From Rhodococcus qingshengii JCM 15477 (GTDB lineage Bacteria; Actinomycetota; Actinomycetes; Mycobacteriales; Mycobacteriaceae), in contig NZ_CP096563.1 in assembly GCF_023221595.1 (NCBI RefSeq), positions 1,036,501 through 1,100,500 of the forward strand: a DNA stretch of 64,000 nucleotides, written 5' to 3'. Positions 1 through 64,000 of the stretch are shown piece after piece. The position numbers and the translations under genes are program-made. A model generated the notes under the pieces. That model was not told the origin of the DNA. It did no database searches and saw only the letters and a list, made by a program, of their open reading frames with translations. Each line of letters begins with the position of its first letter. The first letter of the stretch is position 1.

Positions 1-2
1 AG

Positions 3-2843
3 CTGGGGGCCGCGTATCTACCCCTGGATTTGAGTCACCCGAGCGAGCGCATCACATACATGCTCACCGATTCCCGCGCCTCGGTACTTCTGTCCACTGC
101 GGAGGAAAGCTCGCGGATCGAGGATGTGGTCGGCGTCGAGCGAATCCTCCTGGACGATCCGCTGATCCGTGCGGAACTGGACGAGGCAGTGATCGTCGAA
201 ACTCCCCGGCCACCAGTTGGCGTCAGCCACGCTGCCTATGTCATCTACACCTCGGGATCGACCGGCAAGCCGAAGGGAGCCGTCCTCTCCCATGACGGTA
301 TTCCGAGTCTTGTTGCCACAGCCGAGGTTCGGATGCGACTGGTACCGGGTTCGGTGGTGATGCAGTTCGCTTCGGTCGGCTTCGACGTCGCGGTATTCGA
401 GCTGGCGATGGCACTGTGCACGAGCAGTACCCTGGTGATCGTGCCGCAGAATGCACGAGTTGCCGGTCCGGCGCTGACCGATTTCATGACGAGCAATCGT
501 GTCACCCACGCGATCATCCCTCCCTCGTTGCTGGCCGCTCTGCCGGCAGGATGTGAAGTGCCGCAGGGCTGCACCGTGTTGGTCGGAACCGAGACGGTGC
601 CACCGGAGCTGATCGGGCGATGGGCGGAGCGGCTGAATTTGCTTGCCGCGTACGGACTCACCGAAGCCACGGTGAACAACACACTGTGGCAGGCGGAACC
701 CGGTTGGAACGGTCCCGTGCCCATCGGAATCCCTGACCCCAACGAACAGGCGTACGTGCTCGACGATCGACTCCGTCCGGTTCCGCCGGGAGTATCCGGC
801 GAGCTGTACATCGCGGGACGCGGCCTGGCGAGAGGCTATCTGGGCCGATTCGATCTGACGGCACAGAGATTCATCGCCGATCCCTTCACCGCGGGCGATC
901 GCATGTATCGCACCGGGGACCGCGCGCGGTGGCGCACTGACGGGAACATCGACTTCCTCGGCCGCGTCGACGATCAGGTCAAGATCCGCGGTTTCCGAAT
1001 CGAGTTGGGCGAAATCATCGGAGCTCTCAGTGCCCATCCTTCGGTGAAGCAGGCAACGGTCGTCGCGGATCGGCAGGGCGAAATCACGCGCCTGGTCGGT
1101 TACGTGTCACCGGAACCCGGTGTCGTCGTCGACACGACGGCAGTGCGGAACCTCGCGGCAGTGTCGTTGCCCGACTACATGGTTCCGACCATGGTTGTCG
1201 CCCTTGACGGTCCGCTGCCGTTGACGCCCAACGGAAAGCTCGACCGCAAGTCGTTGCCCACTCCGGACTGGTCGGAGCTGGCGGGTGATGTTGCTCCTCG
1301 CACGGCAGTGGAGTCCACGGTTGCGGCTGCATTCGCGGAAATCCTGCAACTTCCGAGTGTCGGAGTCCACGACAGTTTCTTCGAACTCGGCGGCCATTCG
1401 ATGGCTTCGATGAAACTGGTCGGTCGCATTCGGGAAGCGTTCGGCGTGGACGTCAGTATTCGAGACGTATTCGACGCGCCGAGTGTTGCGGAGTTGGCGG
1501 CCGTCGTCGCGCGTTCGGAAGGTGGGCGTCCGATCCTGACGCCGGCGGTGAAACGTCCCGAGACGATGGGTCTGTCTGCGCCGCAACGTCGTCAGTGGGA
1601 GTTGTTCCGCGCGTCCGGCGCGCAACCGCAAGCAAGCCACGCTCTGGCGCTGACCCTGAAATCGAAGATCGATCCGGAGATTCTCGGGCACGCCTTGGAC
1701 GATGTGACTTCGCGGCACGAACCCCTGCGGACCACCTTCGTCGAGGTCGACGGCATCGTCGTGGCAAGAGAATCGGTGCGTCCGACTGTCGATGTGGTCG
1801 ATGTCGGCGCCGGCGATGTGGGTCGAGTGGTGTTCGAACTGGCTCAACTTCCGATGGATCTGCGTGAGCAATCACCGTTGCGGGTTCATCTGGTGCTCGG
1901 TGAAGACGGCTCTAGGACACTGCTTCTCGTCATGCACTACATCGCCGTCGACGAGTGGTCAGTAGTGCCGCTGTTGGGAGATCTGGTCTCTGCTTATGCA
2001 GCCCGGTCGCAGGGAGATCAACCGGTTTGGGACGAGCTTGCATTGACGTACGCCGATTACACCGTGTGGTCGGAGGAGCTGTTGGGAGACCCCCGAGACG
2101 TCGACAGCCGAGCGTCGAAGCAACTTGCATATTGGCGGGATGCGCTCGACGGAATACCGACCAGTGTGAATCTTCCGTTGCCGGAAGGTGACTCGGAGCC
2201 TCGAGGTGACGTGATCGCCGTCGACATCGACGCGGGTCTGCACGCCGGAATCGACGCCCTGGCTGCGCGCACGGGCACGAGTATGTTCATGGTCCTGCAG
2301 GCCGCACTGGCCAGCGTTCTCACGAAGGCCGGCGCGGGTACCGATCTTCCCATCGGTTCACTGGTTGCGGGCAGGTCGGATCCCCGTCTCGAACCGATGA
2401 TCGGATCGTTCTTCAATGTTGTTCTCCTGCGCACGGATACGTCCGGTAGTCCGACGTTTGCAGAATTGCTGGCTCGCATCCGGGAAAACAATCTGGAAGC
2501 GCTGAGCAATCAGGACGTCTCATATGTGTATGTCGAGCAGGCACTGGGTAATCCGGCGTCCATGAGGCCTCAGGTGATGGTGATCCATCATCAACAGGCC
2601 GATTTGGACGGGCTCGGCGACTTCGGTTCTCTCGTACCGATTCCGGTGGGAGTGCCCGATGCGGATGTGACGTTGAGTTTTTACGAGCCGGTGGGCGATG
2701 GGCCTGTCTTTGCAACTCTCGGGTTCCGTGCCGACCGCGTCGATGCGGGTGCAGTCCGCGTATGGGCAGGTCAGTTGGTCGACGTGATCGAGGCTGCAGT
2801 TGCCGCCGAAGGGGATGACGCGAGCGAGGGGGCGAAACTATGA
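3..2843 (+). CDS. Non-ribosomal peptide synthetase, 3' part (A-T-C), siderophore assembly
   Basis: This is the C-terminal part of an NRPS; its 5' end lies left of the window, since the reading frame is open from base 3 and the adenylation domain is already under way (GAAYLPLD before SHPSERI). In order it shows an adenylation domain with YTSGSTGKPKG near base 245, AAYGLTEAT, YRTGD, GRVDDQVKIRGFRIE and NGKLDRKSLP; a carrier domain with FFELGGHSMAS near 1380-1405, whose Ser takes phosphopantetheine; and a final condensation-like domain. There is no thioesterase or reductase. A hand alignment to GrsA gives the specificity residues D-V-F-I-L-G-A-V-N, which is compatible with hydroxyornithine but not proof of it. 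The final C domain reads HYIAVDEWS where HHxxxDGWS is expected, so the catalytic His is Tyr. The N-monooxygenase and MbtH genes that follow indicate a hydroxamate-containing siderophore, probably of heterobactin type. Confidence 0.93.
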   Translation: MGAAYLPLDLSHPSERITYMLTDSRASVLLSTAEESSRIEDVVGVERILLDDPLIRAELDEAVIVETPRPPVGVSHAAYVIYTSGSTGKPKGAVLSHDGIPSLVATAEVRMRLVPGSVVMQFASVGFDVAVFELAMALCTSSTLVIVPQNARVAGPALTDFMTSNRVTHAIIPPSLLAALPAGCEVPQGCTVLVGTETVPPELIGRWAERLNLLAAYGLTEATVNNTLWQAEPGWNGPVPIGIPDPNEQAYVLDDRLRPVPPGVSGELYIAGRGLARGYLGRFDLTAQRFIADPFTAGDRMYRTGDRARWRTDGNIDFLGRVDDQVKIRGFRIELGEIIGALSAHPSVKQATVVADRQGEITRLVGYVSPEPGVVVDTTAVRNLAAVSLPDYMVPTMVVALDGPLPLTPNGKLDRKSLPTPDWSELAGDVAPRTAVESTVAAAFAEILQLPSVGVHDSFFELGGHSMASMKLVGRIREAFGVDVSIRDVFDAPSVAELAAVVARSEGGRPILTPAVKRPETMGLSAPQRRQWELFRASGAQPQASHALALTLKSKIDPEILGHALDDVTSRHEPLRTTFVEVDGIVVARESVRPTVDVVDVGAGDVGRVVFELAQLPMDLREQSPLRVHLVLGEDGSRTLLLVMHYIAVDEWSVVPLLGDLVSAYAARSQGDQPVWDELALTYADYTVWSEELLGDPRDVDSRASKQLAYWRDALDGIPTSVNLPLPEGDSEPRGDVIAVDIDAGLHAGIDALAARTGTSMFMVLQAALASVLTKAGAGTDLPIGSLVAGRSDPRLEPMIGSFFNVVLLRTDTSGSPTFAELLARIRENNLEALSNQDVSYVYVEQALGNPASMRPQVMVIHHQQADLDGLGDFGSLVPIPVGVPDADVTLSFYEPVGDGPVFATLGFRADRVDAGAVRVWAGQLVDVIEAAVAAEGDDASEGAKL

Positions 2844-2912
2844 CATACGTCGCATCGCTCCGTGGGGTCGACCGCTATACGGGGGCTCACAGTGTTGATA
2901 CCCTCACCTCAT

Positions 2913-2931
2913 TAAGGGTAGCCTTTGCTAC
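2913..2931 (+). promoter_or_regulatory. Candidate IdeR/DtxR iron box upstream of the N-monooxygenase
   Basis: TAAGGGTAGCCTTTGCTAC matches 12 of 19 positions of the actinobacterial iron box TTAGGTTAGGCTAACCTAA. It lies 63 bases before the monooxygenase start. This would give the monooxygenase-mbtH pair its own iron-repressed promoter, separate from the NRPS transcript. The match is moderate, the weakest of the four boxes found here. Confidence 0.55.
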
Positions 2932-2993
2932 TTACTTCGGGACATCGATTGGCGGCCGTACCAGGTCGTTCCGTCGGGGATGGACTACCTGTA

Positions 2994-4340
2994 ATGAGTG
3001 AATCACCAAGAGACTCCAGCGCCGAACCTGCCATTGTCGACATCGTCGGCGTCGGGTTCGGTCCGGCCAACCTCGCGTTGGCCATTGCTGTCGAAGAACA
3101 CAATGCAAATTGTGCGGCCGTTGATCGGGTGAACGCGCGGTTCTTCGAAAAGCAGTCTCAGTTCGCGTGGCATCCCGGGATGCTGCTCGACGGTGCCACC
3201 ATGCAGATCGCGTTTCCGAAGGACCTGGTGACGTTCCGGAATCCACAGAGCGGATACAGCTTCTTCTCGTATCTGTTCGAGCAGGGTCGACTGGTCGACT
3301 TCGTCAACCACCAGACCTTCTTCCCCACACGCCACGAATTCAACGACTACCTGTGCTGGGCAGCTCGACGAGTCGACGCGGACGTGCAGTTCGGTACAAC
3401 CGTCGACGGGGTCGAGGGCATCAAGAACTCCGACGGCGTTGTCGATCGCTTTGCGGTTCGCACCGCCGACGGTGAAACGGTGATCGCGCGCAACATCGTT
3501 GTCGGAGCCGGACTGAAAGAGCGGATCCCGGAGTGGGCGACGCCTTCGTCGCGGTGCTTCCACAATCACCAGTTCCTCTTCCATCTCGAAGCAATGCCGG
3601 AGCCCGTACACAACCGGTTCGTCGTTCTCGGCGCCGGCCAGAGTGCCGCGGAGATCGTGGACTACCTGCACGCGAACTACCCGAACGCCGAAGTTCACAG
3701 TGTTTTTGCCCGCTACGGCTACAGCCCGGCAGACGACAGCCCGTACGCGAACCGCATCTTCGATCCCGAAGCCGTCGATCAGCTGCACGGTGCAGACGCC
3801 GCGGAACGACGCCGACTTCTCGATTTGCACCGCAGTACCAATTACTCGGTCGTCGACATCGAACTGATCAACAAGCTGTATGCCACCGAGTATCAGGAGA
3901 TGGTTCGTGGGCCGCGGCGACTGTTCATGCGTCGGGCCTCGGAGATCACGAGTGCCGTGGAGACCGAATCCGGTATCGAACTGGCTGTCCGTAGCAATCT
4001 CGACGGCTTGACCGACACGCTGGCGTGCGACGCACTCATTCTGGCCACGGGTTTCACCCCGGCACCTCTGGACGATTTGTTGGGTGAACTCGTGCCGGAT
4101 TCGTCCGTTCCGCGTAACGTCAGTCGGGATTATCGACTGGCTGTAACGGAGGACGTGACAGGCGGTATCTATCTGCAGGGTGGGACAGAACAGACTCACG
4201 GATTGACGTCGTCGCTGCTGTCGAACGTGGCAGTGCGGGCGGGGGAGATTCTCGCGTCGGTGCTGAGCCACCAGAACCGAACTGGTGCGCTTGCTAGTCT
4301 GGGCGCACAAGACACGTACGTAACGAGTGAGGCGAGATGA
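2994..4340 (+). CDS. L-ornithine/L-lysine N-monooxygenase (siderophore hydroxamate biosynthesis)
   Basis: A 448-residue flavoprotein monooxygenase of the SidA/PvdA/IucD family. It N-hydroxylates the side-chain amine of ornithine (or lysine) using FAD, NADPH and O2, which creates the precursor of a hydroxamate iron ligand. The FAD motif GVGFGPANL lies near residue 18, the NADPH motif [10 protein letters not shown] near residue 212, and the family's C-terminal ATGFTP at about 356. I place the start at ATG 2994; an upstream in-frame TTG at 2925 would extend it through the iron box. The stop overlaps the mbtH start by four bases (ATGA), so the two are translationally coupled. Ornithine is favoured over lysine because the neighbouring NRPS resembles hydroxyornithine-using systems, but the sequence alone does not decide it. 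Confidence 0.92.
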
Positions 4341-4585
4341 GCACTAACCCTTTCGATGACGAAGACGGCCGCTTCTACGTGCTGGTGAACGACGAGGACC
4401 AGCACTCGCTGTGGCCCACGTTTTCCGAGGTCCCCGCCGGCTGGCGAGTGGTGTTCGGTGAAGACAGCCGCAAGGCGTGCCTCGAATACGTCGAGGCCAA
4501 CTGGACCGACATGCGTCCGAAGAGCCTGCGTGAGGCCATGGAAGCCGATCAGGCTGCCGGTGGAAAGCACGCAGTCGAGAGCTGA
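4337..4585 (+). CDS. MbtH-like protein (NRPS adenylation-domain partner)
   Basis: An 82-residue MbtH-family protein, the usual size. MbtH proteins bind adenylation domains of NRPSs and are often needed for their folding or activity. The family signature is clear: [17 protein letters not shown] at the start, then HSLWP, VPAGW, the three conserved Trp residues and a TDMRPKSL tail. Its ATG overlaps the monooxygenase stop (ATGA), and it ends the siderophore transcript: a strong terminator hairpin follows 43 bases downstream. The obvious partner is the NRPS ending at 2843. Confidence 0.95.
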
Positions 4586-4627
4586 TTCTCTCACCGCTCG
4601 GAACCCCCGAGACCCCGAGTGAACAGA

Positions 4628-4661
4628 AAAGAGCTGGGCACCGTCGGGTGCCCAGCTCTTT
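4628..4661 (+). terminator. Rho-independent terminator after mbtH
   Basis: A perfect 15-bp stem (AAAGAGCTGGGCACC / GGTGCCCAGCTCTTT) with a four-base loop. The A/T ends of the stem make it usable on both strands, so it can also stop the converging thrE-like transcript. Confidence 0.85.
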
Positions 4662-4676
4662 CTGCTTGAACGACGC

Positions 4677-6104
4677 CTACTTCTCGGTGACGGGAACTCG
4701 ACGCCTGCGCTTGCGGACCATCGGGCGACGTAGCGAGTCCACGCGCATCAGAATCCGTGGACGACGCAGCGTGCGCGCTCCCCATTCGCCGAGCGTGACG
4801 CCCGCGGCCAGGGCGCAGCCGATGCCGAAGGCCGACAGCAAGGCAGTCAATCCGATCAGTACCTGGTCGTTGAGCAGCGCGTACAGGCCTCGGTACAGCG
4901 ACAGACCGGGGAGCAGCGGAGTGATGCCTGCGACCGCGACAACCAGCGGAGGCGTCAGTGCGCGGCGAGCCATCAGACCACCGGCAAGACCGACCACGGT
5001 TGCGGCGATTGCGGCGGCGATCACGGGACCGACGTCGAGTGTCTGCACGAAGATCGACACACCACTGCCTGCCGCACCGCCCAGGAACGCCGCGGTGAGT
5101 GCACGCCTCTCGGCGTAGCAGGCGAGCGCGTAGAACACCGACGCACACGCGCCGGAGAGCATGAGGATCGGCAACTGCGTGATGGTGGAGACTTCCACAT
5201 TGATCGGTGGAAGCGTCGAACCCAACATCCCGGTCATTCTCAACGAGATTGCGACGCCCGCGATGATGCCGCCCGTCATCATCACCACTTCGAAGAATCG
5301 CGCGACAGCTGTAATGGGTGCACCCATGATCGCGTCCTGGACCGAGCCCACCAACGACAGCCCGGACAGTAGAACGACCACTCCGGCCGCGATGACCAAC
5401 GACGGCCGGATACTGATCCCCAGCTGGTCCTGAAATGTATAGAGCGTGGCGGCGGGCGCAGCCGCGATGAGACCACCGACAACCTGCTGGAAGAAGAACG
5501 GTAATCCGAACCGGTTCAGTACGCGGTTGACTCGATCGATGACCATTGTCGTCAGAAACGCGACTGTGGCAACGAGGAACCCGCCGCCGAGCAGGACGGA
5601 GACCGAAGCCGCCATCGCCGCCCAGGCCATGGTCGCGGTCCATCGGTTGTACGGGTGCGGCGCCGTCGTGATGGCTGTGAGCGCGTCGTGCGCTTGGTCC
5701 GGTGTGATCGCCTCACGGCGGATACGACGTGTCAGACGGTCGACGGCCGCCAGCCGCGTGAAGTCCATCGAGCGGTAGTGGACGATGCGCATCGTGCTCG
5801 CCGGCGGTCGCGTCGGGCCGCGATAGGCAGAGAGCACAATCGAGTTGTAAGTGACGTCGACGTCACACTGGGCAAGGCCGTACGTGGCGGCGATGAACTG
5901 CACCTGCTCAGCGGTGTCCATGGCCGCGGTTCCGGATGCGAGGAGGACTTCGCCCACCCGAACCGCGAGGTCCAGGACCTCTGCGACGACGGCGTCGTCT
6001 GTCAGGTCGATCGGTTGAAGCGGTGCGGGAGCCGACGTGACCGTGTCGACGGTGGCTTGCCGGTTTCCCGTCAGGCGTGTGAGTACTTCGGTGAATTTCG
6101 CCAT
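4677..6104 (-). CDS. ThrE-family threonine/serine exporter
   Basis: A 475-residue polytopic membrane protein of the ThrE family, which exports L-threonine and L-serine by proton antiport in Corynebacterium glutamicum. A soluble N-terminal part of about 170 residues (with AMDTAEQVQFIAATYGL and YRSMDFTRLAAVDRLTRRI) is followed by about ten hydrophobic segments. This is the one-chain arrangement in which ThrE-1 and ThrE-2 halves are fused. A basic tail ends the protein (RKRRRRVPV). It stands alone and converges on the siderophore operon. A tRNA-Thr gene begins about 120 bases upstream of its start; this is probably coincidental. Confidence 0.88.
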   Translation of the reverse strand: MAKFTEVLTRLTGNRQATVDTVTSAPAPLQPIDLTDDAVVAEVLDLAVRVGEVLLASGTAAMDTAEQVQFIAATYGLAQCDVDVTYNSIVLSAYRGPTRPPASTMRIVHYRSMDFTRLAAVDRLTRRIRREAITPDQAHDALTAITTAPHPYNRWTATMAWAAMAASVSVLLGGGFLVATVAFLTTMVIDRVNRVLNRFGLPFFFQQVVGGLIAAAPAATLYTFQDQLGISIRPSLVIAAGVVVLLSGLSLVGSVQDAIMGAPITAVARFFEVVMMTGGIIAGVAISLRMTGMLGSTLPPINVEVSTITQLPILMLSGACASVFYALACYAERRALTAAFLGGAAGSGVSIFVQTLDVGPVIAAAIAATVVGLAGGLMARRALTPPLVVAVAGITPLLPGLSLYRGLYALLNDQVLIGLTALLSAFGIGCALAAGVTLGEWGARTLRRPRILMRVDSLRRPMVRKRRRRVPVTEK

Positions 6105-6226
6105 CAGGGGGCGGAGTGGGAGTTGCGCATGGGGCCCACGCTATCTAACGTGACCCGCGCGCGGCCACCGTGACGGCTTGGATATGATGGCTCCGCAAAG
6201 TCAGTCGCGGCAACGCGTCGGTCTTC

Positions 6227-6298
6227 GCCTCCTTAGCTCAGTGGTAGAGCACTCGCCTTGTAAGCGAAAGGTCGTCGGTTCAATCCCGACAGGAGGCT
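6227..6298 (+). tRNA. tRNA-Thr (anticodon TGT)
   Basis: A 72-base cloverleaf. The acceptor stem is GCCTCCT/AGGAGGC with discriminator T; the D arm contains AGCTCAGTGGTAGAGC; the anticodon arm TCGC-CTTGTAA-GCGA puts TGT at 6259-6261, which reads ACA (Thr); the T arm contains GGTTCAATCC. The 3' CCA is not fully encoded (CCG follows), as is common in actinobacteria. Confidence 0.96.
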
Positions 6299-6307
6299 CC
6301 GAAAGAG

Positions 6308-6336
6308 GAGGCACTCACCAATGTGGTGGGTGCCTC
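6308..6336 (+). terminator. Terminator hairpin after tRNA-Thr
   Basis: GAGGCACTCACCA pairs with TGGTGGGTGCCTC across a three-base loop (13 bp, one G-T wobble), followed by TGTATTTG. It begins ten bases after the tRNA and lies between it and the 3' end of the convergent ANTAR gene. Confidence 0.75.
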
Positions 6337-6368
6337 TGTATTTGCTGAGGTGCCGATAGGCGCCCGGT

Positions 6369-7178
6369 TCAGTTGGTCTCGGGCTTGTTCGTAGCCTGGC
6401 GCGGGTCGATCGCGCCGTCGATGTACTGCTGGGCGATCACTCGCAGTTTGACGTTGCTGCGCTGCGAGTCCTGGATGAGAATGCGGAAGGCTCGGTCGGC
6501 GTCGACGTGGTGGGTGCCCATGATGATGCCCTTGGCCTGTTCGATGACGCCTCGCGATTCGAGTGCTCGCTCGAGGTCCATTGCGTGCTTTCTGGCGATG
6601 TCGAGGCGCTGCGAGCTGTGCAGCGCGTAGGCCGAGGTCACGGCGAACAGTTGGAGCAATGCCACGTCGGCGCCGGTGAAACCTCGGAGGTCGTGGCTGT
6701 AGAGATTGAGGGTTCCGAGCGGGCGTTCCCGGCCAGGCAGTGGCATGGACAAGAAGCTGACGGCGCCGACTGCCTTTGCCGCGCTTGCGAATTGAGGCCA
6801 CCGGCTGTGGGCTTCGCTGGCATGTGCGCGGACAACGGTTCCCGTGCGTGACGACGTCACACTCGGTCCGTAGTCCAGTCGGAATTGGATCGAGTCGACG
6901 GTGCGAACAAGTTGGTGGGTGGCGGCGACGGTTCGGAATGTCGTGTCCGAACCGCCGATGGTAATTCCGGCCATGTCGGCGTCGGCGATGAGATCGACGG
7001 CATGCCTGCAGACTTGTTCGAGAAATTGCTCGGCCTGGGCATGTGGATCGAGGTGCGCGTACAGCGATTGCAGGGCGTCCGAGGCGGCGTCCAGGCTGTC
7101 CTGCGACGCGGAATTTCGGCCCCCGGTGGGGCCGCGGTGTCCTCTGGCGATGCGCGGCGCCGTCATTGTCTCAACCAC
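6369..7178 (-). CDS. GAF and ANTAR domain regulator
   Basis: A 269-residue protein with a central GAF sensor domain (about residues 45-185) and a C-terminal ANTAR domain (about 195-255; LESRGVIEQAKGIIMGTHHV, then AFRILIQDSQ and KLRVIAQQYI). ANTAR domains bind paired RNA hairpins and prevent transcription termination; the GAF part usually senses a small ligand or redox state. The first 30 residues are basic and Gly-rich. The first ATG at 7178 is used here, but the Met at residue 5 (start 7166) is equally possible. It stands alone, and its RNA targets are not evident in the window. Confidence 0.9.
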   Translation of the reverse strand: MVETMTAPRIARGHRGPTGGRNSASQDSLDAASDALQSLYAHLDPHAQAEQFLEQVCRHAVDLIADADMAGITIGGSDTTFRTVAATHQLVRTVDSIQFRLDYGPSVTSSRTGTVVRAHASEAHSRWPQFASAAKAVGAVSFLSMPLPGRERPLGTLNLYSHDLRGFTGADVALLQLFAVTSAYALHSSQRLDIARKHAMDLERALESRGVIEQAKGIIMGTHHVDADRAFRILIQDSQRSNVKLRVIAQQYIDGAIDPRQATNKPETN

Positions 7179-7507
7179 CCTTCCCCATCACGTCGCAGGC
7201 ATGTCCGATTCGTCTCATTGTTGCACCGGACTAACTGTTGTGCACTCTGTTTCGGTGGACAAGTGTCTGATGGGGCGGACGGTTATGTGAAGTGGTCTGC
7301 GTATGCCCAATCGTGATGTTTGATTCGGCCGTTAGCGGGTAGTGCGCCGATCTTGGAATTATGTTGTCCTGCAACAGTTAACGTGGAAACTGCGACCGGG
7401 GTACAAGTTTTCTCCGCAATGGCGCGCAGGTCACGAACTTGGCCTATTGTCAGCGCCAGCGCACAATCTTGTACGCGTAACCCGTAGACAGTGAAGGGGA
7501 TACGACG
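7179..7507. other. Intergenic region, no gene recognised
   Basis: About 330 bases between the divergent ANTAR gene and the small peptide gene. It should hold both promoters. An open frame on the minus strand reaches in from the repeat-protein gene, but it has no family features and its codon use is unlike a gene's. I see no strong hairpin or repeat here. Confidence 0.5.
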
Positions 7508-7618
7508 ATGAACGGACTGATCGCGGCTCTGAACAGTGGAATGACCGTTGGCTTGGCCAACACGATCCTGACTTTCGGCGGAATCATCATCAACCTCAAC
7601 ATCGTGATCAACAACTGA
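7508..7618 (+). CDS. Small hydrophobic peptide of 36 residues, function unknown
   Basis: An ATG-started frame encoding a 36-residue peptide that begins MNGLIAALNSGMTVGLAN and ends in a hydrophobic stretch (ILTFGGIIINLNIVINN). A good ribosome binding site, GAAGGGGA, lies about ten bases before the ATG, which argues for translation. The last 20 residues could form one membrane segment or an amphipathic strand, and no charged residue is present. I do not recognise a family. It converges on the repeat-protein gene with only 26 bases between the stops. Confidence 0.55.
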   Translation: MNGLIAALNSGMTVGLANTILTFGGIIINLNIVINN

Positions 7619-7644
7619 CCGCGTAATCGGCGAGTAACCGTTTG

Positions 7645-8460
7645 TTATGCCGATTCGATCGGAAGGTCCGGTCCTGGGCGGTCGCTCTTGCTCTTGAGCC
7701 ACCGATTGGGAAGTTTGCCGGCAAGTTCTCCGAGTGGACCGACTGCAGCGCTGAGGATTCCGACGGTTTCCTGAAGGACCTCGATGCTCGCGCTCATCCG
7801 CTCGAGGTTGGGGGCGAGGGAAGTCAAGGTGTCGGACAGTGCAACGATCTGGTCAAGCGGGCCGCCTTCGGCGATGAGCCGTTCGAAGGCGCCGTTCTCT
7901 GCCAGGAGTGTTTCGAGGATGCCGTTCTCGGCCAGTGCGCGATCGATGACACCGTCCTTGGCAGTCAGGCGTTCGACGGCACCGTCTTGCGCTGTCAGGC
8001 GTTCAAGCGGACCGTCCTCCGCCATCATTCGGTCGAGGAGACCGTCCGGCGCGAGCAAGCGTTCCAATGCGCCGTTCTCGGCGAGCACCCTATCCAGCGG
8101 TCCGCCGGGGGCAAGAAGTCTTTCGAGTGGTCCGCCGGGAGCGAGTAGTCGTTCGAGAGTGCCGTCGGGTGCAGTCAGTTTGTCGACCGGGCCGCCGGGA
8201 GAGAGAAGTCGATCGAGTGGCCCACCGGGGGCCAAGGCCTGCCCGATGGGCCGATCGTCAGCGGTGAGCGATGACAACTGCTGGATCATCTGCATGGGTC
8301 CGCGGGGGCTTGCCAAGCCGGCAGCACCCGCCGTCACGGCGCCGGTATTGCCGACGGCGATACGAACTGTCGTGACCGTCAGCTCGGCGATTCCCAAACT
8401 GATCTCTGCGGCTGCAATGCCCGCGCGTAGGGGAAGCGTGAGCATCTCCAGCAGTTTCAT
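7645..8460 (-). CDS. Protein with thirteen 10-residue repeats, function unknown
   Basis: A 271-residue protein in three parts. Residues 1-50 are a hydrophobic/amphipathic N-terminus (MKLLEMLTLPLRAGIAAAE) with no clear cleavage site. Residues 79-208 hold thirteen gapless decapeptide repeats with consensus [G/D/N]-G-x-[L/V/I]-[D/E]-R-L-[L/T]-[A/S]-[P/E]. The C-terminal 60 residues look helical (NLERMSASIEVLQETVGILS) and end in a charged tail. The regular spacing of Leu/Val, Arg and Gly-Pro suggests short helices packed as a solenoid or an extended amphipathic surface. The N-terminus may anchor it to the membrane. The ATG at 8460 is the only sensible start. I know no assigned function. Confidence 0.8.
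   Translation of the reverse strand: MKLLEMLTLPLRAGIAAAEISLGIAELTVTTVRIAVGNTGAVTAGAAGLASPRGPMQMIQQLSSLTADDRPIGQALAPGGPLDRLLSPGGPVDKLTAPDGTLERLLAPGGPLERLLAPGGPLDRVLAENGALERLLAPDGLLDRMMAEDGPLERLTAQDGAVERLTAKDGVIDRALAENGILETLLAENGAFERLIAEGGPLDQIVALSDTLTSLAPNLERMSASIEVLQETVGILSAAVGPLGELAGKLPNRWLKSKSDRPGPDLPIESA
7837..8226 (-). repeat. Thirteen tandem 30-bp coding repeats
   Basis: The decapeptide repeats form a 390-base tandem array with an exact 30-base period and no gaps. Units such as GGPLERLLAP and DGTLERLLAP are near identical; the units towards the C-terminus (for example NGAFERLIAE) have diverged more. Copy number may vary between strains. Confidence 0.85.
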
Positions 8461-8507
8461 GCGTTAACTGTAACCGGTAACACACAAACACTCACCAGGA
8501 TCGCCGG

Positions 8508-8822
8508 TCAGTGAAGGACCTTCAGACCGACGACACAGCCGACGATGCCCAGGATCAGCAGTATCTTGACGATCGACGTGGACTCCGCGCCGGTGATCAT
8601 CGCATATCCCACAGTCAGGGCGGCGCCGATGCCGACCCAGATCGCGTAGGAAGTCCCGATGGGAAGGGTACGCATTGCATACGCGAGGCCGGCCATACTG
8701 ACGATCAGGCCGAGGACGAAGACGATGGTGGGCGACATCTTGCTGAATCCGTCGGACTTACCGAGTGCGGTAGCCCAGACAGCTTCGAAAAGTCCGGAAA
8801 TGACGAGCACGATCCATGCCAT
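8508..8822 (-). CDS. SMR-family transporter, probable guanidinium exporter
   Basis: A 104-residue small multidrug resistance protein with four hydrophobic helices. The first is MAWIVLVISGLFEAVWATAL, carrying the membrane Glu that binds protons and substrate; then come AYAMRTLPIGTSYAIWVGIG and a C-terminal ILLILGIVGCVVGLKVL. The start at 8822 is supported by GGGAG nine bases upstream; longer frames run through the riboswitch. SMR proteins split into drug exporters and guanidinium/H+ antiporters (Gdx). The guanidine-III riboswitch directly upstream places this one in the Gdx group, where it would export the guanidinium ion. Confidence 0.9.
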   Translation of the reverse strand: MAWIVLVISGLFEAVWATALGKSDGFSKMSPTIVFVLGLIVSMAGLAYAMRTLPIGTSYAIWVGIGAALTVGYAMITGAESTSIVKILLILGIVGCVVGLKVLH

Positions 8823-8838
8823 GGTGAACAACTCCCAA

Positions 8839-8880
8839 GGCACCGTCTTTTCGCTGGCCGGGTACGGTGCGCTCGTCCGG
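8839..8880 (-). promoter_or_regulatory. Guanidine-III (ykkC-III) riboswitch
   Basis: Read on the minus strand, this 42-base segment matches the compact guanidine-III aptamer as I know it: CCGGACGAG, then GCACCGTACCCGG, then AAGACGGTGC. The two pairings of the known pseudoknot are present: CCGG (8877-8880) with the CCGG in TACCCGG, and GCACCGT with ACGGTGC. It ends 16 bases before the SMR start codon, with the ribosome site GGGAG just after the second stem. Ligand binding would therefore plausibly free or block translation initiation. The aptamer family is established; the assignment rests on recall of its consensus. Confidence 0.88.
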
Positions 8881-8945
8881 ATGTCGTCGTTGACCACCCA
8901 ACCATAGCAACAGAATTCTGCGTTCCGACCCGATCAGCTGGCGAT

Positions 8946-10229
8946 TTAGGTCACCACCGCCGGTCGAACCCGCTTCAGATGGATGCTCGTCACGGCCACC
9001 ACGATCGTCGCCGTCGCAGCGAGAACAGCCAGAGGAATCGGCGTGTTCACGGCGGCCGGTCCGTGTTCGACGAGCGGACCGGTAGACCACCCGAATTCCC
9101 GCGAGCCCGGGTCCAATAAGGTCGGTGAAACCGAGAACAACGTGAAAGCGACGGGCAGCATCGCCCCGCTCGAGACTGCTTCGACGGCAACAGGCATGCA
9201 TGACGTGACGGCCAGTCCCAGCGCAAGCGGGAGGACGAGGACGTAGGCAACCGTGGTCGGGGCGGCATCCAGCAATCCCGAGAGTGCAGTCACGGCAAGG
9301 AGTCCCAGCCCGAGTTGCGGCATCGGTCTTCTCCAGCCGACGACGACGCCCAACGCCAGGGCAGCAGCTCCCGCGGGCATCGCCCAGGTCCAGTCGGATG
9401 GAAAGGAAATCGAGCTGACCGAAACCGCACTGACTGCCAGTCCGACGAGTACGAAACGACCGTCGTGTGGCGGCAACCGCCAAGCCAGTGCGACGGTAAC
9501 GGCAACCGCCAATAGCACCGCGATCACCCATGACCCAGGTGATGTCGTCGAGCCCAACCACACATAGAGGGCCGTGAATACCAGGGGCAGAACAACTCCC
9601 AGCTTCACCAGGCGTGCGTCGATGTCGCCCGGCTCCTGATTCGGTCGTGCGAGTGCGGCGACTCCACCCACGAGAAGAGTTGCGGCGAGCAGAATCCAGA
9701 CGGGAACCGTGGACGGCACGGGGTAGGAATCGCCCGGAAGTGTGAGCGACCACCTGGGGACGCGATCGCGCCACAAGTCCGCTGCGCCGAAGTACAGGGT
9801 CGTCGTGGTTACGCCGAGTCCGAGAGCGGTTTGTGCTCCGCGGTGACCCTTCGTCGGAAATGCCGCTGCCGCGAGGAAAGCGCCTGCTCCGACTGCGTTC
9901 AGAGTCACCGAAATCTGGGCGGAGACGGGGACGAATGCAGGTAGCGCGATGGCGAGGGCGCCGACTACAGCGAAGACACTCGCGAGACCGCCACGTCCCC
10001 AGCGATGCAGTAGCGCTACGCCGACGGCCGCAACCACCGCGGCAGTTGCTCCCGCCCACTGCGGCGTGATCACCACCGAGATAACGCCGGCGTCGGAGAA
10101 GGAGAAGTCGTCAACTCGGGACTCGGCCACCGCATACGCAGCCACCGCACCGCCGACCAGCGCAGACGCCACGGGGCCGTAAAACCGCACCCATTGATCC
10201 CGGCTACGTTGCTGCATCATTCGTCGCAT
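8946..10229 (-). CDS. Polytopic membrane protein, function unknown
   Basis: A 427-residue integral membrane protein with roughly a dozen hydrophobic segments through the whole length and a short basic N-terminus (MRRMMQQRSRDQWVRFYGP). It has small loops and few charged residues. One longer loop near residues 155-180 (DLWRDRVPRWSLTLPGDSYP) should lie outside the membrane. I find no transporter signature or catalytic motif. GGAGAG lies about ten bases before the ATG used. It is divergent from phoP, sharing about 275 bases of upstream DNA, so control by PhoP is possible but not shown. Confidence 0.75.
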   Translation of the reverse strand: MRRMMQQRSRDQWVRFYGPVASALVGGAVAAYAVAESRVDDFSFSDAGVISVVITPQWAGATAAVVAAVGVALLHRWGRGGLASVFAVVGALAIALPAFVPVSAQISVTLNAVGAGAFLAAAAFPTKGHRGAQTALGLGVTTTTLYFGAADLWRDRVPRWSLTLPGDSYPVPSTVPVWILLAATLLVGGVAALARPNQEPGDIDARLVKLGVVLPLVFTALYVWLGSTTSPGSWVIAVLLAVAVTVALAWRLPPHDGRFVLVGLAVSAVSVSSISFPSDWTWAMPAGAAALALGVVVGWRRPMPQLGLGLLAVTALSGLLDAAPTTVAYVLVLPLALGLAVTSCMPVAVEAVSSGAMLPVAFTLFSVSPTLLDPGSREFGWSTGPLVEHGPAAVNTPIPLAVLAATATIVVAVTSIHLKRVRPAVVT

Positions 10230-10442
10230 TTTCGCATAACTCTCCGATGCCCCTGACCGTCACGTCGCCGTGCGGATCCATCTCCGGTGGCGCGAAGCCG
10301 GGATCCTCGCCGAGATCGGAGTTGTTGGTGAACAGAGGAATACGCCAGGTTAAGCATTCCACGTTCCACAGTGGAGATAGTGACATGCCGCATCTTTCCG
10401 GTTCGTGGGCATGCGCCCAGCTTTGCACCTGCACCCAGCCGT

Positions 10443-10460
10443 TCACAGGAAGCTCCCAGG
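10443..10460 (+). promoter_or_regulatory. Candidate PhoP direct-repeat box
   Basis: TCACAGG-AAGC-TCCCAGG: two 7-base direct repeats on an 11-base period. This resembles the mycobacterial PhoP site TCACAGC-N4-TCACAGC, with two changes in the second copy and one in the first. It lies 45 bases before the phoP start, a position that suits autoregulation. Confidence 0.5.
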
Positions 10461-10504
10461 GAACATACAGCGGGAATCCAGTGGCAGGGGAGAAGATGGT
10501 TCTC

Positions 10505-11212
10505 GTGACCGACAAGACCCCCGAAGCCCGCATCCTCGTTGTCGACGACGAACCCACCATCGTGGAGTTGCTCTCCGTGAGCCTCCGATTCCAGGGTTTC
10601 GAGGTGGCAACTGCTTCGAGCGGCGCCCAAGGCCTGGACGTCGCACGGACATTCCGTCCCGACGCGATCGTTCTCGACGTCATGATGCCCGGGATGGACG
10701 GCTTCGGTCTGCTTCGACGCCTGCGCGCCGACGGTGTGGACGCGCCGGTCCTGTTTCTGACGGCGAAGGATTCGCTCGACGACAAGATCAGCGGCCTGAC
10801 CCTCGGCGCGGACGACTACGTGACCAAGCCGTTCAGCCTCGAAGAAGTCGTGACGCGGTTGCGGGTCATCCTGCGCCGCGCCGGTCGCGGTGTCGCGCCG
10901 GAGCAGTCGCCGCGGGTGAAGTTCGCCGACATCGAACTCGACGACGACACCCGCGAGGTCTGGAAGAAGGGCGAGTTGGTTGCACTCTCGCCCACCGAGT
11001 TCACACTGCTCCGATACTTCATGGTCAACGCCGGGACGGTTCTCAGCAAACCGCGGATTCTCGACCACGTCTGGAATTACGACTTCGGTGGGGAGGTCGG
11101 AGTTGTCGAGTCCTACGTTTCCTACCTGCGGCGCAAGGTGGACACGGGGGAGACACCGCTGATTCACACATTGCGTGGGGTCGGCTACGTGATGCGTGAA
11201 CCGCGGCAATGA
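10505..11212 (+). CDS. phoP: PhoP response regulator (OmpR family)
   Basis: A 235-residue response regulator whose sequence is close to M. tuberculosis PhoP throughout, including TPEARILVVDDEPTIVELLS at the start. The receiver domain (about residues 10-120) has the acidic pair in VVDDE, the phospho-acceptor Asp in IVLDVMMPGMDG and the Lys in DDYVTKPF. The winged-helix domain (about 140-235) has ALSPTEFTLLRYF and VVESYVSYLRRK. GTG 10505 is chosen because GGGGAGA lies about 12 bases before it; ATG 10496 is an alternative but too close to that site. The stop overlaps the phoR start (ATGA). In mycobacteria PhoPR controls cell-envelope lipids and pH or redox responses; that role here is inferred. 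Confidence 0.93.
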   Translation: MTDKTPEARILVVDDEPTIVELLSVSLRFQGFEVATASSGAQGLDVARTFRPDAIVLDVMMPGMDGFGLLRRLRADGVDAPVLFLTAKDSLDDKISGLTLGADDYVTKPFSLEEVVTRLRVILRRAGRGVAPEQSPRVKFADIELDDDTREVWKKGELVALSPTEFTLLRYFMVNAGTVLSKPRILDHVWNYDFGGEVGVVESYVSYLRRKVDTGETPLIHTLRGVGYVMREPRQ

Positions 11213-12660
11213 TCGCCGCCGCGGAAAACGATCAGCTTCCGAAGCGGGGTCGTTTCCGTCTCCATTCACTGCCGCTGCGCTTCACCCTGGTTGCGGCCTT
11301 GCTGGTGTTGGCCGCGCTGGGTCTGTTGGCGTCGGGTGTAGCGGTCACTTCTGCTCTCGAGAACTCACTGACCCAGCGAACCGACAAAACGCTGTACGAA
11401 GCGGTCGACGGTTGGGCAAAGCCGCACAGCAGAGATCTGCAGCCGCCCAGTGACGTCGGCCCGGGCACCCGCCCACCCAGCCCCTTCTTCGTTCGGACCG
11501 TGACACCGGACGGACGGGTGATCATCCTGAACGACAAGTCGACGACGACCGAACCCGACCTGTCGAAAGATTCCACCAACGGCCCGATCACCGTCGGATC
11601 GAGCGACGGTTCGGACGTGAACTGGCGGGTTCTCACGACGGTCCGCGACGGCACGACCACGACTATCGGTGTGCGACTGACGGATAACGAGCAGACCGTC
11701 GACGACTTGGTCGGCCTGCAACTCGGCATCGGCCTGGTTGTCCTGCTGATCCTCGGCGGCGCAGCGTATTTCGTGGTTCGTCGGAGCCTCCGTCCGCTTG
11801 TCGAGGTGGAGGAAACTGCCGCTGCCATTGCCGCCGGCGACCTTCATCGACGTGTTCCGGAGCGCGATGACCGCACCGAGGTCGGTCGACTGTCCGTGGC
11901 GCTCAACGGAATGCTCGCGCAGATTCAGCACGCATTTGCCGCGACCGAGGCTTCGGAGGAATCGGCCCGGCGTTCCGAGGAGAAGATGCGTAGGTTTGTC
12001 GGCGACGCGAGCCACGAGTTGCGCACACCCTTGACGACTATTCGTGGGTTCGCCGAGTTGTATCGCCAAGGCGCCATGACTGATACGGAAACGCTGATGA
12101 ACCGGATCGAGGGCGAGGCGTCGAGGATGGGACTTCTGGTCGAAGATCTGCTCATGCTGGCACGACTCGACGAACAGCGTCCACTCGAGAACAAGCCTGT
12201 GGATCTGCTTGCAGTTGCGGCGGATTCGGTACAGGCGGCACGAGCGATCGCACCGGATCGAACTGTCGAACTTCAGATGACCGGCGGCCCAGGCCTGCCC
12301 GAAGTGCATGGTGACGAGGCCAGGCTGCGTCAGGTAGTTGCCAATCTGGTGGGCAACGCGATCAAACACACTCCGCCGGATGCGCAGGTCACCGTTCGTG
12401 TCGGTACGACCGAGAACTCCGCGGTGGTCGAGGTTTCGGATACCGGTCAGGGTTTGAGTGACGAGGATGCCGCGCGGATCTTCGAGCGTTTCTACCGCGC
12501 CGACACCTCTCGCACCCGTGAGACCGGGGGCGCCGGTCTCGGCCTGTCCATCGTTTCGGCTTTGGTTGCAGCGCACGACGGAACCGTCAGCGTCGAGACC
12601 TCCCTCGGGCAGGGGACGACGTTCCGCGTCGAATTGCCGCGTGACCCGAAGGACGACTGA
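11209..12660 (+). CDS. phoR: PhoR sensor histidine kinase
   Basis: A 483-residue membrane sensor kinase paired with PhoP and similar along its length to M. tuberculosis PhoR. It has a short cytoplasmic N-terminus, a first membrane helix (about residues 24-50), an extracytoplasmic sensor of about 110 residues, a second helix (about 165-185), a HAMP linker with RRSLRPLVEVEETAAAI, the phospho-acceptor His in DASHELRTPLTTIRGF, and ATPase boxes NAIKHT, VSDTGQGL and GAGLGLSIV. It starts four bases inside the phoP stop, so the two proteins are made together. No linked target gene is evident. Confidence 0.93.
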   Translation: MIAAAENDQLPKRGRFRLHSLPLRFTLVAALLVLAALGLLASGVAVTSALENSLTQRTDKTLYEAVDGWAKPHSRDLQPPSDVGPGTRPPSPFFVRTVTPDGRVIILNDKSTTTEPDLSKDSTNGPITVGSSDGSDVNWRVLTTVRDGTTTTIGVRLTDNEQTVDDLVGLQLGIGLVVLLILGGAAYFVVRRSLRPLVEVEETAAAIAAGDLHRRVPERDDRTEVGRLSVALNGMLAQIQHAFAATEASEESARRSEEKMRRFVGDASHELRTPLTTIRGFAELYRQGAMTDTETLMNRIEGEASRMGLLVEDLLMLARLDEQRPLENKPVDLLAVAADSVQAARAIAPDRTVELQMTGGPGLPEVHGDEARLRQVVANLVGNAIKHTPPDAQVTVRVGTTENSAVVEVSDTGQGLSDEDAARIFERFYRADTSRTRETGGAGLGLSIVSALVAAHDGTVSVETSLGQGTTFRVELPRDPKDD

Positions 12661-12685
12661 CGCCGGATTGCCGCAACCGGTCCCC

Positions 12686-13996
12686 TCAGAAGTAGGTGTG
12701 CACCGTGCCGACGACGCGGTAATCCGAATCGACCTCGGGAATCAGTGACCACTTGTCGAATGTGGTGCAGGGATGCGAGATTCCGCAACCGAGCAGATCG
12801 CCGACCTTCACGTCGAAGTCAGCCGGAACGTCGACGTACGCGTGCTGGTCGTTGAGTGCGGTGATCGTCAGCTCTCGCGCTGATCGGTTGGATCCGTCGC
12901 GTCGGCGCCACAGGACTATGGGAAAGCCTGCGTCGGAACCGACATCGCGGCGGCCGAAGCCCAGGATCACCCGTCCGGGTTCAGGTATGGAGAGCACTAC
13001 ACCCCAGACCTCTGCGGCTCCCTGCAGAGTTCGCGGACCGTCAGCCCACGGCGAAGTTTCGGCATAGAGACCGTGATCATGGGTGATATAGCAACCGCTG
13101 CGCAGCACGATGCGTACACCGTTGTCGAGTGCCCACCGGCCGGCCAGCTCGCGTACAACCAGATCGTGAAACGCACTGCCGCCGAAAGTGACCAGTGGCC
13201 TGGGAGCCTTCGCGGAGTTGTTCTCGAACAGGTTCTCGGCAATACAGATTTCCGTGAAAACCCGCGCGGATTTGAGATACGAATCGACGGAGATACGGCG
13301 GGCTGCTACCGAGGCTCCGGGCATCATGCCCTCGAACCCCTCGACTCCGGTGAGAATCAGCGAAGGTGCCTGCGATGCTGCGCGTGCGACGTCGAGTGCT
13401 TGCTCGACAGTGCGAGCGCCCGCGCGTCCGCTGTCGTAGCCGAGTTCGACGAGAACCCGGATACGGCTGGCCGGTGAGACTTTCGCGATCAACTGTTCCA
13501 TCAGGCGGACGCTCTCGACCGAGTCCACGAGGGTGGTGACGAAGAAATCGGGGTCGGTGGCCTGGGCGTCGCAGATCCACCGAATACCGGCGGGATCGAG
13601 AACCTGGCTGGCGATGATGATGGTGTCCACACCGAACTCACGCAGAATGCGTGCCTGCGCAACGGTTGCGGCTGTCATCGCCCAAGCCCCGGCGTCGAGT
13701 TGCCGTCGAACCAGTTCGGGGCTCATCGTGGTCTTCGCGTGAGGCGCCAGATCCACATCGTGGTCGGAGCAGAACTGCGCCATGAGGTCGACATTGTGCG
13801 CGATCGCTGCACGGTTGAGTGTCATCACGGGTAGCAGGAGGTTGCCGTCGAGTGCCGAGATCCCCAGCGGCTCGAGGTCGGAACCGTCGCGACCTTCGAG
13901 GTCGGTGCCGAAGGCCTTGTGCTGCCAACCGATCGGGGGGTTCGCGAAATCCGTCATGGCATCGATTGTGCCGTTGATTGCAGACGATGTGTTCAT
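12686..13996 (-). CDS. DSD1/D-threonine-aldolase-like PLP enzyme, amino acid deaminase
   Basis: A 436-residue fold-type III PLP enzyme with an alanine-racemase-like barrel first and a D-serine-dehydratase-like domain last. The PLP lysine lies in APHAKTTMSP, near residue 85. The C-terminal metal-binding segment is seen in GCGISHPCTTFDKW, with the His and Cys that bind zinc in D-serine dehydratase and D-threonine aldolase. Members act on D-amino acids, by elimination of D-serine or retro-aldol cleavage of D-threonine, and many are annotated as amino acid deaminases. The substrate here is undetermined. It is 47 bases downstream of the N-acyl-D-amino-acid deacylase and probably in one transcript with it, so it could consume the D-amino acid that enzyme frees. 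Confidence 0.85.
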   Translation of the reverse strand: MNTSSAINGTIDAMTDFANPPIGWQHKAFGTDLEGRDGSDLEPLGISALDGNLLLPVMTLNRAAIAHNVDLMAQFCSDHDVDLAPHAKTTMSPELVRRQLDAGAWAMTAATVAQARILREFGVDTIIIASQVLDPAGIRWICDAQATDPDFFVTTLVDSVESVRLMEQLIAKVSPASRIRVLVELGYDSGRAGARTVEQALDVARAASQAPSLILTGVEGFEGMMPGASVAARRISVDSYLKSARVFTEICIAENLFENNSAKAPRPLVTFGGSAFHDLVVRELAGRWALDNGVRIVLRSGCYITHDHGLYAETSPWADGPRTLQGAAEVWGVVLSIPEPGRVILGFGRRDVGSDAGFPIVLWRRRDGSNRSARELTITALNDQHAYVDVPADFDVKVGDLLGCGISHPCTTFDKWSLIPEVDSDYRVVGTVHTYF

Positions 13997-14043
13997 GTGT
14001 GGTGACTTTCTGTCAGAACTATGCAGGTCAGAATGAGATCCGG

Positions 14044-15519
14044 CTACGAGCGGCGTACCGGGCGACCAGGCAACGCGTCCTGGACCACGACACCGTCTTC
14101 GACGACGGGTACTCCGCCGACCAGCACGCGGCTGATACCGGTGGAGGGGCGGGTGCCGTCGATGTACGTGGCGTTGTCGGTGATTCGCTCGGGGTCGAAA
14201 ACGAGGATGTCCGCGTCGCTACCGGGGCTGATCCGACCTTTCGTCGCCATCGAGGGAACCGACTCCTCCAGAATCTGCGCAGGGATCAACGAGCAGCGCG
14301 CGATTATCTCCGACAGCGACAGCAGCCGACGCTCGCGGTACAGCGTACGAATCGCACGTGCGTAGGTGCCGGCGCCGCGGGGGTGGCCGAGTGCCTTCTT
14401 CGGCAGTGGCCACTGCAATGAGTCGGCAGGCGAACGGCCGGGCCAGGTCAGTGGCATCGCGTCGCTCGCGATGGCGGCGCGATCGAAAGTCATCGCCCGT
14501 TCGAGGAATTCGCGCTGCACGGTGTCGTTCTCGTCGAGGAACTCCACCAGCACCAACCCACCGGGGTCGGTGGCCCGAAGATGTTCCAGCTGCTTGCGGT
14601 CCGCGATACGTTCACCGGTGGGTACGAATGTCAGCGACCGTGGTGTCAGATTCATCAGGTGCAGCTTGTCGGGATCGAGAAACGCAGCTCCGACGGCCGT
14701 CGACCCGGAACCGTACGGATACGCCTCCGTCGTGACGCGCGATCCGGCTGCCTGAACCTGCGCCACCACCGACAGCGCGTGGTCGACGTGCATTCCCGAG
14801 GTGCTGTTGACGTGGCAGTAGTGCATGTGTGCGCCGGTTTCGGCTGCTGCACGGGCGATTTCGACGGCACCATCCACCGGGCTCGACGGATCGGCCGAGA
14901 TGAGAGGGCGCGCATGGGTATAGGTGGGAACACCGGCTCGCGCCGCGAGATCCGCCACCTGTAGGTACTCCACCGGATCGGATTTCGGCGCGTACCCGAC
15001 CACCACGCCGATGCCGAGAGCGCCTGCGGCCAGATCGTTTTCGAGGATTTCGAGAATGTGGGCGCGCTGAGAGGCGGTGGGCTCGCCCTGCCAGCTCGGG
15101 GAACCGAGATGGTGCAGGAGCGTTCTGATGTCGCCGTCGGGATCGGCCCCTGAGAGTTCGATCATTCGGGCGTGCGCCCACGACGTCGCGTAGCCGTAGT
15201 TGATCGGGCGGCCCTCGGCGCCGGCCCGGGCATATGCCTTTGCAACAGGAATGACGCCGGCTTCCAGTTCGAGGGCCGTCGTGACTCCGTCCAATGCCTG
15301 AAGTCGCTGCTCGGCGATTTCCTGTCCGTGGCTGTGCAGGTCGATGAATCCGGGGCAGATGACCTGACCGGTCACGTCGATCGTCTGCCGGGCTTCGATC
15401 GCGTCGCGACCCCACGCCGAGACCTTGCCGTCGGTGATCGCGATGCCCCGAACCTCGTCGGTCCCCGATGCGGGATCGACGACACGGCCGCCGGTGAACA
15501 CGATGTCGTGGACCTGCAT
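14044..15519 (-). CDS. N-acyl-D-amino-acid deacylase (amidohydrolase superfamily)
   Basis: A 491-residue D-aminoacylase-type amidohydrolase. These enzymes hydrolyse N-acyl-D-amino acids (or D-Glu and D-Asp derivatives) to the free D-amino acid. The N-terminal beta-sandwich (DIVFTGGRVVDPASGTDEV) leads into the metal site VICPGFIDLHSHG. HYCHVNSTSGMHVDHAL supplies further metal ligands, and AIASDAMPLTWPGR the catalytic Asp. The C-terminus returns to the sandwich domain (GSDADILVFDPERI). It is the first gene of a leftward pair with the DSD1-like enzyme and is divergent from the D-aminopeptidase gene. The substrate acyl group and side chain cannot be read from the sequence. Confidence 0.88.
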   Translation of the reverse strand: MQVHDIVFTGGRVVDPASGTDEVRGIAITDGKVSAWGRDAIEARQTIDVTGQVICPGFIDLHSHGQEIAEQRLQALDGVTTALELEAGVIPVAKAYARAGAEGRPINYGYATSWAHARMIELSGADPDGDIRTLLHHLGSPSWQGEPTASQRAHILEILENDLAAGALGIGVVVGYAPKSDPVEYLQVADLAARAGVPTYTHARPLISADPSSPVDGAVEIARAAAETGAHMHYCHVNSTSGMHVDHALSVVAQVQAAGSRVTTEAYPYGSGSTAVGAAFLDPDKLHLMNLTPRSLTFVPTGERIADRKQLEHLRATDPGGLVLVEFLDENDTVQREFLERAMTFDRAAIASDAMPLTWPGRSPADSLQWPLPKKALGHPRGAGTYARAIRTLYRERRLLSLSEIIARCSLIPAQILEESVPSMATKGRISPGSDADILVFDPERITDNATYIDGTRPSTGISRVLVGGVPVVEDGVVVQDALPGRPVRRS

Positions 15520-15722
15520 CAGCGCTGCACTCCTGTCGTTGGTCGAACCGCCTGGCCCGGCGAATGTCCCGATGGTTTCACGGCTCGGGTATCGGATTCT
15601 GGTGTGAACGTCCCAAATGGAGGCCGACTCACCGTTCGAGCGGACAAGAAACGGATGCGCTCGAGTGTGAAGGTGAAAGCGAAGTTATCAATTCAGCCGA
15701 TTGAGATCGATGGAGGACAGGA

Positions 15723-16568
15723 ATGCACGTCTATATTTCGGTGGACATGGAGGGTATCGCGGGTATCGCGACGCTCGATCAGACGATCCGCGGCGGTGGC
15801 GGCTACCACCGTGCGCAGATGCTCATGACCGCCGAGACCAATGCCGCGATCGCCGGTGCGTTCGACGCCGGTGCGACGAGCGTCCTGGTCAACGACAGCC
15901 ACGGAACGATGGACAATCTGCTTCACGCCGACCTGGATCCACGGGCGCGTCTGATCTTCGGAACACCGAAGATGCAGTGCATGGCGGAGGGACTGACGTC
16001 CGATCACGACGTCGCTCTGTTTGTCGGCTATCACGCACCAGCCGGTGGGCCCGGCGTCCTGGCGCACACGTTCTCGAGCTTGTTCGCCGACGTCCGCCTC
16101 GACGGCAAGTCCGTCTCGGAGACCGACGTCAACACCCTCTACGCTGCCACCCAGGGCGTTCCCGTCGGCCTGGTGACGGGTGACGACATCATCTGCGGCT
16201 TGGTCGACGCGGCCTCGCCGACAACCGAGACCGTCGAGGTCAAGAAGGCACATGGATGGTCGGCAACCAATTCGCTGCCGCCGTCGCTGGCGTGCGAGCA
16301 GATCCGAGCAGGAGCCGAGCGCGCAGTGCGTAAGGCCGACACACTGAAGCCGGTCGAGCTGCGTGACGAATGGACCCTCGAGATCGTTCACCCCACCACC
16401 ACAGGAGCTGAACTCGCCGAGGCTGTTCCCGGCTCGCGACGGATTTCGGATCGTACGATTTCGCACACACTCGGCAGCGTCGACGACATTCTCGGTCTGA
16501 TCACTGTCAATGCCCGGCTTGCAGCCGCAGGCGTCTCGACGATCGTGGCAGTCGCCAATCGCACGTAG
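15723..16568 (+). CDS. D-aminopeptidase, DppA-like (peptidase family M55)
   Basis: A 281-residue zinc peptidase of family M55, whose founder is Bacillus subtilis DppA, a D-Ala-specific aminopeptidase. The motif SVDMEG at the N-terminus, VNDSHGTMDNL near residue 57, and FVGYHAP with HTFSS near 100-120 supply the metal ligands and active-site groups of the family. It probably releases D-amino acids from the N-terminus of short peptides such as peptidoglycan fragments. It lacks a signal peptide and is cytoplasmic. It stands between the divergent D-aminoacylase and the MFS operon, closed by its own terminator. Confidence 0.9.
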   Translation: MHVYISVDMEGIAGIATLDQTIRGGGGYHRAQMLMTAETNAAIAGAFDAGATSVLVNDSHGTMDNLLHADLDPRARLIFGTPKMQCMAEGLTSDHDVALFVGYHAPAGGPGVLAHTFSSLFADVRLDGKSVSETDVNTLYAATQGVPVGLVTGDDIICGLVDAASPTTETVEVKKAHGWSATNSLPPSLACEQIRAGAERAVRKADTLKPVELRDEWTLEIVHPTTTGAELAEAVPGSRRISDRTISHTLGSVDDILGLITVNARLAAAGVSTIVAVANRT

Positions 16569-16589
16569 TGAAGTAGCGACTCCATCGCG

Positions 16590-16624
16590 AAATGCCGCCG
16601 ACGCCGTGTGCGCCGGCGGCATTT
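16590..16624 (+). terminator. Terminator after the D-aminopeptidase gene
   Basis: AAATGCCGCCG pairs with CGGCGGCATTT (11 bp) across a 13-base loop, starting 21 bases after the stop codon. It separates the D-aminopeptidase from the MFS-led operon. Confidence 0.7.
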
Positions 16625-16675
16625 GTCATCTCTTGGGGCAGAACATGTTCCGACCGACCAAACGTTGCTTCGGCT

Positions 16676-16694
16676 ATTGGTGAAACGGACCAAT
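16676..16694. promoter_or_regulatory. Inverted repeat in the promoter of the MFS-kynA operon
   Basis: ATTGGT-gaaacgg-ACCAAT is a perfect 6-bp inverted repeat with a 7-base spacer, about 80 bases before the MFS start. A further GACCAAA lies 20 bases upstream. It is a reasonable operator for a dimeric regulator, possibly the PucR protein encoded at the end of the operon; this is inference. Confidence 0.4.
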
Positions 16695-16776
16695 GCGGTA
16701 GACGTGTTCGCTGTCACACTTCATCAGTCTTTTCAATGTTCCAGTCCATGCGGCACAAGACAATTCGGGAGGCTTG

Positions 16777-18057
16777 ATGAAGGCGGAACGCGTCACAGTG
16801 GAAGGACCGTCGCGGGCGAGCGACGGTCCGGTTCGAAATATGATGGACAACAGGTCGATTCGTCGTACGACCACCGTTACGGTGGGGCTGCTCAGTACCA
16901 TCTGGTTGATCGACATGGTGGATCGCGTCATGATCGGGCTTGCGCTTCCGATGATCGGCGACGAATTCTCGCTCAGCAGTACGCAGTTGGGTGGCGTGGT
17001 CTCGGTATTCGCGATCTTCTACATGCTCGGGCAGGTCCCCGGCGGAATGTTGGCCGACCGCTTCGGACCCAGGCCCCTGTTGATCGTTGCTTTGATCCTG
17101 TGGTCGGTGTTCACAGCGTTGACAGGGTTCGCGTGGGGTCTCGTCTCGCTGATGGTCATGCGTGCGATGTTCGGCATCAGCCAGGGGCTCTTTCCAGCGG
17201 CGTCGTTCAAGGCTTTGGCTGAGCGGACGCGTCCGAAAACCAGGGCGACCGCGATGGGTTTCATGCTCGGCGCCAACAACCTCGGCCCCGGCATCGCACC
17301 GCTGATCATCGCGCCGGTCCTCATGGCCGTGGGGTGGCGTGACGCGTTCTGGCTGGTGGCGATCGTCGGCGCAGTGATCGGCACGGTGGTGTGGTTGGTG
17401 CTGCCCGCACCGTTGGACACGGAAATCTCGGAAGATCCCGAGGCAGCCTTGCAACCTCTGGCGAGCGAGCACTCTCGCGCCGCCGTGTTCAAGTCCGCGT
17501 CGGTGTGGAAGTTCGCGATTCTGTTCTGCCTGGCCAACATGTCCGCGTACGGGCTGATGACCTGGGTGCCGAGTTATCTGCTCAACGACAAGGGACTCTC
17601 GCTGATCGACACGGGAATCTTTGCCGCAATCCCCTTCATCGTCACGGCGCTGGCCACGATTGTGGGCGGGCGGTTGGTGGACAAGTACTTCCACGACCGG
17701 GCCAGGATCCTTCTGGTTCCGTGTATGGCCACGTCGGCAGTCCTGTTGTTCCTGATGACCACCGCTGACACCGTCGCGATGTTCACGTTCTACGAGACGT
17801 TGGCTCTAGGCATCAGCGGTCTGTGTTCGATGTCGATCTTCGCGATGCCGTTGCGGGCACTTCCGGCCGAATTCCTCGGTTCCGGAATGGGTTTGATCAA
17901 CGGTTGTGGTCAGTTCGCCGGTTTCATCACCCCGCTCGTGATGGGATGGATGGTGGACCAGTTCTCGTACATGGCTGCATTCGGAGTCCTGGTCGGAGCG
18001 ACGAGCGCTGCCGCATTGGTGGCCATGATCGTTCCTCAGACCCCGGCGAAATTCTGA
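16777..18057 (+). CDS. Major facilitator superfamily transporter
   Basis: A 426-residue MFS permease with twelve predicted helices. The motif between helices 2 and 3, GGMLADRFGPRPLL, is typical of the anion:cation symporter group, which takes up organic acids and related solutes. The N-terminal 30 residues are hydrophilic, and the central loop near 210-240 (DTEISEDPEAALQPLASEH) is acidic. ATG 16777 follows GGGAGG at four bases' distance; an in-frame ATG pair about 65 bases later is possible. It begins a run that continues with tryptophan dioxygenase and the D-to-L conversion genes, so it probably imports the amino acid or acyl-amino acid they use. Confidence 0.88.
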   Translation: MKAERVTVEGPSRASDGPVRNMMDNRSIRRTTTVTVGLLSTIWLIDMVDRVMIGLALPMIGDEFSLSSTQLGGVVSVFAIFYMLGQVPGGMLADRFGPRPLLIVALILWSVFTALTGFAWGLVSLMVMRAMFGISQGLFPAASFKALAERTRPKTRATAMGFMLGANNLGPGIAPLIIAPVLMAVGWRDAFWLVAIVGAVIGTVVWLVLPAPLDTEISEDPEAALQPLASEHSRAAVFKSASVWKFAILFCLANMSAYGLMTWVPSYLLNDKGLSLIDTGIFAAIPFIVTALATIVGGRLVDKYFHDRARILLVPCMATSAVLLFLMTTADTVAMFTFYETLALGISGLCSMSIFAMPLRALPAEFLGSGMGLINGCGQFAGFITPLVMGWMVDQFSYMAAFGVLVGATSAAALVAMIVPQTPAKF

Positions 18058-18071
18058 CAAGGAGACCGAAG

Positions 18072-18929
18072 ATGTCGGCAACGGACGGCACACGAAAGAT
18101 CGAAGACGACGTCGTCACCGATTTTTCCGGGAAGATGAGTTACGGGGCCTACCTCGGACTCGATACCCTCCTGGATTCGCAGCACCCGGTGAGCGAGCCG
18201 GAACACCACGACGAACTCTTGTTCATCATTCAGCACCAGACCAGCGAGTTGTGGCTCAAGCTGTTTCTCCACGAGATTCGGGCGGCCAGAGCAGCGATCG
18301 CTGCCGACGACATTCGGGTTGCGTTCAAGCGGATCGCACGTGTCAAACACATTCAGGCCACCTTGACCGAGCAGTGGTCGGTGTTGGCGACACTGACGCC
18401 GGCGGAGTATGCGGAGTTCAGGGGCGTTCTCGGCAACTCATCGGGGTTCCAGTCGTACCAGTACCGCGCCGTGGAATTCGTGCTCGGAAACAAGAACGCG
18501 GGCATGCTGAAGGTGTTCGAATCGGATCCGTCCGCCCATCGATTGTTGGAGACCCTGCTCGGGGAGCCGACACTGTACGACGAGTTCTGGCGGTACCTGT
18601 CCAGGCAGGGGTACGACGTTCCGGCGTCGGCTCTCGAACGAGACGTCAGCGCGCCCTACGTGCGAAACGACGAACTGATTCCGCTGGTCAAAGCAATCTA
18701 CGAGAACGTCGAACAGCACTGGACGGCGTACGAGGCGTTCGAGGAGTTGGTCGACCTCGAGGAGAGCTTTCAGCTGTGGCGGTTCCGGCACCTTCGGACC
18801 GTGCTGCGGGTGATCGGCATGAAGAAGGGGACCGGCGGTTCGAGTGGTGGTGCCGGCTTCCTGCAACGTGCGCTGGAGTTGAGCTTCTTTCCCGAGCTGT
18901 TTGCCGCCCGAACAGAGATCGGTACCTGA
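18072..18929 (+). CDS. kynA: Tryptophan 2,3-dioxygenase
   Basis: A 285-residue haem enzyme that opens the indole ring of L-tryptophan to give N-formylkynurenine. The family's segments are clear: MSYGAYLGLDTLL near residue 25, DELLFIIQHQTSELWLKL near 50 (contacts to substrate and haem), SSGFQSYQYRAVEFVLGN near 120, and WRFRHLRTVLRVIGMKKG near 240, whose His should be the haem ligand. AAGGAG lies seven bases before the ATG, and only 14 bases separate it from the MFS gene, so the two are co-transcribed. No kynurenine formamidase or kynureninase is nearby; those steps must be encoded elsewhere. Confidence 0.95.
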   Translation: MSATDGTRKIEDDVVTDFSGKMSYGAYLGLDTLLDSQHPVSEPEHHDELLFIIQHQTSELWLKLFLHEIRAARAAIAADDIRVAFKRIARVKHIQATLTEQWSVLATLTPAEYAEFRGVLGNSSGFQSYQYRAVEFVLGNKNAGMLKVFESDPSAHRLLETLLGEPTLYDEFWRYLSRQGYDVPASALERDVSAPYVRNDELIPLVKAIYENVEQHWTAYEAFEELVDLEESFQLWRFRHLRTVLRVIGMKKGTGGSSGGAGFLQRALELSFFPELFAARTEIGT

Positions 18930-19072
18930 CACACCTGCTTGATGACACCCAGCTGTTCGTGACACACGACGAATCCGAGCCCGAAGGACAGGAGTCTTGG
19001 ACAAGATCCGACAGGGTCGCTTCGACCAAGCTTGACTGCGAAGTTGCAAGTCGGTGACAGGAGAGCGTCGGA

Positions 19073-20167
19073 GTGGACAAGAAATCAATGGTGGCAGACC
19101 TGGCGGCGTTGGTAACCGCCGAGTCGCCCAGTTCCGATCTCGGCGCAGTCGATGCATGTGCGGACGTGGTGGCCGAAATCGGCGAACGCCACCTCGGAAG
19201 CACCCCCGAACGTATCCGCATAGACGGGCGCCAGCACTTGCGTTGGTCGTTCGGCGCGGAGCCGAAGGTGATGCTCCTGGGCCATTTCGACACCGTCTGG
19301 CCGCTCGGAACGCTCGCGGAGTTGCCCTGGTCTGTCACCGACAACATCGCCACCGGACCCGGAGTCTTCGACATGAAGGCCGGCATCGTCCAGCTCTTCC
19401 ACGCGCTCGCATCGCTTCCGTCGCTCGACGGGGTGGTCGTGCTCCTCAATTCCGACGAGGAAATCGGCTCCCCGACCTCGCGCGCACTGATCGAGGAGCA
19501 AGCACGTCAGGTCGACGCGGTGCTGGTCCTCGAAGCCGCAGCCGACGGCGCAGTGAAGACCGCGCGCAAGGGTATGTCGCTGTACTGCGTCGACATCGAG
19601 GGACGCGCTGCACACGCCGGACTGGAACCGGAACGAGGTGTGAACGCTGTAGTGGAGCTCGCACACCAGATTCAGGCCGTGGTGGAGCTCGCGGACCCGG
19701 CGGCGGGAACGTCGGTGGTTCCGTCCGTGATCAGTGGCGGCACGACCACCAATACTGTTGCAGCGCAAGCGCAACTGTGGTGTGACGTTCGCATGTGGTC
19801 GGCGAAGGAACAGGAACGCATCGACCGTTCGATCCGTGCACTGACACCGGCGCTGGCCGAAAGTCGAATTTCGGTGTCCGGAGGCCCCAACCGTGGACCA
19901 CTGGAATCAGTGTCTTCGGAGAAGCTGTACTTTCTCGCTCACCAGGTCAGCAGTGAGAGCGGTTTGGGGATGCTGCGCGACTGCGCCGTCGGCGGTGCAT
20001 CGGACGGAAATTTCACTGCCGCAGTAGGAACTCCCACGTTGGACGGCCTCGGTGCCGTCGGCGGTGGCGCCCACGCAGCGACAGAACACGTAGAGATAGA
20101 TCAGATGATCCCGCGCGCCACCTTGTTGGCCGGTCTGGTGACTCGAATCCTGGAGGGAGGACTGTGA
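19073..20167 (+). CDS. M20-family amidohydrolase, probable N-acyl-L-amino-acid hydrolase
   Basis: A 364-residue peptidase-M20 enzyme of the carboxypeptidase G2/ArgE type. Metal ligands are seen in MLLGHFDTVWP, ATGPGVFDMKAG, LNSDEEIGS and VLEAAADGAVKTARKG, with the dimerisation domain in between (HAGLEPERGVNAVVELAHQI). Such enzymes cleave an acyl group from an L-amino acid. It starts with GTG 19073 and overlaps the next gene by four bases (GTGA). Placed with a GNAT acyltransferase and an N-acylamino-acid racemase, it is best read as the desuccinylase that releases the L-amino acid at the end of the D-to-L conversion route. A folate- or peptide-cleaving role remains possible. Confidence 0.85.
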   Translation: MDKKSMVADLAALVTAESPSSDLGAVDACADVVAEIGERHLGSTPERIRIDGRQHLRWSFGAEPKVMLLGHFDTVWPLGTLAELPWSVTDNIATGPGVFDMKAGIVQLFHALASLPSLDGVVVLLNSDEEIGSPTSRALIEEQARQVDAVLVLEAAADGAVKTARKGMSLYCVDIEGRAAHAGLEPERGVNAVVELAHQIQAVVELADPAAGTSVVPSVISGGTTTNTVAAQAQLWCDVRMWSAKEQERIDRSIRALTPALAESRISVSGGPNRGPLESVSSEKLYFLAHQVSSESGLGMLRDCAVGGASDGNFTAAVGTPTLDGLGAVGGGAHAATEHVEIDQMIPRATLLAGLVTRILEGGL

Positions 20168-21123
20168 CGATGACGTCGCCGAACAATGTCCAACGCAAGA
20201 CCGTTCAACCATTCGGAGGTGTATCGCCTTCACGGATGCGGCAAGCAATCAGCCAGGCCGAGCAGGCCGCCCTGCTTGCATGTGTGACTATCGAAACCGT
20301 CACCGGGCATGCCGAGTTGGAACAGGTATTCGGTCTGTTCGAGAAGGTATGGCAGCCGGAGAGCGGTAACCCTCCCGTCCATCGGGACATGATGAAAGCG
20401 CTCGCACACTCCGGTAACTACGTCGCCGGCGCGTTTCGTGGTGGAGACTTGATCGGCGGCTCGGTTGCATTCTTCGAGGAACCGCAACATCGTTCTTTGC
20501 ATTCACACATCACGGGGATCCTCCCGAACGTGCAGAACGGGCACATCGGCCTCGCGTTGAAACTGTTCCAGCGAGCGTGGGCACTGGAACGGGGAATTCT
20601 CCACGTGCGGTGGACTTTCGACCCGCTCGTCGCACGCAATGCCTACTTCAACGTCTCGAAACTCGGTGCGTTCCCGATCCAGTATCTGCCGCGTTTCTAC
20701 GCGCCGATGAACGACAGTCTCAACGGCGGCGCAGACAGCGACCGATTGCTGATCGACTGGGAAATCGGTAGTAGCAAGGTTGCCGACGTCGTCGCCGGTT
20801 CGGGAGAAGTCCCGACTCCCGAGTCCTTGGGGGCGAGCGAACTGTTGTCGATCTCCGAAGCCGGCCTGCCCGTGTTGAAGTCGACCAAGAATCGATTCGT
20901 CACGGTGGCTACACCGAATGACGTGTACACACTGCGTAAGTCGGACCCGGCGGCGGCGAACGACTGGCGCCTGGCAGTCCGCGAGACTCTCGGTGGTGTG
21001 CTCGCCGAGAACGGAGTGGTTCTCGCAGTTACCAGAACCGGAAAGTACGTGCTGGACCGTGCGCCGGGAACACAGGCAGGCAGGACAACAGCGGAGGTTA
21101 CATCGGAAAATCGACGGAGTTGA
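20164..21123 (+). CDS. GNAT-family N-acyltransferase, candidate D-amino-acid N-succinyltransferase
   Basis: A 319-residue protein with an N-terminal GNAT fold. LFEKVWQPESGNPPVHRDMM and GGDLIGGSVAFFEE resemble the uncharacterised COG3375 acetyltransferases, followed by GILPNVQNGHIGLALKLFQR, the acyl-CoA binding turn. The last 120 residues form a separate region with no motif I recognise. In Geobacillus an enzyme of this kind succinylates D-amino acids before racemisation. The four-base overlap with the M20 gene upstream and the close junction with the racemase downstream support the same role here, but acyl donor and substrate are inferred. Confidence 0.78.
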   Translation: MTMTSPNNVQRKTVQPFGGVSPSRMRQAISQAEQAALLACVTIETVTGHAELEQVFGLFEKVWQPESGNPPVHRDMMKALAHSGNYVAGAFRGGDLIGGSVAFFEEPQHRSLHSHITGILPNVQNGHIGLALKLFQRAWALERGILHVRWTFDPLVARNAYFNVSKLGAFPIQYLPRFYAPMNDSLNGGADSDRLLIDWEIGSSKVADVVAGSGEVPTPESLGASELLSISEAGLPVLKSTKNRFVTVATPNDVYTLRKSDPAAANDWRLAVRETLGGVLAENGVVLAVTRTGKYVLDRAPGTQAGRTTAEVTSENRRS

Positions 21124-22219
21124 ATTACGCCGGGCGGCAATGCCGTTGAAAGCGCCGTTCCGTACCTCGTTCGGCACCGAGACCACCAAGGACGTGTTGT
21201 TCGTCAAGGTAGTCACCTCGGAGTCGGAGGGCTGGGGCGAGTGCGTGGCGATGTCCGAGCCTCGCTACTGCTCCGAATACACGGACGGCGCCGCCGAAGT
21301 CCTTCGTAAGTTCCTGATTCCGTCTCTGGGTCAACTCACCGATCCCGACGTGCACGCACTGAGCGCGACGATGGAACAGTTCGCCGGGCACCCCATGGCC
21401 AAAGCGGCACTGGAAACCGCATTTCTCGACGCCGAGTTACGGGCTGCCGGGACGAGCATGTCTTCGTACCTGGGCGCGGTGGTCGATCGCGTACCCGCGG
21501 GTGTCTCGGTGGGTATCAAGAATTCGATCGATGAGCTGCTAGAGGAGGTAGGCGGGTTCCTCGATGCCGGATACCTGCGCATCAAACTGAAGATCGAACC
21601 GGGCTGGGACATCGAGCCGGTTCGCGCAGTCCGCGAGAGGTTCGGCGACGACGTACTCCTCCAGGTCGACGCGAACACCGCGTACACCCTGGCTGACGCC
21701 CGCCATCTCCAGCGGCTCGACGACTTCGACCTCCTGCTGATCGAGCAGCCGCTTCCCGAAGAGGAACTGCGCGGCCACGCCAGGCTGGCCGAGATGATGC
21801 GGACGCCGGTCTGCCTCGACGAGTCGATCACCTCCGCGAAGGTCACCGCCGACGCGCTGGCAATCGGTGCGTGCAGCGTGGTGAACATCAAACCGGGACG
21901 TGTGGGCGGTTATCTGGAATCGCGTCGTATCCACGACGTCTGCAAGGCCAACGGAATTGCCGTGTGGTGCGGCGGAATGCTCGAGACCGGAATCGGCAGG
22001 GCCGCCAACGTCGCGCTTGCCGCGCTCCCCGGATTTGTCCTACCAGGCGATACATCGGCTTCCGACCGGTACTTCGCCGAAGACATCACCGAGCCGTTCG
22101 TACTCGACAACGGTTACGTGAAGGTTCCGGAAGGACCGGGTATCGGCGTCGAACCGATCCCCGACCTGCTCGAAGCAATTACCACGTCGGTCGAATGGAT
22201 CGGCATGGATCGGCTTTGA
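21059..22219 (+). CDS. N-acylamino-acid racemase / o-succinylbenzoate synthase family (enolase superfamily)
   Basis: An enolase-superfamily enzyme of the MenC/NSAR branch. All catalytic residues are visible: the KxK motif in RIKLKIEPGWD, metal ligands in LQVDANTAYTL, LLIEQPLPEEEL and CLDESIT, and the second-face lysine in VVNIKPGRVGG. In this setting an N-succinylamino-acid racemase is far likelier than a menaquinone enzyme. The start is uncertain: the conserved first strand (KIDGVELRR) begins at 21107 with no ATG, GTG or TTG just before it. The nearest usual codon upstream is GTG 21059, inside the acyltransferase gene; ATG 21140 would delete that strand; an ATC at 21110, 12 bases after GGAGG, would be unusual. 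Confidence 0.85.
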   Translation: MRREHRQAGQQRRLHRKIDGVELRRAAMPLKAPFRTSFGTETTKDVLFVKVVTSESEGWGECVAMSEPRYCSEYTDGAAEVLRKFLIPSLGQLTDPDVHALSATMEQFAGHPMAKAALETAFLDAELRAAGTSMSSYLGAVVDRVPAGVSVGIKNSIDELLEEVGGFLDAGYLRIKLKIEPGWDIEPVRAVRERFGDDVLLQVDANTAYTLADARHLQRLDDFDLLLIEQPLPEEELRGHARLAEMMRTPVCLDESITSAKVTADALAIGACSVVNIKPGRVGGYLESRRIHDVCKANGIAVWCGGMLETGIGRAANVALAALPGFVLPGDTSASDRYFAEDITEPFVLDNGYVKVPEGPGIGVEPIPDLLEAITTSVEWIGMDRL

Positions 22220-22266
22220 CGAATCACTATGACACACTTCGTTCACCGGACGAAGGAGTGATAGAC

Positions 22267-23886
22267 GTGGGCACCGTACGACCTCGCATCAGTTTGGTGC
22301 GGCTTCTCGAAGACGTGGGAACTACGGTGCTGAATCCGGTTGTCGGCGACCCGGAGGCGGTCCAGGAGATCGCCTCGGTGGTCATTCACGACCCCGACGA
22401 CGACTCACCCTCGACACCGGACTCCATGGTGCTGCTCGTCGGCGTCACCGGAGGCGAACGTATCGCCGAGTCCGTGGCCGGCCTGGCCGAGCGCGGAGTA
22501 CGCGTGGTGGTCGCGCGAGTGACCACCGAGGTCAGCGATGCGGACCGCGAATCCGTCATCGCCTCGGGCGTCGTGCTGTTGGCCTTGGCGCGTGGCGTCT
22601 CGTGGGTTCAGCTGACAAGCCTGCTTCATTCGGTGCTCTCGGCCCGAAACGAAGTCGGGCACATCCACTCACGCGGAGGCGGCCCGGCCGGCGATCTGTT
22701 CGCCTTCGCCAACGCTGTCAGCGCACTTCTCGATGCGCCGATCACGATCGAGGACCGCAGCTCACGGGTCATCGCCTTCTCCGGCCGCCAGGAAGAAGGA
22801 GACGGTCCACGTATCGCGACCGTTCTGGAGCGGCAAGTTCCTGACCAGTACATTCGAGTGCTCGAAGAGGCCGGGGTCTTCGACCGGCTCTATCGCAGCG
22901 ACGATCCGGTGTGGGTCTCGGCCGAGACCCTCGGTACCAAAATGGGTCGTATCGCCGTGTCCATCAGAGCCGGCGACGAGTTCCTCGGCTCCATGTGGGT
23001 GGCAACCGGTGAGCCGATGTCCGACGACCGGATGCGTGCTCTGCGCGATTCTGCCGGGTTGATCGCGCTGCAGATGTTGCGGTTGCGCGGCGGTGCCGAC
23101 GCCGAGCGCCGACTGCGCGCAGACCTGATCGCAACCCTTCTCGACGGTGGGTCAGGTGCGGTCGACGCGATGAATCGCCTCGGTCTCGGGACCGGCCCCG
23201 CACTCGTGATGGCTTTGGGTCGTAGGTCTTTCGAGGGATCGTCGAAGCCGGACGATGCCGCCCACGTGGTGCGACTGACCGACGCTCTGGCCATGCACCT
23301 CGGCGCCGTCCACTCGCAGTCGGCGGCAGCCTTGGTCAACGGAACCGGCTACGCGGTGCTGTCTGTACGAGGGCATTCCCCGGCCGAAGCCGAGTTGCAG
23401 GCGTTCCGTGTGGCCTCGGACTTCCTGGACCGCACCGGAGCGTCCGGCGACACGATCATCGGGATCGGCCGGGTCGTGACCAGACCGGCGCAGCTGAGCC
23501 GATCGAAGCGCGACGCCGAACATGCCCTCGAAGTGTTGTTGGCGGGACGAGCGTCGGGCAGCGTCGCCACCTTCAGTAGCGTCCACGTCGATGCCATCCT
23601 GTTGGAGATCGCGTCGGAAGCTGCAGCCGAAGGGTTCTCGGACCTCGGACCGATCGAGGCGATCGCCAGCCACGACGCCGCTCATGCGACCTCGTTCGTC
23701 GACACTCTCGATGCGTGGCTCAACGCGTTCGGTGATGTCGGTGACGCCGCGGCGTCATTGCACGTGCACCCCAACACCTTTCGGTATCGTCTCAGCAAGT
23801 TGAAGGGTATGGCCGCGTTGGATCTCGACGACCCCAACGTCCGCTTCCGGTTGATGGTGCATCTTCGTCTGCGCGGTCCACGCTAG
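22267..23886 (+). CDS. PucR-family transcriptional regulator
   Basis: A 539-residue regulator with an N-terminal PucR-type sensing domain (about residues 1-130; RISLVRLLEDVGTTVLNPV), a central GGDEF-like/CdaR linker, and a C-terminal PucR helix-turn-helix (about 475-539), where SLHVHPNTFRYRLSKLKGM contains the recognition helix. PucR proteins activate purine, amino-acid or aromatic catabolism genes on binding a metabolite. GTG 22267 is chosen because GAAGGAG lies nine bases upstream. It is the last gene of the MFS-kynA-M20-GNAT-racemase run, 47 bases after the racemase, and is the obvious candidate regulator of that operon. The terminator behind it ends the transcript. Confidence 0.88.
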   Translation: MGTVRPRISLVRLLEDVGTTVLNPVVGDPEAVQEIASVVIHDPDDDSPSTPDSMVLLVGVTGGERIAESVAGLAERGVRVVVARVTTEVSDADRESVIASGVVLLALARGVSWVQLTSLLHSVLSARNEVGHIHSRGGGPAGDLFAFANAVSALLDAPITIEDRSSRVIAFSGRQEEGDGPRIATVLERQVPDQYIRVLEEAGVFDRLYRSDDPVWVSAETLGTKMGRIAVSIRAGDEFLGSMWVATGEPMSDDRMRALRDSAGLIALQMLRLRGGADAERRLRADLIATLLDGGSGAVDAMNRLGLGTGPALVMALGRRSFEGSSKPDDAAHVVRLTDALAMHLGAVHSQSAAALVNGTGYAVLSVRGHSPAEAELQAFRVASDFLDRTGASGDTIIGIGRVVTRPAQLSRSKRDAEHALEVLLAGRASGSVATFSSVHVDAILLEIASEAAAEGFSDLGPIEAIASHDAAHATSFVDTLDAWLNAFGDVGDAAASLHVHPNTFRYRLSKLKGMAALDLDDPNVRFRLMVHLRLRGPR

Positions 23887-23900
23887 CTCGAAAGCCGAAA

Positions 23901-23938
23901 AATGCGGGTCGCACTGATTTCTCAGCGCGACCCGCATT
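23901..23938 (+). terminator. Terminator after the PucR gene
   Basis: AATGCGGGTCGC pairs with GCGACCCGCATT (12 bp) across a 14-base loop, followed by CTTTGT. It lies between the PucR gene and the convergent serine hydrolase and can serve both. Confidence 0.8.
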
Positions 23939-23957
23939 CTTTGTCAGTGGGTTCGGA

Positions 23958-24854
23958 TCAGCTGTTGTTGCGAAGTGCTTCGACAGCGATGCGGCCGACG
24001 GTTCCGATGGAGGCGTCGATCTTCGGGGCGCGGTGGGTGAGCTCGTGGGACTTGGTGAAGACACCGACGGCGTAACGCTTGCCGTCCGGGTACGCCACGA
24101 CGCCGGCTTCGTTTCGTACCAGTCCCAGCGTTCCGGTCTTGGCGGCGACAGTGACCTCGTCGGGGAAACCGGACGAAAGGCGGTGCGGCCAGACCTGCTT
24201 GCTCATGATGGTTCGGACCTCTTCACAAGCCGATGCGGGGCCGGCTTCATCCCTCCAGATTGCAGCCAGCAACATTGTGATCTCACGAGGAGTACTGGAA
24301 TTGGAGCGGGCGGGATCCATGACGGAAATTGTCCGAAGAATTTCGATGGGGGGCATTTCCAGCAAGGTGCCCTTGTCGACGCCGAGGTCGTCGTAGACCG
24401 TCTTGAAGAGGCCTCGGCAGTCACGGACCAAGTTGGTCTTCTCCAAACCGAGCCCGCGCAGCGTTGCGACGATGTTGTCGAGTCCGAGACGCTCGTACAA
24501 GAAATCCGTGGCGGCGTTGTCGCTGAAGCTCATCATGAGCAGAGCGAGGTCTCGCCAGCTTGCAGTCACGTCGTCGGCGCAGCCGCCGATACCGATGCCG
24601 CCGGAGCGGAACTCGGCGGTCACCGTGGCGTGCTCGGTCGGATCAAGGGTGCCTGCCGCTACTTCACGGGCGTACTGAAGCACAACAGGAATCTTGAAAA
24701 CGGAGGCGAGGATGACACCTTCGTCCGCGCCGTAGCCGAACTCTTCGCCGGAATCGATGTCGCGTGCGTGGACGTAGGCATCGGTCTTCGCTTCGGCGAG
24801 TACAGCAGCGATCTCCTGCTGTGCGCTCTCAACGTACGTGGCGGTTTCGGTCAT
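23958..24854 (-). CDS. Class-A beta-lactamase-like serine hydrolase
   Basis: A 298-residue serine hydrolase with the penicillin-binding fold. The three active-site elements are present: SVFK (Ser and Lys of SxxK) in ASVFKIPVVL near residue 72, SDN in MSFSDNAATDFL near 132, and KTG in VAAKTGTLG near 243. There is no signal peptide (it opens MTETATYVESAQQEIAAVL), so it is probably cytoplasmic. That argues against a resistance beta-lactamase and for a peptidase- or esterase-like role. ATG 24854 is preferred; an ATG 27 bases upstream lacks a good ribosome site. It lies beside the D-amino-acid island and converges on PucR, but no sequence feature ties it to that pathway. Confidence 0.83.
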   Translation of the reverse strand: MTETATYVESAQQEIAAVLAEAKTDAYVHARDIDSGEEFGYGADEGVILASVFKIPVVLQYAREVAAGTLDPTEHATVTAEFRSGGIGIGGCADDVTASWRDLALLMMSFSDNAATDFLYERLGLDNIVATLRGLGLEKTNLVRDCRGLFKTVYDDLGVDKGTLLEMPPIEILRTISVMDPARSNSSTPREITMLLAAIWRDEAGPASACEEVRTIMSKQVWPHRLSSGFPDEVTVAAKTGTLGLVRNEAGVVAYPDGKRYAVGVFTKSHELTHRAPKIDASIGTVGRIAVEALRNNS

Positions 24855-25010
24855 TCGAGAAGCCCTTTCGTCGGTATCCATGTATCTGGGTTATTCGTGG
24901 ATCTGACGATAGTGAGTCGACGACGGGGGGTCTTGTACGAATCGACGAAGGTTGGCGCACGGTTCGGTGCTGATACGCCGAATCATCCGGGCGTCGGGGT
25001 GTTCTCCGGA

Positions 25011-25646
25011 TCAGGACGCATAAGTTTCGAGGCGACATCCGACCAGTTCGGCGACGTCGCTGCGTCGCTTGTCGGAGACCACGCCTGCCAACAGGAGGGT
25101 GAACAATTCGTCGATACGGTCGTTCAAATCGCTTCGTCTGGTGAGCACGTTCGAAACCAGTTGAACGCCGGTGAATGCCGAGATCACTACGCGACCCACC
25201 GATTCCGGCTCCACATCGTCGCGGATGTCGCCTTCGAGCTTCGCGGCCTCGGCCAGTTTTCGAAGCTCGCGGATCCACGCGACGTACGGGCCTTGCGAAC
25301 CGTCGGCAGAGGCCAACTCGAGGGTAAGTCGGATTCCCGCACGAACAATAGGTTCTGCGACGAGTTGGCGGCCCATCTCGTGGCACACCATGACGAGCTG
25401 TTCCAGTGCCGGTGCGCCTGTGGCTGCAACTGCGGTGAAGGCACTGATCGAGATCTGGTGCTGTTCTTCGATCACCGCCTGAGCCAGTTCGTCTTTGGAC
25501 GAGAAGTGAAAATAGACCGCGCCCTTGGTCATCTGCGCCGCGGACACGATGTCATTCATGCTCGTGCTGCCGTACCCCGTGACTTCGAACCGATCAGCAG
25601 CACCTTGAAGAATCTGTCGGCGACTGATCTTGGCACGTTCCTGCAT
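25011..25646 (-). CDS. TetR-family regulator resembling gamma-butyrolactone receptors (ArpA/ScbR type)
   Basis: A 211-residue regulator. The N-terminal HTH domain has the pattern of Streptomyces autoregulator receptors: MQERAKISRRQIL, then GYGSTSMNDIVSAAQMTKG and AVYFHFSSKDELAQAVIEEQ. This YFHF-SKDELA sequence is typical of ArpA/ScbR-like proteins rather than TetR proteins in general. The C-terminal ligand domain is variable. No butyrolactone synthase (AfsA-like) gene is in the window, so it may be an orphan receptor or bind another ligand. It stands alone with a long upstream region (25647-25884) in which I see only a short palindrome, TAGGGCCCTA, at 25688. Confidence 0.85.
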   Translation of the reverse strand: MQERAKISRRQILQGAADRFEVTGYGSTSMNDIVSAAQMTKGAVYFHFSSKDELAQAVIEEQHQISISAFTAVAATGAPALEQLVMVCHEMGRQLVAEPIVRAGIRLTLELASADGSQGPYVAWIRELRKLAEAAKLEGDIRDDVEPESVGRVVISAFTGVQLVSNVLTRRSDLNDRIDELFTLLLAGVVSDKRRSDVAELVGCRLETYAS

Positions 25647-25884
25647 TGCTCCCTTGTCCTCCGACTGTTAACACGTGAACCAGTTTTAGGGCCCTAGGTC
25701 CCGGACCAGCGACCCACGGTAGCAGCGAATCTCGTGCTCGCGCGACAGCGCGAAACGGACTGTTCGGTGTGCAATCGCAGGTCACGGTCGGTAGGAGCGA
25801 CAAATGCGACCGCCGCAACCTCCGTTGGAGGCTGCGGCGGGGAGTCCAGTTATCGGCCAGCGAAATTCGGTCGAAGGTATGCGA

Positions 25885-26313
25885 TCAACGAGTCGAGACA
25901 GTTGCCTCGAAGCCGAGGTCGCGTAGCGCCGACTTGAGTTTGGTCTGTGCCTCGTCGAGAGATTCGGGTGACGGCGAGGTGTCGGCGCCACTGATGTCGA
26001 AGTTCCCCATGTCGTATGCGGGGAAAACATGAACGTGAAGATGCGGAACTTCCAGACCTGCGATGAGGAGACCCGCCCGAGGCGCGTCGAACGCCTTCCG
26101 CACGGCTTGGCCGAGGTTGCGGGCAACAGCGGTGACCTTGGCAAAGAGTTCAGGATCCACGTCCTGCCACTGATCGACCTCGGCTCGCGGAACCACAAGC
26201 ACGTGGCCCTGCGTTACCGGCGCGATGGTCAAGAACGCGACGACGTCCTCGTCCTCCCACACGAAACGTCCTGGTAGATCCCCGTTGATGATGGCACTGA
26301 AGACTGAAGGCAT
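25885..26313 (-). CDS. HIT-family nucleotide hydrolase/transferase
   Basis: A 142-residue histidine-triad protein with the motif HLHVHVFP near residue 105, whose histidines act on nucleoside phosphoramidates or dinucleoside polyphosphates. The N-terminal part ([20 protein letters not shown]) is typical of bacterial HIT proteins. M. tuberculosis carries a HIT gene (Rv0759c) just downstream of phoPR, so this is likely its positional counterpart, displaced here by inserted genes. The in vivo substrate is unknown. Confidence 0.92.
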
Positions 26314-26400
26314 ACCCCGAGATTAGCCCGCGTCCGGTTGCCAGGAAACTCCCAGGCTGGACGCAGGTTCGTCGGAGCCGGCCCGACAAATCTAGGACGC

Positions 26401-27642
26401 ATGACGACAGAAGCCATGCAGACCGCGGGCAGCACGGACGCAGAGGAGGTCTCCGCGACGACTGTAGTGCTGGACGTGGTCGTCCCGGTATACAACGAAG
26501 AGGCAGGCCTCGAGACGTGCGTGCGGCGCCTGCGCCGGCATTTACGCACGCAGGTGCCATTCTCTGCACGAATTACCATCGCGGACAACGCCAGTGTCGA
26601 CGGCACGTTGGCACTCGCACGTTCCCTCGCCGAAGAATTCGACGACGTCCGGGTCGTCCACCTGGATGCGAAGGGTCGTGGTCGAGCACTGCGGCAGGTA
26701 TGGAGCGACTCCGATGCCGACGTGGTCGCGTACATGGACGTCGACCTCTCGACCGACCTCAACGCCCTGATGCCGTTGATTGCTCCGTTGCTCTCCGGAC
26801 ACTCGGACATCGCCATCGGTTCCCGGCTGGCACGATCGTCCCGCGTGGTGCGCGGCCCCAAGCGTGAGTTCATCTCACGTAGCTACAACCTCATCCTCCG
26901 AAGCGCACTGCATGCTCGCTTCTCCGACGCCCAGTGCGGATTCAAAGCCATGCGCGTCGATGTTGCACGGCAACTACTTCCGCTGGTGGAGGACACCGGG
27001 TGGTTCTTCGATACCGAATTGCTGGTGCTGGCCGAGCGAGCGGGCATGCGGATTCACGAGGTCCCTGTCGACTGGGTGGACGACCCGGACAGTCGGGTGG
27101 ACATCATTGCCACGGCAGTTGCCGACCTCAAAGGTGTGGTCCGTGTCGGGCGAGCACTGTCTACCGGTTCCCTTCCATTGGCCGAGCTCAGGGCAAGTTT
27201 CGGACGTGAACCGTTGGTTCCCGGAGTTCCACGAGGAATGGTCGGGCAGCTCTCACGCTTTGCCGTGGTGGGAGTCATTTCGACGCTCGCGTACGCGCTG
27301 CTCTACCTCGCTCTGCACTCGATCATGGGTGCGCAGTGGGCCAACGCCGTCGCATTGCTGGTGACCGCGGTATTCAACACCGCCGCCAACCGGGCCTTCA
27401 CCTTCGGGATCCGAGGGTCGGAAGGATCCGCTCGTCACCAGATGCAGGGACTGCTCGTGTTCGGGTTCGGTCTACTGCTCACCAGCGGATCATTGTTCGT
27501 GCTCGACGTCATGGCGCCCGATGCTTCCAAGCACGTGGAGCTTGCCGTACTCGTCATCGCCAATCTTGTTGCCACAGTCAGTCGATTCATCGCACTGCGC
27601 TGGGTGTTTCGCACCGCACAATCCGTAGGAGCCAATCGATGA
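26401..27642 (+). CDS. Family 2 glycosyltransferase fused to a GtrA-like membrane domain
   Basis: A 413-residue two-domain protein. Residues about 25-265 are a family 2 glycosyltransferase of the dolichol-phosphate mannose synthase type (VVVPVYNEEAG, NASVDGTLALA, the DxD site in YMDVDLSTD, GFKAMR). Residues about 280-405 hold four membrane helices of the GtrA type (QLSRFAVVGVISTLAYALLY, NRAFTFG). Such proteins load a sugar from a nucleotide sugar onto polyprenyl phosphate and pass it to the outer face. The stop overlaps the next gene by four bases (ATGA), and that gene encodes the kind of membrane transferase that would use the lipid-linked sugar. ATG 26401 is chosen over a longer frame that opens inside the HIT promoter. 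Confidence 0.9.
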   Translation: MTTEAMQTAGSTDAEEVSATTVVLDVVVPVYNEEAGLETCVRRLRRHLRTQVPFSARITIADNASVDGTLALARSLAEEFDDVRVVHLDAKGRGRALRQVWSDSDADVVAYMDVDLSTDLNALMPLIAPLLSGHSDIAIGSRLARSSRVVRGPKREFISRSYNLILRSALHARFSDAQCGFKAMRVDVARQLLPLVEDTGWFFDTELLVLAERAGMRIHEVPVDWVDDPDSRVDIIATAVADLKGVVRVGRALSTGSLPLAELRASFGREPLVPGVPRGMVGQLSRFAVVGVISTLAYALLYLALHSIMGAQWANAVALLVTAVFNTAANRAFTFGIRGSEGSARHQMQGLLVFGFGLLLTSGSLFVLDVMAPDASKHVELAVLVIANLVATVSRFIALRWVFRTAQSVGANR

Positions 27643-29783
27643 CCGCCACTGCAGAGACACTCGCCGCGCCGCTGCCAGCGCCGGAACCGCAACGTCAGGT
27701 GCGCTGGGAACCGTGGGCGCTGGGAGTGTTGTTAGTGGGCACCGGAGTTGCCTACATCTGGGGCCTGGGCGCGTCCGGATGGGCCAACTCGTTCTATGCC
27801 GCTGCGGTACAGGCAGGTTCGGTGTCGTGGAAGGCTTTCTTCTTCGGCTCCTCGGACGCTGCAAACTCGATCACCGTCGACAAGCCGCCCATGTCCCTGT
27901 GGTTGATGTCGCTGTCGGTTCGCATCTTCGGACTCAATTCCTGGGCGATGTTGGTGCCGCAGGCACTCCTCGGGGTCGGATCGGTTGCACTGTTGTGGGG
28001 AACGGTTCGACGGTATTTCGGTGCGGCCGCCGGCCTCCTCGCGGGCCTGGTACTTGCGCTCACACCCGTAGCGGCGCTGATGTTCCGGTTCAACAACCCG
28101 GATGCTCTGCTGGTGCTCCTGATGATCGCAGCAGTGTGGGCGATGATGCGCGCCGTGCAGGACGGCCGCACCCGCTGGCTCGTGTTGGTCGGTATCTTCT
28201 GCGGATTCGGTTTCCTGACAAAGCAATTACAGGTCATGCTGGTAGTTCCACCGCTGGCGCTCACCTATCTGATCGCCGGACCGCCGAAACTGGGTAAGCG
28301 CGTACTCCAACTGTTCGCGGCACTGGGCGGACTGATCGTCTCCGCCGGATGGTGGTTGGCAATCGTCGAACTGTGGCCGGCCGACTCGCGTCCGTGGATC
28401 GGTGGTTCACAGAACAATTCGATTCTCGAACTGACGCTCGGCTACAACGGGCTCGGGCGCTTGAGCGGCAACGAGACCGGAAGCGTCGGCGGCGGAATGC
28501 GCGGTGCTGGTGATGCCGCGGCCGGCGCTGCTGCGGGCGGTTTCCCAGGTATGGGCGAGGCCGCGGGTGGTATGGCCGGGGGAGGTATGGCACCAGGTGG
28601 TGCGGCCGGCGGTGGTATGTGGGGGAGTACCGGTATTACCCGACTGTTCGAATCGGCCCAGGGCGGACAGATCGCCTGGTTGATTCCTGCTGCGCTGATA
28701 CTTCTGGTGGCTGGAATCGTGCTGCGAGGCAGGGCACCCCGCGCTGATACACAGCGCGCGTCATTCATCGTCTGGGGACTGTGGCTGTTGGTGACCGGAC
28801 TGACCTTCAGTTTCATGGCGGGAATCTTCCACGCCTACTACACCGTTGCGCTTGCGCCGGCGATCGCCGCGCTGATCGGTTCAGGATCGGTAGTGGCGTG
28901 GCGTCATCGTGACGTCCTCTGGGTTCGCATCATTCTGGCGGTGTCCTTGGCCGCAACCGTCGCGATGGCGTGGGTACTGCTCGGACGCTCGCCTTCGTTC
29001 GTACCGTGGCTTCGCTGGACCATTCTGGTGGTCGGCATCGTCAGCGCCGTGGCAGTGCTGATGCCGGCAGTGACGCGAGGTCGATTGGCTGTGGGAGTGA
29101 TTCTCGCAGCGATCTTCACCGGTCTGGCAGGTCCGACTGCATACGCGATCGACACGATCAACACTCCGCATACCGGTTCCATAGTTTCGGCCGGACCGAG
29201 CGTCGAAGGTGGAATGGGCGGGCCCGGCGGTGGCCGCGGAGGCTTCGGTGGATTCGGTGGCACGGCTGATGGCGGTAACCGTCGGACTGACGGGGCTGGG
29301 ACCGGAATGCCGGGCACGCCCCCTGTAGGAATGGGTCAGATGCCCGGTGGTGCAACAGTTCCGGGCGGTACCACGCCGACCACCGACGGGACGCGAGGCG
29401 CAATGGGAGGCGGTGCCGGTGGTCTACTGCAGGGCAGCACGCCGGGAGCCGCTGTTGTGTCCACTCTCGAAGAGAACTCCGACCAGTTCACTTGGGTAGC
29501 CGCGGCAATCGGGTCCAACAGCGCATCGGGATATCAGCTTGCGACGCAGTCACCGGTCATGGCTATCGGAGGGTTCAACGGGAGCGATCCGTCGCCGACG
29601 CTCGCGCAGTTCCAGCAGTACGTGGCAGAGGGCAAGATTCACTTCTTCATCGCCGGCGGTGGGATGGGTGGCGGTATGAACGCCGAAGGCACCGCTACCG
29701 CCATCTCGACGTGGGTGACCGAAAACTTCACCGCCACAACGGTGGACGGAGTAACCCTCTACGACTTGACGGTTGCAGGCTGA
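27639..29783 (+). CDS. Family 39 (ArnT/PMT-like) membrane glycosyltransferase with Gly-rich insertions
   Basis: A 714-residue integral membrane glycosyltransferase of the GT39/ArnT-like clan, which takes sugars from polyprenyl phosphate on the outer face of the membrane. The N-terminus has the first helix and extracytoplasmic loop with the acidic motif ITVDKPPMSLWL, near residue 85. About eleven hydrophobic segments follow. Two low-complexity Gly/Met/Ala-rich stretches interrupt it, about residues 276-331 and 523-604, probably in outer loops. A folded C-terminal domain of about 110 residues follows the second. It is translationally coupled to the GT2-GtrA gene, which should make its lipid-linked donor. 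The acceptor (lipoglycan, protein or wall polymer) is not known. Confidence 0.88.
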   Translation: MTATAETLAAPLPAPEPQRQVRWEPWALGVLLVGTGVAYIWGLGASGWANSFYAAAVQAGSVSWKAFFFGSSDAANSITVDKPPMSLWLMSLSVRIFGLNSWAMLVPQALLGVGSVALLWGTVRRYFGAAAGLLAGLVLALTPVAALMFRFNNPDALLVLLMIAAVWAMMRAVQDGRTRWLVLVGIFCGFGFLTKQLQVMLVVPPLALTYLIAGPPKLGKRVLQLFAALGGLIVSAGWWLAIVELWPADSRPWIGGSQNNSILELTLGYNGLGRLSGNETGSVGGGMRGAGDAAAGAAAGGFPGMGEAAGGMAGGGMAPGGAAGGGMWGSTGITRLFESAQGGQIAWLIPAALILLVAGIVLRGRAPRADTQRASFIVWGLWLLVTGLTFSFMAGIFHAYYTVALAPAIAALIGSGSVVAWRHRDVLWVRIILAVSLAATVAMAWVLLGRSPSFVPWLRWTILVVGIVSAVAVLMPAVTRGRLAVGVILAAIFTGLAGPTAYAIDTINTPHTGSIVSAGPSVEGGMGGPGGGRGGFGGFGGTADGGNRRTDGAGTGMPGTPPVGMGQMPGGATVPGGTTPTTDGTRGAMGGGAGGLLQGSTPGAAVVSTLEENSDQFTWVAAAIGSNSASGYQLATQSPVMAIGGFNGSDPSPTLAQFQQYVAEGKIHFFIAGGGMGGGMNAEGTATAISTWVTENFTATTVDGVTLYDLTVAG

Positions 29784-29796
29784 CCAACAGGAACGC

Positions 29797-29843
29797 ACGC
29801 CAGGTCCGCATCGGAGGTGCTTCCTCCGATGCGGACCTGGCGT
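29797..29843. terminator. Bidirectional terminator, 21-bp perfect stem
   Basis: A perfect 21-bp inverted repeat (ACGCCAGGTCCGCATC... at 29797-29817 and its complement at 29823-29843) with a five-base loop, 13 bases after the glycosyltransferase stop and 25 bases before the convergent DUF222-HNH stop. It is the longest perfect hairpin in the window, but there is no T run on either side. Confidence 0.8.
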
Positions 29844-29868
29844 GAAGTTGTATGCCTGAGGTTCGTCC

Positions 29869-31173
29869 TCAGGTTTTGAAGGTGGTGTTCGCCGGCCGCG
29901 GGTGCTGCTGCGGGTCGATCGAGGGTGGCGGGATGAACCACGGTTTGTTGTCGACACCGATTCGGATCACCCATTTCCCGACGAACCCGGCTTTTCGGTG
30001 CATCAACCGATGATGTGAACGGCACAGCAGCACCAGGTTGTTCATCACCGTCGGGCCACCGTTCGCCCAGTGCCGGATATGGTGCGCATCCGTCCAGGCG
30101 GGTACGCACGTGCAGCCGGGGAACGCGCAGCCTCTGTCGCGGGCAATCAACGCAGTCCGTTGTTCGGCGGTGACCAACCTCTTCCCTGGTTTCGCATCGA
30201 GCGGCGCGCCGTGATCGTCGAGCAGAACGGTGGAGAGGAAACAATCACACCCGAGAAGCCTGGTCTGCGATACGGACAGCGGGCCCAGCCAGGGCATGTG
30301 CCCGACATCAAGATCAGACACAGCCACTCCACCATCAGCCATGGAGGGTGTTGCGGCGCAGTCCCGATGCTCCGCCAGATCCCGAGCAGCGATGTGCACA
30401 TTCACGTGCGGACGCTGACCACCATCGATTCCGGTCTTGGCGCAATCGAGATAGCGGCGGATCAGTTCGGTGAACCCGTCCGCCGTGCGCTTCGCCGTCG
30501 ACCGAGCATCCGGGGTTCCATCGGGTGCCGGGGTGGGCATCGTCAGATTCGACAACGCCGACAGCAGCATTTCCCCGGTCAGGGCGTCGAAATCGCCGCG
30601 CACCACCACCCGACCGTTCAATGTCGACGCGATCCGCAACTCATTGAGATCGACATCCTCGGCGGGCGGGATCTCATCCGATTCGAACAACCGCTCCAGG
30701 GTCGCGATCACGTTCCGCACTTTCGTCGTCGTCGCCTCCACACCCGACGCAGCAGCCAACAACAAATCGATGCACTTCGGTAATGCCTCCTCCGGCATGC
30801 CTTTCGGCGGTGACTCGCAGAACGCCACGATCAACACGGCATGATCGAAGGAGCAATCCCCACCATCGAACCGAGCCGCCACCGCCGGAAACGGCCGCAA
30901 CGCCGCACCCAACGCGGCGATCTTCTTCCCGTCCCGAACCTGCAGCATCGTGTTGGCCGCCAACCACGCACCCACTCCGCGGCTGGCAATCACCTGATCA
31001 TCGGAACGCAACGACAAACCGTCCACCACCGCCACCCGCAGAGCCTCGAGACGCAGAATCTCCGCACTCGCCTCGACAGCAGCGGTACGCAACTCAGAAG
31101 CAGACAACTGCCACAGGCGTCCGCGTAACCCCACCGCAGAACCAGACACCACGTCCGACAACAAGACACTCAT
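29869..31173 (-). CDS. DUF222 (13E12-repeat) and HNH endonuclease domain protein
   Basis: A 434-residue protein of the actinobacterial 13E12/DUF222 family. A helical DUF222 region (about residues 15-310) precedes a C-terminal HNH nuclease site (GCAFPGCTCVPAWTDAHHIR, then NLVLLCRSHHRLMH), with two Cys pairs for a structural metal. ATG 31173 is chosen: a longer frame starting at 31212 would begin inside the SOS box described next. These genes occur in many copies in mycobacteria and rhodococci and may be mobile or damage-linked nucleases; the cleavage target is not established. The codon use looks like that of the neighbours. Confidence 0.9.
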   Translation of the reverse strand: MSVLLSDVVSGSAVGLRGRLWQLSASELRTAAVEASAEILRLEALRVAVVDGLSLRSDDQVIASRGVGAWLAANTMLQVRDGKKIAALGAALRPFPAVAARFDGGDCSFDHAVLIVAFCESPPKGMPEEALPKCIDLLLAAASGVEATTTKVRNVIATLERLFESDEIPPAEDVDLNELRIASTLNGRVVVRGDFDALTGEMLLSALSNLTMPTPAPDGTPDARSTAKRTADGFTELIRRYLDCAKTGIDGGQRPHVNVHIAARDLAEHRDCAATPSMADGGVAVSDLDVGHMPWLGPLSVSQTRLLGCDCFLSTVLLDDHGAPLDAKPGKRLVTAEQRTALIARDRGCAFPGCTCVPAWTDAHHIRHWANGGPTVMNNLVLLCRSHHRLMHRKAGFVGKWVIRIGVDNKPWFIPPPSIDPQQHPRPANTTFKT

Positions 31174-31204
31174 TGAATCCCCCGATCCCCTGCCCAAATC
31201 ATAC

Positions 31205-31220
31205 TCGAACATACGTTCGG
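31205..31220. promoter_or_regulatory. LexA (SOS) box upstream of the DUF222-HNH gene
   Basis: TCGAAC-ATAC-GTTCGG matches 11 of 12 fixed positions of the actinobacterial SOS box TCGAAC-N4-GTTCGA. It lies 32 bases upstream of the nuclease start, so LexA would overlap the promoter and the gene would be induced by DNA damage. Confidence 0.82.
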
Positions 31221-31243
31221 GTCAAGGGTCGATTTCGCAGGGG

Positions 31244-31891
31244 CTAAGCGCTGATACTGTCGAGGTCGTGGACCACGTCGCAGCAGGCGCCGAGTAATTC
31301 GCGATCATGGCTGATGAGTAATACACCGACGCCGGTTTCGGCGGCGCGACTCTCGATCAACCGAATGAGCGCTGCCGTCGTGGCGGCGTCGAGCATCGCC
31401 GTCGCCTCGTCACAGATGAGGTATTTCGGTTGTTGCGCCAGCGATCTCGCCAGGCAGGCGCGCTGTAGTTGGCCGTCGCTCACCTGGTGTGGTCTGCGCG
31501 ACAAGAGATCGGGAGTGAGGCCCACTTCTGCTGCCAGCGCGGCCACATCGATTGACCTACTGGCAATGTCACCGGGTTGGCCGATGATCGAGGCGAGCGT
31601 CTGCCGAGGGTCGGTCGATGCGCGAGGTGACTGAAACAGCATGGACACCGTGCCGCGTAGTGCCGCGGGTACCGAGAATTTGGTACCCACAACGGGTGAT
31701 CCGTCGATCCGCACTTCGCCTGACCACGGTGCATCCAGCGAAGCGAGAATCCTTGCAAGTGTTGATTTTCCGGTGCCCGAAGGCCCGGTCAGGCCGATCA
31801 GCTTTCCCGACGGAATCTCGAGCGAGACGTTCTCGAGAACTGGCCGGTTGCGACGGTAACCGCTGGTGATTCCCAGAGCTTGCAGACTCAT
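31244..31891 (-). CDS. ABC transporter ATPase (second ATPase of an Opp/Dpp/Nik-type system)
   Basis: A 215-residue ATP-binding cassette: Walker A GPSGTGKST, a signature loop degenerate to VSDGQ (usually LSGGQ), Walker B YLICDEATAMLD and the switch His in LLISHD. It is short for this class, as in the NikE/CntF-like ATPases, and lacks the C-terminal oligopeptide extension of DppF. ATG 31891 is adopted; the frame upstream reads through the previous gene. It is the last of five genes of the importer and would pair with the ATPase before it. Confidence 0.88.
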   Translation of the reverse strand: MSLQALGITSGYRRNRPVLENVSLEIPSGKLIGLTGPSGTGKSTLARILASLDAPWSGEVRIDGSPVVGTKFSVPAALRGTVSMLFQSPRASTDPRQTLASIIGQPGDIASRSIDVAALAAEVGLTPDLLSRRPHQVSDGQLQRACLARSLAQQPKYLICDEATAMLDAATTAALIRLIESRAAETGVGVLLISHDRELLGACCDVVHDLDSISA

Positions 31892-31892
31892 G

Positions 31893-32810
31893 TCAGCCCA
31901 CCTTCCGCAGCGTTCGGTACGTGCGGTCACCCAATGTGACGAGTTCGGTCGGGCCACCGGATTGTTTCGACTCCGGGCGTCGTAGGTGATAGACGCACTC
32001 CTTGGGGAGATCGGTGAGTTGCGGTGGCGATCCCGGCATGGGAGTCAAACCTCTGGAAGGTAAGGCGCCGAGAAGGTCTCGGGTGTAATCGTGAAGCGGA
32101 TCTTTGAACACCAGCGCGGCCGGACCGGTCTCCATGATGCGTGATGCGTACATGACGGCAAGTCGATCAGCGACACCGCTGCGGGTGAGGGATGCCAGGT
32201 CATGGGTGATGAGCAGGACCGCCGCTCCGGCGTCCGCGCACTCTCGAAGTAATCCCATGACGTGGTCGGTGAGTTCGCGGTCGAGGTTGGCGGTGGGTTC
32301 GTCTGCGACGATCACCGACGGATTCCCGGCCAGCGCACCGGCAATGGCCACGCGTTGCGCCATGCCGCCCGACAGTTCGTGCGGGTAGCAGTCCAGGGCC
32401 GACGGTTCGAGTCCGACGCGAAGTGCCAAGGCATCGCAAGTGTGATCGCTGCCGAGTGCGTCGATCGTCTCCTGTAGCTGCGATCGCGCAGTGCGGACGG
32501 GGGTGAGATGTGTTGCGGCGGATTGTGGAACGAGAGCCACGTGCCGCCCACGGAACGCGGCGCCGGAGAAGACGTCGATCTCGAGGTCCGGTGTTCCGAC
32601 GGTGACCGTTCCGGTTCGAGAAGCATTCGGCGGCAACATGTTCATGACCGAGGTGGCGATGATCGACTTGCCACACCCCGATTCCCCGACAAGTGCGGTC
32701 ACCGTGCCAGCTTGAACGTCGAGGTCGATGTCGCTCGCAGCGTGAACTACCGATCCTCCGAGTAGAGGGATCCTGACGGTGAGAGATTCGATGCGCAGGC
32801 CGTGGTTCAC
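31893..32810 (-). CDS. ABC transporter ATPase (first ATPase of an Opp/Dpp/Nik-type system)
   Basis: A 305-residue ABC ATPase with Walker A GESGCGKSI (Ile where Ser/Thr is usual after the Ser), signature LSGGM, Walker B VIVADEPTANLD and LLITHD. The C-terminal oligopeptide-transport extension is present (YTRDLLGALPSRGL, KECVYHLRR), as in DppD/OppD. GTG 32810 overlaps the permease stop by four bases (GTGA). With the other ATPase it powers the permease pair encoded just upstream. Confidence 0.88.
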   Translation of the reverse strand: MNHGLRIESLTVRIPLLGGSVVHAASDIDLDVQAGTVTALVGESGCGKSIIATSVMNMLPPNASRTGTVTVGTPDLEIDVFSGAAFRGRHVALVPQSAATHLTPVRTARSQLQETIDALGSDHTCDALALRVGLEPSALDCYPHELSGGMAQRVAIAGALAGNPSVIVADEPTANLDRELTDHVMGLLRECADAGAAVLLITHDLASLTRSGVADRLAVMYASRIMETGPAALVFKDPLHDYTRDLLGALPSRGLTPMPGSPPQLTDLPKECVYHLRRPESKQSGGPTELVTLGDRTYRTLRKVG

Positions 32811-33628
32811 AGTCGCAACTCCGAAGGTCGAGGGGGCGTGAGCATCGACCGCAGGGCCGAACCGGCGACGGCAACTGCGACGGTGGCGATCACGAGAACT
32901 GCGGCGGGGAATACCAGCGTCCACCAACCGCCGAGGAGCAGAGAACCGCGTGCCTCTTCGAGAAGCGTCCCGAGACTGGGCTTGTGCGGGGGAAGGCCGA
33001 ATCCCAGGAAGGACAACGTCGATTCGTGCCAGACGGCGTGGGGCAGCAGGAGAACGACTGCGATCAAAGCCTGTGGCGCCGTCGCCGGCACGAGGTGGCG
33101 CATGATCACGTGACGTCGACTGGCTCCCGCGAGAATGGCGGCGTCGATGTAGGGACGGTCGCGCAGACTCAAGATCTCGGAGCGGATGATCCGGGCCACT
33201 TGGGTCCAGTGGGTCAGTGCGATCGAAAGCACGATGGCGGCAATGCTTCCACGGAACATCGCGACGATGACGATGCCGAGCAACAGGTGGGGGAGTGCGT
33301 TGACGGCATCGGTGCCGCGCATGACGAACCTGTCCACCCAGCCGCCGACCAGTCCGGCCGTAGTGCCAACGGCGACGCCGATCACCGTGGCGAGCAGCGC
33401 GCAGGCGAGTGCGATCAGAAGTGAGGTTCTGATGCCTGCAGCTATGCGCACGAATAGATCTCGGCCCGCCGAGTCAGTTCCGAACGGGTGATCGAACGAC
33501 GGAGCCAGGCGAGCCGCCGAGAAGTCTGTGACTCGGTCGTCGACGTCGGCCAACCATGGGACCAACGCCGCGTACAGCGCCACGAGGATCAGCACGCCGA
33601 CGGCGATCTTGAAGCGTCGTTCAGCCAT
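32807..33628 (-). CDS. ABC transporter permease, DppC/NikC type
   Basis: A 273-residue inner-membrane permease of the DppC family: an N-terminal helix, a periplasmic segment ending in HPFGTDSAGRDLFVRI (the DppC N-terminal motif), then about five helices with the ATPase-contact loop YIDAAILAGASRRHVIMRHL. It overlaps the DppB-like gene by eight bases and the ATPase gene by four, so all are translated in series. Substrate cannot be told from the permease. Confidence 0.9.
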   Translation of the reverse strand: MAERRFKIAVGVLILVALYAALVPWLADVDDRVTDFSAARLAPSFDHPFGTDSAGRDLFVRIAAGIRTSLLIALACALLATVIGVAVGTTAGLVGGWVDRFVMRGTDAVNALPHLLLGIVIVAMFRGSIAAIVLSIALTHWTQVARIIRSEILSLRDRPYIDAAILAGASRRHVIMRHLVPATAPQALIAVVLLLPHAVWHESTLSFLGFGLPPHKPSLGTLLEEARGSLLLGGWWTLVFPAAVLVIATVAVAVAGSALRSMLTPPRPSELRL

Positions 33629-34655
33629 CGGTACTCACTCTCGGGTCGAGTACTGCAACGAGGACGTCGGCAATCAGTGAGCCGAGCATGACCGTCAATG
33701 TCGTACCGACGGTGAGGAACGCGAGCAGTGCCATGTCGAGGTCACGGGCTGACGAGACGATGGCGCCGGCGATCCCTGGCCAACTGAAGACCTCTTCCAC
33801 CAGCACTGCCCCGACTATCAGCTCGGGCAGTCGCACGCCGACGATGTTCACGAAAGGCGCCAGTGAGGTCGGCAGTATGTGGCGTTTCGTGATGGTCGGC
33901 GTCGGGATTCCGCGTGCTACGGCGCCCGCGACAAATCCCTCACTTTTCGAACCCACGACGGATTCTCGGACCGCGAGTAGGAGCCACGGCATCTGCGAGA
34001 TGGAGAGGACCGTCACCGGTAGGACCAAGTGCCGGATCACCTGTCCCGGTGTGGGATCGGCACCCCCGTCGGTCAACCCGGCGACCGGGAGCCAGCCGAG
34101 AGTCAACGCGAAGAGCGCGATGGCACCCAGCGACAAGACAAACGGCGGAAGTCCTTGGACCACGACGCTCAGCCCGGACACGGTCTTGTCCAAGAATCCT
34201 CCACTGCGGATTCCGGCGAGAACACCGAGTGTCAGCGAGGCGAGAATCGCGATGAGGAGTGAGATACCGACCAGCAGCAGGGTCCATGGCAGACGCTCGG
34301 AGATAACTTGGGAAACAGGCTGATTGAACGATCTGGAGATCCCGAGATCACCGGTGAACACGCCCTGGAGCCAATTCCAGTACGTGCTGTACCAGGGGTT
34401 GTCGAAACCCATCTGATCGGCGATCAACGCTTTGTCCGCGTCGCTGGTCGTCATGTATCGCGTGCCCAGGTAGCCGACAAGTGGATCGAACGGTGAGATC
34501 GCGGCGGCGGCAAAGAGTCCCGCGGACACCACGGCGATCACCGGCACGATGAACAACGCCCGCCGACCGACCATCGTGAGGATGGCCTTTCGGCGGGAGT
34601 TGCCACGGTGGTCGAGCGATTGCCTCGCGTCTACCCGAACGTCGACCGCTGTCAT
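33621..34655 (-). CDS. ABC transporter permease, DppB/NikB type
   Basis: A 344-residue permease of the DppB family with six helices. The first is followed by an extracytoplasmic stretch containing LGISRSFNQPVSQVI, and the EAA loop reads GFVAGAVARGIPTPTITKRH. It starts at ATG 34655, overlapping the binding-protein stop by four bases (ATGA). It forms the membrane channel with the DppC-like partner. The N-terminal 35 residues are a hydrophilic extension of low conservation. Confidence 0.9.
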   Translation of the reverse strand: MTAVDVRVDARQSLDHRGNSRRKAILTMVGRRALFIVPVIAVVSAGLFAAAAISPFDPLVGYLGTRYMTTSDADKALIADQMGFDNPWYSTYWNWLQGVFTGDLGISRSFNQPVSQVISERLPWTLLLVGISLLIAILASLTLGVLAGIRSGGFLDKTVSGLSVVVQGLPPFVLSLGAIALFALTLGWLPVAGLTDGGADPTPGQVIRHLVLPVTVLSISQMPWLLLAVRESVVGSKSEGFVAGAVARGIPTPTITKRHILPTSLAPFVNIVGVRLPELIVGAVLVEEVFSWPGIAGAIVSSARDLDMALLAFLTVGTTLTVMLGSLIADVLVAVLDPRVSTDG

Positions 34656-36274
34656 TGCCCTCTGGCCCACGTCTGCAGTGACCACCACGGGCCCCAGGTC
34701 ACACCGTGTGAGTGTGGCTCGAGTACAGGTCCGGACATCTGCCAGTCGGAATCCTTCGAAACGTACGTATGGTCGAGGAATACGAGGATGACAAATCCGG
34801 GATCCTCGACGTACGCCTGCTGCACGTCGCGATACGCGGCGTCACGCGTTGCCTGATCCAGGCTGCGGCGTCCTACTTCCAAGCCTGCGTCGACTGCTGG
34901 ATTGGAGTAGTCGCTGGCGTTGTCGTAGATGCTGCCGACCCCGGGCGCTATGTACTTCGAGTTCAGCGCGTCGTACGCCTGCGTGTCTGGATCGAAAGGT
35001 TCGTCTCCACCACCGAGAAGCGTCGAATCCTGGTTGATTCGAGGGTCTATGCGGTCCCAGGAGAGCGCTTCGAGATCCACCTCGATGCCGACAGCGAGAG
35101 CATCGGAGGCAAATGCCTGAGCGAGATCACGTCGAACGGTGTCGACGGAGTTGTACATGATCGTGAACTGCGCCCGCTGACCGTCTTTCGAACGGATTCC
35201 GTCGGAACCTTCGATCCAGCCCGCTTCGGTGAGAATTCGCTCGGCCTCGGCCGGGTCGTAGGCGAAGGTTGCGTTCGGGTTGTACGAATCGCCGTAGACC
35301 TCGGGGATCGGGGTGGCGGCGACGCGGCCGTGTCCGCCCAGGACGTTGTCGATCATCGACTGGCGATCGGCGGCGAGGTTGAGCGCCATCCGTACGGCTT
35401 TGTCGCCTGCCACGGGATTGTTCGTCGGAAGTGAGAGACCGCGCCAGTCCGCTGACTGATGGGCAGTCACCGACATGTTGTCTTTGCCCGAGAACGTATT
35501 GGCAAGCAGTGGAGGGAGATTGGTTCCGTCGATCTCGCCGGATACCATACGTTGGGCGCGGGTGTTGTCGTCCGGAACGTAGAGGAGAGTGAGCTTCTTG
35601 ATCTCCGGTGCACCGTCCCAGTAGTTCTCGTTCGCCTCGAAGACCGCTCGATCCGGTGAGAGATCGACGAGTGTGTACGGACCCGTACCGACAGGTGCGG
35701 TGTTCAACGGCGATTCGGCGGCCAGTCCGGGTGTCGCGAGGGATTCCGACGGGACCATGCCGATCAGCATCTTCGTCAGCAGGGGCGCATACGAGTAGGC
35801 GAGACGAAACTCGACTGTGCTGTCGTCGACGGCCACGACGTCGCTGATCATGTCGTACGACGACCGCGCTTCGGAGGCGGAAGCCGGATCGAGGATCGCC
35901 TTGTACGTGGCAACCACGTCGTCGGCGTCGAAGGTCGACCCGTCGGAGAAGGTGACGCCGTCACGTAGCTTGACCGTCCAGACTGTCGCGTCGGCATTGG
36001 CAGTGGGCATCTCCGCGGCCAGAGACGGCTCGAATCCCGGCATGCCGGTCCCTCCGGTGAGCCGGACGAGGCCGTCGTACATCTTGGCCTCACCGGCAGC
36101 GCCGAAGCCTGCGACCGGGTTGTAGCCGCCCAGCTCGTAGCCGTCGGCCAAGACCAGGCCGTCGTTGTTGCCCGAGGAGTCGGTGCCAGTCGGGCTACTG
36201 CACGACGTGATCAGAAGTGCGCCGATTGCGGCGGTTGCGGTGAGCGTCAGAACGCCTGGTTTGTGGAGTTTCAC
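34652..36274 (-). CDS. ABC transporter substrate-binding lipoprotein, family 5
   Basis: A 540-residue extracytoplasmic solute-binding protein of the peptide/nickel/opine class (SBP family 5). A lipoprotein signal (MKLHKPGVLTLTATAAIG, then LLITSC) places the lipidated Cys near residue 25. Family segments are KMYDGLVRLTGG, TVKLRDGVTFSDGSTFDADDV and a PLNTAPVGTGPYTLVDLSPD equivalent. It leads the five-gene operon SBP-permease-permease-ATPase-ATPase. Peptides, nickel and metallophores are all known ligands; no His cluster or neighbouring enzyme settles the choice, though a dipeptide role would suit the peptidases nearby. Confidence 0.9.
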   Translation of the reverse strand: MKLHKPGVLTLTATAAIGALLITSCSSPTGTDSSGNNDGLVLADGYELGGYNPVAGFGAAGEAKMYDGLVRLTGGTGMPGFEPSLAAEMPTANADATVWTVKLRDGVTFSDGSTFDADDVVATYKAILDPASASEARSSYDMISDVVAVDDSTVEFRLAYSYAPLLTKMLIGMVPSESLATPGLAAESPLNTAPVGTGPYTLVDLSPDRAVFEANENYWDGAPEIKKLTLLYVPDDNTRAQRMVSGEIDGTNLPPLLANTFSGKDNMSVTAHQSADWRGLSLPTNNPVAGDKAVRMALNLAADRQSMIDNVLGGHGRVAATPIPEVYGDSYNPNATFAYDPAEAERILTEAGWIEGSDGIRSKDGQRAQFTIMYNSVDTVRRDLAQAFASDALAVGIEVDLEALSWDRIDPRINQDSTLLGGGDEPFDPDTQAYDALNSKYIAPGVGSIYDNASDYSNPAVDAGLEVGRRSLDQATRDAAYRDVQQAYVEDPGFVILVFLDHTYVSKDSDWQMSGPVLEPHSHGVTWGPWWSLQTWARGQ

Positions 36275-36445
36275 GGGTGTCCTTTCCTTGGTGGACAGGT
36301 GTACGAAAACATCTGTTCACCTATTCAGGTATTCATATGATCTCATCTCGAAACGGATATTTCGCACAAAGGCCGAACGCTGGGACCTTGGCCCCGCCAG
36401 TGGCACTCCGAGAGCCCTGTTATCGCAGGCCGTAGTCTGTTCACC

Positions 36446-39513
<3,068 letters not shown>

Positions 39514-39534
39514 GGCGGTAACTCGTCAGCAGGT

Positions 39535-39568
39535 GCGGTGCGGTGCGGCAGGTGCTGCACCGCACCGC
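39535..39568 (+). terminator. Hairpin terminator after cholesterol oxidase
   Basis: GCGGTGCGGTGC pairs with GCACCGCACCGC (12 bp) across ten bases, followed by TTCTGT, between the cholesterol oxidase and the convergent marR-like gene. The left arm is part of a small GGTGC repeat. Confidence 0.7.
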
Positions 39569-39587
39569 TTCTGTATGTCCCGGAGTG

Positions 39588-40100
39588 TCACCGCGGTGCG
39601 TGATCTCGCAATGATCGATTGACTCGGTCGAGGATACCGACGGCAGTGGTCAATGTGTCGAGGTCGCCCTCGTCGAGGGACGCCAATTCTTCGGCGAGGA
39701 CACCGATGCGTAGTTCGGATCGACGGTCCCGTCGTGCGCTTCGCTCGTCCTTCACGAAAAGTGTGCTCACTCGGCCGTCCGTGGGATCGGGTCGCCGTTC
39801 GATCAGGTCTTTGTCGGAGAGTGTGCGCACCAGCGTGCTGACGGTGTTCGGGCGTCTGGAGAGGCGATCGGCCACGGCCCCGATGCGAGTGCCCGGATGG
39901 TGTGCGACATCGTGAAGTACTTCGGATTGTGCCTCTGGCAGAGTCGCGTCGGTACCCGACGTATCCATGTATTCCCGCAGCGCTCGACGCAATTCGAACG
40001 CCGCAGCGATGAGTGATCTCGATGCTTCTTCCGCGGTGGGCACGCGATCGGAGTAGCGATCGACCTCGTGTGATCCACGCCCTGGAACTGTATCTGACAC
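39588..40100 (-). CDS. MarR-family transcriptional regulator
   Basis: A 170-residue winged-helix regulator of the MarR type (TLPEAQSEVLHDVAHHPGTR, GAVADRLSRRPNTVSTLVRT as recognition helix, DLIERRPDPTDGRVSTLFV as wing). GTG 40100 starts the longest frame but lies within the palindrome described next and has no ribosome site, so the transcript may be leaderless or translation may begin at GTG 40043. The gene is divergent from the FecB-like lipoprotein, and the shared 90-base region holds both a palindrome and an iron box, so MarR may respond to a siderophore-related or aromatic ligand; that is inference. Confidence 0.9.
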   Translation of the reverse strand: MSDTVPGRGSHEVDRYSDRVPTAEEASRSLIAAAFELRRALREYMDTSGTDATLPEAQSEVLHDVAHHPGTRIGAVADRLSRRPNTVSTLVRTLSDKDLIERRPDPTDGRVSTLFVKDERSARRDRRSELRIGVLAEELASLDEGDLDTLTTAVGILDRVNRSLRDHAPR

Positions 40101-40110
40101 AGATATAGTT
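40086..40110. promoter_or_regulatory. 25-bp palindrome, candidate MarR operator
   Basis: AACT-g-TATCTG-aca-CAGATA-t-AGTT: ten paired bases per arm with one mismatch position each side and a three-base centre. The size and symmetry fit a MarR dimer. It overlaps the GTG start of the marR-like gene and lies about 12 bases from the iron box. Confidence 0.65.
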
Positions 40111-40121
40111 TACAGTTCTTC

Positions 40122-40140
40122 AAAGGGTAGGGTCACCTAA
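40122..40140 (+). promoter_or_regulatory. IdeR/DtxR iron box upstream of the FecB-like lipoprotein
   Basis: AAAGGGTAGGGTCACCTAA matches 14 of 19 positions of TTAGGTTAGGCTAACCTAA, with the right half (CACCTAA) strongest. It lies 50 bases before the lipoprotein start used here. Confidence 0.75.
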
Positions 40141-40190
40141 CCATGACGGAAGATGAAGCTGTCATGCTTCACGACGTACGGGACACGATC

Positions 40191-41225
40191 ATGAATTTTC
40201 GAAAGAAGTCACGCAGTGTAATGCTGATCGGCGCACTGACATTGGTGGCAGCTCTCAGTGGCTGCTCGAGCGAGGACGCGTCGCCCACAGATGCCGAGAT
40301 CAGTGCGTCGGCTCCGGCGGACTCTGCGTTTGTCGCTCCGCGAGAAGTCCTGGTTGGAATGGGGAGCGGAAAGTCGGACGGCGAGTTCCCTCGTACCGTC
40401 TCACACTTCAAAGGGGACACCACGATCGAATCGCAGCCCGAAAAGGTTGTCGTCATCTCGACCGGGCAAGCAGATGCTCTCCTGTCGCTCGGTGTCGTGC
40501 CCGCAGGTTCGACGCGTGGTGACGGTGCGGACCTGGTGCCTCCGTACTTGTTGTCTGCATACCCCGAATTCCGTACTCAGCTAAGTGATGTCGTTGACGC
40601 AGGTGGACGCTTCACACCGAATTTCGAAGCGATCGTCACGCTCGATCCTGACCTGATCTTGATGAATGTTGCAGGAAAGGACGCTGATTCGCTGTACGAC
40701 CAGCTTTCTGCCATCGCACCCACGGTGGCAACACAGGGAACCGGCGTCTACTGGAAGCAGGACTTCCTGCTGGTTGCCGACGGGGTAGGTAAGACGCAGC
40801 AGGCGACGGTACTGCTGGATACCTTCAATACCGATGCCGCGGCCCTCGGTGCTTCCCTCTCGTCGCCGCCGACGGTGTCGTTCACGCGCCAGAACGGAAA
40901 TCGTCTGCGCATCTTCGGTATTCCTTCGTTCACCGGCAGTATCGCCGAGGATGCCGGCTTGACCCGTCCGCAGTCGCAGCAGTTCGACGACACTTCCCGA
41001 GACATCAGTGAAGAAGAGTTGAACGTGGCGGACGCCGACTGGATCTTCTACGGCGTGCAGGGCGGGGACCCGGCGACATTGACGAACGCGCCGTTGTGGG
41101 CGCAGTTACGTGGTGTGGTCGCCAACCACGCCGTCGCTGTTGACGATGACGTCTTTTACCTCAATACCGGGCCGACTGCGGCTCGTGAAGTGCTGAAGGT
41201 TCTGCAGAGCGCATTGCAGCAGTAG
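40191..41225 (+). CDS. Iron-siderophore-binding lipoprotein (FecB/FepB type)
   Basis: A 344-residue periplasmic-binding-protein family 2 lipoprotein. The signal MNFRKKSRSVMLIGALTL leads to the lipobox ALSGC. The rest has the pattern of ferri-siderophore receptors: PRTVSHFKGDTTIESQPEKVVV, ADALLSLGVVPAGS, NFEAIVTLDPDLILMNVAG and YLNTGPTAAREVLKVLQ. ATG 40191 gives the most typical signal; ATGs at 40143 and 40164 in frame would add up to 16 residues, and GGAAG upstream of 40164 is the better ribosome site. No permease or ATPase gene is adjacent, so it must work with a transporter encoded elsewhere. Iron control is supported by the box upstream. The last 65 bases overlap the 3' end of the PAP2 gene on the other strand. 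Confidence 0.9.
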   Translation: MNFRKKSRSVMLIGALTLVAALSGCSSEDASPTDAEISASAPADSAFVAPREVLVGMGSGKSDGEFPRTVSHFKGDTTIESQPEKVVVISTGQADALLSLGVVPAGSTRGDGADLVPPYLLSAYPEFRTQLSDVVDAGGRFTPNFEAIVTLDPDLILMNVAGKDADSLYDQLSAIAPTVATQGTGVYWKQDFLLVADGVGKTQQATVLLDTFNTDAAALGASLSSPPTVSFTRQNGNRLRIFGIPSFTGSIAEDAGLTRPQSQQFDDTSRDISEEELNVADADWIFYGVQGGDPATLTNAPLWAQLRGVVANHAVAVDDDVFYLNTGPTAAREVLKVLQSALQQ

Positions 41226-41994
41226 TCGATTCAGCTTGGTTGTGAGTGCCGACGAATCGGAAGAGGGCTCCACCCACCGTGACTGCAAGCGTCGCGAGAA
41301 TGGCTCCGGCGATGACGTCGGTGAGCCAGTGCGCACCCAAGTAGAGGCGAGTCAGCGCGACGACGACGGTGACCGTCACGGCGAGGAGCATCAGAAGGCG
41401 TTTGACGGCCGGTGTTCGGTCGACGCTCACAACGAGAACGGCAATGCCGAACAGCGCTGCTGTGCCCGTCACGTGACCGGAGGGGAACGAGTGGCCGGTC
41501 TCGAGAAGAACCTGGATGTTGGTCGGCGGACGTTCGCGACCGACGAGCGCTTTGATTACCGTGCTGGCGACCGCCGCCCCGCCAACGGTTCCGATCACGA
41601 TCAAGCCCGGAACGACCGAACGCGCACGCCATGAGATGAGCACTCCGCAGGTGATCCCGAGTAGCGCGGTGGCGACCGGGCTACCGAGATCTGTGACGGC
41701 GACCGCGATCTGGTTCAGGGCGCCGCTCCGATGATCGACCATCCAGTCGGTCACCGGCCCGTCGAAGCTCGTCAACCACCCGCTTCCATACACCTGGATC
41801 GACAGCGTCACCAGTGCAAGCACGAGTCCGCACGTGCGAAGGGCTGTAGACCGAACGCCGGAAGCTCGGTAGATCGAACCGAACGCGAACAGAGCTGCGG
41901 CCACCACGATTGCGGCGACCGCGATCTCTGCGGTGGTGCTCTCGGTCAGGACTTCGGTGACCACGTTTCGCACGGTCGACACAGTTGCAGGCAT
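41161..41994 (-). CDS. PAP2-family membrane phosphatase
   Basis: A 277-residue membrane protein with about six helices and the full phosphatidic-acid-phosphatase signature: KALVGRERPP (motif 1), SFPSGH (motif 2), and RLYLGAHWLTDV (motif 3), which place the active site at the outer face. Such enzymes dephosphorylate polyprenyl pyrophosphate or lipid phosphates. The last 21 residues are encoded opposite the 3' end of the FecB-like gene, a tail-to-tail overlap of 65 bases. It is divergent from the response regulator at 42109 across 114 bases. Confidence 0.92.
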   Translation of the reverse strand: MPATVSTVRNVVTEVLTESTTAEIAVAAIVVAAALFAFGSIYRASGVRSTALRTCGLVLALVTLSIQVYGSGWLTSFDGPVTDWMVDHRSGALNQIAVAVTDLGSPVATALLGITCGVLISWRARSVVPGLIVIGTVGGAAVASTVIKALVGRERPPTNIQVLLETGHSFPSGHVTGTAALFGIAVLVVSVDRTPAVKRLLMLLAVTVTVVVALTRLYLGAHWLTDVIAGAILATLAVTVGGALFRFVGTHNQAESTTAAMRSAEPSALHEPQSARY

Positions 41995-42108
41995 GAATGC
42001 AGTGTGACGAGCCGAAGCTGAAGAAACGCTGAACGGAACTCGGCTCTGGGTCTACCGTCTGCTCTACTGGGTGCATCCGAACAACTGCGTGGCGACGAAA
42101 CGGGGCCG

Positions 42109-42786
42109 GTGGTGCGAGTACTGGTGGTCGAAGACGAAGTGCGCCTGGCCGAGACGATCCGGCGGGGATTGGTGGCCGAGGGATTCGTGACCGCCGTCGA
42201 ACTCAACGGTGACGACGGATTCGCGACTGCGTGCAGTGACGAATTCGACGTGATCGTTCTCGACATCATGTTGCCGGGCAAACACGGGTACGACATCGTG
42301 CGGGATCTACGCGCCCGGGAGATCTGGACGCCGATCCTCATGCTCTCGGCAAAGGACGGCGAATACGACCTGGCTGATGCATTCGATCTCGGCGCCGACG
42401 ACTACCTGGTCAAGCCATTCTCGTTTGTCGTGCTTCTCGCTCGGCTGCGCGCACTGGTGCGTCGCGGCGCTCCACAACGTCCGGCGATACTCTCCGTTGG
42501 AGACCTGTCCCTCGACCCGGCCAAACATCAGGTGAGCAGAGCGGGAATCGAATTGACCCTGACGCCAAGGGAGTACAGCGTTCTCGAATTCTTGATGCGC
42601 AACAATGGTGTGGTGGTCACGAAGACCGAGATCGTTCGCTCTGTCTGGGACACCAACTACGAAGGTGACGAGAACATCGTCGAGGTGTATATCGGTTACC
42701 TTCGTAAGAAGCTCGACCTCCCGTTCGGAACTCAGAGCATCGAAACGGTCCGAGGCGTCGGGTACCGCTTTGTCGGCACTGCCTGA
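42109..42786 (+). CDS. OmpR-family response regulator
   Basis: A 225-residue regulator: receiver domain (VLVVEDEVRLAETIRRGL, phospho-Asp in VIVLDIMLPGKHG, Lys in DYLVKPFSF) and winged-helix output domain (LTLTPREYSVLEFLM, ENIVEVYIGYLRKKLD). It resembles MprA/CutR/TcrA-like regulators. GTG 42109 or the next-but-one GTG 42112 is the start. Its likely partner kinase follows on the opposite strand, with stops only three bases apart. Confidence 0.92.
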   Translation: MVRVLVVEDEVRLAETIRRGLVAEGFVTAVELNGDDGFATACSDEFDVIVLDIMLPGKHGYDIVRDLRAREIWTPILMLSAKDGEYDLADAFDLGADDYLVKPFSFVVLLARLRALVRRGAPQRPAILSVGDLSLDPAKHQVSRAGIELTLTPREYSVLEFLMRNNGVVVTKTEIVRSVWDTNYEGDENIVEVYIGYLRKKLDLPFGTQSIETVRGVGYRFVGTA

Positions 42787-42789
42787 TCG

Positions 42790-44178
42790 TCAGTCGTTCG
42801 GTACCGGAATCGTCACCTCGAATCGACTTCCACCGCCCGCCCTCTCGCTGACGGAAATGGTTCCGTGGTGCGCCGCAACTATTTCCGACGCGATGGCGAG
42901 TCCAAGTCCGGACCCGCCTCCCTGCCTCGACCGCGGCTGGTCCAGGCGGACGAAGCGTCCGAAGATTCGTTCGCGTTCTGCTGCAGGGATTCCGGGCCCG
43001 TCGTCCTCGATCACTATGTGGGCTTCGTTTCCGGCTTCGGAGCACTCGAGATACACGAGGGTCTCCGCATGCCGCACTGCATTGTCCACGAGGTTTCGCA
43101 CCATCCGCGTCAATGCTCTCGGGTCTCCGGAGACCCGAACCGGAGCCACGGCAGCGGCGACCGTAACTGCGGAGATACCGTCGATCCTTTTCTGCTCGGC
43201 GAACAAGATGTCATCGAGGTCGACGTCGACGACGATGCCGAACTTTTCGAGTTCGCTTTCGTCAGAGCGCGCGAGAATCAACAGGTCTTCGATCAACTGC
43301 CGCATCCGGCGCGCCTCGGGAAGTAGTGCGTCTTCGATCAGCGCGTTGTCGAGGAGATCCGGGCGTCGGTGTGCCAGTTCGAGGGCCGTCGTGATCGTGG
43401 ACAGCGGACTGCGTAACTCGTGTGAGGCATCGCTGACAAATCGTTGCTGGGCCAGCGCACCTTCGTCGAGGCGCGCCAGCATGTCGTTCATTGTTGTTGC
43501 CAGTCGGGCTATCTCGTCGTTCCCTGACGGGACAGGCACTCGTTCACCTTGACGCCCACTCGAAATCGATGCTACCCGAGCGCGGATGCGTTCGACGGGA
43601 GCGAGGGCCGAACCGACGAGGCGGTAGGTGGCAAACGCTGCCAGCCCCAGGACCAGAGGTCCGACGATGGCCAGCAGAACGGCAACGGTCGTCACCACGG
43701 TTTCAACCGGTTCGCGGTCGGCGCCGACGAAGACGGTGACTGGTCCGGTCGCCGTCTGAGCGCCTCGCCCGATCAGCCAGTAGTCCTCGTCGTCGGACTT
43801 CTTGACCCTTCCGAGAGCGTCCGACTCGTCAGGGCCGAGAAAACGTTCGGACAGGAGGTCGCTGTCGGTTCCAGGTGATTGGGCGACTATTCGGTGATCG
43901 GCGTCGACGATCTGCACGATTCCGATCTGACTGTCTGTGGACAGAAGCGAAGGGTCGAGATCGGCCGGGTTTTTTCCGTTGAGCTGCTGGACCAATTGCG
44001 TGGCGCGAGCGTCGGAGCTGTTCAGCGCGGACAGATGCAGGGAGTTTGCCAGCACGAAAACCAGTGCAAGCCCGGCGATCACCAGGCAGAAGGCGATCAC
44101 GAGTGTCGAAGCCACGGTCGACCGCGCGCGCACGCTCCACCGGGACGGGTGCAGAATCGACGAGGCAAGATGCTCCAT
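42790..44178 (-). CDS. Sensor histidine kinase, likely partner of the regulator at 42109
   Basis: A 462-residue membrane kinase with two helices (about residues 24-48 and 160-185) around a 110-residue extracytoplasmic domain, a HAMP linker (YRLVGSALAPVERIRARV), the phospho-acceptor His in DASHELRSPLSTITTA, and ATPase boxes NAVRHA, EDDGPGIP and GSGLGLAIA. It is encoded tail-to-tail with the response regulator rather than in line with it, which is unusual for a two-component pair. It is divergent from the repeat membrane protein at 44261, whose gene may be a target. Confidence 0.92.
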   Translation of the reverse strand: MEHLASSILHPSRWSVRARSTVASTLVIAFCLVIAGLALVFVLANSLHLSALNSSDARATQLVQQLNGKNPADLDPSLLSTDSQIGIVQIVDADHRIVAQSPGTDSDLLSERFLGPDESDALGRVKKSDDEDYWLIGRGAQTATGPVTVFVGADREPVETVVTTVAVLLAIVGPLVLGLAAFATYRLVGSALAPVERIRARVASISSGRQGERVPVPSGNDEIARLATTMNDMLARLDEGALAQQRFVSDASHELRSPLSTITTALELAHRRPDLLDNALIEDALLPEARRMRQLIEDLLILARSDESELEKFGIVVDVDLDDILFAEQKRIDGISAVTVAAAVAPVRVSGDPRALTRMVRNLVDNAVRHAETLVYLECSEAGNEAHIVIEDDGPGIPAAERERIFGRFVRLDQPRSRQGGGSGLGLAIASEIVAAHHGTISVSERAGGGSRFEVTIPVPND

Positions 44179-44260
44179 GACGTCCAGTCTGTACTCTCCG
44201 GCGCAATCGCGGCGAACGTTCTCAGCTTCCCTTCAACAACCAGGTGCCACGCTGGCCGAC

Positions 44261-45070
44261 ATGGCGTTCACGCGTGAAATGGCGAGCAAGGTCCCAGAGG
44301 TCACACTGTACTTCTGGCTGATCAAGATTCTGGGCACGACGGTGGGGGAGACTGCCGCGGATTCACTCGACGCGGATCTAGGTATCGGACTGATCGGCAC
44401 CGCTGCGTTGACTTCGGTGTTCTTGGTCGTCGCGCTGATCATCCAGTTCACGCGGAAACAGTATGTACCGTGGATTTATTGGCTGGTGGTAGTTCTGATC
44501 AGCGTAGTCGGAACGCTCATCACCGACATTCTGACCGACGATCTCGGTGTACCGCTCGAAGTGAGTACGGGAGTCTTTGCGGTTGCCCTGGCCGCTACGT
44601 TCGGGATCTGGTTTGCCAGTGAACGGACGTTGTCCATCCACAGTATTCGCACGCCGAAGCGCGAAGCGTTCTACTGGTTCGCCATCCTGTTCACATTTTC
44701 ACTGGGAACGGCGGCAGGAGACTTGATTGCCGAACAGGTGGACCTGGGGTATGCGAAGTCTGCTGTGTTGTTCGGCGTCGTGATCGCCGTAGTGGCCGCC
44801 GCGCACTTCGGCCTGAAACTCAATGCTGTACTTGCATTTTGGATCGCTTATGTTGTCACTCGTCCATTGGGAGCGTCCATCGGTGACCTGTTGACCCAAG
44901 ACCGAGATGAGGGCGGCTTGGGATTCGGGCCGACGGTGGTGAGCATTGTCTTCACGATCGTGATCGTCGCGCTGGTCGCCTTTCTCACTGGCACCAAAGT
45001 CGATGTTCTGCCAGAACCGAGCAATGAACGGCAGCCCGCAGACGCAAAAACGGGTGACGCGGTCCGGTGA
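44261..45070 (+). CDS. Membrane protein with fourfold internal repeat (COG4705-like)
   Basis: A 269-residue integral membrane protein of about eight helices built from four similar two-helix units. Each unit begins with an aromatic-rich helix start and contains a G-T/S-x-x-x-D pattern: FWLIKILGTTVGETAAD, YWLVVVLISVVGTLITD, YWFAILFTFSLGTAAGD and FWIAYVVTRPLGASIGD. The repeated acidic residues at the ends could form a metal- or ion-binding site inside the membrane. It resembles proteins annotated only as uncharacterised membrane-anchored proteins of this group. It is divergent from the histidine kinase, across 82 bases, so it may belong to that system. ATG 44261 is the start that begins the repeat region after MAFTREMASKVPEVTLY. 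Confidence 0.82.
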   Translation: MAFTREMASKVPEVTLYFWLIKILGTTVGETAADSLDADLGIGLIGTAALTSVFLVVALIIQFTRKQYVPWIYWLVVVLISVVGTLITDILTDDLGVPLEVSTGVFAVALAATFGIWFASERTLSIHSIRTPKREAFYWFAILFTFSLGTAAGDLIAEQVDLGYAKSAVLFGVVIAVVAAAHFGLKLNAVLAFWIAYVVTRPLGASIGDLLTQDRDEGGLGFGPTVVSIVFTIVIVALVAFLTGTKVDVLPEPSNERQPADAKTGDAVR

Positions 45071-45112
45071 GATCGGCGAGTTCGATCGCACTTGTTCGGA
45101 CCGCGTCACCCG
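45051..45112. terminator. Bidirectional hairpin between convergent genes
   Basis: CGGGTGACGCGGTCCG (45051-45066) pairs perfectly with CGGACCGCGTCACCCG (45097-45112), a 16-bp stem around a 30-base loop. The left arm includes the last codons of the repeat membrane protein, and the loop begins at its stop codon. Confidence 0.7.
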
Positions 45113-45121
45113 TCTAGAGGA

Positions 45122-46543
45122 TCAAGCCACTCGCTTGGCGGTGCGGCCGCCGAATTCGAGCATCACGGCGCGACCGGTGTCGTCGGTGACGAAGCGTCCC
45201 AACGCCCGGGTGGTGTCGGCGCGCGCAGCGAAGTCACGGTCGTTGAGGAAGGCGATCGGGATTGCCGGCGGCCAGACGATGTCCTCGTATTCACCGAGAT
45301 CCTGCGCGCTGCCCATCCGGATGCCGATTCCCTCGTCACCGGGGGCGACGGTCATCGTCAGTGAGCCGGCCTGATACTTGCCCAGGACTGCGTCGACGGC
45401 AGCGGGTTCGGGCTCGACCACGTCGAGGGATGCCGGCGTGGGTAGTTCAGTGAGGTTGGCCATGCACCAGTCGACGATCTTCTTGCCGATTCCGCCGCCG
45501 AGGGCGTTGGTCAGCACGGTGACGGCGAAGTTCTTCTCGGGCACTGTCATGAACTCGGAGACCTGGAGGTTGCTCACGTTTCCGCCGTGCCGCACTACCT
45601 GTGTGGTTCCGTATCGAGTCAACAGCCATCCCAGGCCGACTTCTTCGAACATCATCGCGGCGGGACGCTGCGGCTTCTGCATCAACAACCGGGTGGACTC
45701 GTCGAGCGGTTGTCCTTCGCCGGGGTGTTCGCCAGACAGTGCGTAACGTGCCCAGACGAGTTGGTCTCGCACCGAGGACCACATTCCGCCGCAAGGGATC
45801 ATGCCGCGGTCCAGCCCGGTTTCGTTGGACACGAACGGCACACCGTCGCGGATGTAGTGACCGAGTGCGAACCGGTGGGTCATCACGTCCCAGGGCAGGA
45901 AGGCCGAGTTCTTCATGTCGAGGGGGTCGAGCACGCGCTGCTTGACCAGCTCTTCGAAGGTCAGTCCGCTGATCTTGGCCACGACATGTCCGGCGAGAAC
46001 GAATCCGGAGTTGCTGTAGGAGAAGACTTCTCCGACGGGAAATTCTTGTCGCAGTTCGTTCAGCCGTGAAACCGAGCGTCCCAGGGCGTCTTCGCCCCAG
46101 CCTGCCGAGAGGCCCGCGTCGCCGGTGAATCCGCCGGTGTGGGTGAGGAGGTGACGCATCGTGACTGTGCGCGTGGCTGTTTCGTCGGCGAAGGTCAGTT
46201 CGGGGACGTACTCGACCAACGGGGTGTCGAGATCGAGTAGGCCGTCCTCGACGAGTGCCATCGCGGCTGTTGCGGCGAACACCTTTGTGGTGGAGCCGAT
46301 CATGAACATCGTCTTGTCGGTGACCGGGAGTTGGGTTTCGACGCTCTCGATGCCACTGGTGACGACGATGTCGTTGTCGCCGTGAACGATGCCGACCGAG
46401 ACGCCGGGGATGTTCGCCTCGACCCTCCACTGATCGACGAGTTCTTGAAGCTGTTCTTGCATCTTTGATTCCTCGAGTTCGCTGGCGTTCTGTGTTTCGG
46501 CGTTTTGTGTTTCCGTCATCGTATGTGTATCGGTCATCGTCAC
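45122..46543 (-). CDS. Serine hydrolase of the class C beta-lactamase / S12 family
   Basis: A 473-residue cytoplasmic S12 hydrolase: SxxK in MIGSTTKVFAAT near residue 87, the YxN-type motif FSYSNSGF near 172, and the third-element His in VVRHGGNVSN near 318. A C-terminal lipocalin-like extension (VLGKYQAGSLTMTVAP) is typical of the D-aminopeptidase/esterase group. There is no signal peptide; the first 25 residues are a polar, repetitive TETQNAETQNA stretch. GTG 46543 overlaps the preceding gene's stop by four bases (GTGA), so it is coupled to the S9-S12 protein. S12 members include D-aminopeptidases, beta-lactamases and esterases; the substrate here is unknown. Confidence 0.88.
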   Translation of the reverse strand: MTMTDTHTMTETQNAETQNASELEESKMQEQLQELVDQWRVEANIPGVSVGIVHGDNDIVVTSGIESVETQLPVTDKTMFMIGSTTKVFAATAAMALVEDGLLDLDTPLVEYVPELTFADETATRTVTMRHLLTHTGGFTGDAGLSAGWGEDALGRSVSRLNELRQEFPVGEVFSYSNSGFVLAGHVVAKISGLTFEELVKQRVLDPLDMKNSAFLPWDVMTHRFALGHYIRDGVPFVSNETGLDRGMIPCGGMWSSVRDQLVWARYALSGEHPGEGQPLDESTRLLMQKPQRPAAMMFEEVGLGWLLTRYGTTQVVRHGGNVSNLQVSEFMTVPEKNFAVTVLTNALGGGIGKKIVDWCMANLTELPTPASLDVVEPEPAAVDAVLGKYQAGSLTMTVAPGDEGIGIRMGSAQDLGEYEDIVWPPAIPIAFLNDRDFAARADTTRALGRFVTDDTGRAVMLEFGGRTAKRVA

Positions 46544-49500
46544 GCGTTAACCCGTGGTAGGAAGCGGAATCCGACGTACACTCCGTCTCGGTGCGGCCGT
46601 ACCGTCGTCCAACCGGCGGCCCCGGGTTGACGGGTGGTCCAGGTCCCCGGGATCTGCGACGGTACGAGAGTGGCTACCGTTGCAGGCTTCTTCGGAGCTG
46701 TTTCGTCTTCCTCGGGATTCGGGATTACGTCGCCGATGACGGTGATCACGGCCTCGTCAGCGGACTCTCCACGACGGAACTCGATTGCTATTCCGCCCGA
46801 GCTGTACTTTCCCAGAACCGAATCCGGAATCGACTCCACACTCGCGGGGTTCGGGGCGAGGGCTTGCGGAGGTTCGAGTCCGACCAACGCGGCCGCGGCT
46901 TCGGTGAAGAGATCACGGTAGAGGCCGTCGGCCTTGCCGCCGCTGGTCAGCAGTGCGATCGCGACATTGTGGCGGGGGAAGATACGCAGATATGCGTGCT
47001 GCCCGATGGTGCTGCCGTCGTGCCCGAAAATCTCTTCGCCCGACCAGGTTTCGTGGAACCAGCCCAAGCCCCAACCCGACTTGTCCGGGAACAGTTCGCT
47101 GATGTCGATTTCGGGTGTGCGCATCGCGGCGGCCGATTTTTCCGACACTATCCGTACGCCGTCGACGCTCTGTCCTTCGAGAAGACCGAGTTCCGCGAAC
47201 GTGAGTAGATCTCCGATGCTGGCAGTGATGCAGCCGGCGGGCCCCATCGAGCGGGTGATCGGCCAGACGGGCATCACGACGGAGTTCCCCGTATGACCCG
47301 CTGCCACAGAGTATCTCGGTGTATCCCCGGTCAACGTGAGTGTGTGCGCGAGGCCGAGCGGATCGATGATCCGCTCCTTGAGGATGTCGTCCCAGATGCC
47401 GCCGCGAAGAACCTCGACGATACGAGCTGCAAGGACGTACGCGGAGTTCGAGTACGCGAAGCCGTCCTCGAGTGGATGAACCTGACGGAAGTCACGCAGG
47501 CCCTCGACGTAGCGTTCGACGACGTCGTCGCCGCGACCCTTGTCGATGAACAGGTCACCGTCGATTCCGTTGCGATGGTTCAGAAGTGCGCGAACCGTGA
47601 TGCGGGCAGCTGTTTCCTCGTCCTGCAGTGCGAAATCGGGCAGGATCGACCGGACGGTCGCGTCCAGGTCGAGCAAGCCTTCGTCGACAAGCTGCATGAC
47701 CAGCATCGCGGTCCATACCTTGGTGATGGATCCGATCTGGAACAGGGAGTCGGTGGATACCTCGACCCCGGTGTCTGCGTTGATCACGCCGGAAGCCACC
47801 GTCGTACGGGTGATTTCCTTGCCGCTGGAATCGAGTGTGAGAATACCGAATTGAGCACCGGTGACGCCGTAACGCTCACACAGTACGTCCAGTGAGCGCT
47901 TCCACGCGTCGGCGCCGGCAGATGCATTGGCCAGGCCGGTCTTGGGCAGCTTCGCGGAGGTGTATCGCTTCACCCACTCGATGAGCCGCGTGCTGTAGTC
48001 GATTCGGTGCGAGATCGAGCCGTTGACGAGGAACCCGTGGCTTGCACCGGGATACGCCACCAGTCGGGTGGGTACATGCTGCTGGCGCAGTGCGGCGAAC
48101 CAGGCCTCGGCCTGACCCAGCGGGCACCGCTCGTCCGACTTTCCGTGCAGGATCAGCGTCGGGGTCACCACATTCTTCACGGCGGCGAGCGGTGAGGCTG
48201 CCAGCAGCCCCGCGGAGTTCTCGGGAACAGTCGTGCCGGTGGCGAGTGACGCGAGGTGCGGACCGAAATCGCAGACTCCGGCCATGGCGTTGAAATCGCA
48301 GATCAGCCCGCCGGCAACTGCAGCGGCAAAACGATCCGTCGCGGACGTCAGGTGACACGTACTGTATCCGCCGTAGCTGTACCCGGTGATCGCCAGACGG
48401 TCCCCGTCGACAAGTCCCTCGGCGACAAGCGCGTCGATCGGCTCGAGGAAGTCGGCTTGGTCGGAGGTACCCCAGGCGCCGTTGACGGCGTACATGAAGT
48501 CTGCGCCGTACCCGTCCGACCCACGTGGATTGAGGGTCAGGATGCGCCAACCCTGGGCGGCGAGAACCTGGTGGGCGGGGTGATAGGTATCTGCAACGCC
48601 GGTCCACGCGTTGTGCGGTCCGCCGTGAATGTCGAGCAGAAGAGGTGCAGCGCCACTGGTTTCGGGAGCGGACAGCAACCAACCATGCACGGTGCGGCCG
48701 TCGGAGATGGTGAACTCGCGTTCCTCGGCGGCAAACAGTGTCACCTCGGGGAGTGCTTCTGCGGTGAATTTCGTCAGCGTGGTGACCGCGCCGCTGTCGA
48801 GATCGACGAGTGCGACCTCGCCGAAGGACTGCTGCGTGGTGACGATGACGGAGGCGACGCGGGCGTCACGGGCAACGGAGAGCGCCGAGACGACCTCGTT
48901 GGGATTGGCGACGAGGGATCGAGAGGTGCCGGTTTCGATGTCGGCCGCGTACAGATGCGTCCATCCACGATCGCGTAGGCAGAACACGATTTCGTCGCGA
49001 GTATTCGACAGTGCCGGTGTGCCGCCGGGGTAACCGGGTGCACCGGGCATCACGTTGCGATCGAGATGAGCTGTGAGGGTGACGTCGACCGGTGTCTCGG
49101 TTGGGCCGGGGACGGACAGCCGGATCAGGTCTGCAGTTCCGACACGGACCTCGGGAGTGCCGATGGCGACGACCGAATCTCCCTGCGGATGCCACAGTGT
49201 GGAGCCCTGCACTCCGGTGGCATGACCGAGTCGCTGCGGGGGAACCGACAGATCGTCGACGAGGATGCGGTAAGCGCTGAACGTGAGGTTCAGATCGCTG
49301 TCCGGTTCGAGATTCGCGGTGAAGGCAAGGGCCGTGCCGTCGGGCGACCAGGACGGAACGTCGGCATTCCAATCACCGTCGGTGAGCCGTCGAACTGCCT
49401 TCGTCTCCAGATCGACAGTGTGAAGGTGGCGACGGAAGGTGCCGAGCCAACCGGCACCGTCCACCTTGTATCCGAGTCGGTCGGTGACGATGGGAGCATT

Positions 49501-49908
49501 CGGATCGGCGGAGTCCGAGCGTGAGACCACAGCGGCGAACGCGATGGCATTTCCGTCCGGGCTCCAGGCTGCTGCACCGGCGCCGAGGGGGAGTGATGCT
49601 GATGTGGTGAGAGTTTCGGCCTCGCCACCGGCGAGCGGGATCAGGTGCAGCTGCGCGGAGTCGCCGACCTTACGCAGGAAGGCAATCGAGGTTCCGTCCG
49701 GAGAGAACCGAGGGGCAGAATCGGCGGGCCCTGCGGTGAGGCGGCGAGCCTGGGAATCGCGGGACACCGCCCAGAGCGATGTAGTTGCCTTTCCAGCAAC
49801 AATTTCCGAGCGAACGAAGACGACCACGGTGCCGTCGGGAGAGATTGAGGTCTCAGTGGGTGTGACCACACGGTGGAGGTCGTCGAGAACAAATGGACGG
49901 TCAGTCAT
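46540..49908 (-). CDS. S9 prolyl-oligopeptidase-like and S12 serine hydrolase fusion protein
   Basis: A 1122-residue protein with two complete serine hydrolases. Residues about 1-400 form a beta-propeller of TolB/DPP-like blades (repeated FSPDG, WSPDG). Residues about 400-650 are an S9 alpha/beta-hydrolase with Ser near 509 in GYSYGGYS, Asp in HGKSDERCP and His in GASHGF, as in acylaminoacyl peptidases. From about 690 on comes a second, S12-type domain with SxxK in IGSITKVWTA (near 727), FAYSNSAY, FGHDGSTIG and the lipocalin-like tail VLGKYSSGG. No signal peptide is seen. The gene lies between an orphan peptide-binding lipoprotein and a second S12 hydrolase. Both domains keep their catalytic residues, so it may process peptides in two steps. 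Confidence 0.9.
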   Translation of the reverse strand: MTDRPFVLDDLHRVVTPTETSISPDGTVVVFVRSEIVAGKATTSLWAVSRDSQARRLTAGPADSAPRFSPDGTSIAFLRKVGDSAQLHLIPLAGGEAETLTTSASLPLGAGAAAWSPDGNAIAFAAVVSRSDSADPNAPIVTDRLGYKVDGAGWLGTFRRHLHTVDLETKAVRRLTDGDWNADVPSWSPDGTALAFTANLEPDSDLNLTFSAYRILVDDLSVPPQRLGHATGVQGSTLWHPQGDSVVAIGTPEVRVGTADLIRLSVPGPTETPVDVTLTAHLDRNVMPGAPGYPGGTPALSNTRDEIVFCLRDRGWTHLYAADIETGTSRSLVANPNEVVSALSVARDARVASVIVTTQQSFGEVALVDLDSGAVTTLTKFTAEALPEVTLFAAEEREFTISDGRTVHGWLLSAPETSGAAPLLLDIHGGPHNAWTGVADTYHPAHQVLAAQGWRILTLNPRGSDGYGADFMYAVNGAWGTSDQADFLEPIDALVAEGLVDGDRLAITGYSYGGYSTCHLTSATDRFAAAVAGGLICDFNAMAGVCDFGPHLASLATGTTVPENSAGLLAASPLAAVKNVVTPTLILHGKSDERCPLGQAEAWFAALRQQHVPTRLVAYPGASHGFLVNGSISHRIDYSTRLIEWVKRYTSAKLPKTGLANASAGADAWKRSLDVLCERYGVTGAQFGILTLDSSGKEITRTTVASGVINADTGVEVSTDSLFQIGSITKVWTAMLVMQLVDEGLLDLDATVRSILPDFALQDEETAARITVRALLNHRNGIDGDLFIDKGRGDDVVERYVEGLRDFRQVHPLEDGFAYSNSAYVLAARIVEVLRGGIWDDILKERIIDPLGLAHTLTLTGDTPRYSVAAGHTGNSVVMPVWPITRSMGPAGCITASIGDLLTFAELGLLEGQSVDGVRIVSEKSAAAMRTPEIDISELFPDKSGWGLGWFHETWSGEEIFGHDGSTIGQHAYLRIFPRHNVAIALLTSGGKADGLYRDLFTEAAAALVGLEPPQALAPNPASVESIPDSVLGKYSSGGIAIEFRRGESADEAVITVIGDVIPNPEEDETAPKKPATVATLVPSQIPGTWTTRQPGAAGWTTVRPHRDGVYVGFRFLPRVNA

Positions 49909-49962
49909 GTAGATCCTTCGAATCGGAGAAATAGATGCAGACGTAAAGCTTTGTCTTCCGGC

Positions 49963-51573
49963 TTATTTCAGAACGCGAACGCCAGGGCCGGCCAGGGTGC
50001 CGCCAACTGGTGCATACAGGGCCGTTGCGCCGTTGAAGAACATGAAGTTCGGCGACGTGGACACCGGAATGACGTCGGACGAGGTGAACAGTGCTTGTTC
50101 CGCTTCCTTCCACACCGAGCAGGATTCCTGCCCGGGCAGAACCGAGGCCTTCGCCGCCAGTTCGGCGTACTTTTGATTGTCGATCGATGCGAAGTTGACA
50201 CCCGACGGTGGGGTGGGGCCGGCGAAGTACGGAACGAAGATGCTGGGGGTATCGCTCTGGACGGTCAGTCCGATCGAGATCGACCATGACGTCAGGTCTT
50301 TCGCTGCGAATGTGTTGGAAATGATGAAGTTGTTGTCACCACCACGAAGCTCTACCTTCGCGCCGAGCTCCTGCCACTGCTTCATCGCGTATTCTGCTGC
50401 TGCAGAGGTGGTGTCGCGGTAGTTGGCAAAGATGACCGTCAATTGCAGCGCTTGACCGTCCTTGGTCAGGACACCGTCGGATCCGGGTTTCCAACCGGCG
50501 TCCGCAAGAGTCTTTTTCGCAGCGGCCATGTCGAACTTCGGAACTACACCGGTGACGCTGTCGAAGTCACACGCCCGCGGATCGACTACTGCCAGTGCCG
50601 TAGCTCGTGAGCCTTTGCCACCGGTGTTGATGTCCGTGTAATCGTCGAGATCGATCGCTTGCACGAGTGCGGTGCGTACGGCTTCGTCCTTGGTGGGGAG
50701 AGCCGCATTGTGGTTGAAGATGAACTGTCCGCTCAGGGTGTTGGACGTCATCGACTCGAGGCCTGAAGCTTCCACACGTTCGATATCCGCGCCGGCAACC
50801 GGGGCCGCGTTGACCGTTCCGGTGAGGACGAGATTCGCCGTCGTCGCGGCGTCGGTCACGACCTTGATCGTGACCGTCTTGGGCACTCCGAGCGTGTCCG
50901 ACGTGGTTTCGCCGTTCGGCCCCCAGTTGTATCCGTCGCGGCGTTCGAGCGTGACGTGATCGTTGGCCACTACTTCGGTGATCTTGAACAGTCCGGTTCC
51001 GTTGCTGCTGCCTCGAACACTGGCAGGGTCGTCGAGGGCTGCCTGGCACGCCATCTTGAGAGCGCCGATGCGCTCGAGGAGGAAGGGCGCGGGTTCCGTT
51101 GTCTTGATCGTGAGCTCGTCACCATCAGCGGTTGCTACCGCAGTTTCGGGTACGGATGCTCCCAACCACGGCGAGCCGTTGGTCGTGTCGACGACCCAGT
51201 TGATGTTGTTTGCCGCTGTCTGGGCAGTGAAGGTCGTGCCGTCTTCACACGTGATCCCCTTTTTGAGGGTGAAGTTCAGCGAAGTTCCGTTCTCGCTCCA
51301 TTTTTCGGCCAGATACGAGCCCGCTGCGCGGGTTTTGGGGTCGATGGCCAACAACGAGTCGTTCGTATAGCTGTTGATCGCCTGCGTGGCAGTCAGATTG
51401 GTGATCAGGGGATGAAGGTTGCCGGGATCGGTGTTCACGATCGTGGTGAAACTGCCGTCCTTCGCGTAGTCGCCGGAAGAATTGCCGCCAGGATCAGAGG
51501 TGCTTCCGCACGAGGCAACCGTGAGAACGCCGATCGTGACCAGAGCCGCAGTGGGCACTGAGCGAGCTTTCAT
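49963..51573 (-). CDS. Orphan peptide-type ABC substrate-binding lipoprotein, family 5
   Basis: A 536-residue solute-binding lipoprotein of the Opp/Dpp class. MKARSVPTAALVTIGVLT leads to the lipobox VASC. Segments INSYTNDSLLAID, KWSENGTSLNFTLKKGITC and WKEAEQALFTSSDVIPVSTS fit the family. ATG 51573 is preferred because AAGGTG lies just upstream; GTG 51582 is possible. No permease or ATPase is linked; the next gene in the same direction (54 bases away) is the S9-S12 fusion. The binding protein may therefore feed a transporter encoded elsewhere, with the hydrolases degrading the imported peptide. Confidence 0.9.
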   Translation of the reverse strand: MKARSVPTAALVTIGVLTVASCGSTSDPGGNSSGDYAKDGSFTTIVNTDPGNLHPLITNLTATQAINSYTNDSLLAIDPKTRAAGSYLAEKWSENGTSLNFTLKKGITCEDGTTFTAQTAANNINWVVDTTNGSPWLGASVPETAVATADGDELTIKTTEPAPFLLERIGALKMACQAALDDPASVRGSSNGTGLFKITEVVANDHVTLERRDGYNWGPNGETTSDTLGVPKTVTIKVVTDAATTANLVLTGTVNAAPVAGADIERVEASGLESMTSNTLSGQFIFNHNAALPTKDEAVRTALVQAIDLDDYTDINTGGKGSRATALAVVDPRACDFDSVTGVVPKFDMAAAKKTLADAGWKPGSDGVLTKDGQALQLTVIFANYRDTTSAAAEYAMKQWQELGAKVELRGGDNNFIISNTFAAKDLTSWSISIGLTVQSDTPSIFVPYFAGPTPPSGVNFASIDNQKYAELAAKASVLPGQESCSVWKEAEQALFTSSDVIPVSTSPNFMFFNGATALYAPVGGTLAGPGVRVLK

Positions 51574-51735
51574 CTGATGCACCTTTTGATCGAAGGAAGT
51601 CGTTGATCAATGTTGCGCGAGGGACGTGGCCCAGGTCTCGTTGAATCGACTCATGCTGAGCGCCTGAATCTGTCGGATCGTCACAATGGGTGGTCGTCGT
51701 TTCTTGCCGCACCACGGTTCGACTACCGTCGGAGT

Positions 51736-52896
51736 GTGCGCTCAGAATCTCGTCGATCAGATATCCAGACCTTCCATGTCATGGATGTATGGAAGGCCGC
51801 GACCGAACGTCAGCGGACACATGGTGACGTCCTGACCTTGGCGGCAGGTCAACCGTCGACGCCCGCGCCGGCACCGGTGCTACGTGCGACGCGAGAGATT
51901 CTGGGCACCGAACTACTCGGGTATACCGAGACTTTCGGGATCCTGCAGCTACGCGAGGCTATTGCGCGCTACCACAGCGAGCGATCGGGAATCGCCGTCG
52001 ACGCCGAAGACGTGGTGGTGACGACCGGTTCGTCCGGGGCGTTCACCTTGCTCTTCCTGGCCGCGTTCGACGAGGGCGACACCGTGGTGGTTGCTCGACC
52101 CGGATATCCCGCGTACCGCAATACCCTTGCCGCTCTCGGCTGCAACGTCGTCGAACTCGACTGCGGGCCGGCAACTCGATACCAGCCGACAGTGGAAATG
52201 CTCGAGGCTTTGCCGTCGCCGCCTGCCGGTCTGATCGTCGCGAGCCCGGCAAATCCCACGGGCACGGTGATCTCGCCCGAGGAGCTCGCTGCATTGGCGA
52301 CGTGGTGCGAGCAGCACGGAACTCTTCTGGTCTCGGACGAGATCTACCACGGCATCGGATACGGCGATCAGCACACGTCGAGCGCCTGGGAGACCTCACG
52401 CGAATCCGTCGTGATCGGCTCGGTGTCCAAGTACTTCTCGATGACGGGTTGGCGACTCGGGTGGATGTTGGTGCCGACCTATCTTCGGCGCCCGCTGCAG
52501 AGACTCGCGTCGAACATGACCGTGTGTCCGCCCGCGATCTCTCAGTACGCCGCCGTCGAGGCATTCTCGGACGAGGCGAAGGTCGAGTTGGACGGGCACG
52601 TTCAGCGGTACGCCGTCAATCGTGAACTGTTGTTGACCGGGTTGCCGAAACTGGGCATCACCGAGTTGGCTCCCGCCGACGGTGCGTTCTACGTCTACGC
52701 GGACATCGGCCATCTGTGTGGCGACGAGGGCGCCGCCGCGTGGTGTGCCCGGTTGCTGACAGATATCGGGGTCGCGCTGGCACCCGGAATCGATTTCGAC
52801 ACCGTCCACGGAAACCGGATGGTCAGACTCTCGTTCGCGGGTGCGACAGCAGACATCCAGGAGGCACTGGCCCGCCTCGAGAAGTGGCTCGGGTAA
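51736..52896 (+). CDS. PLP-dependent aminotransferase, class I/II
   Basis: A 386-residue fold-type I aminotransferase of the aspartate/aromatic group. Family signs are LAAGQPSTPAP, GYTETFGILQLREAIARYH, ANPTGTV, SDEIYHGI with the PLP-contacting Asp, the PLP Lys in GSVSKYFSMTGWRLGW, and the carboxylate-binding Arg in MVRLSFA. It resembles enzymes acting on aromatic or branched amino acids. GTG 51736 gives the expected N-terminus, though the ribosome site GGAG is only one base away; longer starts add residues that look unrelated. It is divergent from the orphan binding protein and is followed in the same direction by a TetR gene. Confidence 0.88.
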   Translation: MRSESRRSDIQTFHVMDVWKAATERQRTHGDVLTLAAGQPSTPAPAPVLRATREILGTELLGYTETFGILQLREAIARYHSERSGIAVDAEDVVVTTGSSGAFTLLFLAAFDEGDTVVVARPGYPAYRNTLAALGCNVVELDCGPATRYQPTVEMLEALPSPPAGLIVASPANPTGTVISPEELAALATWCEQHGTLLVSDEIYHGIGYGDQHTSSAWETSRESVVIGSVSKYFSMTGWRLGWMLVPTYLRRPLQRLASNMTVCPPAISQYAAVEAFSDEAKVELDGHVQRYAVNRELLLTGLPKLGITELAPADGAFYVYADIGHLCGDEGAAAWCARLLTDIGVALAPGIDFDTVHGNRMVRLSFAGATADIQEALARLEKWLG

Positions 52897-52960
52897 CAAA
52901 CAGCAGGGTCTTCGAGCTGTTTCGCCATGCGGAGGTGCCCTCTGCTGGCACGATGTCGTG

Positions 52961-53566
52961 GTGTCTTCTGCAGCTACGCCCAAGGGCGAACGACGTCGCC
53001 AAGCTCTGGTGGCGTCCGCTGCTGAACTTTTGCTGGAGGGCGGGTTCGACGCCGTTCGTCACCGAGCGGTGGCAACCAGAGCTGACCTTCCACTGGCTTC
53101 GACGACCTATTACTTCGACTCACTCGACGATCTGATCGCGTGTGCCGTCGAGCTCAACGGCAACGCCGACATGGAAGCGATGCGCGCCAGAGTGGCTGCG
53201 GTGACCCAACGTCGGCGGGGCGCGGAATCAACCGTCGAACTGTTGGTCGAGCTGCTGCTCGGAGACGAAGAGAAGCGGCCGGAGAGCCGCGAGCGTTTGA
53301 TCTCGCGCTACGAACGATTCGTCGCGTGTGCCCGTCATCCCGCACTTCGTGACGTGCAGTTGCGCCTACGAGCCCAGCTCGACGACCTGTTGACCGATGC
53401 GCTTCGACGCTCGGGCCGGTCGGCTCCCGAGGGGCAATTGCGCCGTCTTGTCGCGATGGTCGACGGTGCGATGATCACGGCTCTGGGGGAGTACGACCCG
53501 GACCCACGGGGGTTGGCCAGGGGAATGCTCTTGGAATCGATCGACGTGATGGCGCCGCCGGTCTAG
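52961..53566 (+). CDS. TetR-family transcriptional regulator
   Basis: A 201-residue TetR regulator: HTH region KGERRRQALVASAAELLLEG and AVATRADLPLASTTYYFDS near residues 10-55, then an all-helical ligand domain. GTG 52961 is chosen; frames that start upstream run through the end of the aminotransferase gene. It lies 64 bases after the aminotransferase and may control it. The ligand is unknown. Confidence 0.88.
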   Translation: MSSAATPKGERRRQALVASAAELLLEGGFDAVRHRAVATRADLPLASTTYYFDSLDDLIACAVELNGNADMEAMRARVAAVTQRRRGAESTVELLVELLLGDEEKRPESRERLISRYERFVACARHPALRDVQLRLRAQLDDLLTDALRRSGRSAPEGQLRRLVAMVDGAMITALGEYDPDPRGLARGMLLESIDVMAPPV

Positions 53567-53621
53567 CTCGGTCTCTATCGGGGGTAACGGCACTGCTTGG
53601 CCCCCGTTAGACTGAGGCCTC

Positions 53622-55043
53622 GTGAGCCGCATCCCGAATGTCCTTGCCAACCGCTACGCCAGCCCGGAGCTCGTTGCTCTGTGGTCTCCCGAGTACAAGA
53701 TCGTGCTCGAGCGTCAATTGTGGGTGGCGGTGTTGCGTGCGCAGGCAGAGCTGGGCATCGACATTCCGGCCGACGCCATCGACGACTACGAGCGTGTCAT
53801 CGACAACGTCGACCTCGAGTCCATCGCGGACCGCGAGCGGGTCACCCGCCACGACGTGAAGGCACGCATCGAGGAATTCAACGCACTTGCCGGGCACGAG
53901 CAGGTCCACAAGGGCATGACCAGCCGCGACCTCACCGAGAACGTCGAGCAGCTGCAGATCGTGCGTTCTCTCGAACACGTCTACAGCCACGGCATCGCCG
54001 TCGCCGCCCGTCTGGGTGAGCGCGCTGCCGAGTACTCGTCCATCGTTATGGCCGGCCGCTCGCACAACGTCGCAGCTCAGGCCACTACCTTGGGCAAGCG
54101 TTTCGCTTCGGCCGCCGACGAGCTGCTGGTTGCACTGACGCGTCTGCGCCAGCTGATCGACCGGTACCCGCTTCGTGGGATCAAGGGCCCGATGGGGACC
54201 GCTCAGGACATGCTCGACCTCCTCGACGGCGATGCGGCCAAACTCGAGCAGCTCGAAGCGAAGGTTGCGGAGCACCTCGGATTCGCTCACGTGTTGACCA
54301 GCGTCGGCCAGGTGTACCCGCGTTCCCTCGACCACGACGTCATCTCCGCGCTCGTTCAGGTCGGCGCGGGACCGTCGTCGTTTGCACACACGATCCGCCT
54401 GATGGCCGGCCACGAGTTGGTCACCGAAGGCTTCCAGCCCGGCCAGGTCGGCAGCTCGGCGATGCCGCACAAGATGAACACCCGCTCGTGCGAGCGAGTC
54501 AACGGACTTCAGGTGATCCTGCGCGGATACGGCTCCATGGCAGCCGAGCTTGCGGGTGCGCAGTGGAACGAGGGCGACGTCTTCTGCTCCGTCGTGCGCC
54601 GCGTCGCGCTTCCGGACGCGTTCTTCGCGATCGACGGCATGTTCGAGACCTTCCTGACCGTGCTGATCGAGATGGGCGCGTACCCGGCCGTCATCGAGAA
54701 GGAACTGACCAGGTATCTGCCGTTCCTCGCCACGACGCGCGTGCTCATGGCCGCCGTCCGCGCCGGCGTCGGACGCGAGACCGCACACGAGGCGATCAAG
54801 GAGAATGCCGTCGCAGTTGCGCTGGCGATGCGTGAAGAGGGCAAGGAGCCCGACCTGCTCGATCGCCTTGCCGCCGACGACCGTTTGCCGCTCGACCGCG
54901 TTGCACTCGACGAGGCCCTGGCCGACAAGGCTGCTTTTGTCGGTGCCGCTTCGGCTCAGGTCGATGCCGTTGTCGCCGAGGTGCAGAAACTTGTCGACGC
55001 CAACCCCGAAGCTGCGGCGTACGCGCCGTCGCCGATTCTGTAA
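53622..55043 (+). CDS. purB: Adenylosuccinate lyase
   Basis: A 473-residue fumarase/aspartase-superfamily lyase that splits SAICAR and adenylosuccinate in purine synthesis. The N-terminal sequence MSRIPNVLANRYASPELV, KGMTSRDLTENVEQLQI, GRSHNVAAQATTLGKRFAS and the signature GSSAMPHKMNTRSCERVN identify it. GTG 53622 is the start. It is in the conserved order purD-purB-purC found in mycobacteria. A large hairpin follows immediately. Confidence 0.97.
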   Translation: MSRIPNVLANRYASPELVALWSPEYKIVLERQLWVAVLRAQAELGIDIPADAIDDYERVIDNVDLESIADRERVTRHDVKARIEEFNALAGHEQVHKGMTSRDLTENVEQLQIVRSLEHVYSHGIAVAARLGERAAEYSSIVMAGRSHNVAAQATTLGKRFASAADELLVALTRLRQLIDRYPLRGIKGPMGTAQDMLDLLDGDAAKLEQLEAKVAEHLGFAHVLTSVGQVYPRSLDHDVISALVQVGAGPSSFAHTIRLMAGHELVTEGFQPGQVGSSAMPHKMNTRSCERVNGLQVILRGYGSMAAELAGAQWNEGDVFCSVVRRVALPDAFFAIDGMFETFLTVLIEMGAYPAVIEKELTRYLPFLATTRVLMAAVRAGVGRETAHEAIKENAVAVALAMREEGKEPDLLDRLAADDRLPLDRVALDEALADKAAFVGAASAQVDAVVAEVQKLVDANPEAAAYAPSPIL

Positions 55044-55050
55044 GGGCTAC

Positions 55051-55101
55051 GCCCCGTGCGCCTTTTCGGTGGTCACCACTACCGAAAAGGCGCACAGGGG
55101 C
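55051..55101 (+). terminator. Large hairpin between purB and the HIT gene
   Basis: GTGCGCCTTTTCGGT pairs perfectly with ACCGAAAAGGCGCAC across about ten bases, extended by GCCCC/GGGGC with one bulged base each side. It starts seven bases after purB and its right arm ends against the ribosome site of the next gene, with no T run outside. It may be a terminator, or a processed or attenuating structure. Confidence 0.65.
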
Positions 55102-55109
55102 CGGAGACC

Positions 55110-55523
55110 ATGGACTGCATCTTCTGTTCCATCATCGCCGGTGAGGCCGAGGCCAGCGTCGTCTACGACGACGCGAATGTCCTTGCCTTCATGGATATTC
55201 GGCCGTTCACATCCGGCCATCTCCTGGTCGTGCCGAAGCGCCACGCCAGTGGATTGTCCACGCTCGATCCCGACGACGGTGCCAGGATCTTCGCCGTCGC
55301 GCAGAAGATCGCCGCGGCGATGCGTACCGGATCTCTTCCCGTCGACGGAGTGAATCTGCACCTCTCCGACGGAGCTGTTGCGGGGCAGGAAGTCTTCCAT
55401 GTTCATCTGCATGTCATTCCGCGAAATCGCGGCGACGGCTTCGGCCTGCGCGCCCTACCTCGCACGCCCAATCGGACAATCCTCGACAGCACGGCTGCCG
55501 TCATTCGAGGCGCACTGAACTAG
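55110..55523 (+). CDS. HIT-family protein (histidine triad)
   Basis: A 137-residue histidine-triad hydrolase. MDCIFCSIIAGEAEASVVY has the zinc-type Cys pair of HINT-like proteins, and the triad HVHLHVIP is near residue 95. It probably hydrolyses adenosine phosphoramidates or dinucleoside polyphosphates, as HinT does. ATG 55110 is chosen over an upstream GTG that would run through the hairpin; CGGAG lies three to four bases before it. It may be read from the purB transcript, since little room for a promoter remains between the hairpin and the start. It is the second HIT gene in the window and shares little beyond the motif with the one at 25885. Confidence 0.93.
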   Translation: MDCIFCSIIAGEAEASVVYDDANVLAFMDIRPFTSGHLLVVPKRHASGLSTLDPDDGARIFAVAQKIAAAMRTGSLPVDGVNLHLSDGAVAGQEVFHVHLHVIPRNRGDGFGLRALPRTPNRTILDSTAAVIRGALN

Positions 55524-55578
55524 AGGTTCACCCGGTGTGGGTGATTCGCGCCGAGGTTTCTCCCAGCACCATCTGGGT

Positions 55579-56967
55579 ATGGCCGACATCGAACTGACGT
55601 ATTCCTGCGGACTTGTCCCGAGGGACGGAGAGCTTCCCGCTCGCGAAACCATCGCAACGGTCTTCGACGAGCTCGACTTCCAAACAGCAGTGCAGGCGTA
55701 CTTGTGGGCCATACCCATCGTGTCCTGGGCTCAGTGGATGGACGTGCATACCAACATCTTCGGAGCAACTGCCTCCGATATCGTCGTCTACCGCTCATAT
55801 CGTGACCGACTAGGCCTGATCACCGCCAACGCGACGACTCCGTACATCTTGAACTTTTTCGATCTCGGTGCAACGGGGCCGTTGGTGATCGAATTGCCGC
55901 CAGGGCCGACCGCCGGGGGCATCGCAGATTTCTGGCAACGAGAATTCGCGGTGCTCGGTGAGATGGGCCCCGATGCAGGCAAGGGTGGCAAGACCCTGGT
56001 AGTCGGCCCAGGCCAGAGTGCCGAGGACACAGGTGATTACACCGTTGTCCACTCCCCGATGATGCACATCATGTTCGGCTTCCGCACGCTCGATCCCGAC
56101 CCGGCGCGCTCGGACGCGTTGGTCGACGCCGTCCGGGTGTACCCGTACTCCGATCGTGAGAATCCGACTCCGACGCGTCTGGTCTCACCGGACGGCAAGC
56201 CCTGGAGCGGAATTCAGCCGCGAGACCTTCGATACTGGGAACTCCTGCACGACATCGTGCAGGACGAACCTGTCGAAGAGCGCGACCGCTTCCCGATGGC
56301 GTGGCTTCGGCAGCTGGGGATTGAGAAGGGCAAGCCATTCGCCCCGGATGATCGAGCGAGAAAGATCTTGCAACGGGCCGTCGAAGTGGGGGAGGTGTTC
56401 GCCCAGGCGAATGCGTTCGTCAAACGCTTCCCCGGTTCGCGCTACTGGCCGGATCGCCAGTGGGACTTGGCGATTGTCCTGGACAACTCAGCTCAGCGAG
56501 GGGACAACTACGACGAGTTCTACGAACGCGCGTCGTGGTTCTACGAGGCGGTCACCTTCTCCGAGGCGATGAAGAGTACGACGCCCGGACTTGGGCAGGC
56601 ATATCTGGGTAGCTACGCCGACGCCGAGGGCCACTGGTTGGACGGAGCAAAGAGTTACACACTCCACGTACCCGCCGATGTCCCGGCAAAGTTGTTCTGG
56701 TCCGCGACGGTCTACTCGGTCGACACACGCTGCCTTGTCGACAACGAGCAGGGCCGAGGTGACCGTGGCTCGCGAGATCCCGATCTTGTTGTCAACGAGG
56801 ACGGTTCGGTGGATCTTTACTACGGACCTACAGCTCCGGTAGGGAAGGAACCCAATTGGGTTCAGACCATTGCGGGTCAGCACTGGTTCTCGTACTTCCG
56901 CTTCTACGGACCGCTCGAACCGTATTTCGATCGGACTTGGAAGCTTGGTGACATCGAGCCGGCCTAG
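55579..56967 (+). CDS. DUF1254/DUF1214 domain protein
   Basis: A 462-residue protein with an N-terminal DUF1254 domain (AVQAYLWAIPIVSWAQWMDV, ATTPYILNFFDLGATGPLV) and a C-terminal DUF1214 domain (SYTLHVPADVPAKLFWSATV, YDVDTRCLVDNEQ-type segment, SVDLYYGPTAP). Such proteins are common in actinobacteria and proteobacteria, and no enzymatic role is proven. There is no signal peptide, unlike many exported members. ATG 55579 is used; a longer frame upstream lacks a ribosome site. It follows the HIT gene closely and converges on the esterase gene. Confidence 0.85.
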   Translation: MADIELTYSCGLVPRDGELPARETIATVFDELDFQTAVQAYLWAIPIVSWAQWMDVHTNIFGATASDIVVYRSYRDRLGLITANATTPYILNFFDLGATGPLVIELPPGPTAGGIADFWQREFAVLGEMGPDAGKGGKTLVVGPGQSAEDTGDYTVVHSPMMHIMFGFRTLDPDPARSDALVDAVRVYPYSDRENPTPTRLVSPDGKPWSGIQPRDLRYWELLHDIVQDEPVEERDRFPMAWLRQLGIEKGKPFAPDDRARKILQRAVEVGEVFAQANAFVKRFPGSRYWPDRQWDLAIVLDNSAQRGDNYDEFYERASWFYEAVTFSEAMKSTTPGLGQAYLGSYADAEGHWLDGAKSYTLHVPADVPAKLFWSATVYSVDTRCLVDNEQGRGDRGSRDPDLVVNEDGSVDLYYGPTAPVGKEPNWVQTIAGQHWFSYFRFYGPLEPYFDRTWKLGDIEPA

Positions 56968-56980
56968 AGCGTGGTCTGTC

Positions 56981-58216
56981 TCACGGACTGCCGATCAGTT
57001 CGACAACGGAGTCCAGAAGGACACTGCGCCAGCACAACCAGTCGTGGCCGCCGTCGAAGATCCGACACGACACTTGCGCTCCTGCGGCCTCCAGCGCCTG
57101 TGCGACCGCTGCGCTGTGCCCGACCATGTCGGACTCGTGCTTACCTACTTCGAGGACAACGCGTAATCCGTCCGGTACGCCGTCGCGCTCGATGCGTGCG
57201 GCTATGTCTCCACCCGGCGGGCCGTCTTCCCCGCGCTTCAAGCCGGTTGGCCACCAGAACGAACCGGACCCGCTGGCGACCAGCGCGAAGTGTTCGGGGA
57301 ATTCGAGTGCTGCGAACATCGAAGCCAGGCCGCCGAAGCTCTGCCCCGAGACCACCGTTCGCGTTCGATCAGACGAGAAAGGTGTGACGGCGCGCACCTG
57401 CGGAAGCAGTTCGTCGACGACTGCACTCCAGTAGTCGCGGTTGCACGGCAATTCCTGCGAACGGCGTTGATTGTCAACGGAATCGATGGCCAGCAGAACG
57501 CAGGATTTCAGTTTGCCGGTCTGGACCGCACGATCGAAGGCGGCGCCTGCCGGCATGACCTCGGCCCAGTGACGCCCGTCGAGAAGTATCACGAGCGGCC
57601 GTTCTTCGAGCGGTGTCAATCCGTCGTCCACGGTCTCGTAGATCCACACCGGCCGCTCGACGTCCAAAGTCGAACTAGCCCAGGTGAGCTGTACCGACTT
57701 CCTGAAAACTGGAGCATCCCAACCGAACTGGACCGGCGCCAAGGGCATCTCGGCGACGGAACGCCTTGTGTCCACACCTGCGGAAAGCGGATTGAGTGGG
57801 TCGGCAATTCGGTGCTCGAGCAACCCCAACCAGCGTGTGCGGCGGGTCGAGTCTTCCTTGCCTGCTCCCGGATAGTCGAACTCGTCGACTACGGACTTCG
57901 GTACCGGGATGATGCTGTAACTGCTACGCCAGGTGTTCGAGACTTCGGCGGTGTAGAACCACACCGGACTGTCGCCGAGTCGCTGCATCACGCTGAGTTG
58001 TTCTGCGTGATGGTCGGTCAGCGAATTTGCATCCAGGTAAACGCGCTCGACCTCGGTCTCCTCGGGCTGACGCCAGAGGAACGTAACTCGAACAGTCTGT
58101 GTATCAACGCTTTCGATGATCGGCGTTCCTTGTTGCACTATCCGATTCCAGGACGTCTCGATGTCGGGCGAGGCCGCGAGGGTAGCGGACAATTCGGTCA
58201 CCGCCTGAGTTAGCAT
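56981..58216 (-). CDS. Fes-like ferric siderophore (enterochelin) esterase
   Basis: A 411-residue cytoplasmic esterase of the Fes/IroD family. The N-terminal domain (TVRVTFLWRQPEETEVERVYLDANSL cut here to RVTFLWRQPEETEVERVYLD) binds the siderophore. The alpha/beta-hydrolase domain has LVILLDGRHWAEVMPA, the nucleophile GQSFGGLASM near residue 290, and the final His in GGHDWLCWR. These enzymes hydrolyse catecholate siderophore esters so that iron is released. It is divergent from a FecB-like lipoprotein, and an iron box overlaps its start region. ATG 58216 or GTG 58222 is the start. The native siderophore of the NRPS may lack ester bonds, so the substrate could be an imported xenosiderophore. 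Confidence 0.9.
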   Translation of the reverse strand: MLTQAVTELSATLAASPDIETSWNRIVQQGTPIIESVDTQTVRVTFLWRQPEETEVERVYLDANSLTDHHAEQLSVMQRLGDSPVWFYTAEVSNTWRSSYSIIPVPKSVVDEFDYPGAGKEDSTRRTRWLGLLEHRIADPLNPLSAGVDTRRSVAEMPLAPVQFGWDAPVFRKSVQLTWASSTLDVERPVWIYETVDDGLTPLEERPLVILLDGRHWAEVMPAGAAFDRAVQTGKLKSCVLLAIDSVDNQRRSQELPCNRDYWSAVVDELLPQVRAVTPFSSDRTRTVVSGQSFGGLASMFAALEFPEHFALVASGSGSFWWPTGLKRGEDGPPGGDIAARIERDGVPDGLRVVLEVGKHESDMVGHSAAVAQALEAAGAQVSCRIFDGGHDWLCWRSVLLDSVVELIGSP

Positions 58217-58234
58217 GAGCACAGCCTAACCTAA
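58216..58234. promoter_or_regulatory. IdeR/DtxR iron box shared by the esterase and the FecB-like gene
   Basis: TGAGCACAGCCTAACCTAA matches 14 of 19 positions of the iron box, the right half (GCCTAACCTAA) almost perfectly. It touches the start of the esterase and lies 37 bases before the lipoprotein start, so one box could repress both genes. Confidence 0.8.
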
Positions 58235-58270
58235 TTTGATGGGCTTTTGAATTCGAGGAGTGGTCCGCCA

Positions 58271-59278
58271 GTGGGCGTCACAATGAAAAAATCACGCACC
58301 CTGAAGGTGCTCTCCGCAGTCTTGGTAGCAGGGTTCGCCCTCGCCGGTTGTAGTTCTGCGGATGCCGATTCCGATGCTGACTCAGCTGCATCGCAGGGTA
58401 ATTGGCCGCGTACCGTGGAAACGCCGAAGGGGCCGGTGGAGATCACGTCGAAGCCGGAGAGGATCGTCTCGACCAGTGTGACGCTGACGGGCACGCTGTT
58501 GTCGATCGACGCTCCGGTGGTGGCTACCGCATCGACGGGACCGAACACCGACGTCTCGGATGCGCAGGGGTTGTTCACACAGTGGGGCCACATAGCAGAA
58601 GAACGCGGACTTGCAGTGTTGCCGATGGGCGGTGCGAACGCGGAATCCGTTCTGGCGCAGAACCCGGACCTGATCGTCGTCTCGGCAACTGGAGGTGACT
58701 CCGTCGTCGATCTGTACGAACAGTTCACGGCCATCGCGCCGACAATCGTGGTGGACTACGGCGGAAGTAGTTGGCAGGAAGTCGCCGCTGTGCTGGGTAA
58801 GGCGACAGGTCTCGAAGACAACGCGGCGGCCACGGTCGCGAAGTTCGACAGCGCAGTAGAGGCCGCGAAGGCCAAGATCACACTTCCCCCGCAGCCGACC
58901 ACTGCGCTGGTCTACTACGAGGACGGCAGCGGCGCCAATATCTGGACGCACGAGTCGGGGCAGGCGAAGTTGCTCACGGCGATGGGTTTCACGGTCGCCG
59001 ACATTCCCGAGTCCGCGAAGAGCAGTGAATCCATGGGTAAGCGCAAGGACATCATTCAGGTCTCGGCGGAGAACCTCTACGACGGTATCGCGGGCAACAC
59101 CCTGATCTTGGTCAGTGCCGACGACGGTGCGGTGAAGGCGGTCGAGGCACTTCCACTGTTGGCCCAGCATCCGGCAATTCGTGATCACCACGTCTATGCC
59201 GTGGGTCTGGACACCTTCCGTCTCGACTACTACAGCGCAACCAACATGGTGAACCGGTTGGTCGAGCAGTTCAGCTGA
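58271..59278 (+). CDS. Iron-siderophore-binding lipoprotein (FepB type)
   Basis: A 335-residue lipoprotein of the ferri-siderophore receptor class. The signal MKKSRTLKVLSAVLVAGF leads to the lipobox ALAGC. The mature part begins PRTVETPKGPVEITSKPERIV and continues with ESVLAQNPDLIVVSATGGD and RDHHVYAVGLDTFRLDYYSA. GTG 58271 has the better ribosome site (GAGGAG ten bases upstream); ATG 58283 gives the more usual signal, and the four extra residues matter little. Pairing with a Fes-like esterase suggests a catecholate siderophore. No permease is adjacent. Confidence 0.92.
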   Translation: MGVTMKKSRTLKVLSAVLVAGFALAGCSSADADSDADSAASQGNWPRTVETPKGPVEITSKPERIVSTSVTLTGTLLSIDAPVVATASTGPNTDVSDAQGLFTQWGHIAEERGLAVLPMGGANAESVLAQNPDLIVVSATGGDSVVDLYEQFTAIAPTIVVDYGGSSWQEVAAVLGKATGLEDNAAATVAKFDSAVEAAKAKITLPPQPTTALVYYEDGSGANIWTHESGQAKLLTAMGFTVADIPESAKSSESMGKRKDIIQVSAENLYDGIAGNTLILVSADDGAVKAVEALPLLAQHPAIRDHHVYAVGLDTFRLDYYSATNMVNRLVEQFS

Positions 59279-59389
59279 GCCATAAGTACTAGGCCTTTCA
59301 CCTTCAACTAGTGCTTTGGTAGGAGCCGGGAATCGAACATTCCCTTCACGTTCGCCGAATGTGGGACCAAGTGGTGCGCGCATGCCACC

Positions 59390-60703
59390 ATGAACGTCAA
59401 TCATCGGATGCGGAATGGGGAGTGGATGTTCGACTCGGCTGGTCAGAATGCCCCGGGGCAAGCCCTGGCATCGCGAGGGTGGGGACGTTTCAACCTGAAC
59501 AACCCGGCCACGGCGGCCGTGATCGTCGGCCTGCTGAGTGTGCCGTGGGTGTTCGGTCTCGCCAGTCTCAAGACTGAACCCGAGACGAGCAATCGAGTGC
59601 TGAGCGATCCGGGAACCGTCGTCGGCATCATGGGTTTCCTGACGGTGTTGACCGTTGTGGCGTGTGCGCGCCGGCGGTACCCGATCGCGTACTACCTCCT
59701 GACGTTGGCAGGATCCGGCGGATTGATGCTCTTCCTCGGCAGTCGATCGCTCGGGGCCACGCCGCTTTTCTGGTTCGCGATCATGGCAGTGTCCATCCGA
59801 GTGACAGGCATGCGCCTGGTCGGACTGCTGGTCCTCGGAATGGCGATGGACGTGATCTTGGCGATGTATCTCACCGAACGGGACGGGCTGACGGTCGCCG
59901 AGGTTCAGGTGGGGGAGTTGCCTCACTTGTTCCTCGAACCGGCGGCAAACACCGTCACGAGTTTTCTGGTCGTCGCAGCCATGGGAAAGATCGTCGCGCG
60001 CCTGCGAAAACAAGCAGTGGAGAACAGTCAGGCAGTAGCGGATCTGCACCGGGACCGCGAACGCAAGATCGCGAATGCCGTTGTCGCCGAACGGCAGGAC
60101 ATGGCACGTGAACTGCACGATGTCGCTGCCCACCACATGACCGGCATGATCATCCAGGCTCGTGCCGCCGACAAGTTCTTCTCGAGCAATCCCGAACAAG
60201 CACAAGCCCTTCTGGGGGGCGTCATCGAGCAGGGTCAGCGGGCCCTCAACAGCTTGCGGCAGATCGTGGGGATACTTCGCCTGGGTGAGGAAGACCCCGA
60301 TTTCCCGACGCCCATGGTCTCCGACATCGACGAGTTGGTGGACGACTGCAAGCGCACCATCTCGTCGATCTCGTTGGAGAAGGTCGGCCGCTTCGACGAC
60401 CTGGACAGCGGAGTCCAGTTGACGTGTTACCGCATCGTGCAGGAGGCGTTGTCGAACGTCCTTCGCCATGCGCCGGGTAGCGAGTCCAAGGTGTGTCTGA
60501 GTCGAGAAGCCGGTGCGGTGAGGGTACGGGTGGTCAATACTCTCGGGAATGCTCGCCCGGCCTCCGACGGGCAAAACCTCGGAATTGTGGGAATGCGCGA
60601 ACGCGCGACGCTCATGGGTGGTCAACTGGACGCCGGACCGAATTCGGAAGGTGAGTGGGCTGTGCAGGCACTGGTGCCGGTGAACGGGAGGATCAACGCA
60701 TGA
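59390..60703 (+). CDS. NarL/DesK-type sensor histidine kinase
   Basis: A 437-residue membrane kinase with about five or six N-terminal helices (residues about 40-205) and no large outer domain, followed by a HisKA_3 dimerisation region with the phospho-acceptor His in ARELHDVAAHHMTGMI (near residue 243) and an ATPase domain (QEALSNVLRHA, GIVGMRERATLMGG). Kinases of this layout sense membrane or envelope signals, as DesK and LiaS do. ATG 59390 is used; ATG 59426 follows GGGGAG and is also possible. It overlaps its regulator by four bases (ATGA). Confidence 0.9.
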   Translation: MNVNHRMRNGEWMFDSAGQNAPGQALASRGWGRFNLNNPATAAVIVGLLSVPWVFGLASLKTEPETSNRVLSDPGTVVGIMGFLTVLTVVACARRRYPIAYYLLTLAGSGGLMLFLGSRSLGATPLFWFAIMAVSIRVTGMRLVGLLVLGMAMDVILAMYLTERDGLTVAEVQVGELPHLFLEPAANTVTSFLVVAAMGKIVARLRKQAVENSQAVADLHRDRERKIANAVVAERQDMARELHDVAAHHMTGMIIQARAADKFFSSNPEQAQALLGGVIEQGQRALNSLRQIVGILRLGEEDPDFPTPMVSDIDELVDDCKRTISSISLEKVGRFDDLDSGVQLTCYRIVQEALSNVLRHAPGSESKVCLSREAGAVRVRVVNTLGNARPASDGQNLGIVGMRERATLMGGQLDAGPNSEGEWAVQALVPVNGRINA

Positions 60704-61362
60704 TCGATGTCCTTATTGCAGACGACCAGCAGGTGGTACGGCAGGGGTTCGAGCTGTTTCTCTCCGGTCACCCCGAGATTCGCGTCGTCGGGCATGCCAA
60801 GACGGGAGTCGAGGCGTACGAGCAGGTGCGTGCACTGCGTCCGGACGTCGTGCTGATGGACATCCGAATGCCGCACGGCGACGGGTTGACTGCGACTCGG
60901 GAGGTCCTTGCCGAGTTTCCCGGGACCCGCGTCATCGTGATCACCACGTTCGATCTCGACGAGTACGTTTTCGAGGCGCTCGACAGCGGTGCCGCAGGGT
61001 TCTTGCTCAAAGACGCCGATCCCGAAGAGCTCTCGTCGGCAGTGTTGACCGTGGCCGAAGGTGGTTCGGTGCTCTCGCCGAGATTGACGTCGAGACTGAT
61101 CGTGGAGTTCGCGAGGCGCAAGCCGGCACCGATGTCCACGGCGCGCTCCGGATCGGATCACGGTCTCAGTGCGCGTGAGATGGATGTGGTGCAGTTGCTG
61201 TCACAAGGCTTGGGAAACAACGACATCGCAGATTCCCTCAGCCTCGAACAGAGCACGGTGAAGTCGCACATCAGCAACATCTGCAAGAAGCTGCAGGTGC
61301 GTACCCGTGTGCAGATCGTCATCTGGGCGTACCGAAACAACGTGATCGCCGTATCGCGCTGA
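60700..61362 (+). CDS. NarL/LuxR-family response regulator
   Basis: A 220-residue regulator: receiver domain (VLIADDQQVVRQGFELFL, phospho-Asp in VVLMDIRMPHGDG, Lys in GFLLKDADPEE) and a LuxR-type HTH (LSAREMDVVQLLSQGLGNN, then TVKSHISNICKKL). It is co-translated with the kinase. Neighbours include an exported phosphatase and iron genes, but no target site is apparent. ATG 60700 is fixed by the ATGA overlap. Confidence 0.93.
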   Translation: MIDVLIADDQQVVRQGFELFLSGHPEIRVVGHAKTGVEAYEQVRALRPDVVLMDIRMPHGDGLTATREVLAEFPGTRVIVITTFDLDEYVFEALDSGAAGFLLKDADPEELSSAVLTVAEGGSVLSPRLTSRLIVEFARRKPAPMSTARSGSDHGLSAREMDVVQLLSQGLGNNDIADSLSLEQSTVKSHISNICKKLQVRTRVQIVIWAYRNNVIAVSR

Positions 61363-61413
61363 CGCACGGGACGCTGCGGCGCATCCGCCGCGGCACGGGC
61401 AGAGAAGTACACG

Positions 61414-61448
61414 TGCCCCGGGTCCGATCCCTCGTCGAACCCGGGGCA
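61414..61448. terminator. Bidirectional terminator between regulator and phosphatase
   Basis: TGCCCCGGGT pairs with ACCCGGGGCA (10 bp), with CACG/CGTG able to extend the stem after a two-base bulge; the loop is 15 bases. It lies between convergent genes and has no T run. Confidence 0.65.
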
Positions 61449-61458
61449 TCCGTGCCAC

Positions 61459-62391
61459 TCAGCCCAGCAGTTTGGCTTTGAGCGTCATGACAGTCGCCGG
61501 GCTCAGACCCAGGCCCTCGGTCAGGTACCGATCGACCGACCCGTAGGTCTGGTCCAACTGGGCGAGACCGGCATCGAGATAGCTTGCCTCGACACCCAAC
61601 AGAGGCTCCATGTTGACGGCCATCTGTTCGCCCAGGCTCGCCGCGATGCCCGCGCGCGTGGCCTTCATGCCTTCGGCTGTGTACTCGTTGGTCAGCAAGT
61701 AGTCGTTCATGATCACCGAGCGGTCGACACCGGCGATACTCAGCAGCAGAAACGACGTCCAGCCGGTGCGGTCTTTGCCTGCGGTGCAGTGGAAGACCTG
61801 TGCACCTTCGGTTTCCGCGAGACCCGTGAGCAACTGCGCGAACCCGGCTCGCTCCGTCGCTCCGGTGACGAAGGCGCGGTTCATGTCCTGCATCATCGAT
61901 CGTGAGTCCTCGGGGGACTTGATCTTCGCGATCATCTCGGCGATGTTCCCGGACAGGATCGGAATGTTCTCGTACGCAACCCCGTCGGGCAAGACATCGG
62001 GCTTACTGGCGATCTCGGGTTCAGTGCGCAGATCGTAAACCTTTGTCAGTCCCAGCTTTTCGAGATTGCTCATGTCATCGCCCTTGGGCGTGATCGCGTT
62101 CGCGCGGTAGAAGACTCCCTTGTTCACGGGCAGGCCGAAAGTCCCCGAGTATCCGGCGCCGGTGCCTGCGACGTCGCGGAAATTGTCGATTCCGGTCAGC
62201 CGCGGCGCATCTGGGGTCTGCTCGGAACTGCCGAGGTTGCTGGATCCGAAATCCAGCGAGCCGAACAGCGGAGCCGAGGGGCCAGGTTCGGCCTGCGCGA
62301 TCGAGGCGCCGAAACCGGTGATGAGAAAGCTACTGGTCAACGCAATGGCCGCGGCAGACCGTAGTGAGCAGGTACGGGTGGATCGGGACAT
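61459..62391 (-). CDS. Secreted tyrosine/serine phosphatase, MptpB-like
   Basis: A 310-residue exported phosphatase. A Sec signal (SAAAIALTSSFLITGFGAS, then IAQAEP) precedes the mature enzyme. The P-loop reads VFHCTAGKDRTGWTSF near residue 205, the Cys-x5-Arg signature with the Lys and Asp typical of the MptpB/LipA group (CxxxKDR), which dephosphorylates phosphotyrosine, phosphoserine and phosphoinositides. The N-terminal RLTGIDNFRDVAGTG is also a family marker. A LMW-type fold is excluded by the motif's place in the middle of the chain. It is divergent from the third FecB-like gene and converges on the NarL regulator. Confidence 0.93.
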   Translation of the reverse strand: MSRSTRTCSLRSAAAIALTSSFLITGFGASIAQAEPGPSAPLFGSLDFGSSNLGSSEQTPDAPRLTGIDNFRDVAGTGAGYSGTFGLPVNKGVFYRANAITPKGDDMSNLEKLGLTKVYDLRTEPEIASKPDVLPDGVAYENIPILSGNIAEMIAKIKSPEDSRSMMQDMNRAFVTGATERAGFAQLLTGLAETEGAQVFHCTAGKDRTGWTSFLLLSIAGVDRSVIMNDYLLTNEYTAEGMKATRAGIAASLGEQMAVNMEPLLGVEASYLDAGLAQLDQTYGSVDRYLTEGLGLSPATVMTLKAKLLG

Positions 62392-62593
62392 GTGTGAGCC
62401 CTTCGTCGAGCGGAGAGAGTGGCGAGTCGATGAGGTATCGCGAAGGCAAGGTAGCGAGTTCGCGTGTCCGATTCGAGAGGAATCTTGCTTTGCTCCCTCT
62501 CAGTGGGAGGCGTGCTGCTGTGAGCGTGGGCGGCTCGGGAGGCGCAGTTCATTCCTCGGGAGCTGTGTTTGTGTAAAGGTCCAGTGCCCTGAT

Positions 62594-62612
62594 ATTGGTT
62601 AGCCTCACCAAA
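62594..62612 (+). promoter_or_regulatory. IdeR/DtxR iron box upstream of the third FecB-like lipoprotein
   Basis: ATTGGTTAGCCTCACCAAA matches 14 of 19 positions of the iron box, with GGTTAG and the CACC half intact. It lies 30 bases before the lipoprotein start. Confidence 0.78.
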
Positions 62613-62641
62613 TCAATTCCGGAGCAGTCCGGTGCGTTCAG

Positions 62642-63676
62642 ATGGAGTTCAACATGCGGGTTCAAGGTCTGTCGCGGTTTCGCCGCGCAGTGGTGATCGG
62701 CGCAGCAGCTGCGCTGGCGGTCGGCGTCGCCGGCTGTAGCAACTCCGAGGAGGCGTCGTCCGAATCGTCGACGACAGCCGCGAGCTCGCAGACCCGTGTC
62801 TTCGAGGCACAGAACGGATCCATCGAGATCCCGAGCGACCCGCAACGGATCGTGGCCTGCGGATACGCAGTTCTGCCGCTGATTCAGGCGGGAGCGAACC
62901 TGGCAGCAGTATGTGAGTGGACCCGTGAACTCGGCGACATGGACGACAAGACCAAGGCCGCTTACGAAGCTCTGCCGAAGGTCGCGCCCGACGGCAACGT
63001 CTCCCAGCTCAACTACGAGGGAATCGTCGCTGCCGAGCCCGATCTGATCATCATGGGTGTTCCCGCTCGAGTCGAAAGCCAGCTGGACATGGCGCAGCTC
63101 GAGGCGGCCGCTCCCGTCGTCTTCCTGGGACCGACGGTTCCTGCTGATTGGCGAGTGCTGGGCGAGCAGTTCGCCGATGCCGCGAATGTCTCCGACAACT
63201 ACGGCGAGTTCAAGGACGACTACGACGCCAAAACCGCCGAACTGGCCGCGAAGTACAAGGACAAGCTCGGCTCGCTGACCTTCGGCGGCGTGTGCAACGT
63301 CTGCAAGCCGGAAGCCGGCACCTTCTCACGCGAGTACGCGTCCTCGTACACGACCAATCTCTTCGACGGCCTCGGACTGCAGTTCCCCGGCACCCCCGCA
63401 GACCCTGCCGACATCCACGTCGAACAGGTATCCATCGAGAAGATCGGTGAAAATCTCGGAAATGTCGACGTGATCGTCTACGGCCTCAATGCCGACGGCT
63501 CGATGTCGCCCCAGTTGCAGGAGCTGGTCAATTCCGAGCTGTGGAAGGAATTGCCCGCAGTGAAGGCCGGCAACGTCGTCCAGGTCCAGCATTCGCTGGC
63601 CGCGACCTATCAGACGGCCCTTCTGACGCTGGATTCGATCGACGAGGGCCTGTCGAAGCTGCCCGCAAACCAGTAG
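62642..63676 (+). CDS. Iron-siderophore-binding lipoprotein (FecB/FepB type)
   Basis: A 344-residue lipoprotein whose signal (RRAVVIGAAAALAVGVAGC) ends in the lipobox GVAGC, followed by a Ser-rich linker. The binding fold has VFEAQNGSIEIPSDPQRIVA, YEGIVAAEPDLIIMG, NSELWKELPAVKAGNVVQV and YQTALLTLDSIDEGL. ATG 62642 or ATG 62654 is the start. It is the third such protein in the window without a linked permease; the three differ strongly from each other, so they probably bind different siderophores. Iron repression is supported by the box 30 bases upstream. Confidence 0.92.
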   Translation: MEFNMRVQGLSRFRRAVVIGAAAALAVGVAGCSNSEEASSESSTTAASSQTRVFEAQNGSIEIPSDPQRIVACGYAVLPLIQAGANLAAVCEWTRELGDMDDKTKAAYEALPKVAPDGNVSQLNYEGIVAAEPDLIIMGVPARVESQLDMAQLEAAAPVVFLGPTVPADWRVLGEQFADAANVSDNYGEFKDDYDAKTAELAAKYKDKLGSLTFGGVCNVCKPEAGTFSREYASSYTTNLFDGLGLQFPGTPADPADIHVEQVSIEKIGENLGNVDVIVYGLNADGSMSPQLQELVNSELWKELPAVKAGNVVQVQHSLAATYQTALLTLDSIDEGLSKLPANQ

Positions 63677-63691
63677 TTCATCGACTGTGAC

Positions 63692-63723
63692 GGTGGCCTC
63701 TCGCCTGATGGCGAGGGGCCACC
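63692..63723 (+). terminator. Hairpin terminator after the FecB-like gene
   Basis: GGTGGCCTCTCGCC pairs with GGCGAGGGGCCACC (14 bp, one G-T wobble) across four bases, 15 bases after the stop. No T run follows. Confidence 0.72.
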
Positions 63724-63831
63724 TGCATATCCGGATGAGCAGGGCGGACAGCTCTCCGAACGGCGAGGACGCTTACCTGTCCCGGCTACCGGGGTTCTGT
63801 ACGAACTGCGAACGCCCGATAGGGTGACCGG

Positions 63832-64000
63832 GTGCGTCCTACACTTGATTCCTACACTCATCTGGCCGGTGGCAAGGTCCGTGACCTTTACACGATCGAC
63901 GACGAGCATCTGCTGCTTGTCGCGAGTGATCGGATCTCGGCCTACGACCACGTGCTCAGCACACCGATCCCGGACAAGGGGCGCGTGCTCACCGCGATGA
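63832..64000 (+). CDS. purC: SAICAR synthetase, 5' end (cut by the window)
   Basis: The first 56 codons of phosphoribosylaminoimidazole-succinocarboxamide synthase, which adds aspartate to CAIR in purine synthesis. The N-terminus [20 protein letters not shown], then [15 protein letters not shown] (ATP and substrate binding) and [11 protein letters not shown], is characteristic. GTG 63832 is the start. The frame continues beyond the right edge. It completes the purD-purB-purC order. Confidence 0.95.

Follow-up and report, generated by a model that had tools for sequence, protein, structure and literature searches.

An MFS–tryptophan 2,3-dioxygenase gene pair beside a common actinobacterial D-amino-acid cassette suggests a D-tryptophan route in the Rhodococcus erythropolis clade

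In Geobacillus kaustophilus, a GNAT succinyltransferase, the racemase NSAR and an L-desuccinylase reportedly convert D- to L-amino acids (Sakai et al. 2006). The tryptophan 2,3-dioxygenase (TDO) of the kynurenine route is generally held to prefer L-Trp, and plants contain N-malonyl-tryptophan in the D form. The window analyzed here, a stretch of 64,000 nucleotides from Rhodococcus qingshengii JCM 15477, encodes the same three enzyme kinds, adjacent on one strand and with the racemase active site conserved, so its anatomy matches the Geobacillus-like trio proposed in an earlier reading of the sequence alone (the sequence-only reading). The likeness is one of enzyme kinds and gene arrangement. 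Unlike the Geobacillus pathway, the actinobacterial set includes a PucR-type regulator and, in one clade, an MFS transporter gene and a TDO gene upstream. What sets the locus apart is this MFS-TDO pair next to the cassette, the kind of trio itself being already known. Among the open-licence papers listed, no title or abstract opening joined TDO with the trio.

The six genes lie on the forward strand in the order that had been claimed, and their coordinates were confirmed. The clade-specific pair consists of the MFS transporter (16777..18057; PF07690, 199.7 bits) and TDO (18072..18929; PF03301, 195.3 bits, cut-off 34.9). The cassette follows, with an M20 metallohydrolase that is a putative N-succinyl-L-amino-acid desuccinylase (19073..20167; PF01546 and PF07687), a GNAT-fold protein that is a putative succinyl-CoA:D-amino-acid N-succinyltransferase (20164..21123; predicted-structure match), an NSAR-type enolase (about 21104..22219) and the PucR-type regulator, usually the last cassette gene (22216..23886; PF13556, 68.2 bits, and PF17853, 35.7). 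The compact spacing that had been described holds for the 14-bp gap between MFS and TDO and for the three overlaps down to PucR, but not for the TDO-M20 gap of 143 bp. The block is syntenic in four genomes (G001, G002, G012 and G022), against which dN/dS is 0.011–0.109 for the six genes and 0.011–0.029 for TDO, which argues against a chance arrangement; all six are genuine genes, kept by purifying selection. Upstream on the same strand lies an M55 D-aminopeptidase gene (15723..16568; PF04951, 295 bits; the DppA model NF058634 gives 183.8, below its cut-off of 430). On the opposite strand are a PLP enzyme (12686..13996), named by family resemblance as of the D-serine dehydratase or D-threonine aldolase kind (PF14031, 59.9 bits; PF01168, 40 bits; 69 bits for the 3-hydroxy-D-aspartate aldolase model NF045642, missing its cut-off of 690), and an amidohydrolase family protein (14044..15519; NF006560 (PRK09061), 727 bits against a cut-off of 340). 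We read the latter as an N-acyl-D-amino-acid deacylase-type enzyme; its model is called just ‘amidohydrolase family protein’.

The racemase aligns end to end and without gaps with 1SJA (536 bits, E 3e-160) and carries K163, D189, E214, D239 and K263, all of the catalytic residues that had been claimed, and also R266 (1SJA numbering). We take K163/K263 to be the Lys/Lys pair, and D189, E214 and D239 to be the three acidic metal ligands. In this it is like the Amycolatopsis N-acylamino acid racemase (1SJA, 4A6G), whose activity was measured in vitro on N-acyl substrates (PMC8142540), whereas the window enzyme is known from sequence. When the window was aligned with five relatives (G001, G002, G012, G022 and G023), the conserved racemase start proved to be a GTG overlapping the GNAT stop, intact in all five and one base short in the window strain (21104..21106, +). 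For this reason, the window-strain GNAT is five codons longer than its five orthologues and the racemase lacks its normal start; in-frame candidates include GTG 21059 and ATG 21140. The missing base may be a true deletion or an error of the assembly. For the GNAT protein, searches by sequence of Pfam, NCBIfam and the PDB gave no match at the chosen thresholds. Its predicted AF2 model (mean pLDDT 81.5) matches GNAT structures in Foldseek (best E 1.9e-7, prob 1.00; TM 0.56–0.82 by target and about 0.4 by query among the 50 matches listed), and on this model the product is of the GNAT fold. Carboxypeptidase G2 (1CG2) is the nearest solved relative of the M20 protein, which carries M20-like motifs. 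The C-terminal HTH and a GGDEF-like domain of PucR were matched (PF13556, PF17853), with no further PucR domain at 0.001.

The cassette is common in actinobacteria, GNAT being found in 122/393 class genomes at E 1e-30. Among the 80 nearest of 581 GNAT loci, three of them from Rhodococcus, the order M20-GNAT-NSAR occurs in 65 and the exact order M20-GNAT-NSAR-PucR in 46; in 50, NSAR has PucR as the next gene on its strand. Matches to the deacylase-type amidohydrolase occur in 13 of the same best 80 of 581 loci; three of the 13 are from Rhodococcus, and one of the matches is at 24% identity. The M20-GNAT-NSAR-PucR unit is not peculiar to tryptophan; the MFS-TDO pair is the peculiar part. Clusters in Amycolatopsis, Kutzneria, Actinosynnema and Streptomyces atratus (L072, L073, L077, L093 and L097) resemble the window in having deacylase, GNAT, NSAR, PucR and an MFS gene 49–52% identical, along with a class-A-type serine hydrolase and, in 3/5, an M20 match. 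Unlike the window, they have no TDO, and their MFS gene lies downstream of PucR. Given these five TDO-less loci, the proposal that the MFS protein imports D-Trp is not supported; nor is a trio dedicated to D-Trp, with a cassette that is common without TDO and a racemase that is 95% identical in G023, a relative without TDO.

The TDO itself is a full-length match to the bacterial structure 2NW7 (residues 6–283, 342 bits), with F51, H55, Y113, R117, H240 and T254 all in place; presumably H240 is the haem ligand and the others bind Trp. Its TIGR03036 score of 378.6 is under the equivalog cut-off of 390.7, which is also missed by all seven other TDOs scored: P0121, which shares the 99% cluster of the window TDO, scores 374.9, and six from other lineages score 372.4–384.7 (four beside kynU, one Nocardia and one other Rhodococcus). 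Since the shortfall is common to its relatives, it marks the group and not the window TDO, and a truncated enzyme was rejected. Only one TDO was found in the genome. The adjacent genes for KynB (TIGR03035, 224.7, cut-off 223.05) and KynU (TIGR01814, 323.8, cut-off 246.4) are on this contig too, 4.7 Mb from the locus, with genes for an Lrp-like regulator and a permease of amino acids as neighbours. With one TDO and the remote kynB-kynU, the predicted gene set leaves, on paper, no step missing between D-Trp and anthranilate, and the claim that the dioxygenase starts tryptophan breakdown gains from its being the sole copy found. In contrast, in the Rhodococcus kynA-kynU operon (11 loci, L044–L054) a TDO 71–76% identical by tblastn adjoins kynU, while the window TDO adjoins MFS and the cassette, and the kynBU of its genome lies far off and represents another type (kynU 38–42% identical). 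A PaaX-like gene lies behind that operon (144.6 bits in L052, below the cut-off of 264.55), and the 17–20 kb retrieved around its loci contained no match to GNAT, NSAR, M20 or PucR. In the tree the window TDO stands on a branch of its own, whose grouping with two Rhodococcus sequences is weak (84/51), a position that does not support a plain vertical kynA of the genus.

The TDO query matches 19/28 genus genomes. In five, all of the R. erythropolis clade, TDO is beside GNAT and 98–100% identical; 13 others, 73–77% identical, all adjoin a kynureninase gene (kynU). Outside the clade, 12/14 TDO neighbourhoods were fetched (17–20 kb), and G011 and G016 were judged from genus-wide searches alone. 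Rhodococcus sp. 27YEA15 has a GNAT at 71% (P0004) and a TDO at 74% (P0205), on contigs equal in length; this TDO groups with Nocardia in the tree. In 5/5 genomes with the window-type TDO, the MFS-TDO pair has the same place and orientation, between the M55 gene and the cassette (tblastn matches at E 1e-10 that cover 30% of the query). In G017 and G023 the cassette is present and the pair is absent from the locus; M55 lies next to it on the upstream side whether or not a genome has the pair. Strains with TDO include IEGM 1409 and NBRC 15567, the latter with the racemase GTG start, and strains without it include IEGM 1379 and KBS0724. R. erythropolis also has a second GNAT-NSAR-M20 set. The linkage is thus not a one-strain accident, nor was it found in this strain only. 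Beyond the clade it was not found: a TDO match occurs in only 2/80 GNAT loci (best 80 of 581; E 1e-12, one best match per place), both of the R. erythropolis clade, and TDO accompanies GNAT in 0/28 GNAT-bearing family genomes outside the genus, a search that had no positive control there, though the same query found its genus matches. In the class survey, TDO was searched in 80/122 GNAT genomes, 42 being omitted (34 of families f24, f32 and f36, G422, G441 and six weak f34 genomes). Besides the window's own genome, 61 have both genes, and in 0/61 does TDO lie within 20 kb of GNAT on one contig. The two share a contig in 17/61, the nearest pair 38 kb apart; in 44/61, from tables read by eye, they are on different contigs, where draft assembly might hide adjacency. 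The expected conservation of kynA with the racemase and GNAT genes therefore holds for the five clade genomes and fails as a general actinobacterial rule.

The spacers show where the pair sits. The TDO-M20 gap retains a conserved leader of the cassette (18941..19063, +), which matches the M55-M20 spacer of G023 (102/135 identities, score 123, shuffle maximum 42) and that of G017 (84/110, score 108, shuffle maximum 47). On the other side, a stretch of the M55-MFS spacer (16591..16727, +) matches the G023 spacer (99/150 identities, score 73, shuffle maximum 49), the well-conserved part being the portion up to about the breakpoint; when the G023 spacer is limited to its first 100 nt the score is 63 (shuffle maximum 33), and against the G017 spacer there is no match (score 28, shuffle maximum 40). 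Since G017 matches the M20 side only, the two-sided breakpoint rests on G023. Parsimony alone favours a gain, with MFS-TDO acquired upstream of the cassette in the R. erythropolis clade. The retained leader makes two transcripts possible, with MFS-TDO perhaps separate, and a single six-gene transcript as originally proposed is not supported. Scans for promoter-like sites (0 versus 1.3 expected) and terminator-like sites (3 versus 5.6 expected) fell below expectation, so neither is informative on transcription units.

Other functions for these genes have to be weighed. By the NCBIfam name of TIGR01928, which the racemase matches with 307.9 bits (cut-off 200.65), the enolase would be the o-succinylbenzoate synthase (OSBS) of menaquinone synthesis, and PMC4215206 describes an Amycolatopsis enzyme, originally named N-acylamino acid racemase, as an OSBS in function. 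Against this, menaquinone synthesis has its own dedicated OSBS in this genome, one of a different type (NF002782, 470.1 bits against a cut-off of 288), which frees the racemase from that task, and the racemase gene stands between GNAT and PucR in 50 of the best 80 of 581 loci; we rejected this role, whose probability is minimal. Family models would call the cassette racemase OSBS and leave the GNAT without a name. It is also quite unlikely that M20 and MFS handle imported N-acyl-amino acids such as plant N-malonyl-D-Trp, with the racemase turning N-acyl-D into N-acyl-L, M20 freeing L-Trp for TDO and GNAT secondary. Enzymes of the racemase's family accept N-acetyl substrates (PMC8142540), a deacylase-type gene is close by and the M20 protein has carboxypeptidase G2 as its nearest solved relative, but GNAT, which such a route would not need, is kept in the cassette (the surveys, seeded from GNAT, are blind to GNAT-less copies).

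A more serious competitor, with the odds still against it, is that MFS-TDO stands by itself, serving L-Trp or another indole compound; it would supply the first step that the orphan kynB-kynU lacks and would not work together with the cassette. The clade's kynB-kynU lacks a kynA, whereas the 13 other genus TDOs adjoin a kynU; the leader separates TDO from M20, and the cassette is found elsewhere without TDO. But the constant place and orientation of the pair speaks for a connection, and since the kynBU operon already includes a permease for amino acids, there is no evident need for another L-Trp carrier at this locus. We favor, with a probability of roughly 0.48, the reading that 19073–23886 is the common D-amino-acid cassette, probably of broad substrate range, which together with MFS-TDO would give a route from D-Trp through L-Trp to anthranilate in the R. 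erythropolis clade. In this route, GNAT would succinylate D-amino acids using succinyl-CoA, the NSAR-type enolase would racemise the N-succinyl product and the M20 enzyme would strip succinate from the L form, with PucR regulating the cassette and the M55 D-aminopeptidase and the deacylase-type neighbour releasing D-amino acids into it. L-Trp so made from D-Trp would be turned into N-formylkynurenine by the genome's only TDO, and KynB and KynU would take this to anthranilate and alanine. Which genes are present and in what order, their conservation and the selection on them, which relatives have them and the completeness of the gene set are direct observations; from them we infer substrates, direction, co-regulation and D-Trp as a real substrate. 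The D-tryptophan operon reading of the six genes is thus partly supported; the nearly identical racemase of the TDO-less G023, the leader in the TDO-M20 gap and the lost racemase start argue against a dedicated operon.

The locus suggests, without proving it, a D-Trp consumption route in a small Rhodococcus group. More tentatively, and less likely than not, the kynurenine pathway's entry step may have left a kyn operon for a D-amino-acid locus run by PucR, where TDO would be made with the converting enzymes as a stereo-inverting tryptophan route encoded at a single locus. If TDO prefers L-Trp, bacteria that use peptides or plant conjugates as sources of D-Trp would need an inversion step. The clade with TDO beside a putatively irreversible D-to-L cassette, and its cassette-only relatives, may serve as a natural experiment on how a general D-amino-acid converter gains an amino-acid-specific outlet.

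The locus has six forward-strand genes, for an MFS transporter (16777-18057), tryptophan 2,3-dioxygenase (TDO, 18072-18929), an M20 hydrolase (19073-20167), a GNAT protein (20164-21123), an NSAR-type racemase (~21104-22219) and a PucR regulator (22216-23886). They lie where the sequence-only reading put them, and Pfam or NCBIfam upholds five of its family names: the enolase superfamily for the racemase, and MFS, TDO, M20 and PucR. The short gaps or overlaps which that reading described hold for MFS-TDO (14 bp apart) and for M20 through PucR, which overlap, but not for TDO-M20, which are separated by 143 bp; two transcripts rather than one are possible. Nei-Gojobori dN/dS against four R. erythropolis clade relatives (G001, G002, G012, G022) is 0.011–0.029 for TDO, 0.048–0.109 for MFS and 0.014–0.064 for M20, GNAT, racemase and PucR, and all six genes are maintained.

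Pfam, NCBIfam and PDB sequence searches with the GNAT protein gave no match, and its closest named homologues carry the label GNAT family. Its predicted model (mean pLDDT 81.5, built from an 18-row alignment) resembles GNAT acetyltransferases (best E 1.9e-7) over ~160–200 alignment columns. Much of the 319-residue chain, in the model its C-terminal third, would then lie beyond the GNAT core. The racemase aligns without gaps (E 3e-160) to 1SJA, the Amycolatopsis N-acylamino acid racemase, and has K163, D189, E214, D239, K263 and R266. One review (PMC8142540) describes NSARs as using two lysines and a divalent metal, and another (PMC4215206) relates that the Amycolatopsis enzyme, first named a racemase, was later judged an o-succinylbenzoate synthase (OSBS). 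That role is covered in the window's genome by a separate gene matching NF002782 (470.1 bits, cut-off 288). At 21104-21106 the racemase GTG start, intact and overlapping the GNAT stop in five aligned relatives, is one base short, which alters both reading frames at the junction; remaining in-frame candidates include GTG 21059 and ATG 21140, the latter costing about the first dozen residues. Since racemase dN/dS against G002 is only 0.028, the change is probably recent or an assembly error.

The M20-GNAT-NSAR-PucR cassette was surveyed in 80 named actinobacterial loci (the best 80 of 581 from the GNAT alignment, 3 of them Rhodococcus). Among these best 80, NSAR is matched in 75 loci, PucR in 65 and M20 in 62; another M20 type is matched in 5, with one locus counting twice. 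An oligopeptide-type permease has matches in 51 (some just 27–33% identical), while 13 loci match the deacylase, 7 MFS and 2 TDO; the exact order M20-GNAT-NSAR-PucR occurs in 46 and M20-GNAT-NSAR in 65. A second M20-GNAT-NSAR set in the window's genome (L056 7887-10930, at 5.29 Mb of contig G000:C1) adjoins an oligopeptide-type ABC permease and is 54%, 39% and 58% identical to the first, respectively (tblastn); the two GNATs lie 4.2 Mb apart here, and 13 and 17 kb apart in two relatives, G023 (IEGM 1379) and G017 (KBS0724). The cassette is thus a common module rather than one for tryptophan. Upstream are D-amino-acid-type genes for an M55 D-aminopeptidase (15723-16568), an N-acyl-D-amino-acid deacylase-type amidohydrolase and a D-serine-dehydratase/D-threonine-aldolase-type enzyme. 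Gene content, order and residues support putative membership of the N-succinyl pathway, and by analogy with that known pathway the cassette itself quite probably inverts D-amino acids. Convergent with PucR is a class-A-beta-lactamase-like serine hydrolase (23958-24881; NF033103 84.5 bits, cut-off 200), matched in 18 of the best 80 of 581 loci (3 Rhodococcus, the other 15 at 41–58% identity), which, instead of conferring resistance, may belong to the module and hydrolyse D-peptides or D-esters.

TDO, the only one found in this genome, aligns over its full length with bacterial TDO 2NW7 and has the active-site residues; it scores 12 bits under the NCBIfam TDO cut-off, which the seven other TDOs scored (one of its own cluster, six of other lineages) also miss. 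On the same contig at 5.73 Mb (L066 5625-9733), kynB-kynU stand beside an amino-acid permease, for which AroP is the best model (325 bits, under its cut-off), and a divergent Lrp-like regulator that also scores below cut-off (73 bits), and no kynA was found in the 17 kb read around them. All five genomes bearing the window-type TDO have kynU, with kynB beside it in the two checked, the window's and G002, where, on paper, no gene is missing between D-Trp and anthranilate. The kynBU-permease block with its Lrp-like regulator, again lacking kynA, also occurs in G015, G017, G021 and G023, despite no TDO match being found in these four genomes.

Within the genus, TDO is present in 19 of 28 genomes: five at 98–100% (the window's, G001, R. 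erythropolis NBRC 15567 (G002), G012 and IEGM 1409 (G022)), all syntenic from histidine kinase to glycosyltransferase, 13 at 73–77%, each adjoined by kynU, and one at 35%. In 12 TDO neighbourhoods from outside the clade (those of 11 of the 13, plus the 35% one), searches for GNAT, NSAR, M20 and PucR gave no match. GNAT occurs in 35/401 family genomes (E 1e-30), and TDO was found in 0 of the 28 of these searched outside the genus; at class level GNAT occurs in 122/393, with TDO in 62 of the 80 tested, the window's included. The other 61 genomes with both have them on different contigs (44) or on a shared contig never less than 38 kb apart (17). The TDO-cassette linkage is kept in five clade genomes and, as far as these surveys reach, is a trait of that clade.

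G023 and G017 have the M55-cassette-PucR block at 89–95% identity, with TDO not found in either genome and MFS not found at the cassette locus; G017 (L043 655-4357) has M20, GNAT and PucR, without a racemase between the latter two, and the second set's racemase near by. A cut at 100 divides the 228-nt M55-M20 spacer of G023 well: its first 100 nt resemble the M55-MFS spacer of the window (score 63, shuffle maximum 33; only 22 with the TDO-M20 spacer), and the remainder matches the TDO-M20 spacer (score 122, shuffle maximum 44; 20 against M55-MFS), while the shorter G017 spacer matches the TDO-M20 side only. From the two-way split, MFS-TDO seems to have come or gone as one unit at a single point, with the cassette's own leader surviving downstream of TDO. 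MFS relatives (49–52% identical) accompany the cassette without TDO in five of the best 80 of 581 loci, so the transporter need not be the tryptophan carrier that had been proposed. G023, without TDO, has a racemase 95% and a GNAT 91% identical to the window's, so nothing suggests that the cassette was retuned for tryptophan; this, the possibility of two transcripts and the shortened racemase start in the window's strain speak against a dedicated D-Trp operon. That MFS-TDO is simply an independent unit is a serious though somewhat less probable account. We place at just under one half the probability that the cassette converts D-Trp to L-Trp, whose ring TDO then opens. Judged from its genes, the locus would work like a converter of D- to L-amino acids, with an enzyme that opens tryptophan placed upstream.
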